A DNA stretch of 64,000 bases from Alphaproteobacteria bacterium. Its GTDB lineage: Bacteria; Pseudomonadota; Alphaproteobacteria; Rhodobacterales; Rhodobacteraceae. Location: assembly GCA_030428355.1 (NCBI GenBank), contig JAUIBL010000011.1, positions 1-64,000 of the forward strand, read 5' to 3'. Shown here one piece after another: positions 1 through 64,000 of the stretch. Below the pieces are notes generated by a model. The model did no database searches. It was given only the letters and a program-made list of their open reading frames with translations, and was not told the DNA's origin. A program made the position numbers and the translations under genes. Positions within the stretch are counted from its first letter, which is position 1, and every line of letters starts with the position of its first letter.

Positions 1-2
1 TG

Positions 3-224
3 CCCGAAAACCTGTCACTTCTCTTTCTGCCGCCAAAGTCACCGGAACTGAATCCGGTCGAAAATATCTGGCAGTATCTCCGCCAGACCTGGCTCGCCAA
101 CCGCGTCTTCGACACCTACGACGCGATACTCCAGGCAGGGTGCCAGGCCTGGAACAACCTGATCGCCCTCCCAGACGTCATCACGTCAATCGGAACCAGA
201 GATTGGGCGAAAGTGGGTCAATGA
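3..224 (+). mobile_element. IS630-family transposase, C-terminal fragment
   Basis: An open frame enters from the left edge and ends at TGA 222-224, giving about 73 residues. It contains the segment SPELNPVENIWQYLR, which matches the C-terminal DDE block of IS630/Tc1-mariner transposases; the glutamate of NPVENIW is the third catalytic acid. The start lies outside the window, so it cannot be told whether the element is intact. I could not place the terminal inverted repeat with confidence in the bases that follow. Nothing downstream looks like a second transposase frame. Confidence 0.85.
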
Positions 225-882
225 TCGGAGCCCTTGGTATCAGTTGCGCGTTGTGCCGCGGCATGAAGAACTGGTTCAAGAAGACCAGAAGGAGAGATAT
301 GGTCGAATTCATCTTGCCGGGCTCCACCGCCGCCTTAAAAAAAGGCCGCTATGTCAACGTCATGGCGCTCGCTTACATTTTGGCACCCCTCTCAGGGAAG
401 GCCAAAATCGCCGAAGCCGGCGGATGGCCGTCATAAAGTCCCGGCCGGAGCTGTGGTCAGGCCTTCGCTCTCCCGCGGATGCAATCAAACACGACCTGCC
501 GGCGCATTTCGCTGCCGGTCGCGATTGAATCAAATGACCACCTAAACCATCAATCGTATCAATTTAAACAATGACTTAGTCGGCAGAGAAGGTTGGATCT
601 CAGACCCATCCCCTCCGCCACTTACTCCTATAAGTGCATGATTTTGAATGAGAAGCCCCGGACAGCAGGATCCGGCTCCAATTGCTTTGCGCTGTTTGGG
701 GCGCACCACCGGACTGCCAAGGCTCACGGTGCCGCAGCCCGACCGTCACCCGGTCAACCACGCATGACAGGTTGGGGCGGTTCGGCGCAGTGTTGCCGAT
801 TGTGCGGTATGATGTGGAATTCTTCGGCAGGTCATGCCGGTCTGCGTAGCGGAGCGGCCGTATGGACCGCTCCGCCATGCGC
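225..882. other. gene-free stretch between transposase and tupA
   Basis: About 660 bases without a convincing gene. Open frames of 60 to 164 codons exist on both strands, but none has a recognisable domain and several run into the antisense of tupA. A small inverted repeat, CACTTA (619-624) with TAAGTG (631-636), and a GC-rich hairpin at 849-875 are the only structures I see. The stretch probably includes the right end of the IS element and decayed sequence next to it. Confidence 0.5.
849..875 (-). terminator. hairpin downstream of tupA
   Basis: GCGGAGCGG (849-857) is complementary to CCGCTCCGC (867-875), a perfect 9-bp stem with a 9-base loop, just past the tupA stop on the minus strand. 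No T-run follows in that direction, so if it ends transcription it is a weak or Rho-assisted terminator. Confidence 0.4.
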
Positions 883-1698
883 TCAGTTCTGCGGTGCGTT
901 GGGGAAGAACAATTGCTGGTCTGCCACCTTGAAGCCGGCAATGACCTCCTGCCCTTCGGCGGACACCAACCAATCGGCAAAGCTCTGCGCGGCATCGACA
1001 TTCACGCTCGGGCATTTCGCCGGGTTGATCGGGATCACCCCGTACTGGTTGAACATGTCTTCGTCGCCCTGGACTGCGATGGTGTAATCCTGCTTGTTCT
1101 CGAAACTGATCCATGTCGCGCGGTCGGTCAGGACATAAGCCCCCATACCGATCCCGGTGTTCAGCGTCGCCCCCATGCCGGAGCCGGTTTCCCGGTACCA
1201 CTCACCCGACGCGGAGGTCGGATCGACACCGCTTTCTGCCCACAACTGCAGTTCTTTCTTGTGCGTGCCGCTGTCATCGCCGCGGGATGCGAACAAGGCC
1301 CCGCGTTCCGCAATCTGCGCAAGGGCACCCTGCACGTCCGTCATGCCCGCCACACCCGCCGGGTCCGCTGCAGGTCCGACGACCACGAAGTCGTTATACA
1401 TCAGGTCGGTCCGTTCTGTGCCAAACCCGTCCGCGACGAATTTCTCTTCAGACGCCTTCGCGTGAACCAGAAGGACATCGCCATCGCAGTTCTCTGCGTT
1501 CTTGATCGCCTGTCCGGTACCAACCGCAACCACGTTGACGGTGATGCCTGTCTTGTCGGTGAAGATCGGCAGCAGATAGTCGTAAAGACCGGAATTGGCG
1601 GTCGAGGTGGTGGATTGGACGATGATCGCCTCCTGCGCCCATGCGCCTCCCCCGATCACCAGCGCAAGTGCCGTAGCGGTCACGTGTTTTGCAAACAT
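883..1698 (-). CDS. tupA: tungstate ABC transporter substrate-binding protein TupA
   Basis: 271 residues. It begins with a Sec-type signal peptide (hydrophobic stretch ending AWA around residue 21), then the sequence IIVQSTTSTANSGLYDYLLP, which is characteristic of the TupA/WtpA group that binds tungstate, and often molybdate, in the periplasm. GTGQAIKNAENCDGDVLLVH continues the family pattern. The start is supported by GGGAG eight bases upstream of ATG. The gene follows tupC by 24 bases on the same strand, so binding protein, ATPase and permease form one minus-strand operon. TupA and the related molybdate proteins are close; tungstate is favoured over molybdate by the STTST/SGLYDYLLP signature, not by any measured specificity. 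Confidence 0.88.
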   Translation of the reverse strand: MFAKHVTATALALVIGGGAWAQEAIIVQSTTSTANSGLYDYLLPIFTDKTGITVNVVAVGTGQAIKNAENCDGDVLLVHAKASEEKFVADGFGTERTDLMYNDFVVVGPAADPAGVAGMTDVQGALAQIAERGALFASRGDDSGTHKKELQLWAESGVDPTSASGEWYRETGSGMGATLNTGIGMGAYVLTDRATWISFENKQDYTIAVQGDEDMFNQYGVIPINPAKCPSVNVDAAQSFADWLVSAEGQEVIAGFKVADQQLFFPNAPQN

Positions 1699-1722
1699 CT
1701 CGAGAACTCCCTTTTTTGTGGT

Positions 1723-2478
1723 TCAGACGACAATTCTGCCGTTCAGGTAGTCGCGTGCCGCGGATGACCGGGGCCCTGCGAAAAACTCGGTGGATGGGCT
1801 GTGTTCGGCCACACGCCCGCGATGCAGGAACACCACGTCATCCGCCATGCGCCGGGCCTGCCCGACATCATGGGTGACAAAAATGATGCGCACGCCCCGG
1901 TCGCGGGCGTCGCTGACGCTCCGCTCGATCGCCAATACCGAGGCGGGGTCAAGGCTGGCCGTGGGTTCGTCAAGGAACAGCACTTCGGGATCAGTGGCCA
2001 GGGCCCGCGCCAATGCAAGACGTTGAGCCTCGCCTCCCGACAGCAGACGCGCGGGCTGATCCGCCTTTTGGGTCAGGCCCACATGGTCAAGCAAAGCCGT
2101 GACCCGCGCGCGGTCCTTGCCACGGGTCTTGAGGACAAAGTCGATATTGGCCGCAACTGTCCGGCGCAACAGAACCGGTTTCTGAAACACCAAAGCCTGG
2201 CGTGCCGTAACCTCCTGCGGGGCATATCCCCCCCACGAGATGTGACCCGCGCTTGGCTCCATCAGACCGTGCAGCAATTTGAGCAGCATGCTCTTGCCGG
2301 ACCCGTTGGCGCCCATGACCATCGTGCAGCCCGAGGCCCCGAGCGCAAAGGACAGCCCGTCCAGAACGGTGGTTTCGCCGAAGCGAAGGACAATATCGCG
2401 TACGTCCAGTGACAACGGCCCTGCCCGATCTTCACTTGGCGCAGTAAGGCTGTGGGGCATGGCCACGGCGTCAGACAT
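1723..2478 (-). CDS. tupC: tungstate ABC transporter ATP-binding protein TupC
   Basis: 251 residues, a single ABC ATPase domain. Walker A is GANGSGKS near residue 57, the signature is LSGGEAQRLALARAL, Walker B is VLFLDEPTA and the switch histidine is in FVTHD. It powers uptake through the adjacent TupB permease. The start overlaps the end of tupB by 8 bases, which indicates translational coupling. There is no C-terminal TOBE/Mop extension, as expected for TupC and unlike ModC. Confidence 0.85.
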   Translation of the reverse strand: MSDAVAMPHSLTAPSEDRAGPLSLDVRDIVLRFGETTVLDGLSFALGASGCTMVMGANGSGKSMLLKLLHGLMEPSAGHISWGGYAPQEVTARQALVFQKPVLLRRTVAANIDFVLKTRGKDRARVTALLDHVGLTQKADQPARLLSGGEAQRLALARALATDPEVLFLDEPTASLDPASVLAIERSVSDARDRGVRIIFVTHDVGQARRMADDVVFLHRGRVAEHSPSTEFFAGPRSSAARDYLNGRIVV

Positions 2479-3178
2479 AGGCTTGTTTCACTGCAGTCAT
2501 GCGCACGGATTGCACCGCCCCGTTCACGCAGAGCGCGATCACAAGCAGGATGATCCCAAGCGCCAGCGCCAGCGCAAGATCCCCCTTGGATGTCTCAAGC
2601 GCGATGGCCGTGGTCATCACACGGGTCAGGTGGTCGATGTTGCCGCCGACGATAATGACCGCGCCCACTTCGGCAACAGCTCGGCCAAACCCTGCCAACC
2701 CGACGGTCAGAAGCGAATAGCGTGCATCCCACAAGAGCGCCTGAATGGTCTGCACCCGTGTCAGGCACAACGACCGGAACTGGTCGGCATATTCGGCATG
2801 CAAATCTTCCAGAACCTGACGTGACAGGGCGGCGACGATGGGCGCGATCAGGATCGTCTGCGCGATGATCATCGCCGTCGGCGTATAGAGCAGCCCCAGG
2901 AACCCCAGCGGCCCGGACCGCGACAGATACAGATAGACAAGCAGACCCACCACAACCGGCGGCAGCCCCATTAGCGCGTTCATGACGATCAGAACAGCAT
3001 TGCGCCCCCGGAACCTTGCAATCGCGACCAGCGCCCCGATCGGAAGACCGATCAGGCAAGCCACCACAGTGGCCGTCAGGCTGACCCGCAGCGACAGAAG
3101 CACGATCTCGATCAGATCCGCATCGCCCGAAAGGACAAGCGCAAGTGCCAGACCAAATGCTTCCGAGATACTTTGCAA
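2471..3178 (-). CDS. tupB: tungstate ABC transporter permease TupB
   Basis: 235 residues with several hydrophobic segments and a binding-protein-dependent permease core. It matches the TupB/ModB-like pattern: LIGLPIGALVAIARFRG near residue 45, then FGRAVAEVGAVIIVGGNI, which is the EAA-type cytoplasmic loop that contacts the ATPase. It is the first gene of the minus-strand tup operon. Its start faces the start of a second molybdate/tungstate-type importer across a 283-base divergent region. Confidence 0.87.
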   Translation of the reverse strand: MQSISEAFGLALALVLSGDADLIEIVLLSLRVSLTATVVACLIGLPIGALVAIARFRGRNAVLIVMNALMGLPPVVVGLLVYLYLSRSGPLGFLGLLYTPTAMIIAQTILIAPIVAALSRQVLEDLHAEYADQFRSLCLTRVQTIQALLWDARYSLLTVGLAGFGRAVAEVGAVIIVGGNIDHLTRVMTTAIALETSKGDLALALALGIILLVIALCVNGAVQSVRMTAVKQAYV

Positions 3179-3461
3179 GGTCTCCCCTTACATTGCAAAA
3201 TTTACGAACAGGCGCAGACTATGCAACGCAATGTGAAAAGCGCAAGACTGTTATTTGCAATAATTCCGGATAAACCTTTGCACAGAACCCTCAGGGAAAG
3301 ATCGGTATGCACGACGCTGCAAATTTTCCGGACCCCGCATCAAAAGGATGTCATGTCCTTGCTGCCACCCCAAACGCGCGGTTTCGGGTCCCCATCGCTC
3401 AACCGCCGAGAGCAACCCGATACGCCGGTGACGGACTTGCCCTGCTGAAAAGGAGACTGAC
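3179..3461. promoter_or_regulatory. divergent control region with three spaced direct repeats
   Basis: The 283 bases between tupB and the molA-like gene hold no gene. Three related 17-base sequences in the same orientation begin at 3193, 3255 and 3317, exactly 62 bases apart: TTGCAAAATTTACGAAC, TTGCAATAATTCCGGAT and CTGCAAATTTTCCGGAC. They share TGCAA in the left half and a C-G core in the right half, and pairs agree at 12 or 13 of 17 positions. An AGGAG at 3451-3455 is the ribosome site of the plus-strand gene. I do not see a classical ModE palindrome or a recognisable Moco riboswitch. Confidence 0.5.
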
Positions 3462-4499
3462 ATGCGCGTTCTGATGATGCTGCTGGCCATTCTGGCTCTG
3501 CCGATCCTGCCAGCGCAGGCCCGGACAATCGTCGACAGTGCGGGCCGAGAGGTCGAGATCCCCGATGAGGTGAACACGGTGTTTGCCGCCGGCCCGCCGG
3601 CGTCGATCCTTGTCTACATCCTGAAACCCGAGGCCTTGACCGGCTGGCCCCGCGCCCTGCGCGCCGAAGAACGCGACTATATCGCCGAACCCTTCCGGGA
3701 CATCCCTGAAACCGGACGCATCACGGGGCGCGGTGGCGAGGCCAATCTTGAACGGGTGCTGCAGATTAAGCCCGATCTGATCGTGGATTTCGGCTCGGTC
3801 CGCGACACCTATGTCGATTTGGCCAACCGGGTGCAGGCGCAGACGGGCATTCCCTATGTCCTGATCGACGGGCGTTTCGAGAACACCCCCGCCGCCCTGC
3901 GCCTTCTTGGCGAGGTGCTCGGAGTACCTGACCGGGGAGAGGCTCTTGCCGCCGATGTCGAGGCCACCTTTGCCCGAATCGACGAGATCCTCGCAGATGT
4001 ACCGGAAGACGAGCGTCCGCGCGTCTATTTTGCACGCGGCCCCGAAGGTCTCGAGACCGGGATGAAAGGCTCGATCAACACCGAAATCATCGAACGGGCG
4101 GGCGGACGCAACGTGGCGGATGACGGCGGTGCCACGCGCGGACTGGTTCAGGCATCAATGGAACAGGTGATCGTCGCCAATCCGGACACAATCGTGACAT
4201 GGGATCCGATCTTTTTTGGCAAGGTGTTCGATGACCCGCTGTGGCAGGGCATCGATGCGGTCAAAAACGGGCGCGTCTACCTGTCGCCGACCGCGCCTTT
4301 TGGCTGGATCGACAGGCCACCTTCGCTCAACCGGATGATGGGGCTGATCTGGATGGCAAGTCTGCTCTACCCTGACAGATGGGAGGGTGATCTGCGTGAA
4401 GATACCCGCGCCTTCTACAAGCTCTATTATCATGTTGATCTCAGCGATGACGCACTGGAAAGGCTGCTCGAATGGGCCAAGGGACGACCGCCGATGTAG
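3462..4499 (+). CDS. FecB/MolA-type metal-oxyanion ABC transporter binding protein
   Basis: 345 residues. A signal peptide ends near AQA at residue 20, then a type III periplasmic binding fold with the pattern DSAGREVEIPDEVNTVFAAG, typical of iron-siderophore, cobalamin and MolA-like proteins. ATG is preceded by AGGAG with good spacing. The gene overlaps the downstream permease gene and is divergent from a tungstate importer. A molbindin gene lies at the far end of the same locus. That context argues that the substrate is molybdate or tungstate, as in Haemophilus MolA, not a siderophore. The specificity is inferred from context only; an iron or cobalamin chelate remains possible. Confidence 0.75.
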   Translation: MRVLMMLLAILALPILPAQARTIVDSAGREVEIPDEVNTVFAAGPPASILVYILKPEALTGWPRALRAEERDYIAEPFRDIPETGRITGRGGEANLERVLQIKPDLIVDFGSVRDTYVDLANRVQAQTGIPYVLIDGRFENTPAALRLLGEVLGVPDRGEALAADVEATFARIDEILADVPEDERPRVYFARGPEGLETGMKGSINTEIIERAGGRNVADDGGATRGLVQASMEQVIVANPDTIVTWDPIFFGKVFDDPLWQGIDAVKNGRVYLSPTAPFGWIDRPPSLNRMMGLIWMASLLYPDRWEGDLREDTRAFYKLYYHVDLSDDALERLLEWAKGRPPM

Positions 4500-5494
4500 C
4501 ACCAAGGCGCCCCGTCCTGACACTGACAGGGGGTCTTGCGCTGTGCCTTGCCGGATTGGCGTTTGTTGCGGTCATGATCGGCCCTTTCGGTCTGACCCCT
4601 GGCCAGACCATGATGGCACTTCTTGGACAGGGTGACGCGCAGGCTGAAATCGTGGTGTGGAACATCCGCCTGCCTCGCGTCGGTGCCGCGCTTCTGGTGG
4701 GGGCCGCGCTGGCCGCCGCTGGTGCAAGTTATCAGGCCCTGTTCCGCAATCCCTTGGTGTCGCCCGACATCCTTGGCGTTTCGGCAGGGGCCGGACTGGG
4801 CGCGGTTGCGGGGATTTTCATGTCCTTGCCGGTCGCGGCGATCCAGATTTCCGCCTTTGTCGGCGGCATGGTCGCAGTCGGTTTCGTGACGCTGGTCGCA
4901 TCGATGATCCGCAATGCCGACAGGACCCTCACTCTGGTCCTGATCGGCGTGGTGATCGGGGCTCTTGCAGGTGCGGCGACATCGCTTCTCAAGGTAATGG
5001 CGGACCCCTATGATCAATTGCCGGCGATCACCTTTTGGCTGCTCGGCTCTCTTGCTGCGATCACCACCGAAGACATCCTTCCGGCACTGCCTCTGGTAGC
5101 GATCGGACTGGTGCCGCTCGCTCTGCTGCGCTGGCGCATCAATGTCCTGAGTCTTGGTGACGAAGAGGCGCGCGCGCTTGGAATCGAGGTCGGACGCACC
5201 CGGTTTCTGGTCATCGCATCGGCCACGCTGATCACCGCCAGCGTCACGGCCCTTGCGGGCGTGGTAGGCTGGGTCGGTCTGGTGATCCCGCACATCGCCC
5301 GCATGCTGGTCGGCCCCGGATTTGGCCGATTGCTGCCGGTCTCGGTGTTGATCGGCGCAGGGTATCTTCTGATCGTCGACACGCTGGCCCGCACCATTGC
5401 GCAGGTCGAGGTTCCGCTTGGCATCCTGACCGCGGTGATCGGCGCGCCGTTTTTCGTCTGGCTGCTCGCACGGGGCCGTCGCGGATGGACGTGA
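4472..5494 (+). CDS. FecCD-family ABC transporter permease (MolB-like)
   Basis: 340 residues, about ten hydrophobic segments and the FecCD landmarks: LPRVGAALLVGAALAAAGAS near residue 70 and NPLVSPDILGVSAGAGLGAV near residue 90, then GWVGLVIPHIARMLVGPG near residue 270. It forms the membrane channel of the importer whose binding protein is encoded just upstream. The start lies inside the preceding gene (28-base overlap), and its end overlaps the ATPase start by 10 bases. All three genes are therefore translated as one coupled unit. Confidence 0.88.
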   Translation: MGQGTTADVAPRRPVLTLTGGLALCLAGLAFVAVMIGPFGLTPGQTMMALLGQGDAQAEIVVWNIRLPRVGAALLVGAALAAAGASYQALFRNPLVSPDILGVSAGAGLGAVAGIFMSLPVAAIQISAFVGGMVAVGFVTLVASMIRNADRTLTLVLIGVVIGALAGAATSLLKVMADPYDQLPAITFWLLGSLAAITTEDILPALPLVAIGLVPLALLRWRINVLSLGDEEARALGIEVGRTRFLVIASATLITASVTALAGVVGWVGLVIPHIARMLVGPGFGRLLPVSVLIGAGYLLIVDTLARTIAQVEVPLGILTAVIGAPFFVWLLARGRRGWT

Positions 5495-6318
5495 TGCTGG
5501 AGGCGCAGGACCTGACCATCGGCTACGGCACCACAGCCATCGGAAGCGGACTGTCCCTGAAGGTGGGCACTGGCGGCATCCTGTGTCTTCTCGGACCCAA
5601 CGGATGCGGCAAGACCACTTTGTTTCGCACTCTGCTCGGGTTGTTGCCGCCTCTGTCTGGAAGCGTGCTGCTTGGGGGTACGCCGATCACGGCCCAAAGC
5701 CGTGCCGAGATTGCCCGACGGATTGCCTATGTCCCGCAGGCCCACGCACCACCCTTCCCGTTCGAGGCGATTGAGGTGGTGCTCATGGGCCGCACGGCCC
5801 GGTTGGGCGCGTTTGGCCAACCCGGGCGACGGGACCGGGAAATCGCCCTTTCGGCAATGAGCCGTCTTGGAATCGCGGACCTAGCAACGCGGGATTATTC
5901 GCGCCTGTCGGGGGGGCAACGGCAACTTGTGCTCATCGCACGCGCGCTGGCGCAGGAAGCCCCGCTTCTTGTCATGGATGAGCCGACGGCAAGTCTCGAC
6001 TTCGGCAATCAGGCCCAGGTTCTGACCCAGATCACCACCCTTGCACGCGTGGCAGCAGAGGACGGACACGGCGTGATTCTGTCGACCCACGATCCGGACC
6101 AGACCTTTGCCCTCGACGCTCAGGTCCTGCTCATGAAAGACGGGACAACCCATGCAACAGGCCGGGCACAGGACGTCCTGACCGGGGAAACGCTAAGCGA
6201 GGTCTATGGCATTTCGGTCACAGTGGAAAAAACCGCGTCGGGACGGATGGTCTGCCTTCCCTCACTCGGACCTCAATCGACTCCGACGATGACATCCGAG
6301 GCCTTGACGACCGCATAA
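5485..6318 (+). CDS. FecE/MolC-like ABC transporter ATP-binding protein
   Basis: 277 residues, single ABC ATPase. Walker A is GPNGCGKTT near residue 38, the signature is LSGGQRQLVLIARALAQ, Walker B is LLVMDEPTASLD and the H-loop is STHD. Family: ATPases that pair with FecCD permeases. It is the last gene of the plus-strand importer operon. Its final 46 bases overlap the 3' end of the molbindin gene on the opposite strand, so the two transcripts converge and overlap. Confidence 0.88.
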   Translation: MDVMLEAQDLTIGYGTTAIGSGLSLKVGTGGILCLLGPNGCGKTTLFRTLLGLLPPLSGSVLLGGTPITAQSRAEIARRIAYVPQAHAPPFPFEAIEVVLMGRTARLGAFGQPGRRDREIALSAMSRLGIADLATRDYSRLSGGQRQLVLIARALAQEAPLLVMDEPTASLDFGNQAQVLTQITTLARVAAEDGHGVILSTHDPDQTFALDAQVLLMKDGTTHATGRAQDVLTGETLSEVYGISVTVEKTASGRMVCLPSLGPQSTPTMTSEALTTA

Positions 6319-6482
6319 GCGGTTTTGCCGACGACAAGGCCAAGTTCCTCGACCGACGTATTGGTGATCATGGCGGTCACCATCGACCCGCCCCCTAGGT
6401 CAATCGTCACCGTCGCATTGACGGCGCCCTTGTCGATTGCGGCGATGGTGCCTGCCAACTTGTTGCGCGCGCTCAGCTTCAT
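6273..6482 (-). CDS. mop: molbindin (Mop/TOBE domain protein)
   Basis: 69 residues, the usual size for a free-standing Mop protein. The sequence MKLSARNKLAGTIAAIDKGA, followed by GGSMVTAMITNTSVEELGL and YAVVKASDVIVGVD, is the classical molbindin fold that binds molybdate or tungstate between subunits. I chose the ATG at 6482 because AGGAGAGG sits 5 to 11 bases upstream and the family begins here; a longer frame to 6575 adds 31 residues of no family match. It probably buffers or stores cytoplasmic oxyanion. It is the strongest local evidence that the two flanking importers carry Mo or W. It lies 98 bases past the znuB stop on the same strand. Confidence 0.92.
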   Translation of the reverse strand: MKLSARNKLAGTIAAIDKGAVNATVTIDLGGGSMVTAMITNTSVEELGLVVGKTAYAVVKASDVIVGVD

Positions 6483-6580
6483 TTCAGCCTCTCCTGATTT
6501 TGGTCCTGTTCCGAGAGTAAGATCCCGCCCGACAAAATCAATGCGTCCAGGGGTTCGGCCCATCGGCTGACTCATTCAGG

Positions 6581-7369
6581 TCAGGCGCGCAAACTGCGAA
6601 ACACGCTGGTGCCCAGAAACGCCAGTGCCGCGACACAGACGATGGACGGGCCCGCCGGAGTGTCGAAGACATAGGCCGCCCGCAACCCGATCAGGGCGGA
6701 CAGCGACCCGATGCCCGCGGCGGTCAGCGCCATCTGTTCCGGCGTTCGCGACAGCGGCCGCGCAGCCGCCGCAGGGATGATCAGCATCGCCGCAATCAGC
6801 AGGACGCCCACCACCTTGATCGCCACGGCCACCGTGATGGCAAGCGCCAAGGTCAGGATCAACTGTTCGCGCTTGGGATCGATGCCGCTCGCATGGGCCA
6901 GTTCTTCGCTGAGCGTCGCCGTCAGCAAGGCTGACCATCGCCACGCCATCAAGGCCGCAACAAGACCGGCACCGCCCCAGATCACCGCGAGGTCGCTGCG
7001 CGACACTGCCAGAATGTCGCCGAAGAGATAGGCCATGAGGTCAATTCTGATCCCCGACAGGAACGACACGGCCACCAGTCCGAAGGCAAGCGCCGAATGC
7101 GCCAAGACCCCAAGCAGCGTGTCCATCGCATATCCGCGCCCGGACAGGACCGTCACTGTCAGAGCCATGGCAAGTGCAACGGCCATCGCTCCGGCAAAGA
7201 TCGACATCTGCAAGGCCAGCGACAAGGCCACGCCAAGGATGGCGGCATGGGCCGTCGCATCGCCGAAATAGGCCATGCGCCTCCAGACAACGAAACTGCC
7301 CAGAGGTGCGGCAGCAACCGCCACCCCAACCCCGGCCAGAACGGCGCGGGTCATGAAATCGTCGAGCAT
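6581..7369 (-). CDS. znuB: zinc ABC transporter permease ZnuB
   Basis: 262 residues with seven or eight hydrophobic segments, ABC-3 family. Landmarks are GSFVVWRRMAYFGDATAHAA near residue 24, the conserved histidine-containing motif of zinc/manganese permeases, and VAIKVVGVLLIAAMLIIPAA near residue 180. The ATG overlaps the znuC stop (TAATG), so the two are translationally coupled. The order zur-znuC-znuB on the minus strand, with znuA divergent, identifies it as zinc and not manganese transport. Confidence 0.92.
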   Translation of the reverse strand: MLDDFMTRAVLAGVGVAVAAAPLGSFVVWRRMAYFGDATAHAAILGVALSLALQMSIFAGAMAVALAMALTVTVLSGRGYAMDTLLGVLAHSALAFGLVAVSFLSGIRIDLMAYLFGDILAVSRSDLAVIWGGAGLVAALMAWRWSALLTATLSEELAHASGIDPKREQLILTLALAITVAVAIKVVGVLLIAAMLIIPAAAARPLSRTPEQMALTAAGIGSLSALIGLRAAYVFDTPAGPSIVCVAALAFLGTSVFRSLRA

Positions 7370-8148
7370 TATTCGGCAGCCTCGGTTTTCTTGTAAGGAG
7401 TGTGCCCGTGAGCGTGGCCATGATCATGATCGCAGGGTTCGTCATGCGCATGGTCGTGTTCATGGCGATACAAGGCCAGCGCGCCACCGGTCCCGGTTCC
7501 GAAAAGCGCCCGGTATTCCGGGGCAGCCGAAACGATTTCGGGTGTGCCTTCGCAACACACATGACCGTTCAGGCAGATCACCCTGTCCGATGCGCTCATC
7601 ACCACATGCAATTCATGGCTGATCATCAGGATCGCGCAGCCCGTGGCTTGACGCACCTGCTCGATCTGAAGGTAGAACGCCGCCGAACCCGGCTGATCAA
7701 GCCCCTGCGTCGCCTCGTCCAGCAGCAGAAGATCCGGTTGGTCGATCAGCGCACGGGCCAGCAACACCCGCTGGAACTGACCTCCGGACAGGCCCGACAT
7801 CTGTCGGTGCAGAAGGTCCGGCACGCCGGCTTTTTTCAAAGCATCCGCACAGGCCGCCGCGTCATGCCCAACCGGCAATCGCAGGAACCGCTCTACCGTG
7901 ATCGGCAGGGTCGGGTCGATATGCAGCTTCTGCGGCACATAGCCGATCCGCAGGCTGTCCTTGCGGGTGATCTGCCCCGCATCCGGTCGGACAGCCCCGA
8001 TCAAGGCCCGCAAGAGCGTTGTCTTGCCCGATCCGTTCGGTCCCACGATGGTCACGATCTCGCCGGGTTCGATGGCCAGCGAGACATTGCGCAGCACCGT
8101 GTTCGCGCCGTACCCGACGCTGATGCGATCAACCGAAATCAGGCTCAT
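7369..8148 (-). CDS. znuC: zinc ABC transporter ATP-binding protein ZnuC with His-rich tail
   Basis: 259 residues. Walker A GPNGSGKTT near residue 37, signature LSGGQFQRVLLARAL, Walker B LLLLDEATQGLD. The last 40 residues are rich in histidine and aspartate (HEHDHAHDEPCDHDHGHAHG), which probably binds zinc and may sense or retain it at the membrane. I chose the ATG at 8148, which overlaps the zur stop (ATGA) and starts the domain; the open frame continues upstream only because it runs antisense-like through zur in another frame. Confidence 0.92.
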   Translation of the reverse strand: MSLISVDRISVGYGANTVLRNVSLAIEPGEIVTIVGPNGSGKTTLLRALIGAVRPDAGQITRKDSLRIGYVPQKLHIDPTLPITVERFLRLPVGHDAAACADALKKAGVPDLLHRQMSGLSGGQFQRVLLARALIDQPDLLLLDEATQGLDQPGSAAFYLQIEQVRQATGCAILMISHELHVVMSASDRVICLNGHVCCEGTPEIVSAAPEYRALFGTGTGGALALYRHEHDHAHDEPCDHDHGHAHGHTPYKKTEAAE

Positions 8149-8663
8149 GCGTCTGCCTTTTCGGCGCAACTCGGGCATATACCCTCGGCTTCGACCACGG
8201 TGCGTTCGATCTGGAAACCGGTCGCACGCGCCACGTCGCTCAGACCGTCGCGCGACGGCTCGGACTGGGCCTCGGCCACTGACTGGCACACCCGGCAGAT
8301 CATGAAGGCCGGGGAATGGGTCGCACCTGGATGCGCACAGGCGATGAACGCATTCAACCGCTCGATCTTGTGCGCAAACCCGTTGGCGACAAGGAATTCC
8401 AATGCACGGTAGGCCACAGGCGGCTGCGATCCGAACCCGGCATCGCGCAGACGGTCGAGCATCTCGTACGCCCCGATGGCCCGATGTTCCTGCAACAGGA
8501 TTTCCAGCGCCTTGTGCCGCACAGGTGTGAAGCGCAGACCCTCGGCCGCGCAATGGTCTTCGGCGGCCTTCAAGGCGGATGCAATGCAGCCCGCATGATC
8601 ATGCGATTCAAACCCGACAGCCTCGACAGAGATCGATTTTGGCGCGCCTTCGCCTCTTGTCAT
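8145..8663 (-). CDS. zur: zinc uptake regulator Zur (Fur family)
   Basis: 172 residues. An N-terminal winged helix (LRFTPVRHKALEILLQEHRA, then PVAYRALEFLVANGFAHKIE) is followed by a dimerisation region with two CxxC pairs, CRVCQ and CPSC, which form the structural zinc site of Fur-family proteins. An acidic or histidine-poor iron site and the location inside znu genes point to zinc sensing. The ATG at 8663 was preferred to the longer frame because the upstream codons run into the divergent znuA promoter. With zinc bound it should repress both znuA and zur-znuCB from the 44-base divergent region. Confidence 0.93.
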   Translation of the reverse strand: MTRGEGAPKSISVEAVGFESHDHAGCIASALKAAEDHCAAEGLRFTPVRHKALEILLQEHRAIGAYEMLDRLRDAGFGSQPPVAYRALEFLVANGFAHKIERLNAFIACAHPGATHSPAFMICRVCQSVAEAQSEPSRDGLSDVARATGFQIERTVVEAEGICPSCAEKADA

Positions 8664-8699
8664 GTTATTACATATCCAGTATTCGGTGCGTAACGTTAC
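8662..8699. promoter_or_regulatory. candidate Zur operators between zur and znuA
   Basis: The 44-base gap between the zur and znuA starts contains two dyads. ATGTTATTACAT (8662-8673) is an imperfect palindrome (10 of 12) that touches the zur start codon. GTAACGTTAC (8690-8699) is a perfect 10-base palindrome, 9 bases before the znuA ATG. AT-rich GTTAT/ATAAC half-sites are typical of Zur boxes. Which dyad is the functional site is not clear from sequence. Confidence 0.6.
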
Positions 8700-8707
8700 A
8701 AAATCAC

Positions 8708-9850
8708 ATGGAGCTGCCCGTGTCCAGAAACCTGTTTCCGACAACTCTTGTGGCCACCCTTCTTGCCAGCGCCGCCTGGTCGGACGTACCACGCGTCGCC
8801 ACCGACATCGCGCCGGTGCATTCGCTTGTGTCGCGTGTGATGGCCGGTGTCGGAGAGGCTGACCTTGTCATCCCATCCGGAGCATCGCCGCATGCATACA
8901 GCCTGCGCCCCTCCGAAGCCGCCGCACTTCAGGACGCCGACATTGTCTTCTGGATCGGCCCGGACCTGACACCTTGGCTGACAGACGCAATCGGAACCCT
9001 TGCATCAGATGCCACCGTCTCGGCATTGATGGACGTGGACGGCACGATCGAACTGCCCTTCCGCGAAAACGCCCTTTTCGAAGCCCACAGCCACGCGGAT
9101 CACGATGATCACGATGATCACGGGCATGAAGATCACGGGCACGAAAAAGACGAACATGCCCACGCGGAAGACGCGCACGACCATGATCACGACCACGACC
9201 ACGACCATGCGCAGGATGCCGCCAAGCAGGAAGACCATTCCCATGACGACCATTCCCATGAAGAACACGGCCACGATGATCACGGGCACGAAGACCATGC
9301 GCATGACGACCATGACCACGATCACGCCCACGGCGACCATGATCCGCATGCATGGCTGTCGATCGACAATGCCTCTGTGTGGCTGAACGCGATTGCCGCG
9401 AAATTGTCTGCGGCAGACCCCGACAACGCGGGTGCCTATTTCGCCAATGCCGCTGCCGCACGCGAAGACCTGGACAAGCTGCGCACCGAAATCAACGACC
9501 TGCTCGATCCCGTGCGGGGTCGCAACTTCATCGTGTTCCACGACGCCTACCAATATTTCGAAACCTCGTTCGACTTCCCGGCCTCCGGTGCGATCTCGAT
9601 CTCGGATGCGACCGATCCAAGCCCGGCGCGGATTTCCGAGATCCAGACGCGCGTCAAGGACGAGGACATCAACTGCGTGCTGTCCGAGCCTCAGTTCGAT
9701 CCCAAGATCGTCGCCGCCGTCATGGATGGCACCCCCGCAAAAACAGGAGTGCTTGATCCGCTGGGATCGGATCAGGAGCTGGGGCCACATCTGTACAGCG
9801 GGGTGCTGCGCAATCTCGCACTTGCTCTGGCGGACTGTCTGAAATCCTGA
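8708..9850 (+). CDS. znuA: zinc ABC transporter substrate-binding protein ZnuA
   Basis: 380 residues, cluster A-I (cluster 9) binding protein. A signal peptide ends near AAW at about residue 19. The zinc ligands are the histidine of PSGASPHAYSLRPS (about residue 62), the histidine of DPHAWLS and the histidine of NFIVFHDAYQYF. Between the first two lies a loop of nearly 90 residues (about 126-213) made almost wholly of His, Asp, Glu and Ala, longer than in most ZnuA proteins. Such loops capture zinc and hand it to the binding site. The gene is divergent from zur-znuCB, with the operators in the short gap. Confidence 0.94.
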   Translation: MELPVSRNLFPTTLVATLLASAAWSDVPRVATDIAPVHSLVSRVMAGVGEADLVIPSGASPHAYSLRPSEAAALQDADIVFWIGPDLTPWLTDAIGTLASDATVSALMDVDGTIELPFRENALFEAHSHADHDDHDDHGHEDHGHEKDEHAHAEDAHDHDHDHDHDHAQDAAKQEDHSHDDHSHEEHGHDDHGHEDHAHDDHDHDHAHGDHDPHAWLSIDNASVWLNAIAAKLSAADPDNAGAYFANAAAAREDLDKLRTEINDLLDPVRGRNFIVFHDAYQYFETSFDFPASGAISISDATDPSPARISEIQTRVKDEDINCVLSEPQFDPKIVAAVMDGTPAKTGVLDPLGSDQELGPHLYSGVLRNLALALADCLKS

Positions 9851-9900
9851 CGCCGATGCCCAGCGCATCGTGCTGTACCTCGAAGGGTTGGACCTGAAAG

Positions 9901-10215
9901 ATGGGCCATAATCGCGGGACAACAAGCCTCAAGCGGTCAAGGCGCAGGGGCGAACCGATGCGGGACTATGATCGCTTGCCACCGGCCCTGCGCCAGTGGC
10001 TGGCGACTGCGGTGCTGCCATGGCGCCCCGCATCCGTAAAACGCGCTTTTGATCGCGCCTATGCACAGACGCGCGATGTCGAACGCGCCTTGGAAGAACT
10101 GGACCGCGTGCAGGACCGGCTGGTCGCCGAGGATGTCGGACGGATTTGGGGGCCGGATCATCCGCTGCTGTTTCCGGCATATCCGGTTGGCAAAGGTCAG
10201 GTCAGCGAAGCGTGA
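9901..10215 (+). CDS. DUF6525 family protein
   Basis: 104 residues, soluble, basic N-terminus (KRSRRRGEPMRDYDRLPPAL) then the pattern LRQWLATAVLPWRPASVKRAF and EELDRVQ. I recognise it as a small conserved protein of Rhodobacterales that carries the DUF6525 label; no function is known. It follows znuA by 50 bases on the same strand and could be co-transcribed, and it converges with the RTX gene 22 bases further on. Confidence 0.6.
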   Translation: MGHNRGTTSLKRSRRRGEPMRDYDRLPPALRQWLATAVLPWRPASVKRAFDRAYAQTRDVERALEELDRVQDRLVAEDVGRIWGPDHPLLFPAYPVGKGQVSEA

Positions 10216-10237
10216 TGCCGGGACGGGCCGCCCAGTA

Positions 10238-13200
10238 TCAAAGCGCCACCTGGGACAACGCCCCCAGATGCGGTGGCAAATCCCGGAACCGTGCAACCGG
10301 TCGGGCGTGTTTTCCATACGAGACCTCGGCGCGTGTCGGCTCCAACCCCGGAAACAGCGCCGCAAGTTCGCTGCGCAAATCCGCTGCAAGCCCAAGCATC
10401 GCCTGCGGTCCGGGATAGAAGCTCTCTGTCGCCGCGCCGTTGGCAAAGATGATCTGATGCGCCTCGAACGCAAGGTGGAAATAACTGACCTTGCGACACC
10501 CGTGCATCACACGTGCCTTGCCGCCTGTCATCCGCGCCAGATGGATTGCCCGAACCAGCGTTTCATCTCCACGGTCATCGCGAAACAGAACGGCATGCTG
10601 GGGCGACACGATCAGCGGGCGTGACGCTCCGATCAATTCGGGCGCAAGCCGGACCGGACGTGTTTTCGGGCGGGACGCGAGGTCTTCAGCGCCAAGCCGT
10701 GTCGAGGCGACCCAGACAAGCGGTTGCGGGCCGTTGTCGCGGGTGACGATCATCTCGCCGGGTGAAAGCCGTTCGATCGGGATCTCGCCGCGCGTGGTCA
10801 GAATCATCGTGCCGGTGGCAAAACAGACAACGCCGGTATTGTCGGTGGCGAAGAAACTGCTGTCGGCCGTGGCACCGGTAAAGACGATGCCTTCGCCGGC
10901 TCCGAACAAAAGATTGTTTGAGTAATCAGTTGTGTTGCCCTTGGTGTCCGTCAGGTTGGACTGGTTCAGAACACCGTCATCGGCCTGGTCCGCCCAAAGC
11001 TCGAAGATATTGTCGTAATAGCTCGACAGATCGATGAAGTCGTTGTTGTTGACGTCCCCGTCAAGCAGAGCGCCGGAGTTTCCACGGTTGAAATCGGAGA
11101 TCGTGTCGAGTCCGTCCCCGGCATTGTAGGTGAAATAGTCATCCCCGCCTCCGCCAAACAGAAGGTCATCGCCGGTGCCGGCCTCGATGTAATCGTTGCC
11201 GCTGCCGGCCGAGATGGTGTCAGCCCCCGCGTCGCCCAGAATGACATCGGCACCATCAGCGCCGGTCAGAACATCATCACCATCGCCGCCGATCAGGATG
11301 TCGTCGCCTGACCCACCGAGAAGCGTGTCATTGCCGCCCATGCCCGAAAGCGACACACCGCTTGCATCCAGAGTGGCGTCGAAACTGTCGCCATGGCTTG
11401 ACCCGATGACACCTTCGATCTGCGAAAAGGTCCCTCTGTCCCCATCCGAGTCCGTGTAATCCCCGGCTTCGTCACCGCTGAAGGTGACCTTTGCCGTATC
11501 GTCGGCGAGGCTGAAAGACATCCAGTCAACATCCGTGCCCGATACGTCTTCACCGCCAATGACGGTGGCCGCCCCGTAGCCGACCTGAATGGTGTCGTTC
11601 CCGGTACCGCCGTCGAGTGTTGCGTTCCAGTAGCTGTCGATCAGAAGGTCGTCGCCATTGCCACCGGCAAGCGTGTCGCCTGCGCCGGTGTTGTTTCCAG
11701 CGACAAGGGTGTCGTTACCATCCCCACCGAAAATCAGGTCATCGCCGGACCCACCGTCAAGGCTGTCATTGCCCTGAACACCGTCCAGGGTGTCATTTCC
11801 ACTGCCGCCGAGGATGGTGTCATTGTCGCCACCGCCGGAAAGGCTGTCATTGCCACCACCGCCTTCAATCCGGTCGCTGCCCGAACCGCCAGAAATCGTA
11901 TCGTTTCCGCTGCCCGAGAAGATGCTGTCGTTTCCGCCCTGACCGTCGAGTACGTTCGCGCCTGACGTGTTCGACAGGTTGAAAACGTCATTGCCGTCAT
12001 CGCCGTCTATGATGAGTCCGACCGTATCGAACCCGCCATTGACCGTGTCATTGCCGTCGCCAAGATCCAGTTCTTCGATACCCGTGAACGTGATCGTGCT
12101 GGTGCCATCACTGATGGTTCCGGCTTCGGCCCCCGTGATGTTGACCGTAAGCGCGGCTGTGTCGGGCCCGATGTCGATGCGGTCAACGTCGCGACCGCCC
12201 GTGGTGGTCGTTTCACCACCGGAAATCGTGATGTTGCCCAGCGTACGGATGTCGAAGAAGTCAGCATCCGCCCCGCCATCGAGAGTATCGGCACCTCCTT
12301 CAATCGCAAAGATCGTGTCGGCCCCGTCACCGCCAACGGCCAGATTGTTGCCTCTGCCAACTTTGAGGTAGTCTTCCCCTGCGCCACCGAGGATTGTGTC
12401 GTCGCCCGTCAGATCTTCGAGGTAATCATTGCCGTCACCGCCATCGATCGTATCGTTGCCCTGACCGCCGAGGATCGTATCGTCGCCGCCCCGGCCTTCG
12501 ATCCATACACCCACGCCGTCTGCAACCGGTTGGACATAATCCGCACCTTCCGTGAGGATCAGGTGTTCGATCTCGCTGAAGGTGATCGTGTTGGTGCCGT
12601 CGGTGATCGTTCCGGCCTCGTCGCCGGTGTATGTGACCGTGACCGGCGTGGTCAGCGCGCTCAGGTCAATCGTGTCGACATCCAAGCCGGACAAAGCGTC
12701 TTCGCCGCCAACGATCGTGTCATTTCCGATGTCGGCAAGCGCGACGTAGGTATCGCTGCCAACGCCGCCCGAAAAGGTCTGGTTCGTGCCGCCACGATCC
12801 TCGAAAAGGTCGTCACCGGTATCGCCGAAATATTGCGCAGCAGCCGTTCCTGTCCCGGACTGGATCGTGTCGTTTCCGTCACCCCCGTAAAGTGTCGAGG
12901 CAAGGTCCGCCGTCGAACCGTCGATCAGAAGATCGTCACCGGCTTCACCGTAAGCGAGGTCAACGCCACCACCGACATCGATCGTATCGTTGCCGAAACC
13001 CGCGTAGACAGTATCGCCTTGATGTCCGGCGTCGATGAAGTCGTTGCCGTAACCGCCATAGATCAGGTCCGCGCCATCTCCGCCGAAGATGCTGTCATCT
13101 CCGAATTCGCCATAGATTGTGTCGTTCCCCGTGCCGCCGTCGATCGTATCGTTCAACCCGTCTGCGCCGTAGACGACGGTTTGATTGCCCCCTTCGATGA

Positions 13201-14806
13201 GTTCAAGATAATACCCGTCAGGCGCCCGCAGAACGTAGTTGTCGCCCGTGGTCGCCGCCTGAGTGACGGTCTGACCAGCATTGATATTCTGTCGGAATTC
13301 AAAAGCACCGCTGGAATTGATGAACCACAGCGTGATCGGTCCTTCCGCCGTGTTTGTGACTGTCAGCGTGGTCGCGGTGCCCACTGTCGACGCGTAATCC
13401 GCCTGGTCGAGCCACATGTTGTCGCCGCGGATATTGTCGTTACCGTCGCCACCCAGCAGGCTGTCCGACCCGCTACCCCCGGCGACCATGTCGTCGTCCA
13501 GACCGCCGTCGAGTGTGTCGGCCCCGGCATCGCCGGTCAGCGTGTCCGCACCGCTGCCACCGACAATGCTGTCATCTCCGGACTGGCCCTTGAGGTAATC
13601 CACACCCGCGCCGCCATCAATCGTGTCAGCCCCGGCGCCGGCATGGACCGAGTCATTGCCGTCTTCGCCGTAGAGCCTGTCCGACCCGGCACCACCGATC
13701 AGCGTATCGTCCCCAGCCATCGCATAGATCGACGTACCCGCGTTGTCGGCAGAGGCGTCGTATGAATCGCTGTAGTTGGTACCTGAGGATTGCTCGATGC
13801 TGGTAAACCGGCCTTCGGCTGTTGTCGCATCGAAGTCGTAGGTGCCTGTACCGTCGCCCGTCCAGGTGACAGTGACACCCGCCGTGCTCGTCGGAGTGGC
13901 AAAGACCAACTGGTCATACCAACCGCCACCGTCGATGCTGTTTGACCCGTGATCGTCAGACACCGCGATGACGTCATTGCCGTCGCCCGCGTCGATTGTG
14001 TCGGTCCCGCCCCCGCTTTCGATATAGTCGTCGCCCGTGCCGCCGGAAATGCTGTCATTGCCGTTGCCACCAATCAGCCGGTCCGACCCGTCCGCGCCAA
14101 ACAGCGTGTCATTGCCGTTGCCACCCAGAATGGTGTCATTTCCAAGCTCGCCATAGAGAACGTCGTTACCGTCACCTGCATCGATTGAATCGTTTCCTGC
14201 GCCAGCCAGCACGAAATCGGCACCGATGGTGATGGAATCGCCATCGCCGTCGACATACCCCGAGCTTTGGGTGATGACGTCATTGCCCGCGGTGCCGTCG
14301 ACCACGGTCTTGAAATCGCCCGCGATCCGGTCGGCCTGCAGGTCGCCATTGTCAAGGAGTACGGAATTCAGACTGAGCGACGTGATCGGCTTGGCCGTGA
14401 GCGCGGCCTGATCCGCATTGAGGGTCAGTTCCGGCGCAAGATAGGTGTTTCCGTTGACATCCTGAAAGACAACCGCCGAGATAGTGGCGGTTGTCCCATC
14501 GAAATAGGTGATGGTGGCGTCATAAACGGTAAGCGCGTCGAAATTCTGAGGCGTGCCACCATTGATGCGGAACGAATCGAACTCGGCGATCAGGCCAAGC
14601 AAATCACGGTTGTCCGTGTCGTAGGTGGTGTTGTCTTCTACGAGCAGATAGTTAGCTGAGAGCGTCTGGATGCTTTCGCTCAGCGGGTTTGCGGAAGTTC
14701 CGTAGGAACCAAGCAACCCAGCCGCATTCTCAGCAAATTCGTTGCCCTGGATCGTGTCGATCAGGGGAAATCTGCCAAGAAAAATGACGTCGAACGTGGT
14801 TGCCAT
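10238..14806 (-). CDS. RTX calcium-binding protein with C-terminal Hint domain
   Basis: 1522 residues, acidic. After an N-terminal region of about 170 residues without signal peptide come dozens of GGxGxDxxx nonapeptides (for example GGNGNDTLFGADGSD) in several blocks, broken by spacer beta domains. Residues from about 1327 form a Hint module: VCFATGTMILTTRGEIPIER, then SPQHAVLF, where the Cys and the His are the autoprocessing residues of the Hedgehog/intein fold. RTX repeats bind calcium outside the cell and are exported by type I secretion, but no type I secretion genes lie here. The ATG at 14806 has GGAG nine bases upstream and gives the N-terminus MATTFDVIFLG; an in-frame ATG nine codons further up is less likely. 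Substrate and role are unknown; adhesin, biofilm matrix or protease-like functions all occur in this class. Confidence 0.9.
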   Translation of the reverse strand: MATTFDVIFLGRFPLIDTIQGNEFAENAAGLLGSYGTSANPLSESIQTLSANYLLVEDNTTYDTDNRDLLGLIAEFDSFRINGGTPQNFDALTVYDATITYFDGTTATISAVVFQDVNGNTYLAPELTLNADQAALTAKPITSLSLNSVLLDNGDLQADRIAGDFKTVVDGTAGNDVITQSSGYVDGDGDSITIGADFVLAGAGNDSIDAGDGNDVLYGELGNDTILGGNGNDTLFGADGSDRLIGGNGNDSISGGTGDDYIESGGGTDTIDAGDGNDVIAVSDDHGSNSIDGGGWYDQLVFATPTSTAGVTVTWTGDGTGTYDFDATTAEGRFTSIEQSSGTNYSDSYDASADNAGTSIYAMAGDDTLIGGAGSDRLYGEDGNDSVHAGAGADTIDGGAGVDYLKGQSGDDSIVGGSGADTLTGDAGADTLDGGLDDDMVAGGSGSDSLLGGDGNDNIRGDNMWLDQADYASTVGTATTLTVTNTAEGPITLWFINSSGAFEFRQNINAGQTVTQAATTGDNYVLRAPDGYYLELIEGGNQTVVYGADGLNDTIDGGTGNDTIYGEFGDDSIFGGDGADLIYGGYGNDFIDAGHQGDTVYAGFGNDTIDVGGGVDLAYGEAGDDLLIDGSTADLASTLYGGDGNDTIQSGTGTAAAQYFGDTGDDLFEDRGGTNQTFSGGVGSDTYVALADIGNDTIVGGEDALSGLDVDTIDLSALTTPVTVTYTGDEAGTITDGTNTITFSEIEHLILTEGADYVQPVADGVGVWIEGRGGDDTILGGQGNDTIDGGDGNDYLEDLTGDDTILGGAGEDYLKVGRGNNLAVGGDGADTIFAIEGGADTLDGGADADFFDIRTLGNITISGGETTTTGGRDVDRIDIGPDTAALTVNITGAEAGTISDGTSTITFTGIEELDLGDGNDTVNGGFDTVGLIIDGDDGNDVFNLSNTSGANVLDGQGGNDSIFSGSGNDTISGGSGSDRIEGGGGNDSLSGGGDNDTILGGSGNDTLDGVQGNDSLDGGSGDDLIFGGDGNDTLVAGNNTGAGDTLAGGNGDDLLIDSYWNATLDGGTGNDTIQVGYGAATVIGGEDVSGTDVDWMSFSLADDTAKVTFSGDEAGDYTDSDGDRGTFSQIEGVIGSSHGDSFDATLDASGVSLSGMGGNDTLLGGSGDDILIGGDGDDVLTGADGADVILGDAGADTISAGSGNDYIEAGTGDDLLFGGGGDDYFTYNAGDGLDTISDFNRGNSGALLDGDVNNNDFIDLSSYYDNIFELWADQADDGVLNQSNLTDTKGNTTDYSNNLLFGAGEGIVFTGATADSSFFATDNTGVVCFATGTMILTTRGEIPIERLSPGEMIVTRDNGPQPLVWVASTRLGAEDLASRPKTRPVRLAPELIGASRPLIVSPQHAVLFRDDRGDETLVRAIHLARMTGGKARVMHGCRKVSYFHLAFEAHQIIFANGAATESFYPGPQAMLGLAADLRSELAALFPGLEPTRAEVSYGKHARPVARFRDLPPHLGALSQVAL
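11100..14230 (-). repeat. RTX nonapeptide-coding repeat region
   Basis: Within the RTX gene the 27-base unit that encodes GGxGxDxxx recurs in several clusters, with variable sequence between copies. The periodicity is in the protein more than in the DNA, so this is a coding repeat and not a satellite. Non-repeat spacers interrupt it, for example around 12000-12300, 12530-12780 and 13170-13400. Confidence 0.8.
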
Positions 14807-15074
14807 GTACAATGACTCCGGGGCGGGGCTCACCGTTCCAAACGGCTCAAAGCCGCCGAGTCTTAGGGAAAATGGAGCTTTTTTTCTGCGCCGCCCCTGC
14901 CTTCAAGCGCGGCAGCATCGCGCAGGATTATCAAAAGCCGAAGGGCGTTCTCTTGGGGTCGCAACATTAGACCAGTAAGGCGTCATCACGCGCGCCACGG
15001 TCGCCGCACTGTACATGCGTCAGCCGACCGTCTTGTCCGGCCTGCCTTGAGTTATTTACCGTGATGTATCGTGC

Positions 15075-16043
15075 TTACTCGGGCTGGCAGATCTCGTCGC
15101 GGAGAATGGCAACCCCCGTACGCCACAGCAAACCCGTGATGATCCCCAGAAGCAGCACCAGCAAGGCCCATCCAATGGCCGAGAAGATCGCCACATCCGA
15201 CAATGCGGCATAGCGGAAAGACGCGATGGTCATTGCCGCCACGGGAAAGGACAGCGCCCAGAACGACAGGGCAAATGGCAACCGCAGCAACCCCCGCGAC
15301 TGGATCAGCACCAAGGCAGTGAAGAACAGACCCAGATTGTAAAGCACACGGGCGAATGGGTCGAGGCTGCCGCCGTTCAGTTGCAGCCACGCCAGAAACG
15401 CGACGGCAGGCGGCGCGATGAGGATCGTCAGCGTCGGGCGCAGCTTGCCGGGCAAAGGCTCGTGGAACACCAGACGGTTGAACACCAAAGTGAGCAGGAC
15501 AAGCCAGAACATGACGCCGATGGCGAAGAAATACCAGCTTGCCTCAACAAACCCCAGCGAGACGCCCGCAATCGGCGCAATCACGTTGCCCACCGCGGGG
15601 ATGAACCACGCGGGCGACATCTGCCCCACGCCAAAGCCACGGTGGCTGATCCAGCTTGTCACGATGGCCAACGTGAGGATCGCCTGCCCGATGGCCCCGA
15701 TCCCCCAGATCATCGCGGCAAGCCCGGCTGCGGTGCTCCGAAGGGCAATCGCCGCCAATAGCAGCGAGATGCTGATCGCGGGAAAGAAGGACAGTTTTAT
15801 CGGATGGTTCCACTCTGCCGCAACAGCCCCGGGATGGCGCACCGCCTTGAGAGCATAAAGACCGGCCTGAGCCGCAAAAACGATAACCGCGCAGGCAAAG
15901 ATCAGATGCCCGACCAGGACCAGACCCGCCGCTTCAAGCGCCAGAGAGGTGCCCATCAACCCCATGACGGCGCTGAAGAATGCAACCGGGAAATGCTCGA
16001 GCCGGTTGTGCGTGGCTGAGGCTGCGGTCGATGTCTGGGTCAT
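15075..16043 (-). CDS. TDT/SLAC1-family transporter, candidate sulfite exporter
   Basis: 322 residues with about ten hydrophobic segments: HFPVAFFSAVMGLMGTSLAL at the start and the family motif MSPAWFIPAVGNVIAP in the middle. The family covers TehA, plant SLAC1 anion channels and yeast Ssu1 sulfite efflux pumps. It is the last gene of an operon with a persulfide dioxygenase and a SulP permease, which suggests that it exports sulfite or another sulfur oxyanion. That substrate is inferred from the neighbours. The ATG at 16043 gives a compact N-terminus; another ATG lies eight codons upstream. Confidence 0.75.
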   Translation of the reverse strand: MTQTSTAASATHNRLEHFPVAFFSAVMGLMGTSLALEAAGLVLVGHLIFACAVIVFAAQAGLYALKAVRHPGAVAAEWNHPIKLSFFPAISISLLLAAIALRSTAAGLAAMIWGIGAIGQAILTLAIVTSWISHRGFGVGQMSPAWFIPAVGNVIAPIAGVSLGFVEASWYFFAIGVMFWLVLLTLVFNRLVFHEPLPGKLRPTLTILIAPPAVAFLAWLQLNGGSLDPFARVLYNLGLFFTALVLIQSRGLLRLPFALSFWALSFPVAAMTIASFRYAALSDVAIFSAIGWALLVLLLGIITGLLWRTGVAILRDEICQPE

Positions 16044-16078
16044 GTCAGCGTCTCCATGTGCGGGCACCGGGGGGAAGT

Positions 16079-17818
16079 CTACTCTGCCGCGTTGTCGATG
16101 TCAGTTGGTGGAACCATCGCGCACCACGCGTCATATTGCGACAGGAACACCCGCCCGTTGAGCTGGTGCAGGAAATGCGTGGATTTCAGGCGGTCCATCA
16201 CCGGGCCCTTGACCTCGGACAGGTGCAGGCCGATGCCCAGTTCCGTCAGGCGCTGATTGATCGCCTCAAGGCTTTCCAGCGCCGAGAAATCCACCTCGTT
16301 CACCGCCGAAAACATCAGGATCACGTTCTTGATCGCACAGCCTTCGGACACCCGCGCCTGCACGAGGTCTTCAAGAAAGCGCGCATTCACGAAATAGAGG
16401 CTCTCGTCCACCCGCAGGCTGAGGACCGTCGGATCCGTTTCCACGCTGTGGCGGTGGATGTTGCGAAAGTGCTGCGTGCCGGGCACCAGACCGATCTCGG
16501 CCACATGCGGACGCGAGGTCTTGTAAAGATGCAGCAGGATCGAGATCCCGACCCCCGCAGCTACGCCCACTTCGACCCCCATGGTGAGGGTCAGAACGAT
16601 CGTTGCAGCAACCGCTGCGAAATCTGCCTTGGAATACTCCCATGTCTTTCTGAGGATCGAAAAGTCGACAAGGCTGAGAACCGCAACGACGATGGTTGCC
16701 GCCAGGGTGGCATTGGGCAGGAAATAGACCAGAGGTGTCAGAGCGACGGCCGCAATCGCAAGACCGATAGCCGTGAAGGCCCCTGCGGCTGGCGTCTCGG
16801 CCCCGGCGTCATAGTTCACGACCGAGCGCGAGAAACCGCCTGTGACAGGATAGCCCCCGGTAAAGGCAGCCCCCAGATTGGCCGCCCCGAGACCGATCAG
16901 CTCCTGGTCCGGGTCGATGCGCTGACGTTTCTTGGCCGCAAGCGTCTGCGCCACGGACACCGATTCCACGAACCCGATGATCGAGATCAGGATGGCAGGC
17001 ACCAGAAGCTGCTGCACCAGATCGGGCGACAGGCCCGGCATGGTCAGCGGTGGCAGGCTTTGCGGCACGTCACCGACGATCTTGACGCCCTTGTCGTTCA
17101 GCCCGAACAGCCAGACGGACATCGTGGTCACGGCAACGGCGGCCACCGGCCCGGCCTTGGTCAGCACATCGGCCAGCCTGGCCGACGCGCCAAGACGGCG
17201 CAGCGTCGGCTTCAACCCCTTGCGGACCCAGAACAGGAACGCGGTTGCCGAAGCGCCGATGATCACGGTGATGATATTGACCTGGTCGAGATGCTCGAAA
17301 ATGGACAGCAGCAATTCAGGCAGGGTGTGCCCCTGTGCAGACACGCCGAGAAGATGCTTCAACTGGCTGAAGGCAATCAGAATGCCCGATGCGGTGATGA
17401 AACCCGCAATCACCGGATGACTGAGGAAATTCGCAAGAAACCCCAGTCGCAACACCCCAAGCAGCACAAGAAACGCACCAGAAAGAAAGGCCAGCGTCAG
17501 AGCCGCAACCGCATAGCCCGCCGTTCCGGCCTCCGCCACCTGCCCCACTGCAGAGGCCGTGAGCAACGACACCACGGCCACTGGCCCCACGGCCAGCGCG
17601 CGGCTGGTGCCGAAAATGGCATAGAGGATGATCGGCGCGATGGATGCGTAGATACCCGCCTCGGGCGGAAGACCCGCCAGCAACGCATAGGCCAGCGATT
17701 GCGGAATAAGCATGATCGTCACGATCACCGCCGCGATCATGTCATTGGAAAACGCGTTCCGGTCATAACTCCGTCCCCAGTCAAGGATCGGAAAATAGCC
17801 GCGAAGATGGTTCAGCAT
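16079..17818 (-). CDS. SulP-family anion permease with STAS domain
   Basis: 579 residues. The membrane part has the SulP landmarks TIMLIPQSLAYALLAGLPPE near residue 45 and GAANLGAAFTGGYPVTGGFS near residue 320, followed by a C-terminal STAS domain from about residue 440 (RFLEDLVQA, NVILMFSAVNEVDFSALESL). SulP proteins carry sulfate, bicarbonate or other anions; here the sulfur genes around it favour sulfate or sulfite. The start at 17818 was chosen because MLNHLRGYFPILDWG is the normal family N-terminus. Confidence 0.85.
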   Translation of the reverse strand: MLNHLRGYFPILDWGRSYDRNAFSNDMIAAVIVTIMLIPQSLAYALLAGLPPEAGIYASIAPIILYAIFGTSRALAVGPVAVVSLLTASAVGQVAEAGTAGYAVAALTLAFLSGAFLVLLGVLRLGFLANFLSHPVIAGFITASGILIAFSQLKHLLGVSAQGHTLPELLLSIFEHLDQVNIITVIIGASATAFLFWVRKGLKPTLRRLGASARLADVLTKAGPVAAVAVTTMSVWLFGLNDKGVKIVGDVPQSLPPLTMPGLSPDLVQQLLVPAILISIIGFVESVSVAQTLAAKKRQRIDPDQELIGLGAANLGAAFTGGYPVTGGFSRSVVNYDAGAETPAAGAFTAIGLAIAAVALTPLVYFLPNATLAATIVVAVLSLVDFSILRKTWEYSKADFAAVAATIVLTLTMGVEVGVAAGVGISILLHLYKTSRPHVAEIGLVPGTQHFRNIHRHSVETDPTVLSLRVDESLYFVNARFLEDLVQARVSEGCAIKNVILMFSAVNEVDFSALESLEAINQRLTELGIGLHLSEVKGPVMDRLKSTHFLHQLNGRVFLSQYDAWCAMVPPTDIDNAAE

Positions 17819-17904
17819 GGGTGTTCTCGAATTGAACGCGGACAGAGCCGGATGGCCCTGCCCGTCAGGTCTGATATGCGGCACCTACCGGCCGCAAGGC
17901 TTGG

Positions 17905-18264
17905 TTACTCGGCGGCGACGGTGCCGGTGTCGCGATGGGCGGCCCACAGGGACCAAAGCATCGAAGACCGGGCACCCGACCGGCAATAGGCCAGCACCGG
18001 TTTCGGCAGATCGCGCAGGGCGGCACCAAACGCAAGCGCATCCTCGTCGCGCACGAAACCCGATTGGACGGGAATATAGCGCATGTCCAGACCGGCGGCC
18101 TTGGCGGCGGCTTCGATCTCTGCATATGTTGGCTGGTCCGCGCTTTCGCCATCCGGGCGGTTGCAGATGATCGACCGGAACCCCGCGTCGATGATCGCGG
18201 TCAAATCCGCGGTCGTGATCTGTGCGGCCACGGACAGCGCGTCGTTGATCTGGTTCAAGTGCAT
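17905..18264 (-). CDS. DUF442/TIGR01244 sulfurtransferase-phosphatase-like protein
   Basis: 119 residues. The fold is related to dual-specificity phosphatases and rhodaneses: ICNRPDGESADQPTYAEIE, then the active loop AYCRSGARSSMLW with a nucleophilic Cys and the Arg of a CxxxxR loop. In bacteria this domain is found with, or fused to, ETHE1-type persulfide dioxygenases such as Blh, and it is encoded here next to one. It may move sulfane sulfur to or from glutathione. The gene is 66 bases downstream of the dioxygenase on the same strand. Confidence 0.8.
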   Translation of the reverse strand: MHLNQINDALSVAAQITTADLTAIIDAGFRSIICNRPDGESADQPTYAEIEAAAKAAGLDMRYIPVQSGFVRDEDALAFGAALRDLPKPVLAYCRSGARSSMLWSLWAAHRDTGTVAAE

Positions 18265-18330
18265 TGCGAATGTCTCATCTGCTGAAAGGGAAAATGTGGC
18301 GGCACAGCGCCGCCACGATTGGGAGGCAGG

Positions 18331-19215
18331 TCAAAGCGCGTTGACCGGAACCTTGAGCATCGGTCGACCATCCTTGTCACGCGGCACCTCACCGGCACGC
18401 ATGTTGACCTGAAGTGACGGGATGATCAGCTTGGGCATATCCAGCGTCGCATCGCGCTCGGTGCGGAATTTGACGAAATCGTCCTTGGTCTTGCCGCCGC
18501 CGACATGGATGTTGTGCGCCTTTTCCTCACCCACGGTCGTCTCCCACTGGATGTCGCGGCCGTTGGGGCCGTAATCGTGGCACATGAACAGACGCATCTC
18601 GTCAGGCAGCGCCAGCACCTTCTGGATGCTGTCATAGAGCGTGGCCGCGTCCCCGCCCGGGAAATCGGCACGGGCCGAACCGCCATCGGGCATGAACAGC
18701 GTGTCGCCCACAAAGGCGGCGTTGCCCATCACATGCACCATGCAGGCGGGCGTGTGGCCGGGCGTGTAGATGGCAAAGGCCGCCATGTTGCCGATGGTGT
18801 AGGTGTCGCCGTCCTCGAACAGTTTGTCGAACTGGCTGCCATCGCGCTGGAACTCGGTGCCTTCGTTGAAAATCTTGCCGAACGTGTCCTGCACGACCAT
18901 GATCTTCGATCCGACGCCGATCTTGCCGCCCAGCTTCTGCTGGATATAGGGCGCCGCAGACAGGTGATCGGCATGGACATGGGTCTCGATGATCCATTCC
19001 AATTTGAGGCCCCGCTCCTCGATCTCGGCGATCAGAGCGTCGGCGTGGTCATAGGTGATGCGCCCGGCGGCATAGTCGATGTCCATCACGCTGTCGACAA
19101 TCGCGCAGGCGTCAGACGTCGGGTCTTTCACGATATAGCTGATCGTGTTGGTGGCCTCATCGAAATGTGCAGAAACGTCAGGTGTGACGGTCATGTTCAC
19201 GGGATATTGGGTCAT
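18331..19215 (-). CDS. ETHE1/Blh-type persulfide dioxygenase (MBL fold)
   Basis: 294 residues, metallo-beta-lactamase fold. The metal motif ETHVHADHLSAAPYIQQKLG is intact, further ligands are in YTPGHTPACM and GDTLFMPDGGSARADFPGG, the last of which is a signature of the ETHE1 and Blh group. Such enzymes use one iron to oxidise glutathione persulfide to sulfite. The ATG at 19215 (MTQYPVNMTV) starts the family sequence and has GGAG about eight bases upstream; upstream in-frame codons overlap the end of the DUF2892 gene. With the two transporters of the operon it forms a plausible sulfide-detoxification pathway; no sulfide:quinone reductase is in the window. Confidence 0.87.
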   Translation of the reverse strand: MTQYPVNMTVTPDVSAHFDEATNTISYIVKDPTSDACAIVDSVMDIDYAAGRITYDHADALIAEIEERGLKLEWIIETHVHADHLSAAPYIQQKLGGKIGVGSKIMVVQDTFGKIFNEGTEFQRDGSQFDKLFEDGDTYTIGNMAAFAIYTPGHTPACMVHVMGNAAFVGDTLFMPDGGSARADFPGGDAATLYDSIQKVLALPDEMRLFMCHDYGPNGRDIQWETTVGEEKAHNIHVGGGKTKDDFVKFRTERDATLDMPKLIIPSLQVNMRAGEVPRDKDGRPMLKVPVNAL

Positions 19216-19253
19216 GGTGTCTCCTTTTCGGAAATACGTCGGATCGCGGGCGA

Positions 19254-19466
19254 TCATGCCCGGCAGGTCTTGATGCCGACGAGGGAATAGAGCGGGCAAA
19301 TCCGCACAGCCGCGACCACCAGCATGACAGCACCGATCACGGCAGCGCCGTATTTGACGAGCGCGCCCTCAAAAAGCAGCAGACCGCTGGCAAAGGCGAG
19401 ATAGAGCAGCACAAGGCCAAGGATGGCGCGGGCCGCACGGTCGAGTGTTCCAACATTTTTCGTCAT
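19254..19466 (-). CDS. DUF2892 small membrane protein (YgaP-like)
   Basis: 70 residues: MTKNVGTLDRAARAILGL, two hydrophobic segments, and a C-terminal RICPLYSLVGIKTC with two cysteines. This is the DUF2892 pattern, found alone or fused to rhodanese in the membrane sulfurtransferase YgaP. The start is set by GGAGGATC upstream. It is the first structural gene of the sulfur operon; the candidate Crp/Fnr operator lies 60 bases upstream. Confidence 0.85.
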   Translation of the reverse strand: MTKNVGTLDRAARAILGLVLLYLAFASGLLLFEGALVKYGAAVIGAVMLVVAAVRICPLYSLVGIKTCRA

Positions 19467-19525
19467 GGCGTGATCCTCCGGAATCAGATTTGACCCCGTG
19501 CTACGCCTTTGGCCGGCCCCGTTCA

Positions 19526-19538
19526 GTGATATTGTCAC
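19526..19538. promoter_or_regulatory. candidate Crp/Fnr-type operator of the sulfur operon
   Basis: GTGATATTGTCAC is a dyad with GTGA and TCAC arms around five bases. It is centred 66 bases before the DUF2892 start, between that gene and the Crp/Fnr-family gene. Crp/Fnr proteins bind TGTGA or TTGAT dyads, so the neighbouring regulator is the likely binder. Confidence 0.55.
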
Positions 19539-19584
19539 CCAAGGGAAAACCCAGTGTGATCGGGCCGGTGACCAATCCGGCGGA

Positions 19585-20250
19585 TCAGGCGCTTTCCGCC
19601 AGACGCACGAGACTCGCGCGATCGAGCAAGGTGATCTTGCCACGGGACTGCGCAACGAAGCCCCGCTTCTGAAAATCGTTCAACACGCGCGAAATCACTT
19701 CACGCGCCGTGCCCAGTTCGGTCGCCAGTTGCGAATGGGTTGTCGCAAGATCGTCCCCGTCGGACGCGAGGCTGAGCAACCGTCCCGCCAGCCGCACGTC
19801 GATCCGCCCGAAAGCCACATCGTCGATCACGCGGAACAGGTCGGTGATACGCCGGGCATAGGCGGTCAGGACGAATTCGCGGAATTCCTTTGACGCCGCC
19901 ATCAGACGGTCAAAAGCCCCGCGCGGGATCGCCACGGCCGTCACTTCGGTTTCGGTGATGCCCTCGGCGGAATAGGGTTCATGCGCAAGCAGACAGGCGG
20001 TGGTCAGCACACAGCTTTCCCCGGCTTCGACGCGATACAGCACGATGTCCCGCCCGCTTTCCGAGGTTTGCTGCACGCGGACCCGCCCCTTGAGAAGAAA
20101 AAGCAGGTTGTCGGGCACCGCTCCGGGGCCGAACACGGCCTTACCCGCCGGAACCTTCATGACCGCGCTTTCCGCAACAAGCTGGTCCTTGACCGCAGCG
20201 GGCAAGGTGCTCAGTCCCTGAAACCTGTCGATCCAGGCAGTGTTGCCCAT
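19585..20250 (-). CDS. Crp/Fnr-family regulator with Cys80/Cys86 pair
   Basis: 221 residues: a cyclic-nucleotide-binding-like sensor (about 1-130), a dimer helix and a winged helix with TTHSQLATELGTAREVISRVL as the recognition region. The N-terminal cysteines of Fnr are absent, so it is not a [4Fe-4S] oxygen sensor. Two cysteines, 80 and 86, sit in the loop GESCVLTTACLLAHEPYSAE. As the first gene of a persulfide-oxidation operon, it could sense reactive sulfur through a disulfide or tetrasulfide between these residues; this is inference. The gap to the next gene holds a matching dyad. Confidence 0.85.
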   Translation of the reverse strand: MGNTAWIDRFQGLSTLPAAVKDQLVAESAVMKVPAGKAVFGPGAVPDNLLFLLKGRVRVQQTSESGRDIVLYRVEAGESCVLTTACLLAHEPYSAEGITETEVTAVAIPRGAFDRLMAASKEFREFVLTAYARRITDLFRVIDDVAFGRIDVRLAGRLLSLASDGDDLATTHSQLATELGTAREVISRVLNDFQKRGFVAQSRGKITLLDRASLVRLAESA

Positions 20251-20333
20251 TCACGCCTCCCTGACACGCATGAAGCCCTGTCAGACTGTCCCGACGCAGC
20301 CTTCTGTCCGGGCCTCTCCCGCCCGGACGCCCA

Positions 20334-22217
20334 TCATGCTATTGCGTCCAGAGTATTGTCCAGCACCCCGACCAACGGCATCAGGAACTCTCCGGTTTCC
20401 GCATCCAGCGCCGCCGCGTGGAACTGTTCGACCGCAGCAAAGGCAGACGAAAGGCTGGCGGGTGACCCATCGAATTGCGACATCACGGCAGCCGCGTTAT
20501 CAAGATCCGACATGCCCCGGTGCACGGCGAACAGCGCCCCGATGTCGGTCTTGTCCGCGAGGAACTGACGGTCGGCCAATTGCTGATCGATGAAGTCCTG
20601 CGACGCGCCGTCCGGCGGCGCAGCTTTGGCACCGTCGAGAACGGCCAGAATGAACTGATCGCGGCTGACGCCACCCGCGTCCAGCAGCCCAATCCAGAAC
20701 TCGAAACCCGCCTGATCCGGCAGCCGCCCGAGAACATTGTCGTACACGGCGACGGCAAATGCTTCGTTCGACAGGCCTTCGGCATAGGTCTCGCGCGTTT
20801 CCGGCTGGTCAATGAACAGCTCTGCCATCTCTTGCAGAGAGGTGCCATTGGCAAAGGCCGTGCCCCAGAAATTCAGCCCCAACGCATCGGGCGCGCGATT
20901 GAAATAGGCAATGTAAAGCTCGATGAAGCTTTCGAGATCCGCAGCGGAAAGCCCCGCAGGCCCACCGAACTGCGTCAGATCAAGGGTCTCGCGGTTGATG
21001 TCGGTGTCGGTGTAGAATTCGATCAGCTCGATATTGCGCAGCACATCTGTCCCTGCACCGTCGGCACTGCGATCCCTGATCGTGATGCCGTCGCTTGCGG
21101 AAAGGGTCAGCGTGTAGGACGCGCTGGTGCCGAAGTAATAGGCCAGATCGACGCCATCATTGCCGTCGATCGTGTCATCGCCCGCAAAGCCTTCCAATTC
21201 GTCATCCCCGGCCCCACCGCGCAGGTCATTGTTCAGAGCACTGCCGTTGATCCAATCGTCAAAGCGCGATCCGGTGGCGTTTTCGATGTCGCCCATCAAC
21301 CAGATCACCTCGGTTGGCGCAGAGGCAACCAGGGTATCGTTGTACTGCGCCGATGGCATTCCAAAGCCTGCCAACGTTTCCAGAAGCGGCGTCGCGGCAA
21401 AATCCGGAAGAAAGATCGTCCATCCTTCGGATTGCGCAGAGGCATCGGCACTGTCCGTCCCGCTGGCATCCCAGATCGTGTAGTAATAGTCCTCGCTGGT
21501 CAGTGCGTGAACCGTATCGCCTGCATGTGTCTCGGTATTGATGCCGTAAAGATATTGCAGCCCCAACACGTCCAGAACCATCGGCGTTGCCGGATCCCAC
21601 CTTTCTAGCTCGTCATCGTACTGGTCCGAGTAAGACATGATCGTGAACCAGTCGAGATCGCGCACGACGGACTGGTCCAGTTCATCCAGTGTTGGACGAC
21701 CGGGACTGCCATCAAAGGGATGTTTCAGCCCCAGCGCATGACCGATTTCGTGGATCACCGTCAGGAACCCGTCAGAGCCCAAATCGAAACTTGATGTGGC
21801 AATGATCTCGTTCGAGAAATTCATGAAGACGTCGCCGCCTTCGGTCTCGTATTGCTCGAACTGCGTGAACGGCTCGGGTCCGGGGTAATAGGCGTATGCC
21901 AGCGTCCCGTCATCGACATCGGTGTTGTCCAGCGTATAGACGATGTCCGCCCCCGCCTCCCCGGCGATGTCGGGTCGGTTGAACGTGCCCAGAAAATCGA
22001 AATCGACATCGATGAACTGCTCAATCGACGCCAGCGCGGCGGCAAACGTCTGGACCGCGGCGGACGGGTCATCCCAGACATGCTCCGGGTTCAGGCCATC
22101 GGCAACCGCCCAGGTGATGGTCGAACTCGAGGACAGATCCCACACGTAACCATCCACCAGAACGTCGATGATCGGGTCGTTTGTCGGCGGGATGGTGAAC
22201 GAAGTCAGAAACGCCAT
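20334..22217 (-). CDS. serralysin-like M10 metalloprotease with DUF4214 region
   Basis: 627 residues without a signal peptide. The zinc site HEIGHALGLKH is at residues 156-166 and the Met-turn FTIMSY at 191-196, as in the serralysin group of metzincins. After that comes a short RTX-type stretch (GGAGDDELEGFAGDDTIDG, about residue 335-355) and a C-terminal DUF4214 region from about 420 to 545 (LYIAYFNRAPDALGLNFWG, VYDNVLGRLPDQAGFEFWIG). These proteins are secreted by type I systems and cut proteins outside the cell. The calcium-binding part is much shorter than in classical serralysins. No type I secretion genes are nearby. Confidence 0.88.
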   Translation of the reverse strand: MAFLTSFTIPPTNDPIIDVLVDGYVWDLSSSSTITWAVADGLNPEHVWDDPSAAVQTFAAALASIEQFIDVDFDFLGTFNRPDIAGEAGADIVYTLDNTDVDDGTLAYAYYPGPEPFTQFEQYETEGGDVFMNFSNEIIATSSFDLGSDGFLTVIHEIGHALGLKHPFDGSPGRPTLDELDQSVVRDLDWFTIMSYSDQYDDELERWDPATPMVLDVLGLQYLYGINTETHAGDTVHALTSEDYYYTIWDASGTDSADASAQSEGWTIFLPDFAATPLLETLAGFGMPSAQYNDTLVASAPTEVIWLMGDIENATGSRFDDWINGSALNNDLRGGAGDDELEGFAGDDTIDGNDGVDLAYYFGTSASYTLTLSASDGITIRDRSADGAGTDVLRNIELIEFYTDTDINRETLDLTQFGGPAGLSAADLESFIELYIAYFNRAPDALGLNFWGTAFANGTSLQEMAELFIDQPETRETYAEGLSNEAFAVAVYDNVLGRLPDQAGFEFWIGLLDAGGVSRDQFILAVLDGAKAAPPDGASQDFIDQQLADRQFLADKTDIGALFAVHRGMSDLDNAAAVMSQFDGSPASLSSAFAAVEQFHAAALDAETGEFLMPLVGVLDNTLDAIA

Positions 22218-22348
22218 CTTTTTCTCCGGTGAGCGGGGTGAGGAAACGAAAACCCACGCCGACTATCAGCGACGCGGACCTGATACACAACTGACTGGCG
22301 CGCAGAAGATTAAACTGTGGCTCCGTCTTGTAAATATATTTCACACAA

Positions 22349-22364
22349 GCATTTTTTGAAATGC
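22349..22364 (-). terminator. AT-rich hairpin downstream of the glycosyltransferase-like gene
   Basis: GCATTT (22349-22354) pairs with AAATGC (22359-22364) over a four-base loop, 13 bases past the stop of the minus-strand gene at 22377. There is no clear T-run afterwards, so it may be only a weak terminator or may lie in the promoter of the M10 protease gene. Confidence 0.3.
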
Positions 22365-22376
22365 GACACGGCGTCG

Positions 22377-23381
22377 TCAGACCATCCAGAAACCGTTTTT
22401 CTTGATCTTCTGACGGATCGGCTGCTCCCGGCTGGGCAGATGGTCGCGATCAAAGAGTGCGCGGACCTTGTGACCCCGGTTCTGGTAGATCATCCGCTTG
22501 AACGGCTCATAATCCTTGAGCAGTCGCTTCACCGGATTGGGCGCGGTCAGCTCTTCCAGAAGATCGACCACGGCATCGCTTTCCCGCGCATAAAGCAGCG
22601 GCATGTTGCGGTAATGCACCGTGGTCCGACCGTCGAGATAGCCCTCTGGCAAGGCATCCCGTCCCCCGCCCAATTTGTGGATCACAAGCGGCAGCGCGAT
22701 CTGGTCAAGCCACGGCGTCAATTGCTGGCAGACAAGTTCGGCTGGCGGGTCTTTCCAGATCGACAGCGCCATGTCGAGAAAGCTCTGACCAAAGACATGC
22801 GGGCAGGAATGGAAGAAATACCCGGCGTTGAAATAAAGATAACGCCGCCAGTATTCGTCCGGTTGCCCAAGATCCAGAGAGCTTTCGAACTCCAGCCCGA
22901 ACCGGTCGTAAAGCGACTTCCAGATCGCCGTATAGCCCGGCCCGTAAAGTTCGATCTGCGGCCATGTGCCTTCGACGCGCAACGATGCGCCGGGTCGTGA
23001 AAAATCAAACGGCACGTCGGCAAGATCGCCGGTGACAAGCGTGTCGGTGTCAAAAAAGACAAACGGCTCGCCTTTCGGCAAGGCGAACAGCGCTTCGATC
23101 TTGTTGCCGTAGGGGTAGTCGCTGCCGAAATGCACGCTGTCGAAGGCCACGAATGTGGCCCCCTGTGCCTCGATCATGTCGCGCAGGGGTTGCGGGCGGA
23201 TTGACGGATCGGTGCTCCACTTGGGTCCCGGACGGGGTTCAGCCACAAACAGCCGGAACCTGTCGCCTTGGGTGTTCCTGCGAAAGGACAGCGCGAACAA
23301 CAGCGCCTCATAGGCCAGACGGCCCATCTGCCCGACGATGAGAACATTCACGGTTTCCGGCTTTGCCGAACGACGGGCCAT
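22377..23381 (-). CDS. putative glycosyltransferase (GT-A-like, DxD motif)
   Basis: 334 residues, soluble. After MARRSAKPETVNVLIVGQMG comes a Rossmann-like start, and near residue 115 FVFFDTDTLVTGDLADVPFD carries a DTD motif in the position expected of GT-A sugar-nucleotide enzymes. Further on, YFNAGYFFHSCPHVFG and DQIALPLVIHKLGGGRDALP look like acceptor and base regions of family 8-like transferases. I do not recognise a specific family, and the sugar and acceptor are unknown. The ATG at 23381 was preferred to one six codons upstream because it leaves a typical basic N-terminus. Confidence 0.6.
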   Translation of the reverse strand: MARRSAKPETVNVLIVGQMGRLAYEALLFALSFRRNTQGDRFRLFVAEPRPGPKWSTDPSIRPQPLRDMIEAQGATFVAFDSVHFGSDYPYGNKIEALFALPKGEPFVFFDTDTLVTGDLADVPFDFSRPGASLRVEGTWPQIELYGPGYTAIWKSLYDRFGLEFESSLDLGQPDEYWRRYLYFNAGYFFHSCPHVFGQSFLDMALSIWKDPPAELVCQQLTPWLDQIALPLVIHKLGGGRDALPEGYLDGRTTVHYRNMPLLYARESDAVVDLLEELTAPNPVKRLLKDYEPFKRMIYQNRGHKVRALFDRDHLPSREQPIRQKIKKNGFWMV

Positions 23382-23456
23382 GACTTTCCTTTGACGCACT
23401 GCTCTACTGTTTTACCGCACTATAGGTCCGGTCCATCCACCGGCCTAGCCCAGAGT

Positions 23457-24155
23457 TCACTCGGTTTCGATCTCGTAGACAAGGGTCACTCTGGCCTGAA
23501 TGTCCAATTCGCCCTGCGCCATGGGAACACCTGCATCCGCAATCCGGGCCATACCCATCATTTCCGGGCGCGGCATCGAAGCACCGCCCTCGGTGAGACT
23601 GACCAAGGGACCAAGCGTCACACCGGCCGCTGTCGCAAACAACTCGGCGCGGGCGCGAGCGTCGGCCACGGCCTTGACGCGGGCTTCGTTCAGGGCCGGT
23701 GCGGGATCGGCGACCAGGAACTGAACACCCCCCAGCGTGTTGGCCCCATCGGACAGAACCGCATCCAGGATGGTCCCCAGCGCCGTGAGATCACGCACGC
23801 GCACCGTCACCCGGTTCGAGGCTTCGTAGCCATCGATGGTCGGACGGGTCTCGGAAGACGCGCGGTGTGACCAGACCGGATTGAGCGACAGGTCCGACGT
23901 CTGCATGTCGCGCTCTGCAACACCGGCCTCGGTCAGCCTGTCCAGAATCGCAGCCGTGATCCCAGAGGTCTGATCCATCGCGGCTTTGGCGGTTTCCGCC
24001 TCTGCGGCGGCGCCCACGGTGATCAGCGCCATGTCGGGCACAACCGCAACCGAGCCTTCGCCGGACACCGTGATCCGACCCGATGTATCGGCCCAGGCCG
24101 GCACCAATCCGACCGCAAGGACCAATGCCGCAATGAACGCGCTGGATTTGGACAT
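23457..24155 (-). CDS. SIMPL-domain periplasmic protein (DUF541)
   Basis: 232 residues. A signal peptide (FIAALVLAVGLVPAWA) ends near residue 23, then the SIMPL pattern: RITVSGEGSVAVVPDMALITVGAAAE at the start, SDLSLNPVWSH and YEASNRVTVRVRDL in the middle, and FLVADPAPALNEARVKAVADA toward the end. Family members such as YggE are linked to oxidative-stress resistance and form periplasmic assemblies; the biochemical role is unknown. The gene stands alone and is divergent from the PilM/PilP-like gene. Confidence 0.88.
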   Translation of the reverse strand: MSKSSAFIAALVLAVGLVPAWADTSGRITVSGEGSVAVVPDMALITVGAAAEAETAKAAMDQTSGITAAILDRLTEAGVAERDMQTSDLSLNPVWSHRASSETRPTIDGYEASNRVTVRVRDLTALGTILDAVLSDGANTLGGVQFLVADPAPALNEARVKAVADARARAELFATAAGVTLGPLVSLTEGGASMPRPEMMGMARIADAGVPMAQGELDIQARVTLVYEIETE

Positions 24156-24312
24156 GAACCCGTGTTTCCTTCTGCTGATGTGTGCGCAATCATCCATGTC
24201 GCGCGCGGCGTCGACAAGCGTTGAAATTTCCCCGCGCAAAAGATCGCCATCTGTGGTTCACACAGCTCTTATGTGACTCCCATCCCACGCCAAGGACTGC
24301 TAAAATACCGAT

Positions 24313-26805
24313 ATGAAGCCAGACTTTGCCCTGACTCTTTCCTTCGAAGGCATCTCGCTGCTCCGTCGTGTGTCCAATGGCTGGGCGCTTGTGGGAGATG
24401 TCGCGCTTGACGCCGCCGATCTGCGCGCCGCCTTGTCCGCGCTTCGGTCCGAGGCTGACGCCCTGTCGCCCCAAGGCGGACAGGTCAAACTCGTGATCCC
24501 GAACGAACAGATCAAGTATCTCTCGATTCCGGATCACGGCCAGACCGGCGATGCGCTTCAGGCCGACATTCGCCGCGCTCTGGACGGCGCGACGCCCTAT
24601 GCCGTCGATGAACTCAGGTTCGACTGGTCACACAGCAACGGCGAGATTCAGATCGCCGCTGTCGCACATGAAACGCTCGACGAGGCCGAGGCTTTCGCCA
24701 AAGGTCATCATTTCGAGCCGGTCAGCTTTGTCGCCATCGCACCGGATGCCGCGTTTCATGGCGAGGTGTTCTTCGGCACCGCAGCGACCTGGTCGGGGCC
24801 TGTTCCGGAACGGGACACACAGCCGATTGTCGTGGTCGACGCAGCACCCGAGCCTGCTGCACCCGTGGCCGACGAGGACCCGGTTTCGGAGGACACCCCG
24901 CCCGCCCTCGACCCGGTCGCGGAGACAGCACCTGCCCCGGACAGTCTTCTGGACGATCACAATGCCATAGCGGATGAGGGGCTGGCTCCCGGCGCGGCGG
25001 ACAGTCCGGATGACACGCCCTCTGAACCGGCGGCACAGCCGATCCTGACGACCGAACCCGATGCAGCACCCGCCCCGGCGCCGTCCTTTGCGTCTATCCG
25101 CGCCTCCCGCGAAGCACCCGCCCCGTCCACGCCGCCGCCCTCTCCAAAGATTGACACACCTGCTGCCCCGAACGTGACGGTCGAGCCACGGTTCAAACTT
25201 GGCGGTGCCCGCAAGTCGACCCGCGACACCGACATCACCGCCCCCATTCTTCAGGACGAGACCGTCGAGGACACGGGCGAACGCAAGGGATTCGGCTTTT
25301 TCAGCCAACGCAAGGCAGATCCCGCCCCGCCGCAGGCCGTCACCCCCAAACCTGTGCCGCCGCTCACCAATGAAGACGACGCGCCAGCCGCAGCCGCGAT
25401 CCGCCATGATCCCGAGCCAGCGCGGGCTGCGGTGTCCTGCATCGCAGCCATGCGCGCCGGTCGCAAGACCGAACCGACCAAGCCCGCACCCATCGAGGAC
25501 GAACGCACGCGCATGACCGTGTTCGGCGCGCGCGCCGAACCGCAGATCGGCGGCAAGCCGCGATTCCTCGGTTTGATGCTGACCAGCGCCTTGCTCATCT
25601 TCCTGCTGGCCGTGGCAGCTTGGGCCAGCGTCTTTCTCGATGAAGGCCTGTCCCGCTTTTTTGATCGCGAAGACCAGACGCCGTCCATCGCCCGCCTGCC
25701 AGATGTTGAACTGCAACCGCTGGACGGATCGGTCACTGCGCCCGATGACGCCGACACCAGCGTGCAACTTGCCGCTCTGGATGTGGTCGAGCCGTCCTCC
25801 GATGCCGCAGATGGTCTGTCGGAGGTTCTGCCTCCGCCCGCAGCCCTGACACCGGAAGAGGCGGATGCCCGTTATGCCGCCACCGGCATCTGGCAACGCT
25901 CTCCGGATGCCCCCGCCACACCGACGCTGACCACGCTGGATGACCTCTACGTCGCCTCGATCGACGGCCGCATTCAGCAATTCGACGCGGTTGCCCTGCC
26001 CGGCGCGGAAACGCTGCGCAACGACATGACCTACCTGTCCCAGCCGAACCCGGCCGCGCCGGGAACGCGCTTTGACCTGGACGCGCGGGGATTGGTGATT
26101 GCAACACCGGAAGGTGCGGTCAATCCCGACGGTGTGCGGATCTTCGCAGGCCGCCCACCCGTTGTTCCACCCCTGCGCACCCAACCCGACCCGGCACCCG
26201 CTCCGTCCACCGATGCCGCAAGCCTGACCGTCGTCGCCCCGGAGCTTGAACAATTCCGCCCGCGCCCACGTCCGGACGGATTGGTCGAAGGCAATGAACG
26301 CGCGCAGCTTGCGGGGCGGACTTTGGCCGAACTTGCGGCTCTGCGCCCTGCGGCACGTCCCGAAACGCTCAAGGCGGAAGAGGAACAGGCGCAGCCCGAA
26401 GCCACGGAATTCGCCGTCGCGCAATCGGTGGCACCTGTCACCCGCCCGCGCAATTTCGGCCAGATCGTCGAGCGCGCCCGCGAGAGACAGCAATCCGCCC
26501 CCGCCGAAGTGACACAGGTGGCCGCCGTGGCACCGCGCACGGTCCAGCCCAGCATCCCGTCCACAGCCAGCGTCGCCCGTCAGGCCACGGTGACCAACGC
26601 GATCAACCTGCGCCGCATCAACCTGATCGGCGTCTACGGCAAACCGTCGAACCGCCGCGCGCTGGTGCGTCTGTCGAATGGCCGCTACCAGAAGGTGCAG
26701 GTGGGCGACCGGCTTGACGGCGGACGTGTGGCCGCCATCGGAGACAGCGAACTCCGCTATTCCAAGAACGGCCGCAATGTCGTTCTCGAGATGCCTGAGG
26801 GATGA
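24313..26805 (+). CDS. bitopic membrane protein, PilM/GspL-like N-terminus and PilP-like C-terminus
   Basis: 830 residues. Residues 1-160 (FALTLSFEGISLLRRVSNGW, VKLVIPNEQIKYLSIP, LDGATPYAVDELRFDW) resemble the actin-like cytoplasmic module of GspL/PilM. Residues 165-415 are Ala/Pro/Asp-rich and probably disordered. One membrane helix is at about 417-440 (LGLMLTSALLIFLLAVAAWA). A long periplasmic part follows, and the last 65 residues (RRINLIGVYGKPSNRRALVR, GRYQKVQVGDRLDGGRVAAI) look like the PilP/GspC homology-region fold. Orthologues in Rhodobacterales are often mislabelled as translation initiation factor 2 because of the low-complexity part. No other pilus or type II secretion gene is near. 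The gene stands alone between a SIMPL gene and a Kef antiporter. Confidence 0.65.
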   Translation: MKPDFALTLSFEGISLLRRVSNGWALVGDVALDAADLRAALSALRSEADALSPQGGQVKLVIPNEQIKYLSIPDHGQTGDALQADIRRALDGATPYAVDELRFDWSHSNGEIQIAAVAHETLDEAEAFAKGHHFEPVSFVAIAPDAAFHGEVFFGTAATWSGPVPERDTQPIVVVDAAPEPAAPVADEDPVSEDTPPALDPVAETAPAPDSLLDDHNAIADEGLAPGAADSPDDTPSEPAAQPILTTEPDAAPAPAPSFASIRASREAPAPSTPPPSPKIDTPAAPNVTVEPRFKLGGARKSTRDTDITAPILQDETVEDTGERKGFGFFSQRKADPAPPQAVTPKPVPPLTNEDDAPAAAAIRHDPEPARAAVSCIAAMRAGRKTEPTKPAPIEDERTRMTVFGARAEPQIGGKPRFLGLMLTSALLIFLLAVAAWASVFLDEGLSRFFDREDQTPSIARLPDVELQPLDGSVTAPDDADTSVQLAALDVVEPSSDAADGLSEVLPPPAALTPEEADARYAATGIWQRSPDAPATPTLTTLDDLYVASIDGRIQQFDAVALPGAETLRNDMTYLSQPNPAAPGTRFDLDARGLVIATPEGAVNPDGVRIFAGRPPVVPPLRTQPDPAPAPSTDAASLTVVAPELEQFRPRPRPDGLVEGNERAQLAGRTLAELAALRPAARPETLKAEEEQAQPEATEFAVAQSVAPVTRPRNFGQIVERARERQQSAPAEVTQVAAVAPRTVQPSIPSTASVARQATVTNAINLRRINLIGVYGKPSNRRALVRLSNGRYQKVQVGDRLDGGRVAAIGDSELRYSKNGRNVVLEMPEG

Positions 26806-26940
26806 TCTGACGGCGCGGCTGCGACCCAAGCAGGCACGCAGCAACAAGATGCTGTAAAAACTGGCAAACATTGATCCGTTCGGTTGCCAATCCCATGCAG
26901 AAACCGGCATGCTTGGGACAGTTCGAAAGGCACGTTCAGA

Positions 26941-28824
26941 ATGGGTGAATTCCTCTTCCTCGCATCGGTCTTCCTGTTGGCCGCCGTCATCGCCGTTCCC
27001 ATCGCCGCGCGTCTGGGATTGGGATCGGTGCTGGGTTACCTGCTGGCCGGTGTTGTCATCGGGCCGGGCTTCGGGCTTGTGGCGGACACCACCGATCTGC
27101 AGCATTTCGCCGAATTCGGTGTGGTGATGATGCTGTTCCTGATCGGCCTCGAACTCGATCCCCGCGCCCTTTGGGACATGCGCCATCGGCTGATTGGCCT
27201 TGGTGGGTTCCAGGTGATCATCACCATGCTGGCCGTGATGTTCGGCGCAACGCTGCTTGGCTTTGTCTGGCAAACCGCGCTGGCCATCGGGATGGTCTTC
27301 GCCCTGTCGTCCACCGCCATCGTGCTTCAGACACTGAGCGAGAAAGGCCTGATGCAGACCAGTGGCGGCCGATCCACGTTTTCGGTGCTGTTGACGCAGG
27401 ACATCGCGGTCATCCCGATGCTGATCATCCTCCCCCTGCTTGCTGTACCCGCAACACCATCGCTCACCCCGGACGGGTCGATCACGCGGGTTCTGCCCGA
27501 CCATGTCGACGACGCGCATGGACATCACGGCATGTCGCTGATCGAAGGCTTGCCCGGATGGGGCGTCACCCTCGTGACCCTTGGGGCGGTGGCCCTGATC
27601 ATCCTTGGCGGCGTCTATGGCGCGCGGCCGCTGTTCCGCTTCATCCACGCCGCACGTCTGCGCGAGATGTATACCGCGCTTGCCCTGCTGATCGTGATCG
27701 GCATCGCGTTTCTGATGACCGCCGTGGGCCTGTCCCCTGCCCTCGGCACCTTTCTTGCCGGCGTCGTTCTGGCCAACAGCGAATTCCGGCACGAGCTGGA
27801 ATCCGACATCGAACCGTTCAAGGGCCTCTTGCTGGGCCTGTTCTTCATCACGGTCGGCGCAGGGATCGACTTTGGCCTCTTCTTCTCCGAACCCGTCACC
27901 ATCCTTGGACTGGCCTTGGGCATCATGCTGCTCAAGGGCGTGATCCTTTACGGCCTCGGCCTTGCCTTCAAACTGCGCGGGCGTGATCAGTGGCTGTTCA
28001 CCCTCGGGCTGGCGCAGGCCGGTGAATTCGGTTTTGTCCTGATCTCGTTCTCGCTGCAGCAAGCCATCCTGCCCGGCTATGTCGCGGATCGCCTTCTGTT
28101 GATCGTCGCGCTGTCCATGCTGATCACGCCGCTGGCCTTTATGCTGTATGAACACCTGTCCAGCCGGATGACCGATGCGGATGCGGATCTCAAACATGAC
28201 AAGATCAACGAGCAAGGCACGGTCATCATCGCCGGGATCGGCCGTTTCGGACAGATCGTGAACCGCCTCGTGCAATCCGTCGGGGCAAAAACCGTCGTGA
28301 TCGACAACAATCTGCAAACCATCCAGTTGATGCGGAAATTCGGCTATCAGGGCTTTTTCGGCGATCCGCTGCGCCCTGATCTCTTGCACGCGGCAGGCAT
28401 CGACACCGCCCGTGTGCTCATGGTGGCGCTGGACGATCCCGTGGCGGCGGAACGGCTGGTCACCTATGCCCGGCGGGTCCGTCCGGATATTCACATCGTC
28501 GCTCGGTCACGCGACCGCACCCACACCTACCGGCTCTATCAAGCCGGAGCGAATGACATCGTGCGCGAACTGTTCGACAGCTCTCTGCGGGCCGGGCGCT
28601 ATGTGCTCGAAAACATCGGTCTGTCCGAATACGAGGCAGCCGAGGCGGAAAAGCTGTTCTATCATCACGACCGCTACACGGTGCGCGAACTGGCTGAACT
28701 GTGGGATCCGAATATCCCGTCGGCCCAGAACGAGGCCTATATCGCCCGCGCCAAGGAACTGGAAAAGGAACTCGAAGCGTCCCTGCTCAGCGCGCTGGAA
28801 TCCGGAAACAACGACGCCGCATGA
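26941..28824 (+). CDS. CPA2 monovalent cation:proton antiporter (KefB/KefC type)
   Basis: 627 residues. About twelve membrane segments form the Na+/H+ exchanger domain (FGVVMMLFLIGLELDPRALW, LSPALGTFLAGVVLANSEFR), and a cytoplasmic RCK_N domain starts near residue 420 (GTVIIAGIGRFGQIVNRLVQ, with the GxGxxG dinucleotide motif). Kef systems release potassium and acidify the cell under electrophile stress. No KefF/KefG-type ancillary gene lies next to it. A perfect-type terminator follows the stop codon by three bases. Confidence 0.9.
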   Translation: MGEFLFLASVFLLAAVIAVPIAARLGLGSVLGYLLAGVVIGPGFGLVADTTDLQHFAEFGVVMMLFLIGLELDPRALWDMRHRLIGLGGFQVIITMLAVMFGATLLGFVWQTALAIGMVFALSSTAIVLQTLSEKGLMQTSGGRSTFSVLLTQDIAVIPMLIILPLLAVPATPSLTPDGSITRVLPDHVDDAHGHHGMSLIEGLPGWGVTLVTLGAVALIILGGVYGARPLFRFIHAARLREMYTALALLIVIGIAFLMTAVGLSPALGTFLAGVVLANSEFRHELESDIEPFKGLLLGLFFITVGAGIDFGLFFSEPVTILGLALGIMLLKGVILYGLGLAFKLRGRDQWLFTLGLAQAGEFGFVLISFSLQQAILPGYVADRLLLIVALSMLITPLAFMLYEHLSSRMTDADADLKHDKINEQGTVIIAGIGRFGQIVNRLVQSVGAKTVVIDNNLQTIQLMRKFGYQGFFGDPLRPDLLHAAGIDTARVLMVALDDPVAAERLVTYARRVRPDIHIVARSRDRTHTYRLYQAGANDIVRELFDSSLRAGRYVLENIGLSEYEAAEAEKLFYHHDRYTVRELAELWDPNIPSAQNEAYIARAKELEKELEASLLSALESGNNDAA

Positions 28825-28826
28825 AA

Positions 28827-28852
28827 AAAGCGGCCCCGTCAGGGACCGCTTT
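28827..28852. terminator. bidirectional terminator between kef and carD genes
   Basis: AAAGCGG (28827-28833) and CCC pair with GGG and CCGCTTT (28846-28852), with one C:A mismatch and the loop GTCA. A-run on the left and T-run on the right make it work in both directions, between two converging genes 48 bases apart. Confidence 0.8.
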
Positions 28853-28872
28853 ATTGACCGTTTGGTAAAAAA

Positions 28873-29391
28873 TCAGGCCGCTGCAGGCGCGCGCGACATC
28901 AGTACGTCGCCAACCTGCTTGGCCGCTGCCAGCTCATCGCCACCCGAGGTTGCCGCAACCTCGCGTGTCAGACGCTCGAGCGCGGCTTCATAAAGCTGAC
29001 GTTCGGAATAGCTCTGCTCGCGCTGATCGTCGGCGCGGTGCAGGTCGCGCACCACTTCGGCAATCGCGATCAGATCACCCGAGTTGATCTTCTGTTCATA
29101 TTCCTGCGCCCGGCGCGACCACATCGCCCGCTTGACCTTGGCCTTGCCCTTGAGGGTCTTCATCGCCTGGCTCACCACGTCAGGAGAACTCAGCGACCGC
29201 ATTCCGATTTCCGATGCCTTGTGCGTCGGGACGCGCAGGGTCATCTTGTCTTTCTCGAACGAGATCACGAACAACTCAAGCGTGATGCCGGCGATCTCTT
29301 GTTCTTCGATCGACACGATCTGCCCGACGCCATGTGCCGGATAAACCACGTAGTCGTTCGGACGGAATTCGAATTTTTTCGATTTGGTCAT
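28873..29391 (-). CDS. carD: CarD-family transcriptional regulator
   Basis: 172 residues. The N-terminal RNA-polymerase interaction domain has the family start FRPNDYVVYPAHGVGQIVSI and FVISFEKDKMTLRVPTHKAS; the C-terminal helical domain (KVKRAMWSRRAQEYEQKINS) binds upstream of the -10 element. CarD stabilises open complexes at many promoters. Reported Rhodobacter CarD activates promoters that lack the usual -7 T. AAGGAAGG about seven bases upstream of the ATG is a strong ribosome site. A terminator-like hairpin with seven Ts lies only 38 bases upstream of the start, which is unusual and discussed separately. Confidence 0.93.
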   Translation of the reverse strand: MTKSKKFEFRPNDYVVYPAHGVGQIVSIEEQEIAGITLELFVISFEKDKMTLRVPTHKASEIGMRSLSSPDVVSQAMKTLKGKAKVKRAMWSRRAQEYEQKINSGDLIAIAEVVRDLHRADDQREQSYSERQLYEAALERLTREVAATSGGDELAAAKQVGDVLMSRAPAAA

Positions 29392-29429
29392 TCAGAACCT
29401 TCCTTGGCGTTCGCCCATGCGACACAGAC

Positions 29430-29462
29430 AAAAAAACCGAACGGAAGCAGGACTTCCGGTCG
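29430..29462 (-). terminator. intrinsic terminator in the carD leader
   Basis: On the minus strand CGA-C-CGGAAG pairs with CTTCCG-T-TCG over the loop TCCTG, and the sequence then runs into seven Ts (29436-29430). The structure is a textbook Rho-independent terminator for minus-strand transcription. The T-run ends 38 bases before the carD ATG, so a promoter for carD has almost no room after it. Confidence 0.75.
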
Positions 29463-29550
29463 TTTCTTGAAGAATATCAGACAAGCTTATGTCAGCTCAT
29501 ATGCCCCACGCCGGACTACGGCGCATGTCCCACAGGTGTCATTTATGTGA

Positions 29551-29561
29551 AATGTATACCA
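29551..29561 (-). promoter_or_regulatory. possible extended -10 promoter upstream of carD leader
   Basis: Read on the minus strand the bases give TGGTATACATT, an extended -10 (TGnTATAxT) form. No good -35 element is at 16 to 18 bases upstream. A start about seven bases further would give an RNA leader of roughly 155 bases that includes the terminator hairpin. Confidence 0.3.
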
Positions 29562-29639
29562 CAAAAAAGCAACGTGCGGTAGTGGCGCGACGGATCGCAT
29601 AACATGGTTTAAAAACAGAGGCTTATCGCAGGAAGCTGA

Positions 29640-29660
29640 GATTCGGAACCATCCCGAATC
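29640..29660 (-). terminator. hairpin just downstream of fdxA
   Basis: GATTCGG (29640-29646) and CCGAATC (29654-29660) form a 7-bp stem, 9 bp with one G:T and one A:T pair on the minus strand. It begins 6 bases past the fdxA stop. There is no T-run, so it may protect the 3' end instead of terminating on its own. Confidence 0.4.
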
Positions 29661-29666
29661 GAATCA

Positions 29667-30005
29667 TCAGCCACCTTCGCCAGGCGCTTCCGAAAAGTAC
29701 TTCTCAAGCTTGCCGCTTTCGCCGTCCCGTTCTTCCGCCTCGGGCAGCGGGTCTTTCTTGGTGATGATCACCGGCCAAAGCTCGGCATATTTGCGATTGA
29801 ACTCGACCCATTTTTCCATGTCCGGCTCCGTGTCCGGGCGGATCGCATCTGCCGGGCATTCCGGTTCGCACACGCCACAATCAATGCACTCGTCCGGGTG
29901 GATCACCAGCATGTTCTCGCCTTCGTAAAAGCAGTCCACCGGGCAGACTTCGACACAATCGGTGTATTTGCAGGCAATGCAGGCGTCGTTGACAATATAG
30001 GTCAT
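29667..30005 (-). CDS. fdxA: ferredoxin FdxA (7Fe type)
   Basis: 112 residues. [18 protein letters not shown] near the N-terminus is the [3Fe-4S] plus [4Fe-4S] pattern of FdxA-type ferredoxins, and [16 protein letters not shown] provides the remaining ligands. The C-terminal 50 residues ([17 protein letters not shown] type) are also usual for the family. It transfers electrons in the cytoplasm; the partner is not known. The gene lies between carD and the S4 protein on the same strand, as in other Rhodobacterales. Confidence 0.95.
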
Positions 30006-30054
30006 GCATTCGGTCCATTGATCGTTCGCAAGCTAGCTAAGCCACTCGGAAAAA

Positions 30055-30438
30055 TCATTCAAGCAGGTCTGACCGGGTTTGTTGCAGGGCGCGACGATCT
30101 TTCTTGGTCGGGCGTCCCTTGCCATCGAAACGCGGCACCTGTTCGATCACCGCCTCGCGCGGTTTCGGAGGATCGAGATCCTCGTAAAGCTGCTGTGCCT
30201 CAGGCGCAGGCCCCCGCCGTTCCCCCATGGCCAGCACCTTTATGACCCGCACGTCATTGGCCTGCGGAAAGGTCAGCACATCCAGCGCCGCCACCATGTA
30301 GGCCGGTTTGGAAATCGGCTGACCGTTCACCCGCAACTTGCCCCTGGACACGACCTTTGCGGCAAGGCTGCGCGTCTTGAAGAACCGCGCATGCCAAAGC
30401 CATTTGTCGATCCGCAGCTTCTGCGCCGGCTCGGACAA
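30055..30438 (-). CDS. S4-domain RNA-binding protein (HslR family)
   Basis: 127 residues. The S4 domain is plain: LRIDKWLWHARFFKTRSLAA then GKLRVNGQPISKPAYMVAALD, with a basic tail. HslR-like proteins rescue stalled 50S subunits carrying nascent chains. The frame starts with TTG at 30438, one base past the helicase TGA; AAGGA within the helicase end serves as its ribosome site. Tight spacing indicates translational coupling with the upstream helicase gene. Confidence 0.88.
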   Translation of the reverse strand: MSEPAQKLRIDKWLWHARFFKTRSLAAKVVSRGKLRVNGQPISKPAYMVAALDVLTFPQANDVRVIKVLAMGERRGPAPEAQQLYEDLDPPKPREAVIEQVPRFDGKGRPTKKDRRALQQTRSDLLE

Positions 30439-30439
30439 G

Positions 30440-33328
30440 TCAGTCCTTCGTCTTCAGCCCCATGAGGGCCGCAGCAAAGGGGTTGTCCGGATCGATCTGC
30501 TTTTCCTTCTTGGGCGGACGCGCCTGGAAGGTCTTGGCCCCGGCATCACGTGTTGGCTGACCTTTGCCTTTGGGCTTGCCCTTGCCACGCGGACGGTCGC
30601 CCTGCGGCTTGCCTCCGTCGCGGCGGCCTTTGCCAGCCCCACCCTCGCGACGCGGCTGACGCTCAGGCCGGTTGCCCCGCCATGTGAAGGTGTAGAACAC
30701 CTCGGTTTCCGGTCCGGCCAGCGCGGCATCGGGTGCCGCACCCGGATCGATCTCGGTTTCGGAATTCGTCGGCACGGGTGTCTCTGCAACAGCATCACCG
30801 GGCCCTACGGCCTCAGGCGCGGCCTCGGCTTCGGGTGTGGCGTCCGCGACATCCAGCACCGGCGCGTCTTCGACCGGCACGGCACCATCGGTCGCCGTGT
30901 CCTGCTCCACCGCCGGATCATCCGTTCCCGCCACTACGGCATCGACCGCACGCACTTTCTCGCGCTCGCCTTTCTCCGCCTTGTAGCCCAGCCCGCCCAT
31001 GAGGTCAGCGAACTGTTCGAGCGTCAGACCTGTGATCGAGAGCATATCGGGATTCGCTTCGAACCCGCCCCGGCTGTCTTGCGCGCGCAGCAAGTCTGCC
31101 AGACGTTCCAGCATGTCGATGCGGATCGCCCGCTCACCTGCCGCGCGATAGCCCGACACCATGTGATGTTCGGCGGGCGTGCCCGATGTATTCGGCACCG
31201 TCACCAATCCCGGAGGCGGTGCCTCGGGGAATTCGTCGAGGTTCTTCGACATGCTCCAGAGCACCAGCCGCAACCGCGTCGGCGCAGGCTTGAGCAAGAG
31301 CGGCATGAACACCGTGAATTGACCGAACCGGATACCATGCTTGCGCAGCAGCCCCCGCGCCTCCTGGTCCAGCGCCTTGACATCATCCGCCACGTCGGCA
31401 CGCGGCAGGATGCCCATCGCCTCGACCATGCGGAACGCAAAGCCCCGCGCAAGGCCAGTGAGTGTCTCGTCTTTTTGAAGGTTGATCAGAGGCTCGAACA
31501 GCGCGGCAATCTTGCGGTCGATGAAATGCTGCAACCGTCGCTGCACCTTGGACGCGACATCCGCCCCCGCCTCTTCATCGACAAAGGCGACGACACGCGG
31601 CTTCAAAGGATCATCTCCGGCGGTCAGTTTGCCCACCGCCTGATCGCTCCACATGAGACCGCCCTGCTCGGTGAAATCCATCTCGGTATCGGGCGCGTTG
31701 TAGAACCGATCCGCCCGCAGATGGAAATGCGGGGCAAGCGCCTGCATCGACGCGGTCTTCAGCGTCTTGGCTTCCTGCCCGGTTGCATCCTTGTCCTGGC
31801 GGAACCGGAACCCTTCAAGCCTGCCGACGAATTCGCCTTCGACGGTGACTTCACCCTTGTCATTCACTTCGGCCAAAAGGGCCTCCTTCTGTTTCAACCG
31901 CCGCAAGAGCACGGATGTGCGCCGGTCAACAAATCTCTGGGTCAGGCGCTCGTGCAGCGCGTCCGACAGTCGGTCTTCTACAGCGCGTGTCTGCTCGCGC
32001 CAATGGCTTTCGTCATGCACCCACGCTTTCCGCTGCGCGACATAGGTCCATGTGCGGATATACGCCAATCGTTTCGACAACGTGTCAATGTCGCCATCTG
32101 TCCGGTCGATCCGGTTGACCTGCCGCCCAAGGAAATCATCGGGGATGGCTCCGCGTTGGTGCAGATGCCCGTAGATCACATCCAGAAGCCCCGCGTGTTC
32201 CGCATGGCTGATCCCCCGGAAATCGGGAATCCGGCACACATCCCACAAAAGCTGCACCGATTTCGGATCGGACGCCCGCGCCTGCACCTCGGCCACGGTG
32301 CTCAGCGCCTTGAGCGCCTGCAGGTCATCGGCCTCGCGCGCCTTGACCAGCAATTCATCCTTCGGGCTTTCCTCGAGCGAGGCAATCAGCGCGTCGATTG
32401 TGCCGAACCGCAGGTCGGCATTGCGCCAGTTCAGCTTTTTCAGCGGAGTGAAGCGGTGGTTGCAGATCGCCTCGGCCACCTCTTCGGCCAGAGGCCCGGC
32501 CTCACCGGTCACGCCGAACGTCCCATGCGACATGCCCCGCCCTGCACGGCCCGCGATTTGCGCCAATTCGTTGGGCATGAGCGGCCGCATCCGACGCCCG
32601 TCGAACTTGGTCAGCGATGAAAACGCGACATGGTTGATGTCAAGGTTCAGCCCCATCCCGATGGCATCGGTCGCCACCAGGAAATCCACCTCGCCGTTCT
32701 GGTAGAGATCCACCTGCGCATTGCGCGTCCGAGGCGACAAGGCCCCCATGACCACGGCCGCGCCACCCTTCTGACGGCGCAGCAGTTCCGCGATGGCATA
32801 GACGTTCTCGACCGAGAACCCCACAATCGCCGTCCGCGGCTGCAAGCGGCTGATCTTTTTCGACCCGGTATAGGAAAGCTGGCTCATCCGCTCGCGGCGC
32901 ACGAACTCCACACCCGGCACAAGCGCCGCGATGGGTCCGCGCATCGTGTCCGACCCCATGAACAGGGTCTCGTGCAACCCGCGCATCCGCAGCAGCCGGT
33001 CGGTGAAGACATGCCCGCGCTCGGGATCGGCGCAAAGCTGGATCTCGTCCACGCCGACAAAATCGCAGCCCATGCCCTCGGGCATCGCCTCGACCGTGCA
33101 GACCCAATATTGGGCGCGCGGCGGCACGATGCGTTCTTCGCCCGTGACCAGCGCAACAACCGACGGCCCCCGCGCCGCGACGATCTTGTCATACACCTCG
33201 CGCGCCAGCAGTCTCAGCGGCAAGCCGATCATGCCGGTGCGATAGCCCAGCATCCGGTCTATGGCGTAATGGGTCTTGCCTGTGTTGGTCGGGCCGAGAA
33301 TGGCCGCAACCCGCGCATGTCCGGCCAT
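30440..33328 (-). CDS. SUV3-like DEAD/DEAH RNA helicase
   Basis: 962 residues. Motif I is GPTNTGKT at residues 12-19, motif II is GVDEIQLCADPERG, motif V is FLVATDAIGMGLNLDI and motif VI is QIAGRAGRGMSHGTFG. The order and wording match the mitochondrial SUV3 helicase, which has alphaproteobacterial relatives. After about residue 400 comes a SUV3-type C-terminal part; the last 230 residues contain Ala/Glu/Pro-rich linker and a basic tail (GRRDGGKPQGDRPRGKGKPK) that probably binds RNA. A role in RNA decay or ribosome maturation is likely. The S4 gene directly follows. Confidence 0.88.
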   Translation of the reverse strand: MAGHARVAAILGPTNTGKTHYAIDRMLGYRTGMIGLPLRLLAREVYDKIVAARGPSVVALVTGEERIVPPRAQYWVCTVEAMPEGMGCDFVGVDEIQLCADPERGHVFTDRLLRMRGLHETLFMGSDTMRGPIAALVPGVEFVRRERMSQLSYTGSKKISRLQPRTAIVGFSVENVYAIAELLRRQKGGAAVVMGALSPRTRNAQVDLYQNGEVDFLVATDAIGMGLNLDINHVAFSSLTKFDGRRMRPLMPNELAQIAGRAGRGMSHGTFGVTGEAGPLAEEVAEAICNHRFTPLKKLNWRNADLRFGTIDALIASLEESPKDELLVKAREADDLQALKALSTVAEVQARASDPKSVQLLWDVCRIPDFRGISHAEHAGLLDVIYGHLHQRGAIPDDFLGRQVNRIDRTDGDIDTLSKRLAYIRTWTYVAQRKAWVHDESHWREQTRAVEDRLSDALHERLTQRFVDRRTSVLLRRLKQKEALLAEVNDKGEVTVEGEFVGRLEGFRFRQDKDATGQEAKTLKTASMQALAPHFHLRADRFYNAPDTEMDFTEQGGLMWSDQAVGKLTAGDDPLKPRVVAFVDEEAGADVASKVQRRLQHFIDRKIAALFEPLINLQKDETLTGLARGFAFRMVEAMGILPRADVADDVKALDQEARGLLRKHGIRFGQFTVFMPLLLKPAPTRLRLVLWSMSKNLDEFPEAPPPGLVTVPNTSGTPAEHHMVSGYRAAGERAIRIDMLERLADLLRAQDSRGGFEANPDMLSITGLTLEQFADLMGGLGYKAEKGEREKVRAVDAVVAGTDDPAVEQDTATDGAVPVEDAPVLDVADATPEAEAAPEAVGPGDAVAETPVPTNSETEIDPGAAPDAALAGPETEVFYTFTWRGNRPERQPRREGGAGKGRRDGGKPQGDRPRGKGKPKGKGQPTRDAGAKTFQARPPKKEKQIDPDNPFAAALMGLKTKD

Positions 33329-33367
33329 GTTGACGTCCTTTGCCGTCCTTGCTCGGGCGTCAGATGA

Positions 33368-33919
33368 TCAGAGCGTCTGCCCGTTCACCCGAAGCTCCAA
33401 CCGCTCCAGCGCGTCGATCACGTCGGAATCATGCGGTCGCAGGCTGAGTACCCGCGAATAGGCGTCATACGCAAGGTGAGGTTTGTCCACCTGCTCGAAG
33501 ATCGCGCCAAGCCCGCGCAGCGCGCCGAAATGGTCGGGGTTGAGCGCCAATGTCCGCTCCAGCGCATCGGCTGCAGGCCCGAAAAGCTCGGCGCGGTAAT
33601 AGGCCAGCGCCAGCGTGTGCCAGCCTTCGGCGAAATCCGGCGCGTGATCGGTCAGCGCCGTCAGATGTTCGAGCGCCGCGTCGATATTGTCCACCTCCAG
33701 CGCATCCTGACCCCGCTTCAGCAGCAGGTCGATCGACGCCGCCCCTGATTTCGACCACTCCTGCCGCACCTGACGCTCCAGCCGGTCGGCCGCGCGTTCG
33801 TCTTCGGCCTGCGCCAGTTGTTCCAGCAGGTCCGCCGCGACGTCCTCTGCCTGCACAGGACCCAGCGTCACACCCAGCGTCAGAAGAAATGCCGCAACGG
33901 CAGATTTGTATTTGCGCAT
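33368..33919 (-). CDS. exported TPR-repeat protein
   Basis: 183 residues. MRKYKSAVAAFLLTLGVTLG is a signal peptide that ends near VQA. Two or three tetratricopeptide repeats follow (LEHLTALTDHAPDFAEGWHT, LERTLALNPDHFGALRGLGA, DAYSRVLSLRPHDSDVIDAL). Such proteins scaffold others in the periplasm; the partner is unknown. I chose the ATG at 33919 because GAGG is six bases upstream; another ATG lies four codons earlier. It precedes the helicase gene by 39 bases on the same strand. Confidence 0.8.
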   Translation of the reverse strand: MRKYKSAVAAFLLTLGVTLGPVQAEDVAADLLEQLAQAEDERAADRLERQVRQEWSKSGAASIDLLLKRGQDALEVDNIDAALEHLTALTDHAPDFAEGWHTLALAYYRAELFGPAADALERTLALNPDHFGALRGLGAIFEQVDKPHLAYDAYSRVLSLRPHDSDVIDALERLELRVNGQTL

Positions 33920-34010
33920 CGTGAACCTCATAACCCATTCTGAGTTTAGCGTGGGGTTCGGCAAATGCCAGCCTCGCAGATCAGAACGCGATCACGAAGG
34001 AGACAGGTCT

Positions 34011-34301
34011 ATGAGCGATGTTGTGGCACAGGCAGTCGCCGCCATGAATGAAAAATTGGCGGGCGGCGGCATCGACGGCACCGCACAGTTCAACATTGAA
34101 GGCGAAGGCAGCATGGTCGTCGATGGTGACGGTGCCCGCGAAGGCACCGCCGATGCGGATGTCACGTTCAACGCCGATGCCGACACCTATCGCGACATCT
34201 TCGACGGATCGCTCAACCCGACTTCGGCCTTCATGTCGGGCCGCCTCACCATTGACGGCGACATGGGCATGGCGATGAAACTGGCGGCCACGCTCGCCTG
34301 A
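34011..34301 (+). CDS. SCP2 sterol-binding domain protein
   Basis: 96 residues, the size of a free SCP2 domain: MNEKLAGGGIDGTAQFNIEG, DADVTFNADADTYRDIFDGS, NPTSAFMSGRLTIDGDMGMA. The domain forms a hydrophobic tunnel for lipids or acyl chains. Its TGA shares one base with the ATG of the following alpha/beta hydrolase (TGATG), so the two are coupled and may act on the same lipid. Confidence 0.88.
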   Translation: MSDVVAQAVAAMNEKLAGGGIDGTAQFNIEGEGSMVVDGDGAREGTADADVTFNADADTYRDIFDGSLNPTSAFMSGRLTIDGDMGMAMKLAATLA

Positions 34302-35239
34302 TGACCGAACCCGCGCCCTATCGCGGTGATCTGGCCGAAGGTCCGGACACACAGGCGTTCTGGTTGCGCAGTTCCGACGGCGTGCGGCTCCGGGCCGGTC
34401 ATGCGGCGGCGCAGGACAGCAAGGGTACGGTGTTCCTTTTGCCGGGACGCACCGAATACATCGAGAAATATGGCCGCGTGGCGCGGGATTTTGTGCGGGG
34501 CGGCTTCGATGTGATCTCGATCGACTGGCGCGGTCAGGGCATGTCGGACCGGCTGGCTCCGAACCCGATGGTGGGCCATGTCGGACGCTTCCTTGACTAC
34601 CAGAAGGATTGGGCTGCGCTTTGCGCCTTTGCGCGGCAGGCCGATCTGCCCAAACCGTGGCACATGGTGGCCCATTCGATGGGCGGATGTATCGGACTGC
34701 GGGCGCTGATCGGCGGCAGTGACATGGCGTCGGTCATGTTCTCCGGGCCGATGTGGGGCATTCAGATGGCTGGCTATCTGCGCCCCGTGGCCTGGACCCT
34801 GCCCCGCCTCGCGCGGTTGCTGGGTCAGGGGCACCGCCTCGCGCCCGGCACGTCCATCAAAAGCTACCTTATCGCCGAACCTTTCGAGAACAATCTTCTC
34901 ACCTCCGACCCCGAAATGTTCGCCTATATGCGCCGCCATGTAGAGGCCGAGCCGCAATTCGGCCTTGGCGGCCCGTCATACACCTGGCTTCTGACCGCCC
35001 TTCAGGAATGCGCCGCCCTTGCGCATCTGCCCTCTCCGGCGATCCCGGCGCTCTGCTTTCTCGGCTCGAACGAACGCATCGTCGACACGACATCCATTCG
35101 GGACCGCATGACCGGGTGGAAGGGCGGCAAACTGCTTTTGGTGGACGGCGCAGAGCACGAAGTCCTGATGGAAAGCGCCAACACGCGCCGTCAGGTGACG
35201 GGCGCAGCGATTTCGCTGTTTTCCAGTTTCAGTACCTAG
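34301..35239 (+). CDS. alpha/beta hydrolase, lysophospholipase-like
   Basis: 312 residues. The fold is given by GTVFLLPGRTEYIEKYGRVA, the oxyanion turn IDWRGQGMSDR, the nucleophile elbow MVAHSMGGCIGLRA (Ser in HSMGG), the acid near FLGSNERIVDT and the His in LVDGAEHEVLME. This is the monoglyceride lipase/lysophospholipase L2 subgroup. It is coupled to the SCP2-domain gene. The end is close to a HpaI-type gene that runs in the opposite direction. Confidence 0.85.
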   Translation: MTEPAPYRGDLAEGPDTQAFWLRSSDGVRLRAGHAAAQDSKGTVFLLPGRTEYIEKYGRVARDFVRGGFDVISIDWRGQGMSDRLAPNPMVGHVGRFLDYQKDWAALCAFARQADLPKPWHMVAHSMGGCIGLRALIGGSDMASVMFSGPMWGIQMAGYLRPVAWTLPRLARLLGQGHRLAPGTSIKSYLIAEPFENNLLTSDPEMFAYMRRHVEAEPQFGLGGPSYTWLLTALQECAALAHLPSPAIPALCFLGSNERIVDTTSIRDRMTGWKGGKLLLVDGAEHEVLMESANTRRQVTGAAISLFSSFST

Positions 35240-35258
35240 GCTCTGCCGCTGTCCCCCT

Positions 35259-36029
35259 TCAGGCCGTGCCGATGTCATGCACGCCCCGCGCCTCGGCAGT
35301 GGCACCGGTGCGCATCCAGGAATGTTCCGAGGCAATGAAGAAACAGCTCATGCCATAGCCCGACCACTCGCGGGCCTTCTGCGCATTTGCCACCCACGAG
35401 ACATAGGCCTTGTTCGCCGACAACGCCGCCTTGCCGACCCGGTCCAGCGCCCGCAGAAGATCGTCCGACGTCTGGGTGTCATGACCATATCCCACCGACA
35501 GATCCGCAGGCCCGACAAACAGCGCGTCGATCCCGTCTATTGCAGCAATCGCTTCGCAGGCCTCCACCCCCTCGGGTTCTTCGATCTGCGCCATGACGAC
35601 GGTTTCCTCGCGTGACCGGGCCAGCAGATCGGGCATGGACTGGGTGGCGTATCCGGCCCAACGCGTCGATCCGGCAAACCCACGTCCGCCACGCCCGAAC
35701 CGCGCGGCGCGCGCCACCTCTTCGGCCTTTGAGGCACTGTCCACATGCGGGACGACGATTCCCACCGCCCCACAATCCAGCGCCTGAAGGATCTCGCGTG
35801 CCGACCCGTCACCGACCCGGACAAGCACCGGGAAATCCAAGGCGCGGCCCATGGCGCAACAGGCGTCAATGGCGCTGCGATCAAACGGCGCGTGTTCGGC
35901 GTCAAGGCAAACGAAATCAAGTTCGGACTGCGCAAGAACTTCGATCAACTGCAACGCTGGCGTTTTCAGAAACGTGCCCGCCAAAGGCACACGCGACAAA
36001 AGACGCTGACGAAAACCGGCGATGTGCAT
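35259..36029 (-). CDS. HpcH/HpaI-family aldolase
   Basis: 256 residues, TIM-barrel. Typical parts are FVCLDAEHAPFDRSAIDACC, LVRVGDGSAREILQALDCGA, GIVVPHVDSASKAEEVARA and IDALFVGPADLSVGYG. The first glutamate (DAEHAPFD), with the later Glu of MAQIEEPEG and the Asp of GPADLS, forms the metal site. It splits 2-keto-3-deoxy or 4-hydroxy-2-oxo acids into pyruvate and an aldehyde; the exact substrate cannot be read. It stands alone on the minus strand, divergent from the exonuclease-ligase operon. Confidence 0.87.
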   Translation of the reverse strand: MHIAGFRQRLLSRVPLAGTFLKTPALQLIEVLAQSELDFVCLDAEHAPFDRSAIDACCAMGRALDFPVLVRVGDGSAREILQALDCGAVGIVVPHVDSASKAEEVARAARFGRGGRGFAGSTRWAGYATQSMPDLLARSREETVVMAQIEEPEGVEACEAIAAIDGIDALFVGPADLSVGYGHDTQTSDDLLRALDRVGKAALSANKAYVSWVANAQKAREWSGYGMSCFFIASEHSWMRTGATAEARGVHDIGTA

Positions 36030-36127
36030 GATGGTGCTCCAGATGGTCGTTTGCCCGCCACCCTACGCGGCACAGGCGGCTTGGCAAGCCTCTGGCGATG
36101 TCTTGCGCGCCATCTATACTCTAACCC

Positions 36128-37135
36128 ATGTCGAACCCCGTCCTTACCTTTACCGATCGCGGCATCTACTGCCCCGCCGGAGATTTCTACATCGACCCTT
36201 GGCGGCCCGTGGACCGTGCGTTGATCACCCACGGCCATGCCGATCACGCACGGCCCGGCCATCGCCGGTATCTGTGCACCAATGCCTGTGCCCCGGTCAT
36301 GGTCCACAGATTGGGCGCGATATCTGTAGAAACCGTTAAGTTCGGTGAAATCCGTAAAATCGGCGACGCTTTGGTCTCTTTCCACCCTGCTGGCCATTTG
36401 CCGGGCTCTGCGCAGATTCGGGTCGAAGTGGCCGGCGAAATCTGGGTCGTCTCGGGTGACTACAAGGTTGTTCCGGATGGAATTTCCGAACCATTCGAGC
36501 CGGTTACCTGTCACAGCTTCATCACCGAATGCACCTTTGGTCTCCCGGTCTTCAAATGGGATGACCAGAACGATGTCGCGCGCGACCTCAACGCGTGGTG
36601 GGCGAGGAACGCAGCCGATGGCAAGGCGTCGATCCTGGGTGCCTATTCCCTTGGCAAGGCGCAGCGCCTGCTCTCGATGGTCGATCCGGCCATTGCCCCG
36701 ATCCTGACACATGGCGCGGTCGAGAACACAAATGAAGTCTTGCGAAATCAGGGCTATAGACTGCCAGACACGATCCACATCACGCCCGACCTGAACCCAA
36801 AGGACCACCCCGGCGCGTTGCTCATCGCACCGCCGTCGGCACTCGGCTCACAATGGGCACGGCGCTTTGGCCCGTCCTCCACTGCCTTCGCCTCGGGCTG
36901 GATGCGCCTGCGCGGGGTGCGTCGCCGCCGTGCTGCCGACCGAGGCTTCGTGATTTCCGACCATGCCGACTGGGACGGCCTGATGTCGGCCATCCGGGAA
37001 ACGGGTGCGGAAAACATATATGCTACGCATGGTTACACGGACATCTTTGCGCGATGGATGAACACGCAAGGATATAACGCGAAGGTCGTCCCCACCGAAT
37101 TCGGTGGCGAAGACGACGAGGCAGACGCCGCATGA
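36128..37135 (+). CDS. ligase-associated DNA exonuclease (MBL fold)
   Basis: 335 residues. The metal motif THGHADHARPGH is intact near residue 36, the beta-CASP part carries ITECTFGLPVFKW, and ISDHADWDGL with YATHGYTDIFARW closes the site. These proteins are the ligase-associated DNA exonucleases of the SNM1/Artemis-like group, encoded next to an ATP-dependent ligase in many Proteobacteria. The stop overlaps the ligase ATG by four bases. They may serve repair of double-strand breaks or crosslinks. Confidence 0.88.
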   Translation: MSNPVLTFTDRGIYCPAGDFYIDPWRPVDRALITHGHADHARPGHRRYLCTNACAPVMVHRLGAISVETVKFGEIRKIGDALVSFHPAGHLPGSAQIRVEVAGEIWVVSGDYKVVPDGISEPFEPVTCHSFITECTFGLPVFKWDDQNDVARDLNAWWARNAADGKASILGAYSLGKAQRLLSMVDPAIAPILTHGAVENTNEVLRNQGYRLPDTIHITPDLNPKDHPGALLIAPPSALGSQWARRFGPSSTAFASGWMRLRGVRRRRAADRGFVISDHADWDGLMSAIRETGAENIYATHGYTDIFARWMNTQGYNAKVVPTEFGGEDDEADAA

Positions 37136-38724
37136 AGGACTTTGCCACGCTGTTCACCACCATCGACCAGACCACCAAGACCAGCCTCAAGACACAGGCT
37201 CTGGCCGATTTCTTCCGCACCGCCAGCGACGACGACAAGCTCTGGACCATCGCGCTTTTCTCGGGCCGCCGCCCCAAGCGGGCCGTGACCACCACCCAAC
37301 TGCGCGAATGGGCGGCAGAGGTGGGCGGTATCCCGCTTTGGCTGCTCGAGGAAAGCTATCCGATCGTCGGCGATCTGGCCGAGACCATCGCACTGACCCT
37401 GCCGCCGCCAAGCCGCATCAGCGACCTGTCCCTGACCCATTGGATCACCGAGCTGAAATCCCTCGCCGCGCTCGACATCGACGCGCGCAAGGCGCGTATT
37501 CTCGACGCGTGGGATCAACTCGACCCGACCGAACGGTTCCTCTTCAACAAGCTGATCACCGGCGGCTTTCGCATTGGCGTCAGCCAGAAACTGATGACCC
37601 GCGCACTGGCGCAGGCCACGGATCAGGACGAAGCCAGCCTCGCCCATCGCCTGATGGGCGGTTGGACGCCGGAGACCACAAGTTTTCACGCGCTGATCGA
37701 AGCCGACGACGCCGAGGCCGATGAAAGCCGCCCCTACCCGTTCTACCTCGCCTACCAGTTGGAGGACGGCCCCGAAGCCCTGGGCGCACCGCAGGACTGG
37801 CAGGCGGAATGGAAATGGGACGGCATCCGGGGACAGGTGATCCTGCGCAATGGCACCCACCACGTCTGGTCGCGCGGTGAAGAGCTGATGACCGACCGCT
37901 TCCCGGAATTCGCCCGTCTGACCGATTTTTTACCAGATGGTATAGTTCTGGACGGCGAGATCGTCGCGTGGGACGGCACCCAGCCCTTTCCCTTCAACAC
38001 GCTGCAGGCCCGGATCGGGCGCAAGACCGTGCCGAAAAAGCTGCTCAAGGACGCGCCGGTGATCCTGCTGGCCTATGATCTGCTTGAACACGAGCGGCAG
38101 GATCTGCGCGACCTGCCCCTGCAGGAGCGCCGCGCGCGCATGGATGCGGTGCTTCGGGACTTGCCCGAAGATGCCCCCATCAAAGCCGCGCCGCCCTTGC
38201 CCTTCGACACATGGGACACGCTGGCCCAAACCCGCGCCACCGCGCGGGATCACCGCGCCGAGGGTCTCATGCTCAAACGGCGCGACAGCCCTTACCTCTC
38301 GGGCCGCAAGAAGGGCGATTGGTGGAAGTGGAAACTCGATCCGCTCACCGTCGATGCCGTGATGATCTATGCCCAGCAGGGTCATGGCCGCCGCGCCAAT
38401 CTTTTCACCGACTTTACCTTCGCCGTCTGGGACGGCAACGATCTGGTGCCTTTCACCAAAGCCTATTCCGGCCTGACGGACGAAGAATTCCGCAAGATCA
38501 CCGCATGGGTGCGCAAGAACACCCAGCAGCGCTTTGGCCCCGTTCGCCAGGTCACGCCGCACCACGTGTTCGAGATCGCGTTCGAAGGCATCCACGCCTC
38601 GCCGCGCCATAAATCCGGCATCGCCCTGCGCTTTCCGCGCATGTCCCGCTGGCGGCAGGACAAGCCGCTGCAAGAGGCCAACACGCTCGACGATCTGAAA
38701 GAGTTGCTTGAAACCTATGGATAA
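37132..38724 (+). CDS. ATP-dependent DNA ligase
   Basis: 530 residues. An N-terminal DNA-binding domain (LFSGRRPKRAVTTTQLREWA) precedes the adenylation domain with EWKWDGIRGQV; Lys228 is the residue that takes AMP. Motif IIIa-like LDGEIVAWDG, motif IV EGLMLKRRDSPY and motif V WWKWKLDP follow, then an OB fold. The N-terminal domain and the neighbouring exonuclease identify it as the repair ligase of the LigB/ligase C-exonuclease type, not LigD, and it is additional to the NAD-dependent replicative ligase. The amidohydrolase start lies within its last codons. Confidence 0.92.
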   Translation: MKDFATLFTTIDQTTKTSLKTQALADFFRTASDDDKLWTIALFSGRRPKRAVTTTQLREWAAEVGGIPLWLLEESYPIVGDLAETIALTLPPPSRISDLSLTHWITELKSLAALDIDARKARILDAWDQLDPTERFLFNKLITGGFRIGVSQKLMTRALAQATDQDEASLAHRLMGGWTPETTSFHALIEADDAEADESRPYPFYLAYQLEDGPEALGAPQDWQAEWKWDGIRGQVILRNGTHHVWSRGEELMTDRFPEFARLTDFLPDGIVLDGEIVAWDGTQPFPFNTLQARIGRKTVPKKLLKDAPVILLAYDLLEHERQDLRDLPLQERRARMDAVLRDLPEDAPIKAAPPLPFDTWDTLAQTRATARDHRAEGLMLKRRDSPYLSGRKKGDWWKWKLDPLTVDAVMIYAQQGHGRRANLFTDFTFAVWDGNDLVPFTKAYSGLTDEEFRKITAWVRKNTQQRFGPVRQVTPHHVFEIAFEGIHASPRHKSGIALRFPRMSRWRQDKPLQEANTLDDLKELLETYG

Positions 38725-39577
38725 ACCCACCGCCGCCGCACCGCCTTTGACGATCACCCAGCCCAGCGCGCCGCTGCCGGACGGGGCCTGCGACGCCCAT
38801 GTTCACTTGGTCGGCGACGATTTCGCTCTGTGGGACGGCCGCGTGGAAAATCCGCCGCCCGGCACGCTCGACACCTGGCTCGACCGCTACCGCACGCATC
38901 TCGGGCTGTTGGGCTGCACGCGCGGGGTCATCGTGCATTCGATCCTTTATGGCGGCGACAACAGCATCACACTTGAGGCCACCCGGCGCATGGGCGACAA
39001 TTTCCGCGCCGTCTGCCTGATCTCTGACGAAGCGACCGAGGCCGACATCCGCGCGCTGGAGGACCAGAACTGCAAAGCCGTGCGTCTGAACTATGTCCAT
39101 GGCGGATTGCTCAGCTGGGACGGCATGAAGCGCCTCGCGCCGATGCTGGCGGATCACGGACTGCATGTTGAAATGCTGGCCCATTCCCATCTGCACCTCG
39201 AAGAATTGGCCCCCCAGGTGCCCAGCCTGCCCGTGCAGATCGTTTTCGACCATTGTGCCTGGCCCGATCCTGCCCTTGGGATCACCGACGGCCAGACAGC
39301 GCTTGAACGCCTGTTGGCCGAAGGTCACGCCTGGACCAAGCTGAGCGCTACCTACCGCCATACGCCAGAGCCGCAGGCCCTGATCCAGAGACTGGCCAGT
39401 GCAAATCCCGACCGCATTCTCTGGGGCAGCGACTGGCCCCATCTGATGCTGAATGGTGTCCCGATGCCGGACGCGGGTAAACAGCTCAACATCCTGCTCG
39501 ACGCGATCCCCGATCAGATCAGCCGACAGAAGCTCTTTACCGACAATCCCGCCGCGCTCTACGGCTTTGCCCCTTGA
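38717..39577 (+). CDS. amidohydrolase family 2 protein (PF04909-type)
   Basis: 286 residues, TIM-barrel hydrolase. CDAHVHLVGDDFALW is the first metal motif, then HCAWPDPALG and ILWGSDWPHLMLNG close the site (the Asp of GSDWPH is the general acid/base). Substrates of this group are cyclic acids or lactones; none can be assigned. The ATG overlaps the ligase stop by eight bases, and a TTG three codons upstream is a weaker alternative. The overlap places it in the DNA-repair transcript without an obvious functional link. Confidence 0.8.
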   Translation: MDKPTAAAPPLTITQPSAPLPDGACDAHVHLVGDDFALWDGRVENPPPGTLDTWLDRYRTHLGLLGCTRGVIVHSILYGGDNSITLEATRRMGDNFRAVCLISDEATEADIRALEDQNCKAVRLNYVHGGLLSWDGMKRLAPMLADHGLHVEMLAHSHLHLEELAPQVPSLPVQIVFDHCAWPDPALGITDGQTALERLLAEGHAWTKLSATYRHTPEPQALIQRLASANPDRILWGSDWPHLMLNGVPMPDAGKQLNILLDAIPDQISRQKLFTDNPAALYGFAP

Positions 39578-39631
39578 ACCTTTCGCCCGCACGGCACAGG
39601 TTCCAAGGCAACGAAGAACAGGAGACGACCC

Positions 39632-41452
39632 ATGCTGCGCACCCCTTCCCCGACCTATGACGCCAACGCCCAGAGCGGCAACAAGAACCTGGGGGAGCTG
39701 CCGGAATGGGATCTGACCGACCTGTACCCCTCGGATGACGCCGCCGAACTGAAGCGCGATCTCGACTGGCTCGAAGACGCCTGTCGCAGCTTTGCCGCCG
39801 ATTACGAAGGTAAGCTGGCCGATCTGACGGCAGACGAATTCCTCACCGCGATCCACCGTCACGAAAAGATCGAGAACATCGCGGGCCGGATCATGTCTTA
39901 CGCGGGTCTGCGCTACTACCAGCTCACCACAGACGCCCAGCGCGCGAAGTTCCTGTCCGACCATCAGGAAAAGATCACAATCTACACCACGCCGCTGGTC
40001 TTCTTCACGCTGGAACTGAACCGCATCGAGGACGCCACCATTGACGCGCTGTTCGAGGCCAACGCGGACCTCGCCCGTTACAAACCCGCGATACGCCGCA
40101 TCCGTGCGATGAAGCCCTACCAATTGTCGGACGAGATGGAGAAATTCCTGCATGACATGGGTGTGGTCGGCGACGCGTGGGAGCGCCTTTTCGACGAAAC
40201 CATCGCGGGGCTGGAATTCGAAGTGGATGGCGAACCGCTCAACATCGAGGGCACGTTGAACCTGCTGACCGAACAGGACCGCAGCACACGCGAAGCGGCC
40301 GCCCGCGAACTGGCCGCTGTCTTCGCCGAAAACATCAAGATCTTCGCCCGCGTTCACAACACGCAGGCCAAGGAAAAAGAAGTCATGGACCGCTGGCGCG
40401 GCATGCCCACGGCCCAGACCGGACGTCACCTCTCCAACGATGTCGAACCCGAAGTGGTCGAGGCCCTGCGCAACGCCGTGGTCGCCGCCTACCCCAAGCT
40501 CAGCCACCGCTATTACGAGCTCAAGCGCAAATGGCTGGGCCTTGACGTGATGCAGGTCTGGGACCGCAACGCGCCCCTGCCGATGGAATCCACCCGCACC
40601 GTCACCTGGGATGATGCCGAGGCAACCGTGATGAACGCCTACACCGCCTTCGACCCACGCATGGGCGAGATCGCCAAACCGTTCTTCACCAAGGGCTGGA
40701 TCGACGCGGCCGTCAAACCGGGCAAAGCCCCCGGTGCATTTGCACATCCCACGGTGACGGATGTGCATCCTTACGTGATGCTCAACTACCTCGGCAAACC
40801 GCGCGACGTGATGACCTTGGCCCACGAGCTTGGCCACGGCGTGCATCAGGTGCTGGCCGCCGAACAGGGTGAGATGCTGGCCTCCACGCCGCTGACCCTC
40901 GCCGAAACCGCCAGCGTCTTCGGCGAAATGCTCACCTTCCGCCGCATGCTCGACAACGCCAAGGACAATGCCGAGAAAAAGGTGCTCCTTGCTGGCAAGG
41001 TCGAGGACATGATCAACACGGTGGTGCGCCAGATCGCGTTCTACGATTTCGAATGCAAACTGCACGATGCGCGCCGGGGTGGTGAATTGACGCCGGACGA
41101 CATCAACGCGCTCTGGATGTCCGTTCAGGCCGAATCCCTCGGGCCGGCCTTCGAGTTCATGGAGGGTTACGAGACCTTCTGGGCCTATATCCCCCACTTC
41201 GTGCATTCGCCCTTCTACGTCTACGCCTATGCCTTCGGCGACGGCCTCGTGAACGCGCTCTATGCGGTTTACGAAGAAAACCCCGACGGCTTCCAGGACA
41301 AGTATTTCGACATGCTCAAGGCGGGTGGATCGAAACACCACAAGGAGTTGCTGGCCCCCTTTGGCCTCGATGCGAGCGACCCCAAGTTCTGGGACAAGGG
41401 GCTGAGCATGATCTCGGGCTTCATCGACGAATTGGAGGCGATGGAGGGGTGA
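39632..41452 (+). CDS. oligoendopeptidase F family metallopeptidase (M3)
   Basis: 606 residues. The zinc motif HELGHGVHQVLAAEQGEM is in the second half (near residue 396) with the downstream glutamate in LAETASVFGEMLTF. The N-terminal domain is the PepF pattern (WDLTDLYPSDDAAELKRDLD). It degrades oligopeptides in the cytoplasm. The gene is separated from the amidohydrolase by 54 bases with GGAG in front of the ATG; it ends just before a cluster of REP-like elements. Confidence 0.92.
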   Translation: MLRTPSPTYDANAQSGNKNLGELPEWDLTDLYPSDDAAELKRDLDWLEDACRSFAADYEGKLADLTADEFLTAIHRHEKIENIAGRIMSYAGLRYYQLTTDAQRAKFLSDHQEKITIYTTPLVFFTLELNRIEDATIDALFEANADLARYKPAIRRIRAMKPYQLSDEMEKFLHDMGVVGDAWERLFDETIAGLEFEVDGEPLNIEGTLNLLTEQDRSTREAAARELAAVFAENIKIFARVHNTQAKEKEVMDRWRGMPTAQTGRHLSNDVEPEVVEALRNAVVAAYPKLSHRYYELKRKWLGLDVMQVWDRNAPLPMESTRTVTWDDAEATVMNAYTAFDPRMGEIAKPFFTKGWIDAAVKPGKAPGAFAHPTVTDVHPYVMLNYLGKPRDVMTLAHELGHGVHQVLAAEQGEMLASTPLTLAETASVFGEMLTFRRMLDNAKDNAEKKVLLAGKVEDMINTVVRQIAFYDFECKLHDARRGGELTPDDINALWMSVQAESLGPAFEFMEGYETFWAYIPHFVHSPFYVYAYAFGDGLVNALYAVYEENPDGFQDKYFDMLKAGGSKHHKELLAPFGLDASDPKFWDKGLSMISGFIDELEAMEG

Positions 41453-41490
41453 TGCCCACGCCAGATGGCGGTGCCCGTGACATCTGCGGG

Positions 41491-41525
41491 AGCCTCCGGC
41501 GGGGATATTTGGGGCAAGAAGAAAG
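41491..41525 (+). repeat. REP-like element copy A
   Basis: CCTCCGGCGGGGATATTT followed by GGGGCAAGAAGAAA just after the pepF-type gene. The GGATATTT...CAAGAAGAA box is shared by two other strongly similar intergenic copies in this window (41644-41692 in inverse orientation and 46059-46086). Confidence 0.75.
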
Positions 41526-41643
41526 CCATTAACGCGTTATTAACAAATATCGTGCAGGATCACGATACGGTACAGGCGGGGACGCCGATGACCGTGCAAG
41601 GAGAAGGCTCTGCCTTCGCGGGGGTCTTCCTTCAGGAGGGCCC

Positions 41644-41692
41644 CTTTCTTCTTGCCGAAAATATCCTGGGGGTTTGGGGGCAAAGCCCCCAA
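41644..41692 (-). repeat. REP-like element copy B with GC hairpin
   Basis: TTTCTTCTTGCCGAAAATAT followed by CCTGGGG is the reverse complement of the CAAGAAGAA box of the other copies. It is followed by the hairpin TTGGGGGC (41674-41681) AAA GCCCCCAA (41685-41692). Copies A and B are inverted with respect to each other and lie 120 bases apart between two converging genes. Confidence 0.75.
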
Positions 41693-41731
41693 GCGGGTGA
41701 CACAGGCGCACGACATCGCCTTAGGGCGGTG

Positions 41732-42001
41732 TCACTTCAACTGGCTGTCTTTTGATCCCCGACGGTTGATCCCGCCGCGCGCCTCGTAGACGCCGTCGCG
41801 CTCCTGCTGGCAGTCGATGCAGAGCTTCACGCCCGGCAACGCGACACGGCGCTTCTCGGGGATCGGCTCCTCGCAATCGGCGCAATGGGTCAGGCTTTCG
41901 CCCTGCGGCCCCTTTCGCGCCTTGAGACGGGCGAGTTCATCATTGATCGACGCGTCGATCTGATCCTGCACCGCGCCGTCGCGTGCCCAGCCTCCGGCCA
42001 T
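41732..42001 (-). CDS. DksA/TraR-family C4 zinc finger protein
   Basis: 89 residues. The C-terminal zinc finger CADCEEPIPEKRRVALPGVK, then CIDCQQERDG, is the DksA/TraR type; the N-terminal coiled coil is short. Short members act as modulators of RNA polymerase through the secondary channel. The ATG at 42001 has a GGAGG region upstream on the minus strand; the frame continues further up without family match. It is divergent from a methyltransferase gene. Confidence 0.88.
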   Translation of the reverse strand: MAGGWARDGAVQDQIDASINDELARLKARKGPQGESLTHCADCEEPIPEKRRVALPGVKLCIDCQQERDGVYEARGGINRRGSKDSQLK

Positions 42002-42115
42002 GATCCCCTCCTGTGGTAATGAATACAGAGTATGGGACAGGACGATACGCCTGCAAGGGACTTGTCGCCCGGGTCGCAGCCCGTCATCCTGACCCCTGCT
42101 ACAGGGGGAGCCGTC

Positions 42116-42736
42116 ATGTCCGATCACAATCTCGAACGCGCCTACAGCATCAGGGGGGCCGCCGATGCCCGTGCGCTCTATGATGATTGGGCCACGAGCT
42201 ATGACAGCAGCTTCAGCGAAAGCCACGGCTATGTCGCCCCGCGCGAGGTGGCGCGGGTCTTTCTGTCGGAGGCGGGTGCGCGCGGCCCCGTGCTCGACAT
42301 CGGGGCAGGCACCGGGCTGTTGGCAAACCATTTGCCCGGGTTGGAGGTGGACGGTATCGACATCTCTCAGGCCATGCTGGACGCGGCGGCGGCCAAGGGG
42401 CTGTATCGCAACCGCATCTGTGCGGACCTTACGCAAACGCTGCCGCTGGCGGATACCAGCTATGGCGGCTTTGTCTCAAGCGGGACTTTCACCCACGGCC
42501 ATGTCGGCCCCGAGGTGTTCCCCGAACTGATGCGCGTCGCGCAGCCCGGTGCGCTGTTTGCCTGTGGCGTCATCCCGCCGGTCTTCGATGGGGCCGGTTT
42601 CGGCTCGCGCCTTGCGCTGATGGTCGCACATGGGCTGATCACCCCGGTCCATTTTCACGACATTCCGATCTACGAAAACGCCGATCACGACCACGCACAG
42701 GATCGCGGGCTTGTCATGGTGTTCCGCAAGCTCTGA
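42116..42736 (+). CDS. class I SAM-dependent methyltransferase
   Basis: 206 residues. ALYDDWATSYDSSFSESHGY at the start, SAM motif I VLDIGAGTGLLANHL, GIDISQAMLDAA and SSGTFTHGHVGPEV. This is a small Methyltransf_11/25-type enzyme; substrate unknown. The ATG at 42116 starts the conserved part; an earlier in-frame ATG at 42032 adds 28 low-complexity residues. It is divergent from the DksA-like gene. Confidence 0.83.
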   Translation: MSDHNLERAYSIRGAADARALYDDWATSYDSSFSESHGYVAPREVARVFLSEAGARGPVLDIGAGTGLLANHLPGLEVDGIDISQAMLDAAAAKGLYRNRICADLTQTLPLADTSYGGFVSSGTFTHGHVGPEVFPELMRVAQPGALFACGVIPPVFDGAGFGSRLALMVAHGLITPVHFHDIPIYENADHDHAQDRGLVMVFRKL

Positions 42737-42787
42737 GGCTTTTCTTTTCGCAAGGGCCTCCTAGCTTTCACGCCAAGGAGAGTTCAC

Positions 42788-43306
42788 ATGCGCCTGCTGT
42801 TATCCGCCGTTCTCATCGCCTGCGCCACGCTTGCACAGGCCGCAATGTCCAGCTTCACCTTTCCGTCCATCGACGGGGGCGAAATCGACCTTGCCGACTG
42901 GCGCGGGCAACCTGTTCTGGTGGTCAACACCGCGTCGCGTTGCGGATATACGCCGCAATATGATGGGCTGCAGCAGCTTTACGACACCTATCGCGACCGG
43001 GGCTTGGTCGTGCTTGCGGTGCCCTCCAACGATTTCCGGCAGGAACTGGCGACCGACGCAGAGGTGAAGGATTTCTGCGAAGTGAATTTCGGGCTCGATT
43101 TTCCGATGACCACGATCACGTCGGTGCGCGGGGACGCCGCACACCCGTTCTACAAATGGCTTGCCGCCGAAACCGGGTTCAGCCCCACCTGGAACTTCAA
43201 CAAGGTGCTGATCGCGCCCGATGGCAGCGTGGCCGCGACGTTCGGATCGAACGCGCGGCCGATGTCGCGGCCGGTGACCGAAGCGATCACCGCCCTGCTC
43301 GACTGA
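42788..43306 (+). CDS. exported glutathione peroxidase (Cys type)
   Basis: 172 residues. A signal peptide (LLLSAVLIACATLAQA) precedes the GPx fold: VVNTASRCGYTPQYDGLQQL has the peroxidatic Cys52, then VLAVPSNDFRQE and WNFNKVLIAPDGSV (the Trp and Asn of the active site). It reduces peroxides in the periplasm, most likely with thioredoxin- or glutathione-type donors. AAGGAG precedes the start. The gene converges end to end with the DUF465 gene. Confidence 0.9.
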   Translation: MRLLLSAVLIACATLAQAAMSSFTFPSIDGGEIDLADWRGQPVLVVNTASRCGYTPQYDGLQQLYDTYRDRGLVVLAVPSNDFRQELATDAEVKDFCEVNFGLDFPMTTITSVRGDAAHPFYKWLAAETGFSPTWNFNKVLIAPDGSVAATFGSNARPMSRPVTEAITALLD

Positions 43307-43543
43307 TCATTTCTGCAGGTAGCTCCAGATTTCATCCTTGAGCGCACCGCGCTTCTTGCGCAGCTCCGTCTCCGCAAGATTGTCCATCGGTTCGACATTG
43401 GTTTCTGCCCGGTGCACGGATCGGTTGATTTCGTGATAGCTCTCGAACAGCTTGGCGAAATGCGCGTCCGTCTGCTTCAAACTGCTCATCTTTTCAACGT
43501 GATCCGGGAATTCCTCGGCCAGTTCGTGCGGTGTGTGTGACAT
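43307..43543 (-). CDS. YdcH/DUF465 small protein
   Basis: 78 residues, highly charged, helical: MSHTPHELAEEFPDHVEKMS, HFAKLFESYHEINRSVHRAE, ETELRKKRGALKDEIWSYLQ. This is the DUF465 helical-hairpin family, common in Proteobacteria, of unknown function. The stop codon begins directly after the GPx stop on the other strand. Confidence 0.88.
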   Translation of the reverse strand: MSHTPHELAEEFPDHVEKMSSLKQTDAHFAKLFESYHEINRSVHRAETNVEPMDNLAETELRKKRGALKDEIWSYLQK

Positions 43544-43624
43544 GGGACCACTCCTCTGCTGATGTCGTTGACGTGAAACTGTCAGACATATGCATCTTTC
43601 ACTTTGACCCGGATCAAACCGCAG

Positions 43625-44359
43625 TCAGTTTCGTGCTTTTCTCCAGCCCGCAGCCCGCGCGTCAGCTTCTGAACAGAACCACCGTTCGCCCTTCGTCACC
43701 GAGATCTGGGTTCTGGTGTAAAACTCCTGTCCCGGCACATGGTAGATTCGCTCTCCGCTTCGGCTGATATTGCCTTTGATCCTGCAGTTCGGATTGATCA
43801 TGTTCGGAAGCCCGTTTTTCTTGGCGGGGCTATCCTTGTTGACGGTGACCGTCTTTGCGCCCGAACCGGGCGACGCTTCAGGCCGCGCCTGCGCGCGCTG
43901 CGCCGAGCGGAACGCGGCAGGCGACATCACACCGGTGGCATGCAGGCCTCGCCCGTTGACCGCCGCCCCTTTCTCGGCCAGGTCGTAATCCATGCCATAT
44001 TCGCGATAGGCAAAGGCCAGACCGAGGCTGACCAGAACCTCCCCGGCATCGCGCCCATCAACGCTGCACTTGGCCACGATCCGCCCATACCGGTCCGTAT
44101 CGCGCGCGGTGCAGCGCGCTGTCCTGCCCTCGAAAAGAGCAATGGCCTCAGTGCGCACCCACGCGCCACAGGCCCAGGCCGGGCTGTTGGCATCCCCGCA
44201 CATCTGGTCGGTTTCGGGCGCGTCGATGGCGTGCAGACGCACCGTGGTTCCCGCCACCTTGAACGTGTCGCCGTCGACGACGCGAATGACACCGGACGGA
44301 TCGGCATGCGCAACCCCACCCAGAGTGATCGCGGCGATGAAACAGAAAGGTCTTAACAT
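43625..44359 (-). CDS. exported thermonuclease-like (SNase) protein
   Basis: 244 residues. A signal peptide (PFCFIAAITLGGVAHA) is followed by the SNase fold: GVIRVVDGDTFKVAGTTVRL, HAIDAPETDQMCGD, RDTDRYGRIVAKCSVDG, LAFAYREYGMDYDLAEKGA. The Arg, Glu and Asp residues of the staphylococcal-type active site are present in these segments. The C-terminal 75 residues (NCRIKGNISRSGERIYHVPG, WFCSEADARAAGWRKA) form the small module often found after SNase in Alphaproteobacteria. It cuts nucleic acid outside the cytoplasm. The ATG at 44359 gives the better signal peptide. Confidence 0.88.
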   Translation of the reverse strand: MLRPFCFIAAITLGGVAHADPSGVIRVVDGDTFKVAGTTVRLHAIDAPETDQMCGDANSPAWACGAWVRTEAIALFEGRTARCTARDTDRYGRIVAKCSVDGRDAGEVLVSLGLAFAYREYGMDYDLAEKGAAVNGRGLHATGVMSPAAFRSAQRAQARPEASPGSGAKTVTVNKDSPAKKNGLPNMINPNCRIKGNISRSGERIYHVPGQEFYTRTQISVTKGERWFCSEADARAAGWRKARN

Positions 44360-44417
44360 TCCGTTAATATGCGCAGCCAATCATGGCCGAACAATGGAAA
44401 GCGTCAAGAAAGGTTAA

Positions 44418-45923
44418 TCATTCCCCGCGCGGGAAGCGCTGGCTTTCTTCCAGCACGTTCAGATCCATGTGGTTGCGCATGAACCGCTCGGACGCATCGC
44501 GCAGCGGCTGATAATCCCATGGGTAGTATCCGCCCTGCCGCAGCGCCTCGTAAACCACCCAGCGTTTGGCCTGTGACGCCCGCACCTCCGCATCAAACCG
44601 TGACAGATCCCACCGTGCCTCGGACTTTGCCCGCAGGGTCTGCACCGTGCCCTGATGGTCAGGGTGATCTGCGAGGTTGGTCAATTCGTGCGGATCGGCT
44701 TCAAGATCAAACAGTTGATCGGGGTCGAGCGCGCAGCGGTTGTATTTCCATTTGCCATAGCGCAGCGACACCAGCGGCGCATAAGACGCCTCGGCCGCGT
44801 ATTCCATCGCGACCGGGCTGGTCCGTTCGCCGCCCTGCCCAAGCGGCACCAGCGATTCCCCCGTGGTCCAGGGCATCACCTCGTCCATGCTCACACCAGC
44901 CAAAGCACAAAGCGTCGGGCAGACATCGATGGTCGAGACCGGATCGGTCACCAGACCCGCCGCCATGTCAGGCGCCGAGATAATCAGCGGCACCCGCGAC
45001 GATCCTTCGTAGAAGCACATCTTGAACCACAGCCCCCGCTCGCCCAGCATGTCGCCGTGGTCGGACACGAAGAGGATGATCGCCTCCTGCCGCGTGTCTT
45101 CCAGCACCTGCAGGATCTCGCCGATCTTGTCGTCCAGATAGGAGATATTCGCGAAATAGGCGCGGCGCGACCGGCGGATGTCGTCCTCGGTGATGTCGAA
45201 ATTGCGCCAGTCATTGGCATCGAAAATGCGCTTTGCGTGCGGGTCGTGGTCCTCATAGGCCATCGCGGGCACCTCGGGCAGCAGATGGTCGCAGTCTTCG
45301 TACAGATCCCAGTATTTCCGCCGCGCCACGTAAGGGTCATGCGGATGGGTGAAGCTGACGGTCAGGCACCAAGGCCGGTCGTCCTTGCCGCGCGACAGAT
45401 CATAGAGCGCGAGTTTTGCCTGATAGGCCACCTCGTCATCATATTCGAGCTGGTTGGTGATCTCGGCCACGCCCGCTCCCGTGACCGAACCCATGTTGTG
45501 ATACCACCAGTCGATCCGCTCGCCCGGCTTGCGATAGTCGGGCGTCCAGCCGAAATCGGCGGGATAGATGTCCGTGGTCAGACGCGCCTCGAACCCATGG
45601 AGCTGATCGGGGCCGACAAAATGCATCTTGCCGCTGAGTGCCGTGTAATATCCCGCGCGCCGCAGGTGATGCGCGTAGGTCGGGATCGAAGACGGAAATT
45701 CCGCCGCGTTGTCATAGACCCCGGTGGCCGAGGGCAACTGTCCGGACATGAACGCCGCCCGCCCCGGCGCGCAGAGCGGGCTGGCGGTATAGGCGTTCCG
45801 GAACCGGGTGGAACGAGCCGCCAGTTTCTTGAGGTTGGGGGCGTGCAGCCAGTCGGCGGGACCATCCGGGAACAGCGTCCCGTTGAGCTGGTCCACCATC
45901 AGAATCAGAATGTTCGGCTGCAT
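44418..45923 (-). CDS. betC: choline-sulfatase
   Basis: 501 residues. The N-terminal metal site is NILILMVDQLNG, and the formylglycine motif is SPLCAPGRAAFMSG, with Cys51 to be modified in the CxPxR context. ALSGKMHFVGPDQLHGFE is a choline-sulfatase signature, and HGDMLGERGLWFKMCFYEGS closes the metal site. It releases choline from choline-O-sulfate for glycine betaine synthesis. No other bet gene is next to it. The ATG at 45923 starts the family sequence; the longer frame runs into a REP-like element. Confidence 0.87.
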   Translation of the reverse strand: MQPNILILMVDQLNGTLFPDGPADWLHAPNLKKLAARSTRFRNAYTASPLCAPGRAAFMSGQLPSATGVYDNAAEFPSSIPTYAHHLRRAGYYTALSGKMHFVGPDQLHGFEARLTTDIYPADFGWTPDYRKPGERIDWWYHNMGSVTGAGVAEITNQLEYDDEVAYQAKLALYDLSRGKDDRPWCLTVSFTHPHDPYVARRKYWDLYEDCDHLLPEVPAMAYEDHDPHAKRIFDANDWRNFDITEDDIRRSRRAYFANISYLDDKIGEILQVLEDTRQEAIILFVSDHGDMLGERGLWFKMCFYEGSSRVPLIISAPDMAAGLVTDPVSTIDVCPTLCALAGVSMDEVMPWTTGESLVPLGQGGERTSPVAMEYAAEASYAPLVSLRYGKWKYNRCALDPDQLFDLEADPHELTNLADHPDHQGTVQTLRAKSEARWDLSRFDAEVRASQAKRWVVYEALRQGGYYPWDYQPLRDASERFMRNHMDLNVLEESQRFPRGE

Positions 45924-46033
45924 GATCGCCCCCTCGCGCTGGTTTGGCGCGACACTGGTGTGATGAGGCGACGGCGTCAATCCGGGCCGGGCGAAGATGC
46001 GTCGACGCATCTTCCGTTTCCGCCCGCGGAAAC

Positions 46034-46086
46034 GTTTGAGGGGCCTGCCCCTCAAACTCCCCGGGATATTTTCAGCAAGAAGAAGG
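46034..46086 (+). repeat. REP-like element copy C with perfect hairpin
   Basis: GTTTGAGGGGC (46034-46044) pairs perfectly with GCCCCTCAAAC (46047-46057) over a two-base loop, an 11-bp stem. Immediately after it is the box CCCCGGGATATTTTCAGC followed by AAGAAGAAGG (46059-46086). It lies between the converging ends of two genes' surroundings: the start of betC and the end of the MBL gene, both minus strand. Confidence 0.8.
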
Positions 46087-46100
46087 GGAGACTGGGGCTG

Positions 46101-47048
46101 TCACTCCCACTCCATCTCTTCGAACACACGGCCCGCGTTCTTGGTCGCCAACTCCTCGAACGTATCAAGATGCGCCCAGTTGGACTGATCCACGTAGAAG
46201 GCACTGGCCAGATCACCGCCCTCTTCGATATGCGCACCGATCTTGGCGCGCAGGTCCTTGATGTAATCGCTGGTATAGCGCGTCACCTGCGCCATGTTCG
46301 TCGGATGGCCATGGCCGGGGATCACGTAAGTGGCCTCCAGAGCGGTGAACGGCCCGTCGAAGGTTTCGATCCAGGCATCCGTGTCGGTTTCGGCAAAGAT
46401 CGGCGGCATGCGCTCGTGGAACGCGATGTCGCCCGCGATGACGATGTCCCATTGCGGGATCCAGACCTGCACATCGCCCGGATCATGCGCCGGGCCGAGA
46501 TGCAGCACTTCCAGTGTCACCTCGCCCATCTCGACCACGTGTCTGTCCGAAAAGCTGAGGTTCGGCACAACCACCCGCGTGCCTTCGGCACGGTCGCGGT
46601 TGTAGCCCTGCATCCCCTGCAGAATGAAATCCCCATCCGCCTCGACCACTGCGATGGCATCTTCATGGGCAAGGATGTCGACACCCAGATCCGCCCAGTA
46701 GGAATTGCCGAGGATCGCATGACCCTGCCCGTTCTCGTTGATCACCAGCTTCACCGGCTGGTCCGTCACCGCCTTGATTTCCTCGTGCAAGGCCGCCGCG
46801 AGCCGCGCCGAGGCCCCGCCATTGATCACCACAACCCCGTCACCTGTGACGACGAAGCTGAGGTTGTTGTTGTGACCGGCGTTTTCATAGGTGGGTGGCG
46901 CTGTGGCCCCGATGGCGGAAAACACATGCGGGATCACCTCGACCGGCTTGTTGTACAGTTCCGACTGCGGATACTTGTCTGCAATGTCTTCGCTGGCGGA
47001 GGCCATCTGGGCAAGGCTGCAGATGACGAGAATGGGTGTGATACGCAT
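46101..47048 (-). CDS. exported MBL-fold protein with replaced HxHxDH motif
   Basis: 315 residues. A signal peptide (MRITPILVICSLAQMASA) is followed by the metallo-beta-lactamase fold of the SoxH/quinoprotein-relay type: NNLSFVVTGDGVVVINGGAS, PVKLVINENGQGHAILGNSY, LHLGPAHDPGDVQVW, WDIVIAGDIAFHERMPPIF, TYVIPGHGHPTNM. In place of THxHxDH the protein reads ENGQGHA (residues 105-111), so the first metal site is lost, while the histidine of GPAHDPGD, the Asp of GD and the His of GHG remain. AGGAGGAG precedes the ATG at 47048. It may bind one metal or be a non-catalytic binding protein. Confidence 0.8.
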   Translation of the reverse strand: MRITPILVICSLAQMASASEDIADKYPQSELYNKPVEVIPHVFSAIGATAPPTYENAGHNNNLSFVVTGDGVVVINGGASARLAAALHEEIKAVTDQPVKLVINENGQGHAILGNSYWADLGVDILAHEDAIAVVEADGDFILQGMQGYNRDRAEGTRVVVPNLSFSDRHVVEMGEVTLEVLHLGPAHDPGDVQVWIPQWDIVIAGDIAFHERMPPIFAETDTDAWIETFDGPFTALEATYVIPGHGHPTNMAQVTRYTSDYIKDLRAKIGAHIEEGGDLASAFYVDQSNWAHLDTFEELATKNAGRVFEEMEWE

Positions 47049-47175
47049 GACGCTCCTCCTGTGGTCACGCACACATTCATGAACGTGAATGAGAAAAGCA
47101 ACCCCCTGCAGGTGGGCCATCTTGCCACTGGCGGCCAGACCTATACGGTCGCTTCAAAGGCAATCGGGAGGCGAC

Positions 47176-47931
47176 ATGACACTCACTGGCAAACACGCCC
47201 TGATCACCGGCGGCGGTACGGGAATCGGCCTTGCCATCGCCAAGGCTCTGCGCAGCGCAGGCGCAGAGGTGACGATCACAGGCCGCCGCGCCGATGTGCT
47301 GGACGCCGCTGCCAGCGCGCATGATCTGCACGCCCTCGTGATGGATGTTCAGGACGAGGCCTCGGTTGTCGATGGCATCGAAAGCGCCGTGGCGCAGCGG
47401 GGGCCGGTCCAGATCTGCGTGCCCAATGCCGGGATCGCCGAGGGCCGCGCGCTGCACAAGATGGACATGGCGTTCTGGCGCACGATGATGGCGACCAATC
47501 TTGACGGCACGTTCCTCACGATCCGCGAAAGCCTCAAGTCGATGCACCAGACCGACTGGGGCCGCGTCATCGCGATCAGCTCCATCGCCGGGCTCCGCGG
47601 CCTCAAGGGGGCGCCCTGCTACACCGCGTCGAAACACGCGATGGTCGGCCTGATCCGCGGGCTGGCCGCCGATTATCTGGGCAAGCCCTACACGTTCAAC
47701 GCCATCTGCCCGGCCTATGTCGACACCGACATCGTGCCGCAGAACATCGACCGGATCATGGCCCGCACCGGCATGACAGAGGACGCAGCGCGCGCGGTGA
47801 TGGTCGGCGCAAATCCGCATGGACGTTTGATTGCGCCCGAAGAAGTGGCCGAGGCCGCGCTCTGGCTTTGTGCGCCCAACTCGGGCAGCGTCAACGGCCA
47901 GGCGATCCAGATCGCCGGAGGTGAGTTTTGA
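47176..47931 (+). CDS. SDR-family oxidoreductase
   Basis: 251 residues, classical short-chain dehydrogenase. NAD(P) motif [18 protein letters not shown] in VPNAGIAEG, Ser in ISSIAGLRG and the catalytic YTASK. It resembles 3-hydroxybutyrate- or 3-oxoacyl-type SDRs, but the substrate is not certain. The stop overlaps the TTG start of kynA by three bases, so it is in the kynurenine transcript and might act in tryptophan or related catabolism. Confidence 0.83.
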
Positions 47932-48761
47932 GCGACCCCTACGATCCCGCCCGCGACGGCGCGCAGATGTCGTTTGACGGGCGCATGTCCTATACCGATT
48001 ATCTGGGTCTTGACGCCGTTCTGACCGCCCAGCATCCGCTCAGCAGCGCCCATGACGAATTGCTGTTCATCGTCCAGCACCAGACGTCGGAGTTGTGGAT
48101 GCGGCTGGCGCTGCACGAACTCCACGCGGCGCGCGCCACCCTGTCGGGGGCCGACATTCGTCCCGCCTTCAAGATGCTCGCCCGCGTCTCCCGCATCTTC
48201 GAACAGCTCAATTCCGCATGGGACGTGCTGCGCACCATGACGCCCAGCGATTACACCACCTTCCGCGAGACCCTTGGTCAAAGCTCGGGCTTTCAGTCGG
48301 CGCAATACCGCGAGATCGAATTTCTTTTGGGCAACCGCAATCCGGCCATGCTCAAACCCCACGCCCACCGGCCCGACCTGACCGCCCGCCTGACCGCCGA
48401 GATGGACAAGCCCTCGCTCTATGACTGTGCGCTGATGCGGCTGGCGCAGGTGGTGGCGGTGCCGGACGAGGTTTTGCAACGCGACCGCCATAAACCGCAC
48501 CAGCCGAACGAGACGGTGCAGGCCGCTTGGGCCGAGGTCTACCGCGATCCGAGCCGGTACTGGGACCTTTACGAACTGGCGGAAAAGCTGGTCGATCTCG
48601 AAGACTACTTCCGCCGCTGGCGCTTCAACCATGTCACCACGGTGGAGAGGGTGATCGGGCTCAAACGCGGCACCGGGGGCACAGGCGGCGTGTCCTATCT
48701 CAATCGCATGCTCGAGGTTGAGCTTTTCCCCGATCTCTGGCACCTGCGGACCAAGCTATGA
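47928..48761 (+). CDS. kynA: tryptophan 2,3-dioxygenase KynA
   Basis: 277 residues. Family segments are [40 protein letters not shown] (substrate-binding and heme region), [17 protein letters not shown] and [20 protein letters not shown] with the proximal heme histidine. It opens the indole ring to N-formylkynurenine. The start appears to be TTG at 47928: GGAGG lies six bases upstream and the frame overlaps the SDR stop; the first in-frame ATG (47967) would drop 13 residues and has no ribosome site. Its end overlaps kynU by four bases. Confidence 0.92.
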
Positions 48762-49966
48762 AAGACCCCATCATGACCGATTTCACCGCAACCCGCGCCG
48801 CGTTTCACCTGCCCGAAGGCATGATCTATCTCGACGGCAACTCTTTGGGACCATTGCCGAAATCCACCGCCGCCCGCGTGGCGCAGACCGTGACCGACGA
48901 ATGGGGCGATCACCTCATCACCGGCTGGAACGCCTGCGGCTGGATGGACATGCCCGCGCGTCTGGGCGACCGGATCGGACGTCTGATCGGCGCAGAAACT
49001 GGCCATGTGGTTGTGGGCGACACGCTGTCGATCAAGGTATTTCAGGCGCTTGCAGCCGCACTGAAGCTGAATCCGGACCGGCGCGTGATCCTGTCTGACA
49101 CCGGCAACTTCCCCTCTGACCTTTACATGGCCGAAGGGCTGATCTCGCTCCTTGGCCCGGACTACGAACTGCGCCTTGTCGCGCCGGAAGAGGTCGAAGC
49201 CGCTCTGACCGACGAGATCGCGGTGTCGCTGATCACCGAGGTGGATTACCGCACCGGGCGCAAGCACGATATGGCCGCACTCACAGCCAAGGCACATGAA
49301 CAAGGCGTTGTAACTGTCTGGGATCTGGCCCATTCCGCCGGCGCGATCCCGGTCGATCTGGCAGGTGCCAAGGCCGATTTCGCGGTCGGCTGCACCTATA
49401 AATACCTGAACGGCGGCCCCGGCGCGCCTGCCTTCATCTATGTCTCGCCCCGCCATGCCGACATGGCGCTGCCCGCGCTGTCGGGCTGGCTGGGGCATGA
49501 CAGCCCCTTCGCGTTCGATCTTGGCTACAAACCGGGTGCGGGCATTTCCCGGATGCGCGTCGGCACACCTCCTATCGTGCAGATGGCAGCCTTGGACGCG
49601 GCGCTTGACGTGTGGGACTACGTCGATCTGCAGGACCTGCGCGCGCGGTCCATCGACCTTTCCGAACGGTTCATCGCCGGGGTCGAGGCCACCTGCCCGG
49701 ATCTGACGCTCGCAAGCCCGCGCAACGCCCACGAACGCGGTTCGCAAGTCAGCTTTAAATTCGACGAAGGCTATGCCGCGATGCAGGCTCTGATCGCCCA
49801 CAAGGTGATCGGCGATTTCCGCGCGCCAGACATCATGCGCTTCGGCTTCACACCTCTGTATCTGAGCCTTGAGGACGTCGATCAAGCAGTCGAGATCCTA
49901 GCGACCATCATGCGCGACCGCCTCTGGGACACACCTGAATTCAAGCAGCGCAAAGCCGTGACCTGA
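48758..49966 (+). CDS. kynU: kynureninase KynU
   Basis: 402 residues, or 397 from the ATG at 48773. Fold type I PLP enzyme: [46 protein letters not shown] (Asp binds the cofactor), and Lys215 in [15 protein letters not shown] takes PLP. It cleaves kynurenine to anthranilate and alanine. It follows kynA by overlap, so dioxygenase and kynureninase are made together; no kynurenine formamidase is recognised here. Confidence 0.94.
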
Positions 49967-49993
49967 AGCGCGAGAGTCTCCGTCAACGGAGAT

Positions 49994-50776
49994 TTACACC
50001 GCGTCGACGCGGTGTCCGCCCACCACGTCTCCCTCTGCCCAGGCCCGCACCGCGTCGCCAAAGGCCTGGAACAACGGCCGCGACACCGGGTCATTGGCCG
50101 CGTCCCATTCCGGGTGCCATTGCACCGACAGGGTAAAGCCCGGCGCGTCCTTCACATAGGTCGCCTCAGGCGTGCCATCGGGCGCGTGCCCTTCGATCAC
50201 GATCCGAGCGCCCGGCGTCTTGATTCCCTGCCCGTGCAGCGTATTCGTCATCACCTCGGTCGATCCGAACAGGCGATGAAACACCCCGCCCTCCTGCAGC
50301 GTCACCACGTGGCGCAGAGCGAACTTTTCCTCCAGCGTACCATCGGGCGGCATCCGGTGGTTCATCCGCCCCGGCAGATCCCGGATCTCGGGGTGCAAGG
50401 TGCCGCCCATGGCGACGTTCACTTCCTGAAAGCCCCGACAGATGCCCAGAAACGGCTGACCCCGCTCCACGCAGGCGCGCACCAGCGGCAGCGTGATCGC
50501 ATCGCGCGCCCGGTCGAACGCGCCATGCGCCTCGGTGGCGGTCTCGCCATATTCCTCGGGATGCACATTGGGCCGCCCGCCGGTCAGAAGGAACCCGTCG
50601 CACACCTCGAGCAGTTCCTCGACCGACAGAAAGCGCGGATCGGCAGGCACCAGAAGCGGCATGCATTCAGCCACCTTGGCCACCGCTTCCGAGTTCATCG
50701 ACCCGCCCGCGTGTGCGGGATACTGATCGTTGATCAGATGCTGGTTGCCGATGATGCCGACGACGGGCCGCGCCAT
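49994..50776 (-). CDS. class I glutamine amidotransferase (PuuD/peptidase C26-like)
   Basis: 260 residues. The nucleophile Cys is in PFLGICRGFQEVNVAMGGTL, the His in LSVQWHPEWD, and GFLLTGGRPNVHPEEYGE is the oxyanion region of gamma-glutamyl-GABA hydrolases. PuuD-like enzymes hydrolyse gamma-glutamyl bonds in polyamine use; the substrate here is not fixed by context. It is 11 bases downstream of the HbpS-like gene, on the suf strand. Confidence 0.85.
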   Translation of the reverse strand: MARPVVGIIGNQHLINDQYPAHAGGSMNSEAVAKVAECMPLLVPADPRFLSVEELLEVCDGFLLTGGRPNVHPEEYGETATEAHGAFDRARDAITLPLVRACVERGQPFLGICRGFQEVNVAMGGTLHPEIRDLPGRMNHRMPPDGTLEEKFALRHVVTLQEGGVFHRLFGSTEVMTNTLHGQGIKTPGARIVIEGHAPDGTPEATYVKDAPGFTLSVQWHPEWDAANDPVSRPLFQAFGDAVRAWAEGDVVGGHRVDAV

Positions 50777-50787
50777 GATGCTGTTCC

Positions 50788-51216
50788 TTATATTTCGGCG
50801 GTCAGACCCACCGCTTCGATCCCGGCCTTGGCGGCAGCGGCATCGTTGTCCGAAGTGTCTCCGGTCACGCCCACGGCGGCAAGGATCGCGCCTTTTGCGT
50901 CCCGCACCAACACGCCCCCCGGCACCGGCACCATATGCCCGCCTAGGGCCGCGCCTGCAGCGGTGATGAAGTAGGACTGTTCCTCTGCCCTCTTCTTCTG
51001 CGCGCTGCCCGCCATGCCCAGCATGACCGACCCATAGGCCTTGGCATGGGCGATCTGGAAACGACCCGGGCTTGCGCCGTCTTCGCGCTCGAACGCCTGC
51101 ACATTGCCGCCCGCGTCCAGCACGATGACCGACAGCGGTTTCATGTCCGCCGCGCGACCGGCTTCAAGCGTCTTTCGGATGATGGTGCGCGCGCGGCGCA
51201 GCGATAGGTTTGCCAT
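50788..51216 (-). CDS. GlcG/HbpS-family protein
   Basis: 142 residues. LSLRRARTIIRKTLEAGRAA, PLSVIVLDAGGNVQAFERED, YFITAAGAALGGHMVPVPGG, and VGVTGDTSDNDAAAAKAGIE are the GlcG/HbpS (PF03928) signatures. Streptomyces HbpS binds heme; GlcG-like proteins accompany glycolate or other catabolic genes. Function here is unknown. It begins 14 bases after the sufS stop, on the same strand, so it probably belongs to the suf transcript or its read-through. Confidence 0.85.
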   Translation of the reverse strand: MANLSLRRARTIIRKTLEAGRAADMKPLSVIVLDAGGNVQAFEREDGASPGRFQIAHAKAYGSVMLGMAGSAQKKRAEEQSYFITAAGAALGGHMVPVPGGVLVRDAKGAILAAVGVTGDTSDNDAAAAKAGIEAVGLTAEI

Positions 51217-51230
51217 TCTCTCCCCCCAGT

Positions 51231-52451
51231 TCAGGCAAATAGATCATGCGCCAGTTCGAGCGCATCCACGAGTTTGTCCACTTCTTCTTCCGTGTTGTAC
51301 ATCCCGAACGACGCGCGGCAGGTGGCGGTCAGACCCAGATGTTCCATCAGTGGCCCCGTGCAATGCTGCCCCGCCCGCACCGCGACCCCTTTCTTGTCCA
51401 GAATGGTCGAGATGTCATGCGCATGCGCGGCGCCGTCCAGCGTGAAACTGAAGATTGCCGCCTTGTCAGGCGTTGTGCCCTGCACTTGCAGCCAATTCAG
51501 GCCATCCAGACGCGCGCGGGCATAGTCGCGCAGCTTTTTCTCATGGGCCGCGATATTCTCCATCCCGATCCCCATCATGTAGTCGAGCGCAACCCCAAGC
51601 CCGATCTGCTGCACGATACCGGGGGTGCCCGCCTCGAACATCATGGGCGCGTCGTTCCAGGTGATCTCGTCCTTGCGCACTTCGCGGATCATGTCCCCAC
51701 CGCCAAGGAAAGGCCGCATCTCGGCCATCCGCGCCTTGCGCATATAGATCGCACCCGACCCCGAAGGACCGTAAAGCTTGTGCCCCGTGATGGCGTAGAA
51801 ATCGCAGCCGATCTCCTCGACATTGACGGGCATGTGCACCGCCGCCTGAGATCCATCGACCAGCGTGACGATCCCCCGCTCTCGTGCCGCCTCGCAGATG
51901 GTTTTCACATCGACAACCGTGCCCAGCACGTTGGACAGATGCGTGACCGCGACCAGCTTGGTCTTGGGTCCCATCGCGTCAATCACTGTCTGCGGGTCCA
52001 GATAGCCGGTGCTGTCCACATCGACCCACTTGATCACCACACCCTGCCGTTCACGCAGGAAATGCCAGGGCACGATATTGGCGTGATGCTCCATCACCGA
52101 CAGGATGATCTCGTCGCCTGCCTGCAGGTTCGGCATCCCCCAGCCATAGGCCACGGTGTTGATCCCCATCGTGGTGCCGGTGTTCATGACGATTTCATCC
52201 TCGTCCTTCACACCAAGGAACTTGGCGATCACCCCCCGCGTGCTCTCGTATTTCTCGGTCGCGAGGTTCGACAGGTAGTGCAGCCCGCGATGGACGTTGG
52301 CGTATTCCTCGGCATAGGCGCGGGTGATCGCGTCGATCACCACCTGAGGCTTCTGCGCGCTGGCCCCGTTGTCGAGATAGACCAGCGGTTTGCCATTCAC
52401 CTCGCGCGACAGGATCGGGAAATCGCGGCGGATCTCGGTGACGTCATACAT
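51231..52451 (-). CDS. sufS: cysteine desulfurase SufS (group II)
   Basis: 406 residues, PLP enzyme. SREVNGKPLVYLDNGASAQK is the SufS start, ITGHKLYGPSGSGAIYM has the PLP-binding Lys and AVRAGQHCTGPLMEHLGL carries the catalytic Cys. It delivers sulfur for cluster assembly on SufBCD. It is the last suf-type gene of the minus-strand operon and overlaps the membrane-protein gene before it by eight bases. No sufE or sufU is visible near it. Confidence 0.94.
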   Translation of the reverse strand: MYDVTEIRRDFPILSREVNGKPLVYLDNGASAQKPQVVIDAITRAYAEEYANVHRGLHYLSNLATEKYESTRGVIAKFLGVKDEDEIVMNTGTTMGINTVAYGWGMPNLQAGDEIILSVMEHHANIVPWHFLRERQGVVIKWVDVDSTGYLDPQTVIDAMGPKTKLVAVTHLSNVLGTVVDVKTICEAARERGIVTLVDGSQAAVHMPVNVEEIGCDFYAITGHKLYGPSGSGAIYMRKARMAEMRPFLGGGDMIREVRKDEITWNDAPMMFEAGTPGIVQQIGLGVALDYMMGIGMENIAAHEKKLRDYARARLDGLNWLQVQGTTPDKAAIFSFTLDGAAHAHDISTILDKKGVAVRAGQHCTGPLMEHLGLTATCRASFGMYNTEEEVDKLVDALELAHDLFA

Positions 52452-53034
52452 ATCCAGGTATTCCTCCGGTCTGGACGCCCAGAAGGCTGAAGATCAGACT
52501 CAGCCCCAGCATCATGCCGACAACGGCCAGCAACAAGACCAAACCCGCACGCAGCAGGCTGCCGGTCTCGTGGGCCACATCAATGAAGTTGACGAAGATC
52601 CAGATGCCCAGCACCGACGCGGCGCTGATCAGGACCCCCGACAGGAACAGGCTGATCGGTCCGACAAGCGCAACAACGGCTTGCAACAGAACCCGCAACG
52701 CCTGCAACCAGATCACGAGAATTGCAATCTCGGCATAGCTGGCCCGTCCCCCAAGCGGCCTGCCGCACAGCGTCACCGCCACGATCAACGCCGCCACCGA
52801 AATCGCCAGCATCGTTCCGAACACGGTCGGATTGGCCAGAACCGGGCCGAACATGTCATCCGCAGGCACCAGCAGCAACGAGGCCGAGAACATCAGCGTG
52901 TTCAGTACGATCACAAGCGCAAAGGCCAGCCACAGCGCCTGCGACGGCAGGTTCATCGCCAGAAGCAACCGCGCCACGTCGCGCGGGGCCGTCACGGTGT
53001 TGACCGCCAGTCGCAGAAATCCGGCCAGCGTCAC
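52444..53034 (-). CDS. YIP1-type membrane protein in suf operon
   Basis: 196 residues, five hydrophobic segments: VTLAGFLRLAVNTVTAPRDV at the start, ALWLAFALVIVLNTLMF, GTMLAISVAALIVAVTLCG, and LVLLLAVVGMMLGLSLIFSL. The pattern is that of Yip1 domain proteins. Function in cluster assembly is unknown. The start is GTG at 53034, overlapping the stop of the preceding gene; an ATG at 52956 is a weaker choice. Confidence 0.7.
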   Translation of the reverse strand: MTLAGFLRLAVNTVTAPRDVARLLLAMNLPSQALWLAFALVIVLNTLMFSASLLLVPADDMFGPVLANPTVFGTMLAISVAALIVAVTLCGRPLGGRASYAEIAILVIWLQALRVLLQAVVALVGPISLFLSGVLISAASVLGIWIFVNFIDVAHETGSLLRAGLVLLLAVVGMMLGLSLIFSLLGVQTGGIPGYV

Positions 53035-53519
53035 GCCGCATCCCCGCGATACACGGCCCGCATTCCCGCGATCCAGAACCACAGCAGCACACCGATCCAG
53101 ACGACGCCCACCAGCGTCAAAGCAGGCCCCGGCCCGATGAACCCGGCCACCAGACCGTTCAGCAGCGCCAAAGGCGTTGCCGCCAGAAGACCCCAGAAAA
53201 TCGCGATCCGCGCATTGAAGGACGGCCCCTGCCCGCGAAACACCCGCATGATAAGATGGAGCAGCCACGACAGAAGGTAGAATCCAAGCGGCGCGAACAG
53301 CAGCCATCCCGCCAGCGCCCCGGCCAGCAGACCATTGATGTCCTGCCCGGTCAGATGCGCCTCACGGCTCAGCCGGGGCCATTGCGCAACAAACAGGATC
53401 ACGCAGGCCCCCATCAGGATGGCCAAGGCTCTGTCTTCGCGCTGCCCGGCATCCACCAGTCGGCGCACCACCTTGCCCGGCCCCCGATACGTGGCCGCTA
53501 TGTCCTGCGTGAACGGCAT
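53031..53519 (-). CDS. second YIP1-type membrane protein
   Basis: 162 residues with about four hydrophobic segments (LAILMGACVILFVAQWP, LAGALAGWLLFAPLGFYLLS, LTLVGVVWIGVLLWFWIAGM). Its first residues MPFTQDIAATYRGPGKVVRR are soluble and basic. It resembles the next gene in length, topology and the phrase following the arginine-rich start, so the two may be a duplicated pair. It follows sufD by six bases. Confidence 0.7.
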   Translation of the reverse strand: MPFTQDIAATYRGPGKVVRRLVDAGQREDRALAILMGACVILFVAQWPRLSREAHLTGQDINGLLAGALAGWLLFAPLGFYLLSWLLHLIMRVFRGQGPSFNARIAIFWGLLAATPLALLNGLVAGFIGPGPALTLVGVVWIGVLLWFWIAGMRAVYRGDAA

Positions 53520-53525
53520 CGCGGC

Positions 53526-54803
53526 TCAGCCACGCCGCCGCGCAAGCCACGCCTCGACGCGGGCATTGATCTCGTCCTGAAGCGCCTCGTCCTCGATCTC
53601 CATCACCGCTTCGGCCAGAAAGGCGATGGTGAGCAGGTCGGTCGCCGGCCCCTCTTCGATCCCGCGCGAGCGCAGGTAGAAAAGCCCCTCCTCGTCGATC
53701 GCCCCCGAGGTCGATCCGTGCGAACAGGCCACGTCATCCGCGTAGATCTCAAGCTCCGGCTTGGCAAGAAACTGGCTGTCCTCGTCCAGCAACAACGACT
53801 GGCTGATCTGGTAGCCGTCGGTCTTCTGAGCGCCTTCCTTGACAAGGATCTTGCCCTGGAACACCCCCGTCGCCCCGTTGCGCAGCACCTTCTTGAACAC
53901 CTGTCGGCTCTCGCAGTTCAGCGCGTCATGGGTGATGAACACCGTGTCGTCATGGTGGAAATCGCCGTCACCGACACAGGCCCCGGCCACATGTGCTGTC
54001 GCATTGTCGCCGGTCAGTTCGATCACACATTCGTTGCGGGTCAGCTTGCCATTGGCGGTCAGGGTGAAGGACTTGAACACCGACTCCTCACCCAGACGGG
54101 TGAAGATCGCCGTGGCCGCACGGCGCTCGTGATCGCGCCCCTGCGCGCGGACATGGTGGAATGTACCCCCATCCGCAATCTCGACTTCCATGCACTTGTT
54201 GAACCGCGCGGCCGCCGGTCCGTTCTCCAGCAGGGTCAGTTCCGCACCGGACTCGATCTTCACAACATGGTGGAGGATCGCGTCAGAAGTCTCTGACAAA
54301 TGGCGATAAACCAGGCTGATCGGCTTCGGCGCGCGGCCCGTGACATGGATCAGCACGCCATCCGTGGCGAACGCCGTGTTCAGCGCCGCCAAGGGGCGCT
54401 GCACCGGAGATTGCCCACGGGCTTCCAGCACACCATAGACATCCTTGGCCCAGTGAATGTCCCGCACATCGGCCAGACGGTCGATGCTGACATGCTCCAT
54501 CGCCAGATCATCCGACTCCTCGGCGCTGAACACACCGTCGATGAACACGATCTTGAGCCTATCAACCTCGCCGAAGATCGGCGCTTCGTCGGTTTCGAGA
54601 AGGGCTGCCTTGGGGGCCTCGGGCTGCACCAGAGTGTCCGGGCGCGTGTACTTCCAATACTCGTCCCGACCGCTTGGCAAACCCATGCTGCGCACCCGCG
54701 CAACGGCATCTTCACGCGCCGCCTGCGCCCAGCCGCCCTGGGGCATGTCAAGCACGGCAAGCCGCGCGTCGGTGGCATCCTGTTTGATCTGCGGCAACGC
54801 CAT
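53526..54803 (-). CDS. sufD: Fe-S assembly scaffold SufD
   Basis: 425 residues, beta-helix scaffold partner of SufB. Typical segments are SIDRLADVRDIHWAKDVYGV, FVTHDALNCESRQVFKKVLR and CSHGSTSGAIDEEGLFYLRS, the last with the conserved His of SufD. It forms SufBC2D with the neighbours. The ATG shares a base with the sufC stop, so the order sufC-sufD is translationally coupled. Confidence 0.93.
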   Translation of the reverse strand: MALPQIKQDATDARLAVLDMPQGGWAQAAREDAVARVRSMGLPSGRDEYWKYTRPDTLVQPEAPKAALLETDEAPIFGEVDRLKIVFIDGVFSAEESDDLAMEHVSIDRLADVRDIHWAKDVYGVLEARGQSPVQRPLAALNTAFATDGVLIHVTGRAPKPISLVYRHLSETSDAILHHVVKIESGAELTLLENGPAAARFNKCMEVEIADGGTFHHVRAQGRDHERRAATAIFTRLGEESVFKSFTLTANGKLTRNECVIELTGDNATAHVAGACVGDGDFHHDDTVFITHDALNCESRQVFKKVLRNGATGVFQGKILVKEGAQKTDGYQISQSLLLDEDSQFLAKPELEIYADDVACSHGSTSGAIDEEGLFYLRSRGIEEGPATDLLTIAFLAEAVMEIEDEALQDEINARVEAWLARRRG

Positions 54804-55558
54804 TACACTGCCTCCGCCAGAAGGTCCGCATAGCCGTTGTTTTCCACCTCAAGCGCAAGCTCGGGGCCACCCGTCTTAATGATCCGGCCATCCGCCATGA
54901 TGTGCACCACATCCGGTTTGATGTGATCCAGCAGACGCTGGTAGTGCGTGATGACAAGGAACCCGCGCCCCTCGTCGCGCAGTGCGTTCACACCGTCGGC
55001 CACCAGCTTCATCGCATCCACGTCAAGGCCCGAGTCGGTCTCGTCAAGGATGCACATCTTCGGCTCGAGCATGGCCATCTGCAGGATTTCGTTGCGCTTT
55101 TTCTCACCACCCGAGAAACCCACATTGACCGGACGCTTCAGCATTTCGGCGTCGATTTTCAGTTCCTTGGCCTTTTCACGCACGACCTTGAGAAATTCGC
55201 TCGCCGACATCTCTTCTTCGCCCCGCGCCTTGCGCTGAGCATTCACCGCCGTCCGCAGGAAGGTCATGTTGCCGACACCGGGGATTTCCACCGGGTACTG
55301 GAACGCAAGAAACACACCCGCCGCCGCGCGCTCTTCCGGCTCCATGTCCAGGATGTCTTCGCCATCCAGCGTCGCCGACCCTTCGGTCACCTCGTAGCCA
55401 TCCTTGCCCGACAGCACATAGGACAGCGTCGACTTGCCCGACCCGTTCGGCCCCATGATCGCATGCACCTTGCCAGCCTCGACCGTCAGGTTCACACCTT
55501 TGAGGATTTGCTTGTCTTCTTCCTCAAGTTGCACGTGCAGATTGGTGATGTTCAGCAT
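54803..55558 (-). CDS. sufC: Fe-S assembly ATPase SufC
   Basis: 251 residues. Walker A GPNGSGKST near residue 36, signature GFSGGEKKRNEILQMAML, Walker B CILDETDSGLD. It is the ATPase of the SufBCD complex. I chose the ATG at 55558 (MLNITNLHVQLEEEDKQIL) because GGAG is nine bases upstream and the family starts here; an ATG five codons further up is possible. The start overlaps the stop of the broken fkbM gene (ATGCTGA). Confidence 0.94.
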   Translation of the reverse strand: MLNITNLHVQLEEEDKQILKGVNLTVEAGKVHAIMGPNGSGKSTLSYVLSGKDGYEVTEGSATLDGEDILDMEPEERAAAGVFLAFQYPVEIPGVGNMTFLRTAVNAQRKARGEEEMSASEFLKVVREKAKELKIDAEMLKRPVNVGFSGGEKKRNEILQMAMLEPKMCILDETDSGLDVDAMKLVADGVNALRDEGRGFLVITHYQRLLDHIKPDVVHIMADGRIIKTGGPELALEVENNGYADLLAEAV

Positions 55559-56347
55559 GTCCATGAACTCCATGTTGTGTCTTCTTCGTGGACGAGAAGA
55601 AAATTCTTGTTCGGGTTGTAGCGCTTCGGTTTCGAATACGCCTTGTAACTGTTTTCGACGAGCCACGCTTCGAAAGCCTGGCGGTTGGTTTTGTCGACCT
55701 CGATCAGCATTCGGGGCCTGTGTCGTTTCACCGTCTCGGTCAGGGACCGAAGCACGTTCATCTCCATCCCTTCCACATCGATCTTGATGAAACTGGCGGC
55801 GCGATCGCCGATCACATCATCTGCACGTACCACGGGGATGGTGTCCTCACCGGGCACAAGCCGCCCTGCCCCGACATTGCCCATGTGAAAATCCATCCCG
55901 AACGCCGTGTCGGTCGCATCCGAAATCCCATATCCCAGCCAGCCAGCCAAGATCAACGCATGTGTCAACCGCGTTCAACATGACATTGTTGACCAGAACC
56001 CTGTAAGCAACCGGATTGGGCTCAACGACGATGACCTCCGTCGGCGCAAGGAACTTGGCCACGAACAGGGCGTGGTTTCCGACATTGGCACCGATGTCGA
56101 CATAAATCCCGCCGGGCGGAAAGGCGCGGCGAATGATCTCCAGTTCCTCTTGTTCGTAGAAGATACCTTTGGCGTGGTAGTTTTTCTGGATCAGGTCCCG
56201 ACGGGCAGCAATCGTGAAAAAAACCGGCTGGCCTGACACCACCGTCCGCACCACGGGCGCGGCCATGAGCCGAAAGACACCTGGGGCGTCCATCAGGTCG
56301 GTCAGCGCTTCCGCGGCGACAGGATTGGTCAGTTCAGCCACAGACAC
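55552..56347 (-). pseudogene. FkbM-family methyltransferase broken by a GGCT repeat
   Basis: Two overlapping frames together make one FkbM methyltransferase. The first part (from ATG 56347) has IYVDIGANVGNHALFVAKFL (SAM motif) and VIVVEPNPVAYRVLVNNVML; the second part has GYGISDATDTAFGMDFHMG, SFIKIDVEGMEMNVL and PRMLIEVDKTNRQ. The frame changes at 55937-55948, where the coding strand reads GGCT three times before GGG. With two copies, DLGWLGYGISDA is read through in one frame and gives 263 residues. As written, the first frame goes on in a wrong reading to a stop at 55847. The start is 5 bases after the UPF0145 stop and the end overlaps sufC, so the gene sits inside the suf operon. FkbM enzymes methylate sugars or other small molecules; the role here is unknown. 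Confidence 0.87.
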
Positions 56348-56352
56348 GGGCC

Positions 56353-56673
56353 TTACCCCCGATCCGTCAGCACAGCGGTGCCGCTTGCCGACACCATCAG
56401 CATCGAATTGCCGACCACTTCGTAATCCAGATCGACGCCCACAACCGCATTGGCCCCAAGCGCCAGCGCCCTCTGTTCCAACTCGCGCATCGCCACGTCG
56501 CGGGCATCCTGCAGCTTGGCCTCATAAGCACCGGACCGGCCCCCGACGATGTCGGTGATCGACGCGAAAATGTCCCGGACCACATTGGCCCCCATGATCG
56601 CCTCGCCCACCACGATCCCTTTGTATTCAAGGATCTTCTGGCCTTCGATGCTGTTGGTCGTCGTGATGATCAT
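56353..56673 (-). CDS. UPF0145/YbjQ heavy-metal-binding domain protein
   Basis: 106 residues: [74 protein letters not shown]. This is the YbjQ family, which forms rings and is labelled putative heavy-metal-binding; function unproven. It overlaps the small membrane gene before it by four bases and is followed by the fkbM gene. Confidence 0.9.
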
Positions 56674-56873
56674 CTATGTCTTTCCATCCAAAGTTTCACT
56701 GCAATTCCAGAGAGACCACCGCAGAGTCCACCGGCCAGCCCAATAACGAAAATCCCGTTCCCGATCCAAAGTGGTGCCGAGAGTAACATCAGGACCCCGG
56801 CGACCACCCCGGTCAACATACCATACTGCCCTTTTGGTTCGGCCGGAGTGGAGAGCCAATGCCAGATCGACAT
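56670..56873 (-). CDS. small two-helix membrane protein
   Basis: 67 residues. The sequence has two hydrophobic stretches, [20 protein letters not shown] and [20 protein letters not shown], and a basic tail KLWMERHR. I do not recognise a family. It lies two bases after the sufB stop and overlaps the UPF0145 gene, so it is translated with them. Confidence 0.7.
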
Positions 56874-56875
56874 GG

Positions 56876-58399
56876 TCAGCCAACAGACCCTTCAAGCGAG
56901 ATCGCCACAAGCTGTTGCGCCTCCATGGCAAACTCCATCGGCAGCGCCTGCAGCACATCGCGGCAGAACCCGTTGACGACCAGAGCCACAGCCTCTTCCT
57001 CGTCCATGCCGCGCTGGCGGCAGTAGAAAAGCTGATCGTCATCCACCTTGGAGGTGGTGGCCTCATGCTCAACACGGCTCGAGTTGTTCTTCACCTCGAT
57101 ATACGGAACCGTATGCGCCCCGCACTTGTCGCCGATCAGCAGGCTGTCACACTGGGTGTAGTTGCGGCTGTTCTTGGCCTTCGGGTGCATCGACACGAGG
57201 CCGCGATAGGTGTTCTGCGCCTTGCCCGCGCTGATGCCTTTCGACACGATCCGCGACTTGGTGTTCTTGCCCAGATGGATCATCTTCGTGCCGGTATCGG
57301 CCTGCTGCATGTTGTTGGCGATGGCGATCGAATAGAACTCGCCCTGGCTGTCGTCGCCGCGCAGGATGCAGGACGGGTATTTCCACGTCACGGCGGACCC
57401 GGTTTCCACCTGCGTCCACATCACCTTGGCGCGATCGCCCCGGCAATCGGCGCGCTTGGTGACAAAGTTGTAGATACCACCCTTGCCGTTCTCGTCACCC
57501 GGATACCAGTTCTGGACGGTCGAATACTTCACTTCGGCGTCTTCCTCGACGATGATCTCGACCACCGCCGCATGAAGCTGCGCGGTATCGCGCTGCGGCG
57601 CGGTGCAGCCTTCGAGATAGGACACGTAAGACCCCTTGTCGGCAATGATCAACGTGCGCTCGAACTGGCCGGTGTTTTCCGCGTTGATCCGGAAATAGGT
57701 GCTCAACTCCATCGGGCAGCGCACGCCCGGCGGCACGTAGACGAACGACCCGTCCGAGAACACAGCCGAATTCAGCGTTGCATAGAAATTGTCCGACACC
57801 GGAACAACCGAGCCCAGATACTTCTTCACCAACTCTGGATGTTCCTTGATCGCCTCGGAGATCGAGCAGAAAATCACGCCCGCCGCCTTCAGTTCCTTCT
57901 GGAACGTCGTGCCGACCGACACGGAGTCGAACACCGCATCGACCGCCACCTTGCGGCCCTCGGCCGGCGCATCCTCGGCCCCTTCGACCCCGGCAAGGAT
58001 CATTTGCTCCTTCAAAGGAATGCCCAGCTTCTCATAGGTCGCCAGCAGCTTGGGATCGACCTCGTCCAACGACTTGGGCTTGGTCTCCATGCTCTTGGGG
58101 CGTGCGTAGTAATACTGGTCCTGAAAGTCGATCTCCGGATAGTCGACCATCGCCCAGGTCGGCTCTTCCTTCTGGAGCCAACGCTCATAGGCCTGCAGAC
58201 GCCACTCGGTCATCCATTCCGGCTCGTCGTTCTTTTCCGAGATCAGACGCACGATGTCCGGGGTCAGACCCTTCGGCGCGTACTCCATCTCGATATCGGT
58301 GTCCCAGCCATATTTGTACTTGCCACCGACCTGGCGCACCGCTTCGACGGTTTCCTGATCCACGCCTTCCTTGACGGTCACATTATCCAAAGCAGCCAT
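56876..58399 (-). CDS. sufB: Fe-S assembly scaffold SufB
   Basis: 507 residues. Signature segments are [18 protein letters not shown] at the start, [20 protein letters not shown] in the middle, [20 protein letters not shown] and [20 protein letters not shown] near the end, the last with the conserved Glu and Cys region where the cluster is built. It is the third gene from iscR and precedes three extra genes before sufC, an unusual break in the sufB-sufC pair. Confidence 0.95.
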
Positions 58400-58423
58400 G
58401 TTCGTGCCCCCTGATCCTGTTTC

Positions 58424-59467
58424 TCACGCGGCCCGCGCGCGGTGTTTTTCCCATTTGGTCAGCCATGTCTCGGCAAACCGCATCACATCGTCTTCGGTTG
58501 TCTGCGGCCCCAGCGACACGCGGATCGCGCTGCTGGCGGTGGCCGTATCGAACCCCATCGCGGTCAACACCGCGCTGGCCTTCACCTTGCCGCTTGAACA
58601 GGCGGACCCGGCGCTGATCGCAAAACCGGCCAGATCCATCTGCATCACCTGAGTTTCCCCTTTCCAGCCGGGAGTGGCGAAACACGAGGTGTTCGGCAGG
58701 CGCTTTCCGCCTTTCCCGACCAAAATAGTCTCTTTTGCCCGCGCCTCAATAGCCGAATCTAGAATGTTTCTAAATTCTTCCACCCGCGCCCAGACACCGG
58801 CCTCCAGATCCCGTACCGCCGCTTCAGCCGCAGCGCCGAACCCCGCGAGTCCAATGACATTTTCCGTCCCCGACCGACGGCCCATCTCCTGCCCACCGCC
58901 CCGGATCTGCGCCGCAAGATCGGTCCCGCGCCTCATCACCAACGCGCCAACACCCTTGGGACCACCAAGCTTGTGCGCCGAAATCAGGGCCATCTCGCAG
59001 CCCAGCCAGTTGAAGGCCACGGGCAGCTTGCCAAAGGCCTGCGTCGCATCCACCACGGCCACTCCCGGCGGCAGGTCCTGCACGATCCCGGTCTCGGAAT
59101 TGGCCAGTTGCAGCGCCGTGTTTTCCGGCGCGGTGACAGACACCTGCCCTGCTGCATCGACCGGCAGAACAGGATCGATCCAGGCCCGCACTGCATCATG
59201 CTCGATCGCGGCCCCGACCAGCCCGCGCCCGGCACAGGCCAGCGCCGCCGCCTCGGTGGCCCCCGAGACAAAGACCACGTCTGCCCCGTCCGCACCGAAC
59301 GCCTGCGCCACCTGCGCCCGCGCACGCTCCACCAGCCCCTTGGCCGCGCGCCCCTCGGCATGGACCGAGGACGGATTGCCCACCACATCCATCGCCGCGA
59401 TCATCGCCGCGCGCGCCTCGGGACGCAGCGGCGTGGTCGCGTTGTGATCCAGATAGACCCGCCCCAC
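58424..59467 (-). CDS. cysteine desulfurase, group I (IscS/NifS-like)
   Basis: 347 residues, PLP enzyme. VYLDHNATTPLRPEARAAMI at the start, ISAHKLGGPKGVGALVM with the PLP-binding Lys and AISAGSACSSGKVKASAVL with the catalytic Cys in a flexible loop. This enzyme comes right after iscR, so the operon encodes two desulfurases (this and SufS), a common Rhodobacterales arrangement. No IscU scaffold is encoded here. A REP-like element precedes it. Confidence 0.92.
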   Translation of the reverse strand: MGRVYLDHNATTPLRPEARAAMIAAMDVVGNPSSVHAEGRAAKGLVERARAQVAQAFGADGADVVFVSGATEAAALACAGRGLVGAAIEHDAVRAWIDPVLPVDAAGQVSVTAPENTALQLANSETGIVQDLPPGVAVVDATQAFGKLPVAFNWLGCEMALISAHKLGGPKGVGALVMRRGTDLAAQIRGGGQEMGRRSGTENVIGLAGFGAAAEAAVRDLEAGVWARVEEFRNILDSAIEARAKETILVGKGGKRLPNTSCFATPGWKGETQVMQMDLAGFAISAGSACSSGKVKASAVLTAMGFDTATASSAIRVSLGPQTTEDDVMRFAETWLTKWEKHRARAA

Positions 59468-59480
59468 TCAGACCGCTCCT

Positions 59481-59547
59481 GGCTTCTCTGGTTCGAAAAT
59501 ACTTCGGGGGTGAATTGGCCGCAGGCCAAGAGGGGGCAGCGCCCCCT
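59481..59547 (-). repeat. diverged REP-like element copy D with GC hairpins
   Basis: The sequence GGCTTCTCTGGTTCGAAAAT, then ACTTCGGGGG, resembles the inverse CAAGAAGAA box with changes. It continues with TTGGCCGCAGGCCAA and the hairpin AGGGGGC (59531-59537) AGC GCCCCCT (59541-59547). It sits between iscR and the cysteine desulfurase gene, inside the operon. Confidence 0.55.
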
Positions 59548-59580
59548 GACCCTCATATTCGCGCAGCCAATGCGATCCCA

Positions 59581-60039
59581 TCACTCGTCCACCACGGCAA
59601 AGAGGTTCGGCACCGCCGGACAGGGTGCCAGCGAATTGCCCACCACGTCCGACAGGCGCGTCTGATGCAGGAACACGTAGACATGCGCCGACAGACCTTC
59701 CCACAACCGGTTGGTCATGGATTGCGCCCGGCTGCCCGAAAGCCCCCCCGAGGCCCCTGCCCCCTTGTGCATCGCGTCCACCGTCTCGTCGACAGCCCCC
59801 AGCACATCGACCACGCGAATATCGCTGGCCGCCTTGGCGAGACGATAGCCGCCACCGGGGCCGCGCACCGACGTCACCAATCCGGCGCGCCGCAGCTTGA
59901 CGAACAACTGCTCGAGATAGGGCAGAGAAATATCCTGCCGCTGGGCAATATCGCCCAGTGTGACCAGCGTCCCATCGGGTTGCATCGCAATATCCGCCAA
60001 AGCAACCATCGCGTACCGACCTTTTGTACTCAGTTTCAT
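59581..60039 (-). CDS. iscR: IscR-type Rrf2 regulator with a single Cys
   Basis: 152 residues. MKLSTKGRYAMVALADIAMQ and ISLPYLEQLFVKLRRAGLVT, SVRGPGGGYRLAKAASDIRV form the winged helix and hinge of IscR. The three-cysteine cluster region of E. coli IscR is absent: the region around residues 90-110 has none, and only Cys140 is present. Rhodobacter sphaeroides IscR has been reported as a single-cysteine Fe-S binding type, so the protein fits that group. It is expected to repress the suf genes under iron or cluster sufficiency. The ATG at 60039 starts the family; an upstream in-frame ATG is weaker. Confidence 0.9.
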   Translation of the reverse strand: MKLSTKGRYAMVALADIAMQPDGTLVTLGDIAQRQDISLPYLEQLFVKLRRAGLVTSVRGPGGGYRLAKAASDIRVVDVLGAVDETVDAMHKGAGASGGLSGSRAQSMTNRLWEGLSAHVYVFLHQTRLSDVVGNSLAPCPAVPNLFAVVDE

Positions 60040-60128
60040 GGCCGTCTCCCAAACGCCCCTGCGACACAATTGACCTTGGAAGGGCAATTGCCTATGTGCG
60101 GATAACCAATTCGGGGGCCAAACCCCGA

Positions 60129-60145
60129 TTTAGAACCATTCTAAG
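60129..60145. promoter_or_regulatory. Irr/ICE box upstream of iscR-suf
   Basis: TTTAGAACCATTCTAAG matches the iron control element TTTAGAANNNTTCTAAA at all but the last position. It lies 90 bases before the iscR ATG on the minus strand and 70 before the hydrolase gene on the plus strand. Irr binds such boxes at low iron and heme and, as an alphaproteobacterial regulator, represses iron-using genes. Confidence 0.85.
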
Positions 60146-60214
60146 AAGCCTGAGTGAAGCTGTCAAGATTTACGGACCGCTGCACCCGCGCCCAAGCAGG
60201 AGCCACCACCGCCT

Positions 60215-60868
60215 ATGCCCGAGGTGATTTTTCCCGGACCCGAAGGCCGCCTCGAAGGCCGCTACCACCCGCAAAAGGAAAGCGACGCGCCGATTGCCAT
60301 CATCCTGCACCCGCACCCGCAATTCGGCGGCACGATGAACAACAAGGTGGTCTACAACCTGCATTACGCCTTCTACAACATGGGCTTCACCGTGCTGCGC
60401 TTCAACTTCCGCGGCGTCGGGCGCAGCCAGGGCGAATATGACCAGGGGATCGGCGAACTCAGCGATGCGGCCTCCGCACTCGACTACCTGCAGTCGATGA
60501 ACAACAATTCCAAACATTGCTGGGTCGCAGGTTTCAGCTTTGGCGCATGGATCGGCATGCAGCTTCTGATGCGCCGCCCCGAGATCACCGGCTTCATCTC
60601 CGTTAGCCCGCCCGCCAACATGTACGATTTCTCGTTCCTCGCCCCCTGCCCTTCATCGGGGCTGATCATCAACGGCACCGGCGACCGCGTGGCCCCACCC
60701 GCCGACACGAAGTCTCTGGTGAGCAAGCTGTCGGAACAAAAAGGCATCACCGTCACCCATACCGAGATCGAAGGCGCGGACCATTTCTTCAAGGAACCGC
60801 ACATGGACACGATGATCGACCATGTGACCGGCTATGTGAAACGCCGCCTGACCGAGAACAGCCGCTGA
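60215..60868 (+). CDS. alpha/beta hydrolase (dienelactone/esterase-like)
   Basis: 217 residues. APIAIILHPHPQFGGTMNNK near the start is the pattern of the short bacterial alpha/beta hydrolases near 'alpha/beta superfamily hydrolase' labels, FNFRGVGRSQGEYDQG follows, the nucleophile Ser is in VAGFSFGAWIGMQL and the Asp/His are in LIINGTGDRVAPP and EGADHFF. Substrate unknown. It is divergent from iscR and shares the 175-base region with the Irr box. Confidence 0.85.
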   Translation: MPEVIFPGPEGRLEGRYHPQKESDAPIAIILHPHPQFGGTMNNKVVYNLHYAFYNMGFTVLRFNFRGVGRSQGEYDQGIGELSDAASALDYLQSMNNNSKHCWVAGFSFGAWIGMQLLMRRPEITGFISVSPPANMYDFSFLAPCPSSGLIINGTGDRVAPPADTKSLVSKLSEQKGITVTHTEIEGADHFFKEPHMDTMIDHVTGYVKRRLTENSR

Positions 60869-60880
60869 GGACAAAACCCG

Positions 60881-61117
60881 ATGTCGATGGTCAACGAGAT
60901 CGCCGAAAAACTGGCGGATGACACGCTCAAGGCGATGAAGCATCTCGACGACGACCGCTTCTTCATGGAGGTTGCGGCGGAACTGGGCGCGGCCTCGACC
61001 ACGTTGGAAGAGGCGTTTCTCACCGCGATCCGCGTGCGCCTTGCAGAACGCAAGGCCCGCGCCTTCATCCGTGCCCGGATCGAGGGCCAGAAGAAAGACG
61101 CCAATTTCGGGAACTGA
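60881..61117 (+). CDS. small conserved protein, unknown function
   Basis: 78 residues, helical and charged: MSMVNEIAEKLADDTLKAMK, FFMEVAAELGAASTTLEEAF, LAERKARAFIRARIEGQK. I see a typical short Rhodobacterales protein without a recognised domain. The 12-base spacing from the hydrolase gene and 30 bases to the HD gene suggests one transcript. Confidence 0.65.
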   Translation: MSMVNEIAEKLADDTLKAMKHLDDDRFFMEVAAELGAASTTLEEAFLTAIRVRLAERKARAFIRARIEGQKKDANFGN

Positions 61118-61147
61118 GCCTTCCAGCCCCCGCAATCAAGAGGTCCG

Positions 61148-61726
61148 ATGTCCCGGCTCGATCAACAGATGGCGTTCCTGACCGAAGTCGACCGCCTCAA
61201 ATCCGTGATGCGCGCCACCACGCTCTGTGATGGCAGCCGCTACGAAAACAGCGCCGAGCATTCCTGGCACATCGCGCTCTACGCGCTTGTGCTGGCGGAA
61301 CATTCCGAAACATCACTCGACATCGGCAAGGTGATCCGGATGCTCCTGCTGCACGACCTCGTCGAAATCGACGCGGGCGACGCGCCGGTCTTCGGCGACC
61401 ATGACGCAGACGCGATGGCCCAGCGCGAAGCAGCCGCCGCTGATCGGATCTTCGGCCTTCTGCCTGCCGATCAGGCATCGGCGTTCCGGGCGCTCTGGGA
61501 CGAATTCGAGGCCAACGAAACACCCGAGGCGCAATTCGCCAAATCCATCGACCGGATACAGCCGCCGATGCAGAACCTTGCGTCCGGCGGCGTGTCCTGG
61601 GTCGATTACAACGTGACCTACGACATGTTCGAAGCCCGGATCGGCCCGAAAATCGCCAAGGGCGCGCCCAGCATCCTCGCGTGGCTTCGACCAAGGGTGG
61701 CGGCGTTCTTCGCCGGGCGGTCCTGA
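61148..61726 (+). CDS. HD-domain phosphohydrolase (YfbR-type)
   Basis: 192 residues. The HD metal residues are in SAEHSWHIALYALVL (first His), LLLHDLVEIDAGD (HD pair) and SIDRIQPPMQNLASGGVSW (last Asp). Related proteins are 5'-nucleotidases acting on deoxynucleotides. The gene is third in a plus-strand run of four. Confidence 0.85.
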   Translation: MSRLDQQMAFLTEVDRLKSVMRATTLCDGSRYENSAEHSWHIALYALVLAEHSETSLDIGKVIRMLLLHDLVEIDAGDAPVFGDHDADAMAQREAAAADRIFGLLPADQASAFRALWDEFEANETPEAQFAKSIDRIQPPMQNLASGGVSWVDYNVTYDMFEARIGPKIAKGAPSILAWLRPRVAAFFAGRS

Positions 61727-61773
61727 CACGTTTGCATCTCGCGCCCGGACCCGACTCAGCCTAGGGTGAGACC

Positions 61774-62517
61774 ATGTCGGACAATGATCACCCCCGCACC
61801 CTTCTGCTCACCGGCGCAAGCCGGGGCATCGGCCACGCCACGGTCAAGAAATTCGCCGCCGAAGGCTGGCGCGTGATCAGTTGTTCCCGGCAGGCGTTTT
61901 CGCCCAACTGCCCCTGGCCCGGCGGCGAACGCAACCACATCCAGGTTGATCTGAGCGATCCGCAGCAAACCATGGAGGCGGTCCGCATCGTCAAGGAACG
62001 GCTGGACGGTGGGCGGCTCGATGCGCTGGTGAACAATGCGGGGATCTCTCCCAAGGGGCCTGCGGGCGAACGGCTCAGCACGCTGGACACCGATCTGCGC
62101 GACTGGGGCAAGGTGTTTCACGTCAATTTCTTTGCGTCGGTGGTTCTGGGACGCGGGCTGAAGGACGAATTGGCGGCGGCGCAGGGCGCCATCGTGAATG
62201 TGACCTCCATTGCAGGGTCCCGCGTTCACCCGTTTGCGGGCGCGGCCTATGCGACATCCAAGGCGGCCCTTGCCGCGCTCACACGGGAAATGGCCCATGA
62301 TTTCGGACCTTTGGGGGTTCGGGTGAATGCGATTGCGCCGGGAGAGGTCGACACCAGCATCCTGAGTGAGGGCACCGAAAAGATCGTCGAGAAACTGCCG
62401 ATGCGACGGCTTGGTCAGCCGGCGGAGGTGGCGGATGTGATCTATTTCCTGTGCTCGGGACAGAGCGGCTATGTCACGGGCACTGAGATCGAGGTGAATG
62501 GCGGGCAGCACGTCTGA
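61774..62517 (+). CDS. SDR-family oxidoreductase
   Basis: 247 residues. TLLLTGASRGIGHATVKKFA is the cofactor motif, NNAGISPKGP follows, Ser in VTSIAGSRV and Tyr/Lys in YATSKAALAAL complete the active site; the C-terminus EIEVNGGQHV is usual for the family. The substrate is not known. A terminator palindrome and 5-base tandem repeats follow it. Confidence 0.87.
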   Translation: MSDNDHPRTLLLTGASRGIGHATVKKFAAEGWRVISCSRQAFSPNCPWPGGERNHIQVDLSDPQQTMEAVRIVKERLDGGRLDALVNNAGISPKGPAGERLSTLDTDLRDWGKVFHVNFFASVVLGRGLKDELAAAQGAIVNVTSIAGSRVHPFAGAAYATSKAALAALTREMAHDFGPLGVRVNAIAPGEVDTSILSEGTEKIVEKLPMRRLGQPAEVADVIYFLCSGQSGYVTGTEIEVNGGQHV

Positions 62518-62533
62518 CCCCCGCCTGCCCACA

Positions 62534-62561
62534 CCGAGCCAAACCAAGCCAAGCCAAGCCA
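62534..62561 (+). repeat. CCAAG short tandem repeat
   Basis: Units CCGAG, CCAAA, then CCAAG three times and a partial CCA lie in the gap after the SDR gene. It is non-coding as far as I can see. Confidence 0.7.
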
Positions 62562-62582
62562 CCAGAATTTTATGGGGCGGGC

Positions 62583-62608
62583 TGAGATTTTTCGTACGAA
62601 AAATCTCA
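62583..62608. terminator. 26-base perfect palindrome, bidirectional terminator
   Basis: The bases form a perfect palindrome: TGAGATTTTTCG and its exact complement around the centre TCGTACGA. The arms end in T5 and A5 near the loop, not outside, so it is an unusual terminator shape, but the place between two converging genes supports transcript end formation on both strands. Confidence 0.6.
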
Positions 62609-62651
62609 AGACCCTCCAGAAAATTCTTAGGAAGATTCGGTTAACGCCGGA

Positions 62652-64000
62652 TTAAAAGTGAATGGCCCGGCCCCAGGCATCCAGCACCGCCTCATGCATC
62701 ATCTCCGACAGGGTCGGGTGCGGGAACACCGTCTGCATCAGGTCTTCCTCGGTGGTCTCAAGCTGCCGACCGACCACATAGCCCTGAATCAACTCGGTCA
62801 CTTCCGCACCCACCATATGCGCCCCCAGAAGCGCGCCGGTTTTCGCGTCGAACACCGTCTTGATCATGCCCTCGGGTTCCCCCAGCGCGATCGCCTTGCC
62901 ATTGCCGATGAAGGGGAAGCGACCGACCTTGATGTCATAGCCCTTGTCCTTCGCTTGCGCCTCGGTCAGGCCGACACTGGCGACCTGCGGCTGGCAATAG
63001 GTGCAGCCCGCGATGCTGTCCGGCTCCACCGCATGCGGATGCCCACCGGCGATCAGCTCGGCCACCATCACACCTTCGTGGCTGGCTTTATGCGCAAGCC
63101 ACGGCGCGCCGGCGATGTCTCCGATGGCATAGACGCCGTCCACACCAGTGCGGCACATCGGGTCGGTCACCACATGGGTGCGGTCGACCTTCACGCCCAG
63201 CGCCTCGAGCCCTAGCCCTTCGGTGTTGCCGACGATGCCAACGGCCGAGATCACCGTATCGAACTCTTCCTTGCTGACCTTGCCCTCTTGTTCGATATGG
63301 GCAGTGACCGTTCCCTTGCCGCGATCCAGTTGCTTGACCATCGCCTTTTCGCGGATTGTCATGCCCTGCTTTTCGAACTGTTTCTTTGCGAAACCGCTGA
63401 TTTCGGCATCTTCGACCGGCAGGATGCGGTCCATCACTTCGACCACGGTCGTGTCGGCCCCAAGCGTGTTGTAGAAGCTGGCGAATTCGATGCCGATTGC
63501 TCCCGAGCCGATCACCAGAAGCTTTTTCGGCATCCGGTTCGGCACCAGCGCGTGTTTGTAGGTCCAGACCAGATCGCCATCCGCCTCTAGCCCCGGCATC
63601 TCGCGCGCCCGCGCACCGGTTGCGATGACGATGTTCTTGGCCGTCAGGTCTTCGACGCCTTTCTCGGTCTTCACCTGAACCTTGCCCTTGGCGGGGATCG
63701 TGGCCTCGCCCATCACCACGGTGACCTTGTTCTTCTTCAGCAGATGCCCCACCCCGGAATTCAACTGCTTCGCAATCCCGCGCGAGCGTTTGACGACGGC
63801 GTCGAGATCATAACCGATGCCCTCGGCCTTCAGCCCGAATTCCTTGGCGCGGTGCATGAGGTGGAACACCTCCGAGGTGCGCAGCATGGCCTTCGTGGGG
63901 ATACAGCCCCAGTTGAGACAGATGCCGCCGAGATGTTCGCGTTCGACAATGGCCACGCTCAGCCCAAGCTGTGCGCCGCGGATGGCGGCGACATAGCCGC
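62652..64000 (-). CDS. lpdA: dihydrolipoyl dehydrogenase, N-terminus outside window
   Basis: At least 449 residues; the frame runs off the right edge. The redox disulfide is in GGICLNWGCIPTKAML, the NAD motif is LLVIGSGAIGIEFASFYNTL, GVYAIGDIAGAPWLAHKASH binds FAD and the C-terminal VFPHPTLSEMMHEAV holds the catalytic His/Glu. It oxidises dihydrolipoamide in pyruvate or 2-oxoglutarate dehydrogenase. Only the first 20 or so residues, with the FAD GxGxxG motif, are missing. Confidence 0.95.
   Translation of the reverse strand, partial: GYVAAIRGAQLGLSVAIVEREHLGGICLNWGCIPTKAMLRTSEVFHLMHRAKEFGLKAEGIGYDLDAVVKRSRGIAKQLNSGVGHLLKKNKVTVVMGEATIPAKGKVQVKTEKGVEDLTAKNIVIATGARAREMPGLEADGDLVWTYKHALVPNRMPKKLLVIGSGAIGIEFASFYNTLGADTTVVEVMDRILPVEDAEISGFAKKQFEKQGMTIREKAMVKQLDRGKGTVTAHIEQEGKVSKEEFDTVISAVGIVGNTEGLGLEALGVKVDRTHVVTDPMCRTGVDGVYAIGDIAGAPWLAHKASHEGVMVAELIAGGHPHAVEPDSIAGCTYCQPQVASVGLTEAQAKDKGYDIKVGRFPFIGNGKAIALGEPEGMIKTVFDAKTGALLGAHMVGAEVTELIQGYVVGRQLETTEEDLMQTVFPHPTLSEMMHEAVLDAWGRAIHF

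Follow-up and report, generated by a model that had tools for sequence, protein, structure and literature searches.

An FkbM-family methyltransferase gene in the suf operon of a Marivita genome is split at a four-base tandem repeat

We analyzed a window of DNA, the whole stretch of 64,000 nucleotides at C49:1-64000 of the draft genome G000, in which an FkbM-family methyltransferase gene in the suf operon is split into two reading frames at a short tandem repeat. The genome belongs to the genus Marivita, and 16 congeners were compared with it. We consider it probable that the split arose as a recent, one-off slip duplication in a chance codon repeat, which knocked out an accessory gene. The gene lies in a part of the operon whose content varies widely, both within Marivita and in other genera of the Rhodobacteraceae.

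The split gene and its repeat tract

The original prediction for this DNA held that two minus-strand frames are the halves of one FkbM methyltransferase gene, and both the open reading frames and their matches to the TIGR01444 model agree with it. The features of the region, all on the minus strand, are as follows.

53526..54803, minus strand: sufD, downstream of sufC
54803..55558, minus strand: sufC (TIGR01978, 362 bits), likely start ATG 55558
55552..55968, minus strand: second half of the FkbM methyltransferase gene, 138 aa, in a different frame, motif IDVEGMEMNVL
55847..56347, minus strand: first half of the FkbM-family methyltransferase gene, 166 aa, GTG start, motif DIGANVGNH
55935..55949, minus strand: TGGC x3.75 tract of 15 bp, with GGCT x3 at 55937-55948; site of the frame change
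56353..56673, minus strand: ybjQ-like gene (PF01906), upstream of the FkbM gene
56876..58399, minus strand: sufB, upstream border of the variable slot

The frame of the first half runs for 136 codons to DLGWL and then continues with 30 out-of-frame residues and a stop. In the second half, homology begins at about GWLGYGIS and the frame ends at the stop codon 55554-55552. The first half matches positions 2-50 of TIGR01444 and the second half positions 89-142, both above the cut-off, and PF05050 is matched by the second half only. The gene has no uninterrupted single frame in G000, with the break at 55935-55949. The GGCT x3 repeat is present where it had been predicted. Moreover, the proposal that the frame changes at this tetranucleotide repeat is borne out by alignment to the five intact relatives, which places the switch from DLGWL (frame 1) to GYGIS (frame 2) within the tract. 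A MAFFT alignment of the DNA placed the four extra bases nearby as 1+3. We rejected this placement because the conserved residues on either side, with D-x-x-W-x-G in frame, are retained only if the extra bases lie in the tract.

At the break site, the five congener orthologs read D-[LM]-x-W-[LVI]-G-x-G in a single frame, and the first Gly of the window's Gly-Trp-Leu-Gly is Thr, Asn or Ser in these relatives. From this comparison, the repeat is best read as having grown out of the Gly-Trp-Leu-Gly codons.

To describe how unusual the tract is, shuffled sequences were compared with the window. GGCT x3 matches the window once and is found in none of 100 shuffles. Besides the 15-bp TGGC tract, the 64 kb contain no period-4 tract that reaches 12 bp. 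With one such tract against a mean of 1.4 in 60 shuffles, tracts of 12 bp or longer are not in excess; a period-4 tract of at least 15 bp occurred in none of the 60 shuffles. We found no family of similar tracts within the 64-kb window. Across the 17 genomes, the 15-mer has one copy in G000; G009 and G005 each have it at a single place, within another gene or the leader of one. In G005 the identical 15-mer stands in frame within an unbroken gene, presumably that of nicotinate phosphoribosyltransferase.

A longer tract, TGGC x7.75, lies near the start of a gene in G009 (M. lacus; L037:2967-2997, G009:C13:79466-79496). We considered it as a possible second switch and rejected it, as the gene does not read as a methyltransferase; we take it to encode a PLP-dependent decarboxylase. 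As a site of possible repeat-length variation, this tract is more promising than the one in the window.

Predicted fold and function

The intact ortholog of G015 matches TIGR01444 with 82.2 bits against a cut-off of 37.7. Its predicted fold has a pLDDT of 89.6, and the top PDB match is the FkbM structure 2py6 (E 4.4e-9; TM 0.49 by query length). The class I SAM methyltransferase fold was recognized in this ortholog model, not in the window's own protein, and the frame switch maps to the end of strand 133-138 of the model. Judging by families and predicted fold, we say that the product of the intact gene would be a SAM methyltransferase. Our best guess for its substrate is a surface glycan, because glycan enzymes occupy the same slot of the operon in a few genera.

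Both halves match the FkbM family (TIGR01444, PF05050; 2py6), from which the window gene differs in being split in two frames and in lying inside the suf operon. In Vibrio cholerae, RfbT/WbeT is a methyltransferase of a surface sugar, the O-antigen, and its inactivation is described as altering the surface (PMC5051702, PMC9929944). The G015 ortholog matches the Pfam model V_cholerae_RfbT only weakly, with 21 bits and thus below the cut-off of 27.9. RfbT/WbeT differs from the window gene in locus and host, and the inactivation of RfbT described in PMC5051702, in its passages on this gene, does not proceed via a tetranucleotide repeat.

Intact orthologs and the age of the break

Uninterrupted orthologs were found in five of the 16 Marivita congeners (G015, G001, G008, G009 and G005), each matching both halves in one frame and each flanked by ybjQ and sufC like the window gene. 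The other 11 congeners have no ortholog. Neither the tract nor the frame break is present in any of the five orthologs. The same three-unit frame in all relatives, which the original prediction had named as evidence of fixed decay, is thus not what the congeners display. Weak matches elsewhere were seen in G010 (first half, E 2.8e-4) and G012 (second half, E 3.6e-4), on contigs other than those bearing their suf genes.

The window has kept most residues that are invariant among the five orthologs: 52 of 55 in the first half and 45 of 46 in the second (97/101 in total). In a leave-one-out comparison, each intact ortholog keeps a similar share of the residues invariant in the other four, with G001 and G008 weakening each other as controls since they are near-identical. 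Comparison with G015 resulted in dN/dS values of 0.084 and 0.094 for the two halves, which are rough as dS is saturated. Measured as dN to the four other orthologs, the window is close to G015 and slightly larger in 6 of 8 comparisons (4/4 for the first half and 2/4 for the second); selection may have relaxed somewhat, whether earlier than the break or later. The break looks recent, since the sequence of both halves retains the marks of purifying selection. This conservation is compatible with either a fixed break or one allele of a switch and cannot tell the two apart.

Other split genes were sought among 39 non-overlapping G015 ORFs with a counterpart in the window, a set that follows the synteny with G015 (about 20.3-64 kb) and hardly covers the first 20 kb. 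Four ORFs were flagged and one of them, the FkbM gene, is a real split; by inspection, the other three are shadow frames or upstream extensions. The single real split among 39 ORFs speaks for a recent event and against poor sequence quality overall. A six-frame ORF split screen returned mostly antisense shadow frames and missed the FkbM gene in one run; the non-overlapping set was used instead.

Operon context and translation of sufC

The order on the minus strand is sufB, a 65-aa ORF without a Pfam match, the ybjQ-like gene, the split FkbM gene, sufC and sufD, which agrees with the earlier placement of the gene in the suf operon. We take the ORF at 56876..58399 to be sufB from its sequence, and that at 53526..54803 to be sufD from its sequence and its place. 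The overlap of the FkbM gene with sufC was likewise found: with a sufC start at ATG 55558, the two genes share 7 nt. This ATG lines up with the sufC start in relatives; further in-frame ATGs are present at 55564 and 55573. A GGAG is located 9 nt upstream of ATG 55558, and 8-9 nt upstream of the sufC start in G009, G005 and G015. Since GGAG precedes its ATG, sufC can probably start independently of the upstream reading frame. In the broken frame ribosomes would stop at 55847, 288 nt ahead of the sufC ATG, and translational coupling to sufC, or polarity on it, is possible. A scan of 55300-56900 for promoters and terminators found no promoter-like site and a single terminator-like site at 56121-56107 (minus strand, within the first half of the FkbM gene), below the shuffle mean of 1.4.

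The variable slot between sufB and sufC

In the window, the slot between sufB and sufC spans 55559-56875. The gap between ybjQ and sufC was compared in 17 Marivita genomes including G000. The FkbM ortholog is present in 6 of the 17 gaps, two of which also hold a second gene, here called mt2. Two further gaps contain mt2 without the FkbM ortholog, four contain a different FkbM-domain protein of about 290 aa (PF05050, 70 bits in the one scanned), and five are without any such gene. No Pfam or NCBIfam model matched mt2. Its predicted fold (pLDDT 84.5) is a close match to SPO2022 of Ruegeria (Silicibacter) pomeroyi, PDB 3cvo, with TM 0.89/0.92 and 45% identity. SPO2022 resembles mt2, not the split FkbM gene, and is recorded only as methyltransferase-like.

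By flanking DNA, the nearest congeners are G011 (95.0% in sufC, 92.8% at the sufB end) and G006 (89.8% and 93.1%), where the sufC identity excludes G001 and G008 with their shortened loci. Both nearest congeners have empty slots. The best FkbM match is found in G015, the flanks of which are 85.0% (sufC) and 88.2% (sufB end) identical. By this measure, slot content is not a simple function of relatedness. G000 carries two further PF05050 genes in open frames elsewhere (C40 and C66); FkbM-type genes as such are therefore not lost from this genome.

At the G015 locus (L063), the FkbM gene is directly followed by a decayed sufC-like start with an altered P-loop and then by a second FkbM-like C-terminal end. 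This remnant looks like a trace of cassette exchange.

We also scanned 60 genomes from other genera of the family, 58 of which had a sufC match. The gap between sufB and sufC in these 58 genomes ranges from 26 to 3,399 bp with a median of 1,079 bp. At least one of three methyltransferase-type genes occupies it in 23 of the 58, and none of the three in 35: mt2 is present in 19, the FkbM type of the window in five and the other FkbM-domain type in four. Pfam scans covered part of the frames in these gaps. A polysaccharide pyruvyl transferase lies in the gap of three genomes, and all three proteins scanned reach PF04230. In G062 (L230:2425-4059) a single open frame of the gap encodes a family 2 glycosyltransferase fused to mt2; in G070 a 308-aa protein of the gap matched no Pfam family. 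Among the best 80 of 188 FkbM-like loci from named genomes, the FkbM gene is located between sufB and sufC in 52. In Roseovarius sp. ZX-A-9, the mt2 gene of the slot (L151:4621-5215) is also broken; its frame changes at a site that has no tandem repeat.

An extra gene in the gap between sufB and sufC, as in the window, is also described for the isc-suf operon of Rhodobacter sphaeroides, where the hypothetical gene RSP_0439 lies between the two (PMC6956336). According to that paper, non-annotated ORFs vary somewhat among Rhodobacteraceae, and the word methyltransferase is absent from its main text (PMC6956336). A search by title and abstract, with most subscription journals outside its scope, found nothing on FkbM genes or other methyltransferases in the suf slot.

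Discussion

The explanation that we favor begins with an accessory FkbM-family SAM methyltransferase gene that occupies a variable slot in the suf operon. Its Gly-Trp-Leu-Gly codons would by chance have formed a short GGCT repeat in the lineage of G000. There, a single replication slip would have duplicated one four-base unit and changed the frame where a core beta strand ends. Neither half would then be a working enzyme. That the gene is dispensable, with 11 of the 16 congeners lacking it, is probably why its loss is tolerated. The same kind of slip could restore the frame on rare occasions, by accident and not as part of a program. The intact form would most likely methylate a surface sugar, to judge by what occupies the slot in other genera. 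Some observations count against the slip reading: the halves carry no extra damage, as would equally be expected of a switch that spends much of its time on; the length of the tract was unmatched in the 60 shuffles; and dN is slightly larger for the window than for G015 in 6 of 8 comparisons.

The split could instead be an error of sequencing or assembly, or the consensus of a mixed population, with the real gene intact. We give this a small chance. G000 is a draft genome of 83 contigs and 87% completeness, and all five congener orthologs are intact. However, sequencing errors are usually one-base changes in runs, whereas here a whole repeat unit is added, and inspection of the 39 compared ORFs found no other real split.

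It is improbable, in our estimate, that the tract is a phase-variable switch, gaining and losing four-base units so that the methyltransferase is on or off among cells and the surface sugar is altered against phages or predators. Its attraction is that a tetranucleotide unit, which is not a multiple of three, lies inside a coding frame with both halves well preserved, and that some likely surface-glycan enzymes share the slot. There are also precedents. The icaC gene of Staphylococcus aureus, as presented in PMC4117637, slips in a short TTTA tract and, like the window gene, has a four-base tandem unit in few copies, so that gain or loss of a unit changes the frame. Its variants have 4, 5 or 6 TTTA units and revert rarely, about once in 45,000 divisions (PMC4117637). 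In V. cholerae, WbeT (RfbT) has been inactivated repeatedly and has reverted in one clade, by point mutation and insertions according to the account in PMC5051702. In icaC, a polysaccharide gene, reversibility and variation among isolates have been demonstrated (PMC4117637). For Haemophilus influenzae, the threshold for detecting tetranucleotide repeats is given as three units in Table 2 of PMC2651432 and printed as four in its Table 3. Chance alone is expected to produce at most three units in that genome, and a rate of about 1e-4 changes per generation is cited for tetranucleotide repeats (PMC2651432). Against a switch, the tract in the window has only 3.75 units, fewer than four. The relatives do not keep the repeat either: it is absent from the site in all five Marivita orthologs. 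Similarly, no period-4 tract of at least 12 bp occurs anywhere in the ORF among 80 wider FkbM-like ORFs, which are the best 80 of 188 matches and may under-sample broken ORFs. The 15-mer itself has one copy in G000 and recurs in two of the 16 congeners, at a single place in each and in other genes or leaders, and the window has no family of such tracts. Of the original prediction, one FkbM gene in the suf operon broken at a tetranucleotide repeat holds up, and relatives have the intact form; an evolved on/off switch is so far unsupported.

Programmed ribosomal frameshifting across the tract would yield the full protein from two overlapping, conserved frames, but is very improbable, as the five orthologs are single-frame and thus have no signal to conserve, and we know of no slippery motif of the TGGC/GGCT-tract kind.

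A broader idea, which we think unlikely, is that the gap is an exchange slot for surface-glycan enzymes (FkbM- and SPO2022-type methyltransferases, pyruvyl transferase and glycosyltransferase) expressed together with Fe-S assembly, and that the GGCT slip is one of several off-switches, perhaps reversible, under phage pressure. The variability of the slot may matter more than the frame break. Short slips that break a frame are ordinary events; the place of this one is less so. An operon for Fe-S assembly hosts a changing set of methyltransferases in many marine bacteria, which deserves a study of its own. Should these enzymes modify surface sugars, they would link surface chemistry with iron and redox status, and past phage pressure could be read from the slot.
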